This document shows positions 1 to 8,172 of a DNA stretch of 8,172 bases, in pieces; within the stretch, counting starts at the first letter, position 1, and every line of letters begins with the position of its first letter. The stretch comes from Clostridiales bacterium UBA1246. GTDB taxonomy: Bacteria; Bacillota; Clostridia; Oscillospirales; Oscillospiraceae. The stretch lies in NCBI GenBank assembly GCA_002308315.1, contig DBWE01000187.1:407-8578 (forward strand). Direction: 5' to 3'. The notes under the pieces are model-generated. The model was given only the letters and a program-made list of their open reading frames with translations, was not told the DNA's origin and did no database searches. The position numbers and the translations under genes are program-made.

Positions 1-37
1 CCAGCCCGCAGGGCGCGATCATTTCTTCGGTGAACAT
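1..37 (-). CDS. Possible start of a DUF3795-like protein (partial, runs off left edge)
   Basis: Reading leftward from the ATG at 37, or the in-frame ATG at 22, gives MFTEEMIAPCGL before the window ends. A start of the form M-I-A-P-C-G-L is typical of small Cys-rich DUF3795 proteins, whose N-terminus usually continues with further cysteines; that is family knowledge, and only 12 residues are visible here. It begins 27 bases after the stop of the membrane protein gene on the same strand, so it could be the next gene of that operon. No strong ribosome binding site is visible for either ATG. The call is tentative. Confidence 0.35.
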   Translation of the reverse strand, partial: MFTEEMIAPCGL

Positions 38-64
38 CACTGACGGCCTCGGAACTGCGGGAAC

Positions 65-952
65 TTATTCTTCCGCTTTCCCGTCGGGGGAAGCGTCGGA
101 GGCGGGCGTCTCGTCGGCGGAGAGCTTGGCGCCGCAGTTGGGGCAGAAGGCCGCGCCCTGAGTTACGGGGGCGCCGCAGCCGGGGCAGAAAACGCCCAGA
201 GAGGCTCCGCAGGAGGAGCAGAATTTCCCGCCGTGATCGTTGATGCTCCCGCACTTGGGGCATATGACGCCGGAAGGGGCGTCCGTCTGCTCTGCCTCGG
301 GAAGCTCGGGCTGCAGTCCGTGGATCTCCGCGTAAAACGCGGCCTTGATCAGCCCGCAGAACAGGGGCAGGAAGGCGATGAGCAGTATCACGACGATGAA
401 GAGCACGAAGCCGAACACGAAGCCGATTATCGGCAGGAGACTGAGCAGGACGAGAACGAGCACCACGACGAATACCGCAACGCCTATGAGGATATCCGCG
501 CCGAACATCGCGTTTTTGTGTCCGTAGGTCTCCTTCATGGACACTTTGAGAGCGTCGGTGGCGGAGATCTCGGGGCAGGTGATGAGTATGTAAGGCGTGA
601 AGCGGTAAGCGTAGGTTTTGGATATCGCGAAGAAAAAGCCCACTATGGGGATGAGTCCCCATATGAATATCCACAGGGTCATCCAGGCCATTCCTCCGCA
701 CACGTGCAGGAAATTGCTCTTGAAGCCCATGAACAGCTGAGTCGCCTCAGGCTCCTTTCCCAGATAGCCCGCGAGGAACACCATGGTCATTCCGGCTTCG
801 AGCACGAGAGTGATGGGTATGGTGATCAGCGGGATCATGCCGAGGGTGGATACGAGGACTGTCAGCAGTGTGTACAGCAGGGATACTCCCCAAAGACGCA
901 GCGGCTTTTTCATCAGAATACCGCAGGCTTTGCCGTATACGGTCCTTATCAT
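65..952 (-). CDS. DUF975-like integral membrane protein with two C-terminal zinc ribbons
   Basis: This is a 295-residue protein. Hydrophobic stretches at about residues 20-62, 87-110, 150-175 and 176-202 indicate four to six membrane segments. The central YRFTPYILITCPEISATDALKVS region (about 116-138) resembles DUF975 proteins of Bacillota, whose function is unknown. The cytosolic-looking tail carries two zinc-ribbon units, Cys231/234/245/248 and Cys256/259/270/273, each CPxCG or CxxCG paired with a second CxxCG, followed by an acidic Glu/Asp/Ala tail. The start ATG at 952 overlaps the coaX stop as ATGA, which points to translational coupling, and an AGGGAGGT-like site lies upstream inside coaX. 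Its placement behind coaX need not imply a role in CoA synthesis. I see no clear terminator after it. The family call is from remembered pattern; the zinc ribbons and membrane segments are seen directly. Confidence 0.8.
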   Translation of the reverse strand: MIRTVYGKACGILMKKPLRLWGVSLLYTLLTVLVSTLGMIPLITIPITLVLEAGMTMVFLAGYLGKEPEATQLFMGFKSNFLHVCGGMAWMTLWIFIWGLIPIVGFFFAISKTYAYRFTPYILITCPEISATDALKVSMKETYGHKNAMFGADILIGVAVFVVVLVLVLLSLLPIIGFVFGFVLFIVVILLIAFLPLFCGLIKAAFYAEIHGLQPELPEAEQTDAPSGVICPKCGSINDHGGKFCSSCGASLGVFCPGCGAPVTQGAAFCPNCGAKLSADETPASDASPDGKAEE

Positions 953-1734
953 TGATTGCGACCTCCCTTTTTGTTTTTTTCGTATATTATGCGAAGTCCG
1001 TCCAGAAGCAGATTATCGTCGCATACTATCTCTCTTTTGCAGTGCCTGACTATTTTTGAGGCAAGCCCGCCGGTGGCCACCACGGTGGCCCGGCAGCCGA
1101 GCTCCTGCTCGGCGCGTTCAATGAGCCCGTCCAGCATCGCGGCGTTGCCGTAGATGAGACCGCTCTGCATGCTGTCTACCGAATTCGTGCCGATCACGCT
1201 GCGCGGCTCATCGAAGGAGATGCGCGGCAGCTGAGCGGTGCGCGCGGTGAGAGCGTCGAAGGATACCATGACGCCCGGGTATATTATGACCCCGCGGAAG
1301 ATACCGGAAGGATCGATCACGGAGATCGTGGTGGCCGTGCCGAGATCGAGGATGATGAGCGGACAGGGGTATTTCGCCATGGCGGCCACGGCGCCCACGA
1401 CAAGGTCGCTCCCGAGCTCCGCGGGATCTCCCACGCCGATGTTCAGGCCCGTTTTTATGCCGGGGCCGACGATAAGCGGAGCCTTGCCCGAAAGCTGGAT
1501 CATCACTCTGCTCATTATATTTATCAGCGGCGGCACGACGGACGATACTATCGAGCCGTCGATCTGCGCCAGACCTACGCCGTTCAGCTCAAGTATATTC
1601 TTGATAAGCACGGCGTATTCTGCCTCGGTTTTATCGAGGCTTGTGGAAATGCGGGTGAGAAACGCGATCTCACCGTCTCCGCCGAAGCCTCCCAGGACGA
1701 TATTCGTGTTGCCTATGTCGATGGCCAGGATCAT
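949..1734 (-). CDS. coaX: Type III pantothenate kinase
   Basis: The product phosphorylates pantothenate to 4'-phosphopantothenate, the first committed step of coenzyme A synthesis, in the cytosol. At 261 residues it has the usual length of CoaX and the ASKHA fold motifs: the N-terminal phosphate loop DIGNTN (6-11), ELGSD (106-110) around the conserved catalytic Asp region, DLGTATT (130-136), and TGGLA (221-225). CoaX usually has Asp-Arg in the ELGAD-R segment; here Leu111 replaces the Arg, a mild oddity. The ATG at 1734 is preceded by AAGGAGAG at good spacing. Its stop (TGA, 949-951) overlaps the next start, and the ECF transporter gene ends 27 bases upstream, so it is the middle gene of a three-gene leftward operon. 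Type III enzymes are known to be insensitive to CoA feedback and to need a monovalent cation. Confidence 0.95.
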   Translation of the reverse strand: MILAIDIGNTNIVLGGFGGDGEIAFLTRISTSLDKTEAEYAVLIKNILELNGVGLAQIDGSIVSSVVPPLINIMSRVMIQLSGKAPLIVGPGIKTGLNIGVGDPAELGSDLVVGAVAAMAKYPCPLIILDLGTATTISVIDPSGIFRGVIIYPGVMVSFDALTARTAQLPRISFDEPRSVIGTNSVDSMQSGLIYGNAAMLDGLIERAEQELGCRATVVATGGLASKIVRHCKREIVCDDNLLLDGLRIIYEKNKKGGRNQ

Positions 1735-1761
1735 CGGGATCTCTCCTTTCCGGGATGACCG

Positions 1762-2388
1762 TTACTCTTTCTGCCTGCTTCCTATGCGGATCAGCCGGAC
1801 GATAACGGGACTGAGAACGATATTGAAAAGAAGCTCAAAAAGGAAGTTTCCGCCCACAAGGCCGAGTATCATGTATTTTCCGACGCTTTCAAAGCCCGTG
1901 CTCAGACCCCATTCCCTGATGGTGGGCAGGAAGAACACCAGGCAGCCCAGCAGGAAAATGCCCGTGTTTACGACCGGGGCGACGATGGCGGACACGATGA
2001 CGCCGAGCTCAACGCCCCATTTTTCCCTGCCCTTGACTTTGAGGAGGATCTGCGCGTCCACACGGCGCAGAGCCTTGTATACCGCTCCGGCGCAGAGTCC
2101 GGACAGTATGCCCTTGAGCAGAACGACCAGGATCGTGCCGGCAGGGCTGATGACAAGAAACGCAGCGGCGTCGCCGCTGAGCAGGACGACCATGCCGAAC
2201 ACAAAGCCGAGCCATGCCCCGGCGATCAGGCCGTAGAGAGCCGCGCCGACGACGATGGGTATAAGGACCAACGAGATCGAGAAGGGCCCGAAACGGATGA
2301 AGGCGCCGAGGAACTGGAGAAGGACGACTATTACGGTCATCATCGCCAGCCCCGTGATCCTTCGGATGTTGAAACGCTTGTTTTCCAT
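1762..2388 (-). CDS. ECF transporter S component, possibly for pantothenate
   Basis: This is a 208-residue, very hydrophobic protein with about six membrane segments (roughly 11-31, 38-56, 57-80, 83-106, 128-155 and 171-200). Its length and layout match the substrate-binding S subunits of energy-coupling factor vitamin transporters, which capture a vitamin and share an EcfA/EcfA'/EcfT energising module encoded elsewhere. Polar residues inside the membrane spans, such as Asn141 in PVVNTGIF and Asn181/Glu185 in NFLFELLFN, are typical of the family. I chose the ATG at 2388 because AAGGAGG sits 8 bases upstream; an in-frame start at 2511 would add 41 residues reading through that site and through the promoter. 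Being directly upstream of coaX suggests pantothenate (PanT-like) as substrate. That is inference from context, since S components cannot be assigned by sequence feel alone. Confidence 0.85.
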   Translation of the reverse strand: MENKRFNIRRITGLAMMTVIVVLLQFLGAFIRFGPFSISLVLIPIVVGAALYGLIAGAWLGFVFGMVVLLSGDAAAFLVISPAGTILVVLLKGILSGLCAGAVYKALRRVDAQILLKVKGREKWGVELGVIVSAIVAPVVNTGIFLLGCLVFFLPTIREWGLSTGFESVGKYMILGLVGGNFLFELLFNIVLSPVIVRLIRIGSRQKE

Positions 2389-2396
2389 TGTAAATT

Positions 2397-2403
2397 CCTC
2401 CTT
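2397..2403 (-). promoter_or_regulatory. Ribosome binding site that fixes the ECF S component start
   Basis: AAGGAGG on the minus strand, 8 bases before the ATG at 2388, is a near-perfect Shine-Dalgarno sequence. It supports the short 208-residue form over the 249-residue open frame. Confidence 0.9.
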
Positions 2404-2455
2404 GCTGCCGCTCCCCCCTTGCGTGGGATACGACGCATATATGATTACAAAATAT

Positions 2456-2484
2456 ATTATAGACCGACAAAGCGCGAAAGTAAA
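2456..2484 (-). promoter_or_regulatory. Sigma-A type promoter of the ECF-coaX operon
   Basis: On the minus strand TATAAT (2461-2456) is a perfect -10 hexamer. The -35 is TTTACT (2484-2479), four of six matches to TTGACA, with a spacer of 17 bases. Transcription would start near 2449, giving a leader of about 60 nt before the ATG at 2388. It faces away from the plus-strand promoter at 2555-2583. Confidence 0.7.
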
Positions 2485-2509
2485 GGCTTTATATGCGCTC
2501 CGCGGCGGC

Positions 2510-2568
2510 AAGGAATATTCATTAAAAATATTTAAATACGGTTTTATAAACTCATTGACATATTCCTT
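2510..2568. repeat. Spaced 9-bp inverted repeat around the plus-strand promoter
   Basis: AAGGAATAT at 2510-2518 is the exact reverse complement of ATATTCCTT at 2560-2568, centres 50 bp apart. The right arm begins at the last base of the -35 and continues into the -35/-10 spacer of the selenoprotein operon promoter; the left arm lies between the two divergent promoters. It could be a pair of operator half-sites, but 9-bp inverted pairs can arise by chance in an AT-rich stretch of this size. Confidence 0.35.
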
Positions 2569-2583
2569 AGGTTATTTTATAAT
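2555..2583 (+). promoter_or_regulatory. Perfect consensus sigma-A promoter of the UGSC-type operon
   Basis: TTGACA (2555-2560) and TATAAT (2578-2583) are both perfect hexamers with an ideal 17-base spacer. The upstream 2521-2550 stretch is very A/T-rich and could act as an UP element. Transcription would start near 2590, leaving a leader of about 210 nt before the ATG at 2801. A full consensus match suggests strong basal transcription, perhaps held in check by a regulator or by the leader. Confidence 0.85.
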
Positions 2584-2613
2584 TATATGGATAAAGATTT
2601 TCGGAATTTTTAT

Positions 2614-2631
2614 CATTTTTGCTGAAAAATG
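2614..2631 (+). repeat. Short perfect hairpin in the leader
   Basis: CATTTTT (2614-2620) and AAAAATG (2625-2631) are exact reverse complements around a GCTG tetraloop. It lies about 25 bases after the predicted transcription start. It is too AT-rich to be a stable terminator and has no following T tract, so an operator or a weak RNA hairpin is more likely, if it does anything. Confidence 0.4.
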
Positions 2632-2789
2632 CGGCTGGAGGAAGGGAAGCGCGGAAGCGGATTGACGCGGGGCCGTCCAAGCGCCGCAGGGCCGAGCGGA
2701 GAAACGGAGTGACGCCGGAAGGGAGGCCGGACATCAGCTCTCCGAGGGGATCCGCAAGGCCGATATCATGATCAGCAAGCTCGATCAAA

Positions 2790-2795
2790 AGGAGG
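2790..2795 (+). promoter_or_regulatory. Ribosome binding site that fixes the start at 2801
   Basis: AGGAGG lies 5 bases before the ATG at 2801. The alternative in-frame ATG at 2768 would place 11 charged residues in front of the signal peptide and has no such site, so the start at 2801 is preferred. Confidence 0.9.
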
Positions 2796-2800
2796 AAAAA

Positions 2801-5032
2801 ATGAAAAAAAAGAAGATTTCGGTGGCGGTCGGCGCCGTGCTGGCGCTGGCTGTTATCGCCGGGATCGCGATACCGCTGGCGAGCGCGGCCAACGTATCGG
2901 TGACGTTTCTCAACCCGCTGGGGGAGCTTGAGCCGCTTGAAAACCGGCCGTTGGCTGAGAGACCCGCCGATCTCAAGGGCAAGGAGATAGCCCTTGCGTA
3001 TTACGCCAAGGACCAGAACCCGCACGCGGTGAGGGCGATAGGCGAAATGCTGGAAGAAGAGTACGGCATAAGCGCCAGGCTTTACGACATAGGCAGCTCG
3101 ATCGGCGCAAAGCCGCAGGACTGGTACGACGACATGGCGAAGAGCGACGCCGTGGTACTGGGCGTGGCGGACTGCACTCTCAGCGCATGGTGGGCGGCGT
3201 ATCACGCGAAGATGATCGAAACGCGTGGGACGCCCGTCGTGGTCCTGACGCATTCCGCTTTTGAAAAAGCCCTTGACGCGGGCGCCATGGACAACGGCTT
3301 TACCGGCGTACGCCGCGCGGTGATCGACCCCGGCCTTTACAGCGCGGGATACGTGCTGATGAGCGCGGCCTCGAATACCGATTATCTGCGCGAGACGGCC
3401 TTTGTCACCGCAACCGACACCGTTCCCGTCAGCGTGTACGATCAGGTAAAGAAAGCGCTCACTTCTCCGCTTACCGATGAGGAAAAAGATCCGCCTCAGA
3501 TCACGCTGCGCATGCTCACCGGGTGGGAAGGCAGGGACTTCGATCCCACTGCCGAGACCTTCACCGTTACGAGCACGAGCGAGGCGAAGGCGGCCGCGGA
3601 GTTCAACGACCTGGCCGAGGAGCTGGGCTTCGGCGACGGACTGCCGCTGATTGCCCCCCGCCGGGAGCTGGTGGACAAAATGCTGGAGGCCACGGTGCGC
3701 GACCGCAGCGAGGTGATAGGCAGGATAATGCCGCGCGGCGGTATCATCACCGTTGAAAAGGCGGCGATAAACGCCGTCATGGCAGGCGCGAGACCCGAAT
3801 ATTTCCCCGTGATCCTTGCGGCCATGGAGGCATACGCCGGCTGCTGGGAGGATGGAGACCTGCTTTATCATTCGCTGACTTCCAGCGACAACTACACCAT
3901 GATGGTCATCGTCAGCGGGCCGATAGTACCCGAGCTCGGCATTTCGGGGCAGTGGGGCTATCTCGGCAGCGGCAACGAGGCCAACAACGGCATAGGCCGG
4001 GCGATCAGACTCTGCATACGCAACATAGGACAGACCAGGACCCACGTTACCGACGGCACCGCCCGTTCGGGCCGTCAGAACGACCACGCCCTGACCGTTT
4101 TCGGAGAGGAGCCGAAGCTCCTGCCCGAGGGATGGGAAGGACACAATCAGATGCTCGGCTTTGACAAAAATCAGAATACCGTGACGCTTCACGGCTACTC
4201 CTCCCAGACCATGTACGCAGCCATGGGCGGCGTAAACTCCGCATTCAATCCGCAGAACATCCTCAGAAACATAAGAAATGAAAACAGCGGCTCGGTAGGC
4301 GTCGCCACCATACCGAGGAACGTGGCGGACCTGTCCAGATCTCAGAACGGCATTGAAAACAAGCAGATGCTGCTCGATTCTCTGCTGGACGCCGGCAACG
4401 GCAACCAGAAGCTTTACAGCCGCTGGCTGCTGTGGCCCGTCATAGTCGGCGATCCGGACAGCGCCAGACTGTATAAGGATACGAACGGCATTTACGGCAC
4501 CAAGGCCTTCCGTTCCGTGCTGATAGGCGGAGCGGTGCTGACCGAGACCGCGCACGACCCGGTCAGCCCCGGCACGCCGCAGAATTTCGCCGTGACGCGC
4601 AGCGGTGACGGCGCCGAGCTCACGTGGGAGGCCCCCGTCAGCGACGGCGGCGGAACCGTGACCGGCTATCAGGTGACCTGCACCGGCGGCGCGGCAGGCG
4701 GCGCGGCAAATCCCGAGGGTGAAACGCCCGTGATAAACGTCACGATCGCGGCGCCCGCGGCGGCGGCAGGCTCGAAGATACCCACCGCGCCCGAGGCCTT
4801 CACCGACAGCGGCCGCGCAGCGACGCCCGCCTGGGTGGACGTGCCGTCCGGCAAAATGAGCTATACCTTCAGCGGACTGGATCCCGACGGCGAATATACC
4901 TTCGCCGTGCGCGCGATCAGCGACATCCGCAGCGCCGTCCGCGTGATCGGCGAGGGAACATCCCAGAAGAAAAATACTTACGATCTGGATTACGGCATCA
5001 GCGGCCGCGGCGCGTGGGCGCTGGAAAACTGA
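2801..5032 (+). CDS. Exported UGSC-type protein, cysteine form, with FN3-like domain
   Basis: This 743-residue protein begins with a classical signal peptide: MKKKK, a hydrophobic core at about 6-25, and a likely ASA|A cut near residue 29. Next come FLNPLGELEP (about 36-45) and a UGSC-type domain (about 33-215). The active-site loop GVADCTLSAWW places Cys125 where UGSC-family proteins carry selenocysteine, with Ser128 where a second Cys would be. A linker (LTSPLTDEEK, about 220-230) leads to a second conserved domain from FGDGLPL (277), through NAVMAGA (about 324-330), to IGRAIRLCIRN containing Cys405. Residues about 587-710 look like a fibronectin type III fold (GTPQNFAVT, AELTWEAP, YTFAVRAI) interrupted by an Ala/Gly/Pro-rich insert. 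The C-terminus ends with GRGAWALEN. The next gene, 26 bases downstream, is a paralogue. Function is unknown; an extracellular thiol/selenol redox role is inferred from the family. Confidence 0.85.
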   Translation: MKKKKISVAVGAVLALAVIAGIAIPLASAANVSVTFLNPLGELEPLENRPLAERPADLKGKEIALAYYAKDQNPHAVRAIGEMLEEEYGISARLYDIGSSIGAKPQDWYDDMAKSDAVVLGVADCTLSAWWAAYHAKMIETRGTPVVVLTHSAFEKALDAGAMDNGFTGVRRAVIDPGLYSAGYVLMSAASNTDYLRETAFVTATDTVPVSVYDQVKKALTSPLTDEEKDPPQITLRMLTGWEGRDFDPTAETFTVTSTSEAKAAAEFNDLAEELGFGDGLPLIAPRRELVDKMLEATVRDRSEVIGRIMPRGGIITVEKAAINAVMAGARPEYFPVILAAMEAYAGCWEDGDLLYHSLTSSDNYTMMVIVSGPIVPELGISGQWGYLGSGNEANNGIGRAIRLCIRNIGQTRTHVTDGTARSGRQNDHALTVFGEEPKLLPEGWEGHNQMLGFDKNQNTVTLHGYSSQTMYAAMGGVNSAFNPQNILRNIRNENSGSVGVATIPRNVADLSRSQNGIENKQMLLDSLLDAGNGNQKLYSRWLLWPVIVGDPDSARLYKDTNGIYGTKAFRSVLIGGAVLTETAHDPVSPGTPQNFAVTRSGDGAELTWEAPVSDGGGTVTGYQVTCTGGAAGGAANPEGETPVINVTIAAPAAAAGSKIPTAPEAFTDSGRAATPAWVDVPSGKMSYTFSGLDPDGEYTFAVRAISDIRSAVRVIGEGTSQKKNTYDLDYGISGRGAWALEN

Positions 5033-5044
5033 GTCCGGATCGAC

Positions 5045-5052
5045 AAGGAGGT
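5045..5052 (+). promoter_or_regulatory. Strong ribosome binding site of the selenoprotein gene
   Basis: AAGGAGGT, 6 bases before the ATG at 5059, is an essentially perfect Shine-Dalgarno sequence in the 26-base gap after the first gene. The gap shows no terminator, so the two genes are probably co-transcribed. Confidence 0.9.
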
Positions 5053-5058
5053 CAATAA

Positions 5059-8000
5059 ATGAAGAAAAAAACGATCCTTAGAGCCTCGGGGATCGTTGTG
5101 GCGCTGGCCGTGATTGCAATGCTGGTGATCCAACTGAGGTCATCGGACGGCATGCAGACGTACAGGTTCCTCAACCCCCTCGGCACGGTCGAGCCGCGTC
5201 AGGATACGCCGCTGGCAGACCGTCAGCCCGTGATAGACATACTCAACGGCACGGGCGAGCGCACGCTGCGTCTCGGCGTGGCGTGGTACTACAAGCCCCT
5301 TGACGCCGAGCCGCCTTACGCCATAGCGGAAATGCTCAAGGAAAAATGGGAAGCGGAGCATCCCGGCCTCACCGTCGAGCTCGTGATCCCCGACCCCGAA
5401 GCGGCGGGCCTCGGCTCGGAGCTTCCCGCGGATCCCCAGTATATCCCCGCCGTGGGCCACGCCTGGAACATCAGGGCAGAAGTGGTCTACGATACCTGGA
5501 AGGATAAAGTCGATGCAATGATACTCGGGGTAGGCGATTGAAACTGCTGCGCGTGGTGGAGTTCCATCCATATGAAAAACATCGAATCCCGCGGCATCCC
5601 GGCAGCTTACATGACTACCTCGCTTTTCCATCGCATTCAGAACCAGGGCTTCAGAGCCAACGGCATGACCAACGCACGCCGGGTGATCATGGATCACTCG
5701 CTGATGGCCACGGCGGAAATGTATACCAGCCAGAACAACAGACCCGGCCGTCAGGCAATGGAATATCTCAAGGAAAACGTTCTTAACACTACGGATTATC
5801 CCGACAGAGCGCGTATGGAGTACGCGGGCGTGGCGGATCTGACTGCTCTCGAGCAGGCGGAGATAGCCCTTACCGCGCCTCTTACCGAGGAAGAACGCAA
5901 TCCTCAGCCCCTTACCTACTACGATACAATGGAAGGCTTCGGCAACGATCGCTACATAGAGATCAAGGCGAAAAGCTTTGCGGAAGCCCAGCAGATCTTC
6001 GACAGGATCGCCATGATGGACGCGGGATCCGGCTACGGGCCCGATCTCGAACGCGTCGGCACGAATGACGGCCTGGGATTTTACGGTAACTTCGGAGACG
6101 GCCTGCCTTTGGTGCCTCCTACCGACGAGCTTGTGAAAGAAATGCTTGCCGGCTCCGAGCGCGGGAAACATCCCGACGACGTTATCGGATGGCTCAAATT
6201 CCAGGGCGGCGCGATGACCGTGGAAAAAGTCGCGATCAACGCGGTCATGGCGGGCGCCAAGCCCGAGCACTTCCCCGTGATACTCTCCGCAGTGGAGCTT
6301 CTCTCCAGCGGATGGGACTTCGATAAGATGTGGTATCACGGTCTGGGAACGGGCAGCGACAGCACTCTGCATATCATGGTGAACGGTCCCCTGGGAGCGG
6401 AGCTCGGCATTTCGGGCGGAGAAGGCTCGAACGGCGGCGCCGGCAACCGGGTAAACAACGTGATCGGCAGAGCGATAAGAATGTGCATACGCAACCTCGG
6501 CCATATAAGCACCGAGGTGGACGACCATCAGTACAAGGGCCGCGAGCACGACCACGTCCTGATCTTCTTCCGCGAGGAGGAGGAAAAGCTTCCCGGCTGG
6601 GATCCCGCCAAGTGGGACGGCGATCCGCGCACCAAGGACATGTGGGTGCCGTACCACGTTGAAATGGGCTTCCGTCCCGAGGAAAGCACCATAACGATCT
6701 GGGCGGGCAGCTCCACCGGCAATACCGCCTACGGCGGCGAGCCCTTCTTCTGGACGCAGGCGAGGCTGTCCGGCAACGGCAGCATCATCAGCGGAGGCTC
6801 GGGCTACGGCGGCATGCTGGATACGGGCGCGATAAACTTCGTGGCCATCTCCCCGGGCATGGCTCAGGCAATGTACGATTACAAGGGCGTTCATAACAAG
6901 GACGCGCTCCGCGCCACGGTAACGCCCCCCAGCACGGGAGGCAGCGGCCAGGGCGGACTGTACTATACGCTCAATCCGGTCGTGGCCGGCGGCGACCTGG
7001 CGTCTGTCAGGATCTACGGCAACTACAGCTTCTATAACCGCATGAACCACCAGATCCAGCTCATCAGCGGAGCCACGCTGACCGAGAACGGCAGGGCGGC
7101 GTCCGTCTACAAGAGCGCTCACATAGGCGTGACGGGAAGCGACACCGTCGGCACGAAGGTTGCCGATGCGGACGTGACCTCAATGTTCTTCTCCGCACCC
7201 TCCGTCAACGCCCCGAAGGAGCTGTCGGACGCTTACCCCGTGGGCACCTGGCCTCTGGCCGCGGGCACCTACGATCCCGCGCTGGACGCTTTCACGATCC
7301 AGGAGGGCGCGTACGTGTTCGGCCTGTTTACGAGCAGCTACGGAACGCTGCCGGCGCCGACGGCGATAGCGGGCTACACCAAGATCGCCTCCGCGGAGAA
7401 GATGTCGCCCGGGCAGTGGTGCCTGCTGAAGGGCTCCAGCGGCTTTGACTACGTCATCGTGATGGACGACGAGACCGAGGCGCCGGAAAATCCGCTCGAT
7501 CCCGCTTCCGAGGGGAAAGAGAGCGCGTGGCTGCCTTCGGCTCCGCGCAATGTCAAGGTGAAATTCAGCGAGGGCAGCGTGGCCGGCCGGAAGAACATCA
7601 CCGTCACCTGGGACGCTCCCGAGGACGACGGCAATACGCCGATCATCGCGTACCAGCTGGCGTTCGCCCACGGCGGCGCGATACAGTCCTTCGCCATCAC
7701 CGACGCTCCCGACGGCAAGGTGGATCTGGGAGACGCGGACAGCTGCAACTACGTCGCGCACAGCTACAGCGTTTACAATCATACCGTCGTCCCCGTGATG
7801 GAGGGCTTCGGCATGGGCGTGCAGACCAGCGGCGCGAACAGGATCTATACCGTGCAGGCCGGCACCGACGCCTTCGAGAAGAGAAGCTTCACCTTTGAGA
7901 ACATGCCGGTGGGCTACGAGTGCTTCATAAGAGTACGCGCCGTCAACGGCGTGCGCAGCGCTCTGGAGCTTGACGCGACCGAGTCGCTTGCGACATCTCT

Positions 8001-8121
8001 CGGCGCGAGCCCGACCTTCTTCTGGTTCAACGACGGCATGACCGCCCGCGGAAGCGGACACGGCGCGTGGGGACTCTATAACGGAGGAAAGAGCCTCGTC
8101 ATAGAGGCCGACGCGAAGTAA
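5059..8121 (+). CDS. UGSC-type selenoprotein, membrane-anchored, with FN3-like domain (Sec at UGA 5539-5541)
   Basis: Read through the in-frame TGA, this is one protein of 1020 residues. The N-terminus (MKKKT, hydrophobic 11-26, no obvious signal-peptidase site) looks like a membrane anchor. FLNPLGTVEP follows (about 37-46), then a UGSC-type domain whose loop reads GVGD-U161-NCCAWW, with Cys163 and Cys164 beside the selenocysteine. The linker LTAPLTEEER (about 272-281) and second domain FGDGLPL (345), NAVMAGA, IGRAIRMCIRN (Cys476) match the upstream paralogue. Residues about 680-820 have no counterpart there. About 825-975 look like fibronectin type III (APRNVKV, ITVTWDAPEDDG, CFIRVRAVNG), and the tail has GHGAWGLYN. 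Both halves align with the paralogue across the TGA, and UGA is a normal stop for the neighbouring genes, so a changed genetic code is not the explanation. A split annotation (5059-5541 plus 5572-8121) would be wrong if Sec insertion occurs. Substrate and partners are unknown. Confidence 0.88.
5539..5541 (+). other. UGA selenocysteine codon (Sec161)
   Basis: The TGA follows GTA GGC GAT and precedes AAC TGC TGC GCG TGG TGG. Its codon lines up with the Cys125 TGC of the upstream paralogue (GVADC versus GVGDU, then AWW in both). The frame stays open for 859 further codons. Confidence 0.88.
5554..5570 (+). promoter_or_regulatory. Bacterial SECIS-like hairpin
   Basis: Pairs 5554-5556 with 5568-5570 (U-A, G-C, G-C) and 5557-5559 with 5564-5566 (U-A, G-C, G-C) leave U5567 bulged and an AGUU loop at 5560-5563. 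The loop starts 18 nt after the UGA and has a G in its first two bases. Both fit the usual description of bacterial SECIS elements, which recruit SelB with Sec-tRNA. The stem is short, and the bulged U lies on the 3' side rather than the 5' side as in E. coli fdhF. Confidence 0.7.
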
Positions 8122-8135
8122 TACCTCATACGGCG

Positions 8136-8172
8136 GGCCTTCCCGTTCCCGCCCCGCGGGAACGGGAAGGCC
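8136..8172 (+). terminator. Long perfect hairpin after the selenoprotein gene, probable terminator
   Basis: A 17-bp perfect stem (8136-8152 with 8156-8172) closes on a CCC loop and begins 15 bases after the TAA stop at 8119-8121. It is GC-rich and fits an intrinsic terminator for the two-gene operon. The window ends at the last paired base, so the expected T tract cannot be seen, and the stem may continue beyond the edge. Confidence 0.75.

What the first reader, a model, noticed from the sequence alone, without database searches (positions are those of the whole stretch)
5059..8121. Overlooked selenoprotein: two apparent ORFs are one gene with an in-frame UGA
The frame from 5059 stops at TGA 5539-5541 and continues unbroken in the same frame to 8121. 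The residues before and after the TGA align with a single uninterrupted paralogue just upstream, and the TGA replaces that paralogue's Cys125. The loop GVGD-U-NCC matches the known UGSC pattern of a Sec after a Gly-Asp turn with a Cys at U+3. Automated annotation would create a truncated 160-residue protein and a second protein without a ribosome binding site of normal quality or an export signal.
Basis: partly seen in the sequence, partly recalled or inferred. Interest (0 to 1): 0.93.

Follow-up and report, generated by a model that had tools for sequence, protein, structure and literature searches.

The report
Surface selenoprotein hidden by UGA codon
A gene in a bacterium related to one from yak rumen looks cut in two by a stop codon but is likely one intact gene, its stop codon predicted to be read as the rare amino acid selenocysteine to make a protein that would be carried outside the cell.

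Summary
The frame 5059-8121 has a single internal stop, TGA 5539-5541, and aligns across it with the intact paralogue at 2801-5032, where the TGA faces Cys125. All eight relatives found in named genomes also carry TGA there (9 of 9 loci with the window). The genome has selA, selD and selB; its tRNA-Sec gene is seen only as two halves, at the ends of the selA and selB contigs. The 12 codons after the UGA are the most synonymously constrained stretch of the gene (0.88 against 0.51); the Cys paralogue shows no such constraint (0.42 against 0.48). A hairpin there fits the published bacterial SECIS model, except that the window's own folding energy is marginal. In 6 of 9 loci selB lies directly upstream of the Cys/Sec gene pair. 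The protein belongs to Pfam's UGSC family, long known to hold selenoproteins. New here are the predicted export (lipoprotein-like and S-layer forms in relatives), the paired Cys paralogue, the U-N-C-C motif and, in relatives, the placement in the selenocysteine operon. Function is inferred: a surface Sec/Cys reductase distantly similar to PrdB. Selenoprotein call about 0.97; reaction mechanism about 0.3.

The parts
2801..5032 (+). Cys-containing UGSC paralogue (743 aa), intact gene upstream
   Evidence: Pfam UGSC E 4.3e-15 and fn3 E 1e-9; signal-like hydrophobic N terminus
3173..3175 (+). TGC, Cys125 of the paralogue, facing the UGA of the second gene
5045..5051 (+). Shine-Dalgarno-like AAGGAGG of the selenoprotein gene
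   Evidence: sequence
5059..8121 (+). candidate selenoprotein gene, 1,020 codons with UGA read through
5059..5148 (+). N-terminal basic plus hydrophobic export signal or membrane anchor (inferred)
   Evidence: max 16-residue hydropathy 2.86 against 1.12 for the best stretch between residues 60 and about 700; AF2 helix 2-27
5155..5928 (+). UGSC domain, approximate limits, alternating strands and helices; the Pfam match itself covers residues 144-217
5539..5541 (+). in-frame TGA, predicted Sec161
   Evidence: TGA in 9 of 9 loci
5553..5571 (+). SECIS-like hairpin: 7-bp stem with one bulge, apical loop AGUU starting 18 nt after the UGA
   Evidence: model limits from PMC13188914 passages
5542..5577 (+). 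12 codons with the highest synonymous conservation of the gene
   Evidence: control in the paralogue
5572..5574 (+). ATG at which the listed 849-aa protein starts; not conserved
5953..7107 (+). second conserved domain (approximate limits) without a Pfam match at E below 0.1, shared with the paralogue and with the approximately 580-aa family members (motif GDGLPLVPPT...VEKVAINAVMAGAKPE)
7540..7950 (+). fibronectin type III-like domain (17.4 bits, below Pfam's cut-off of 25 in the window protein)

Best explanation
The two ORFs at 5059-5541 and 5572-8121 are likely one selenoprotein gene, whose in-frame UGA, kept in all nine loci examined, is predicted to be read as selenocysteine by the cell's own SelA/SelB/SelD/tRNA-Sec machinery with help from a hairpin just after it. 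The product is a UGSC-family protein with an N-terminal export signal or anchor (inferred), an alpha/beta UGSC domain with the motif D-U-N-C-C at the start of a helix (predicted structure), a second conserved domain of unknown fold, and a fibronectin type III-like domain; some relatives carry a lipobox-like signal or S-layer anchors. It is likely made together with the Cys-containing paralogue encoded just upstream. The likely chemistry (inferred, untested) is that of the distantly similar PrdB and GrdB selenoproteins: the selenolate attacks a substrate outside the cell and a neighbouring Cys (C163 or C164) resolves it to a selenenylsulfide, which thiols then reduce. Low selenium would leave only a 160-residue fragment and the Cys paralogue (inferred). 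The confidence given is for the selenoprotein reading; for the reaction it is about 0.3.
For: TGA at the same codon in 9 of 9 loci, the 8 others 51-95% identical in their best segment. Of 120 listed database homologues, the 25 closest all begin at an internal Met after the site, as expected if gene callers cut at the UGA. A Cys version with CxxC exists (P0027, GVADCNVCTWW). Synonymous identity over the 12 codons after the UGA is 0.88 against 0.51 for the gene, first of 848 windows; the same stretch in the Cys paralogue is 0.42 against 0.48, with 487 of 671 windows as high. The seven upper pairs of the hairpin are kept in all 9. selD 404 bits, selA 502 bits, selB in pieces around a run of N, selC halves identical to the congener's over 27 and 26 nt at the ends of the selA and selB contigs. 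Among 40 relatives, the 5 with this protein all lie within the 10 with selA, p 0.0004 ignoring kinship. selB directly upstream of the Cys/Sec pair in 6 of 9 loci. Signal-like hydrophobic N terminus in 9 of 9; SLH domains in L075. PrdB of a relative hits the UGSC model around its own Sec, E 2.3e-5, though at 24 bits against a cut-off of 125.
Against: No protein-level evidence. The window's own hairpin folds at -7.3 kcal/mol over 47 nt, just short of the published -7.5 limit, and 126 of 200 shuffles fold at least as well; no base pair shows a two-sided change. Nothing like a SECIS family among the Rfam matches in 5500-5640. The genome is 67% complete and its selC is broken across contigs, so an intact tRNA-Sec was not seen in this assembly. 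Only 5 of the 55 listed homologues that span the site have Cys there; 49 have Ser, Asn, Asp, Glu, Ala or Thr and 1 a gap, so a redox residue is not universal in the wider family. In the window's own contig the pair is not next to selB. The PrdB link is weak by profile comparison (probability 13%, E 0.002), and the review passages read note that even the PrdB/GrdB mechanism is hypothetical. The reaction is inference.
Confidence: 0.93

Rival explanations
1. Two separate genes: a 160-residue secreted protein and an 849-residue protein started at ATG 5572.
For: ATG 5572 has GGAG ten bases upstream, and databases list such proteins lacking the N terminus.
Against: The ATG is present in 2 of 9 loci only; the 25 closest listed proteins start to match at differing query residues (172, 175, 185, 189, 203, 211 and others); the split falls between a strand and the next helix of a predicted alpha/beta domain; the frame is open on both sides of the one TGA in 9 of 9 loci.
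Confidence: 0.03
2. A decayed gene: the TGA is a nonsense mutation or sequencing error in a redundant paralogue.
For: An intact paralogue is next door.
Against: The same TGA in 9 loci, down to 51% protein identity, with no other internal stop; synonymous constraint exactly after it.
Confidence: 0.01
3. UGA read as another amino acid (Trp or Gly by a changed code), or plain low-level stop readthrough.
For: A frame open under a changed code would look the same locally.
Against: UGA is used as an ordinary stop by the window's paralogue (5030-5032) and by the Sec genes of L077 and L079; all 5 whole genomes found with this protein have selA; the aligned residue in the paralogue is Cys.
Confidence: 0.02
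4. A selenoprotein, but its role is selenium or redox sensing (a conditional switch between full-length and truncated products) rather than catalysis.
For: In 6 of 9 loci the gene pair follows selB, and in L078 a LysR regulator of the selenium-metabolism type lies nearby; a Cys paralogue is next to it in all 9 loci.
Against: The U-x-C-C motif and a two-domain body shared with approximately 580-residue proteins suggest an enzyme; no switch element was looked for beyond the hairpin.
Confidence: 0.12

Closest known systems
UGSC family (Pfam PF24696; NCBIfam NF041046 'UGSC family (seleno)protein'; GOS UGSC-containing selenoproteins, PMC2398784)
   Same: Sec after a G-x-D turn, UxxC spacing; Pfam match above gathering score (35.9 against 25); the GOS paper already reports UGSC fused to an unknown domain (passages).
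   Different: Motif UNCC, not UGSC; below the NCBIfam cut-off (41.5 against 125); predicted export, fn3-like domain, SLH or lipobox-like versions in relatives; paired with a Cys paralogue, in relatives next to selB. The GOS paper suggests a thioredoxin-like fold; the predicted structure here alternates strand and helix like a Rossmann or flavodoxin fold.
D-proline reductase PrdB / glycine reductase protein B (TIGR04483, PF07355)
   Same: U-x-x-C motif in a similar setting; the relative's Sec-PrdB hits the UGSC model at its Sec (E 2.3e-5, below the curated cut-off) and aligns U to U and C to C.
   Different: No GRDB match in any of the 5 genomes with this protein. They are multi-subunit enzymes with a proposed pyruvoyl group (PMC10298544 passages); the window protein has a signal-like N terminus and further domains.
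Cys-containing UGSC homologues (paralogue 2801-5032; P0026, P0027, P0035, P0036, P0049)
   Same: Cys at the Sec position; the second conserved domain in those aligned (paralogue, P0026, P0027); fn3 in the paralogue, P0027 and P0036.
   Different: The paralogue and 4 of these 5 read CTLS or CALS with no second Cys; only P0027 keeps a CxxC (CNVC).

Membership tests
UGSC family (Pfam PF24696) | Pfam gathering score reached | tested here: met
   35.9 bits against 25; the 7 of 8 other Sec proteins that were scanned all reach it (L076 not scanned)
UGSC family (Pfam PF24696) | Sec or Cys in a UxxC motif after a G-x-D turn | tested here: met
   GVGD-U-N-C-C in 9 of 9 loci
UGSC_fam equivalog (NCBIfam NF041046) | curated cut-off 125 bits | tested here: not met
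   41.5 bits
UGSC_fam equivalog (NCBIfam NF041046) | literal U-G-S-C motif | tested here: not met
   U-N-C-C
Bacterial selenoprotein gene | in-frame UGA conserved among relatives and paired with Cys homologues | tested here: met
Bacterial selenoprotein gene | selA, selB and selD in the genome | tested here: met
   selA and selD over cut-off; selB in pieces around a run of N, each below the cut-off
Bacterial selenoprotein gene | intact tRNA-Sec in the genome | tested here: inconclusive
   none over cut-off; two contig-end halves identical to the congener's; intact in 4 relatives with the protein
Bacterial selenoprotein gene | Sec in the protein | not testable with these tools
   needs mass spectrometry or 75Se labelling
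bSECIS structural model (PMC13188914, passages) | apical loop 3-9 nt, upper stem 4-16 bp, G in first two loop positions, 16-37 nt from the UGA | tested here: met
   loop AGUU, 7-bp stem with one bulge, 18 nt
bSECIS structural model (PMC13188914, passages) | MFE at or below -7.5 kcal/mol | tested here: inconclusive
   whole 48-nt folds: window and L074 -7.3, the other 7 loci -11.3 to -19.5; window over 65 nt -14.8
PrdB/GrdB selenoprotein B superfamily | match to TIGR04483 or PF07355 | tested here: not met
   neither among the families matched by the window protein at E up to 1 (only the related NF040794 at E 0.096)
PrdB/GrdB selenoprotein B superfamily | same fold around the Sec | tested here: inconclusive

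The most novel reading that the evidence does not exclude
A cell-surface selenoenzyme system: an exported Sec/Cys protein pair, built on a PrdB-like selenium site, whose genes are part of the selenocysteine operon itself (selC-selB-Cys gene-Sec gene-selA), so that this lineage keeps the whole selenocysteine code chiefly for one reaction carried out outside the cell.
Probability: 0.35. Interest if true: 0.82.

Novelty: new variant of a known kind. Interest (0 to 1): 0.6.

Why it matters
UGSC selenoproteins are among the most abundant selenoproteins of the GOS water metagenomes, yet the literature passages read here give them no function. This branch gives three handles: a likely exported protein that could be labelled or captured from whole cells, a co-encoded Cys partner, and linkage to selB and selA in relatives that points to a main client of the selenocysteine machinery. 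It also shows an annotation fault: the 25 closest database entries all lack the first 171 or more residues, and with them the predicted Sec and the N-terminal part of its domain.

Tried and rejected
Other selenoproteins in the five genomes that carry this protein: no GRDB (PF07355) match in the 5 (7 genomes searched, 1 match, in G006); molybdopterin oxidoreductases (PF00384) in 5 of 5 but with no in-frame stop in any of the 17 listed matches. Only these two families were tested, so 'sole selenoprotein' is not claimed.

Fold comparison: the 50 rows listed for the full model by Foldseek are nearly all fibronectin or related receptor matches; the two-domain model had no match at E 0.001 or better. 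The second look gave middling Z (best 7.9 and 8.2) to many Rossmann-like proteins, which may show only a common alpha/beta arrangement. PrdB, GrdB and thioredoxin were not in the listed rows, which excludes nothing. The second conserved domain (residues about 299-683) was barely tested. Sequence search of solved structures gave fn3 proteins for the full alignment and nothing of note for the two domains (best E 0.66).

Wider survey: the two-domain profile matched 4 of 394 genomes of the order at E 1e-8 or better, and only the window's own match has a TGA. The 394 were drawn evenly from a larger group; G001, G003, G007 and G012 are not among the matches, so evidently were not drawn. What the other 3 genomes have at the site was not checked.

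Rfam: no match at gathering score in the window; four sub-threshold matches near the UGA, none a SECIS family. Covariation gave no support because the stem hardly varies. Near-duplicates L074 and L076 were dropped before the synonymous count (7 sequences kept) and L076 before the control (6 kept). Of 13 of 40 genomes over the tRNA-Sec cut-off, 4 (47.2-50.4 bits) lack selA and were taken as ordinary tRNAs, not checked singly. The protein search scored 7,995 candidates of 0.55-1.75 times the query length and listed 120 of 144 hits, so short Cys forms or cut N-terminal pieces could not appear.

Full report
What is there. The frame from ATG 5059 runs to TGA 5539-5541 and then on, unbroken, to TAA 8119-8121. 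Read through, it gives 1,020 residues that align with the intact neighbour at 2801-5032 over 690 columns at 33% identity, E 3e-86, with the TGA opposite Cys125. Both match Pfam UGSC above its cut-off (35.9 and 56.7 bits against 25). Both fall below the NCBIfam 'UGSC family (seleno)protein' cut-off of 125 (41.5 and 31.1).

Is it real. A scan of one genome per species found 8 loci encoding a relative, and all 8 have TGA at that codon. In 9 of 9 loci the sequence reads GAY TGA AAC TGC TGY. The records are titled as Oscillospiraceae, Ruminococcaceae, Clostridiales or Firmicutes MAGs, the closest (L074, 95%) from yak rumen. Of the 120 homologues listed from the large protein database, 65 do not cover the site. 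These include all of the 25 closest, which start at assorted internal Met codons after it. Of the 55 that cover it, 5 have Cys, 19 Ser, 12 Asn, 10 Asp, 3 Glu, 3 Ala, 2 Thr and 1 a gap. So the position is a redox residue only in this branch and a few others. That is a point against a simple 'Sec replaces an invariant catalytic Cys', though not against Sec itself.

The decoding machinery. The genome (1.86 Mb, 222 contigs, 67% complete) has selD at 404 bits, selA at 502 bits, and selB on contig C139, broken by a run of N so that its two main pieces (120 and 127 bits) stay under the cut-off. No tRNA-Sec reaches the Rfam cut-off. The reason is visible. The contig that carries selA ends, about 100 bases past the selA match, with 27 bases identical to the 5' end of the congener's tRNA-Sec, and the contig that carries selB begins with 26 bases identical to its 3' end. 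The assembly most likely broke inside selC. ARAGORN finds tRNA-Sec(tca) in the four other genomes with the protein. Of 40 relatives, 10 have selA; 9 of these have a tRNA-Sec of 53.8 bits or more, the tenth being the window's own. All 5 genomes with this protein are among the 10 (hypergeometric p 0.0004, ignoring that the genomes are related).

The SECIS. The 12 codons after the UGA have synonymous identity 0.88, against 0.51 for the gene, the highest of 848 windows (7 sequences, 2 near-duplicates dropped). The same 12 codons of the Cys paralogue give 0.42 against 0.48, with 487 of 671 windows as high (6 sequences). This control speaks against an explanation by the protein position or by general codon bias. 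The hairpin has a 7-bp stem with one bulge and the loop AGUU, 18 nt after the UGA. It meets the loop, stem, G-position and spacing rules of the published model (PMC13188914, passages read). The 48-nt fold is worth -7.3 kcal/mol in the window and in L074, just outside the -7.5 rule, and -11.3 to -19.5 in the other 7, where further pairs below the stem add to it. By itself the window's hairpin is no stronger than shuffles (126 of 200 as good), and no pair shows a two-sided change. The constraint, not the energy, is the evidence.

Neighbourhood. In all nine loci the Cys gene precedes the Sec gene (in L074 it is cut by the contig end). In 6 of 9 (L075, L076, L077, L078, L080, L081) selB lies directly upstream of the pair. 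L078 reads selC-selB-Cys gene-Sec gene-selA-cysteine desulfurase-LysR regulator of the selenium-metabolism type, with selD opposite. L075 and L077 hold selC, selB and selA around the pair, and L075 also selD. In the window's own contig the upstream genes are others (type III pantothenate kinase and a membrane protein), so here the pair is not joined to selB on that side. L074's contig starts inside the Cys gene, and L079 shows no selB in the 3.2 kb held upstream.

How it may work. PrdB of a relative (L082), itself with an in-frame TGA, hits the UGSC model over 45 residues around its Sec at E 2.3e-5, 24 bits, well under that model's cut-off, and aligns U to U and C to C with the two-domain profile, though weakly (probability 13%). 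In glycine and proline reductases the selenolate is proposed to attack carbon and a thiol to free the selenium; the review passages read call parts of this hypothetical (PMC10298544). I propose the same kind of chemistry outside the cell, with C163 or C164 as the resolving thiol and the Cys paralogue as partner. Shown: the reading frame, the conservation, the machinery genes, the pairing and, in relatives, the linkage to sel genes. Predicted: Sec insertion, export, fold. Inferred: the reaction and the partner role.

Novelty. UGSC selenoproteins are known from the GOS marine survey, including a fusion to an unknown domain (PMC2398784, passages). Searches for UGSC with selenoprotein (8 papers listed, passages read in 3), UGSC alone, and exported or surface bacterial selenoproteins (15 of 27 listed in the latter) listed nothing that describes this exported, paired, operon-linked form; only titles, abstract starts and passages were seen, and subscription papers are missing. 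I call it a new variant of a known kind.

Noticed in passing
G000 contigs C149:1-27 and C139:1-26: The genome's tRNA-Sec gene appears cut by an assembly break, its 5' end at the selA contig's end and its 3' end at the selB contig's start; the tRNA-Sec search here called this genome negative.
   Followed up: yes
L082:1225-1947 (-), genome G006: A D-proline reductase PrdB gene with its own in-frame TGA (DAVLMTAG-U-GTCHRS) in a genome of the same family, which had no match to the window protein.
   Followed up: partly
P0044-P0120: Of the listed relatives that span the site, many have Ser, Asn or Ala there (GDSGMGGW, GDNGMGGW; about 580 aa) and others Asp (EDNVGAWW; about 690-930 aa); the wider family may do chemistry without a redox residue there.
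   Followed up: no
window 5953-7107; also in the paralogue 2801-5032: A well conserved domain (GDGLPLVPPT...VEKVAINAVMAGAKPE...NNVIGRAIR) without a Pfam match in the two window proteins, present in the 11 proteins aligned.
   Followed up: partly
window 949-1734 (-) and 1762-2511 (-): Type III pantothenate kinase gene next to a predicted membrane protein that looks by eye like an ECF transporter S component (no NCBIfam match); unrelated to the finding.
   Followed up: partly
L079:1-3233: Besides the window's own contig, the one locus with kilobases of upstream flank and no selB next to the pair; where its sel genes lie was not checked.
   Followed up: no
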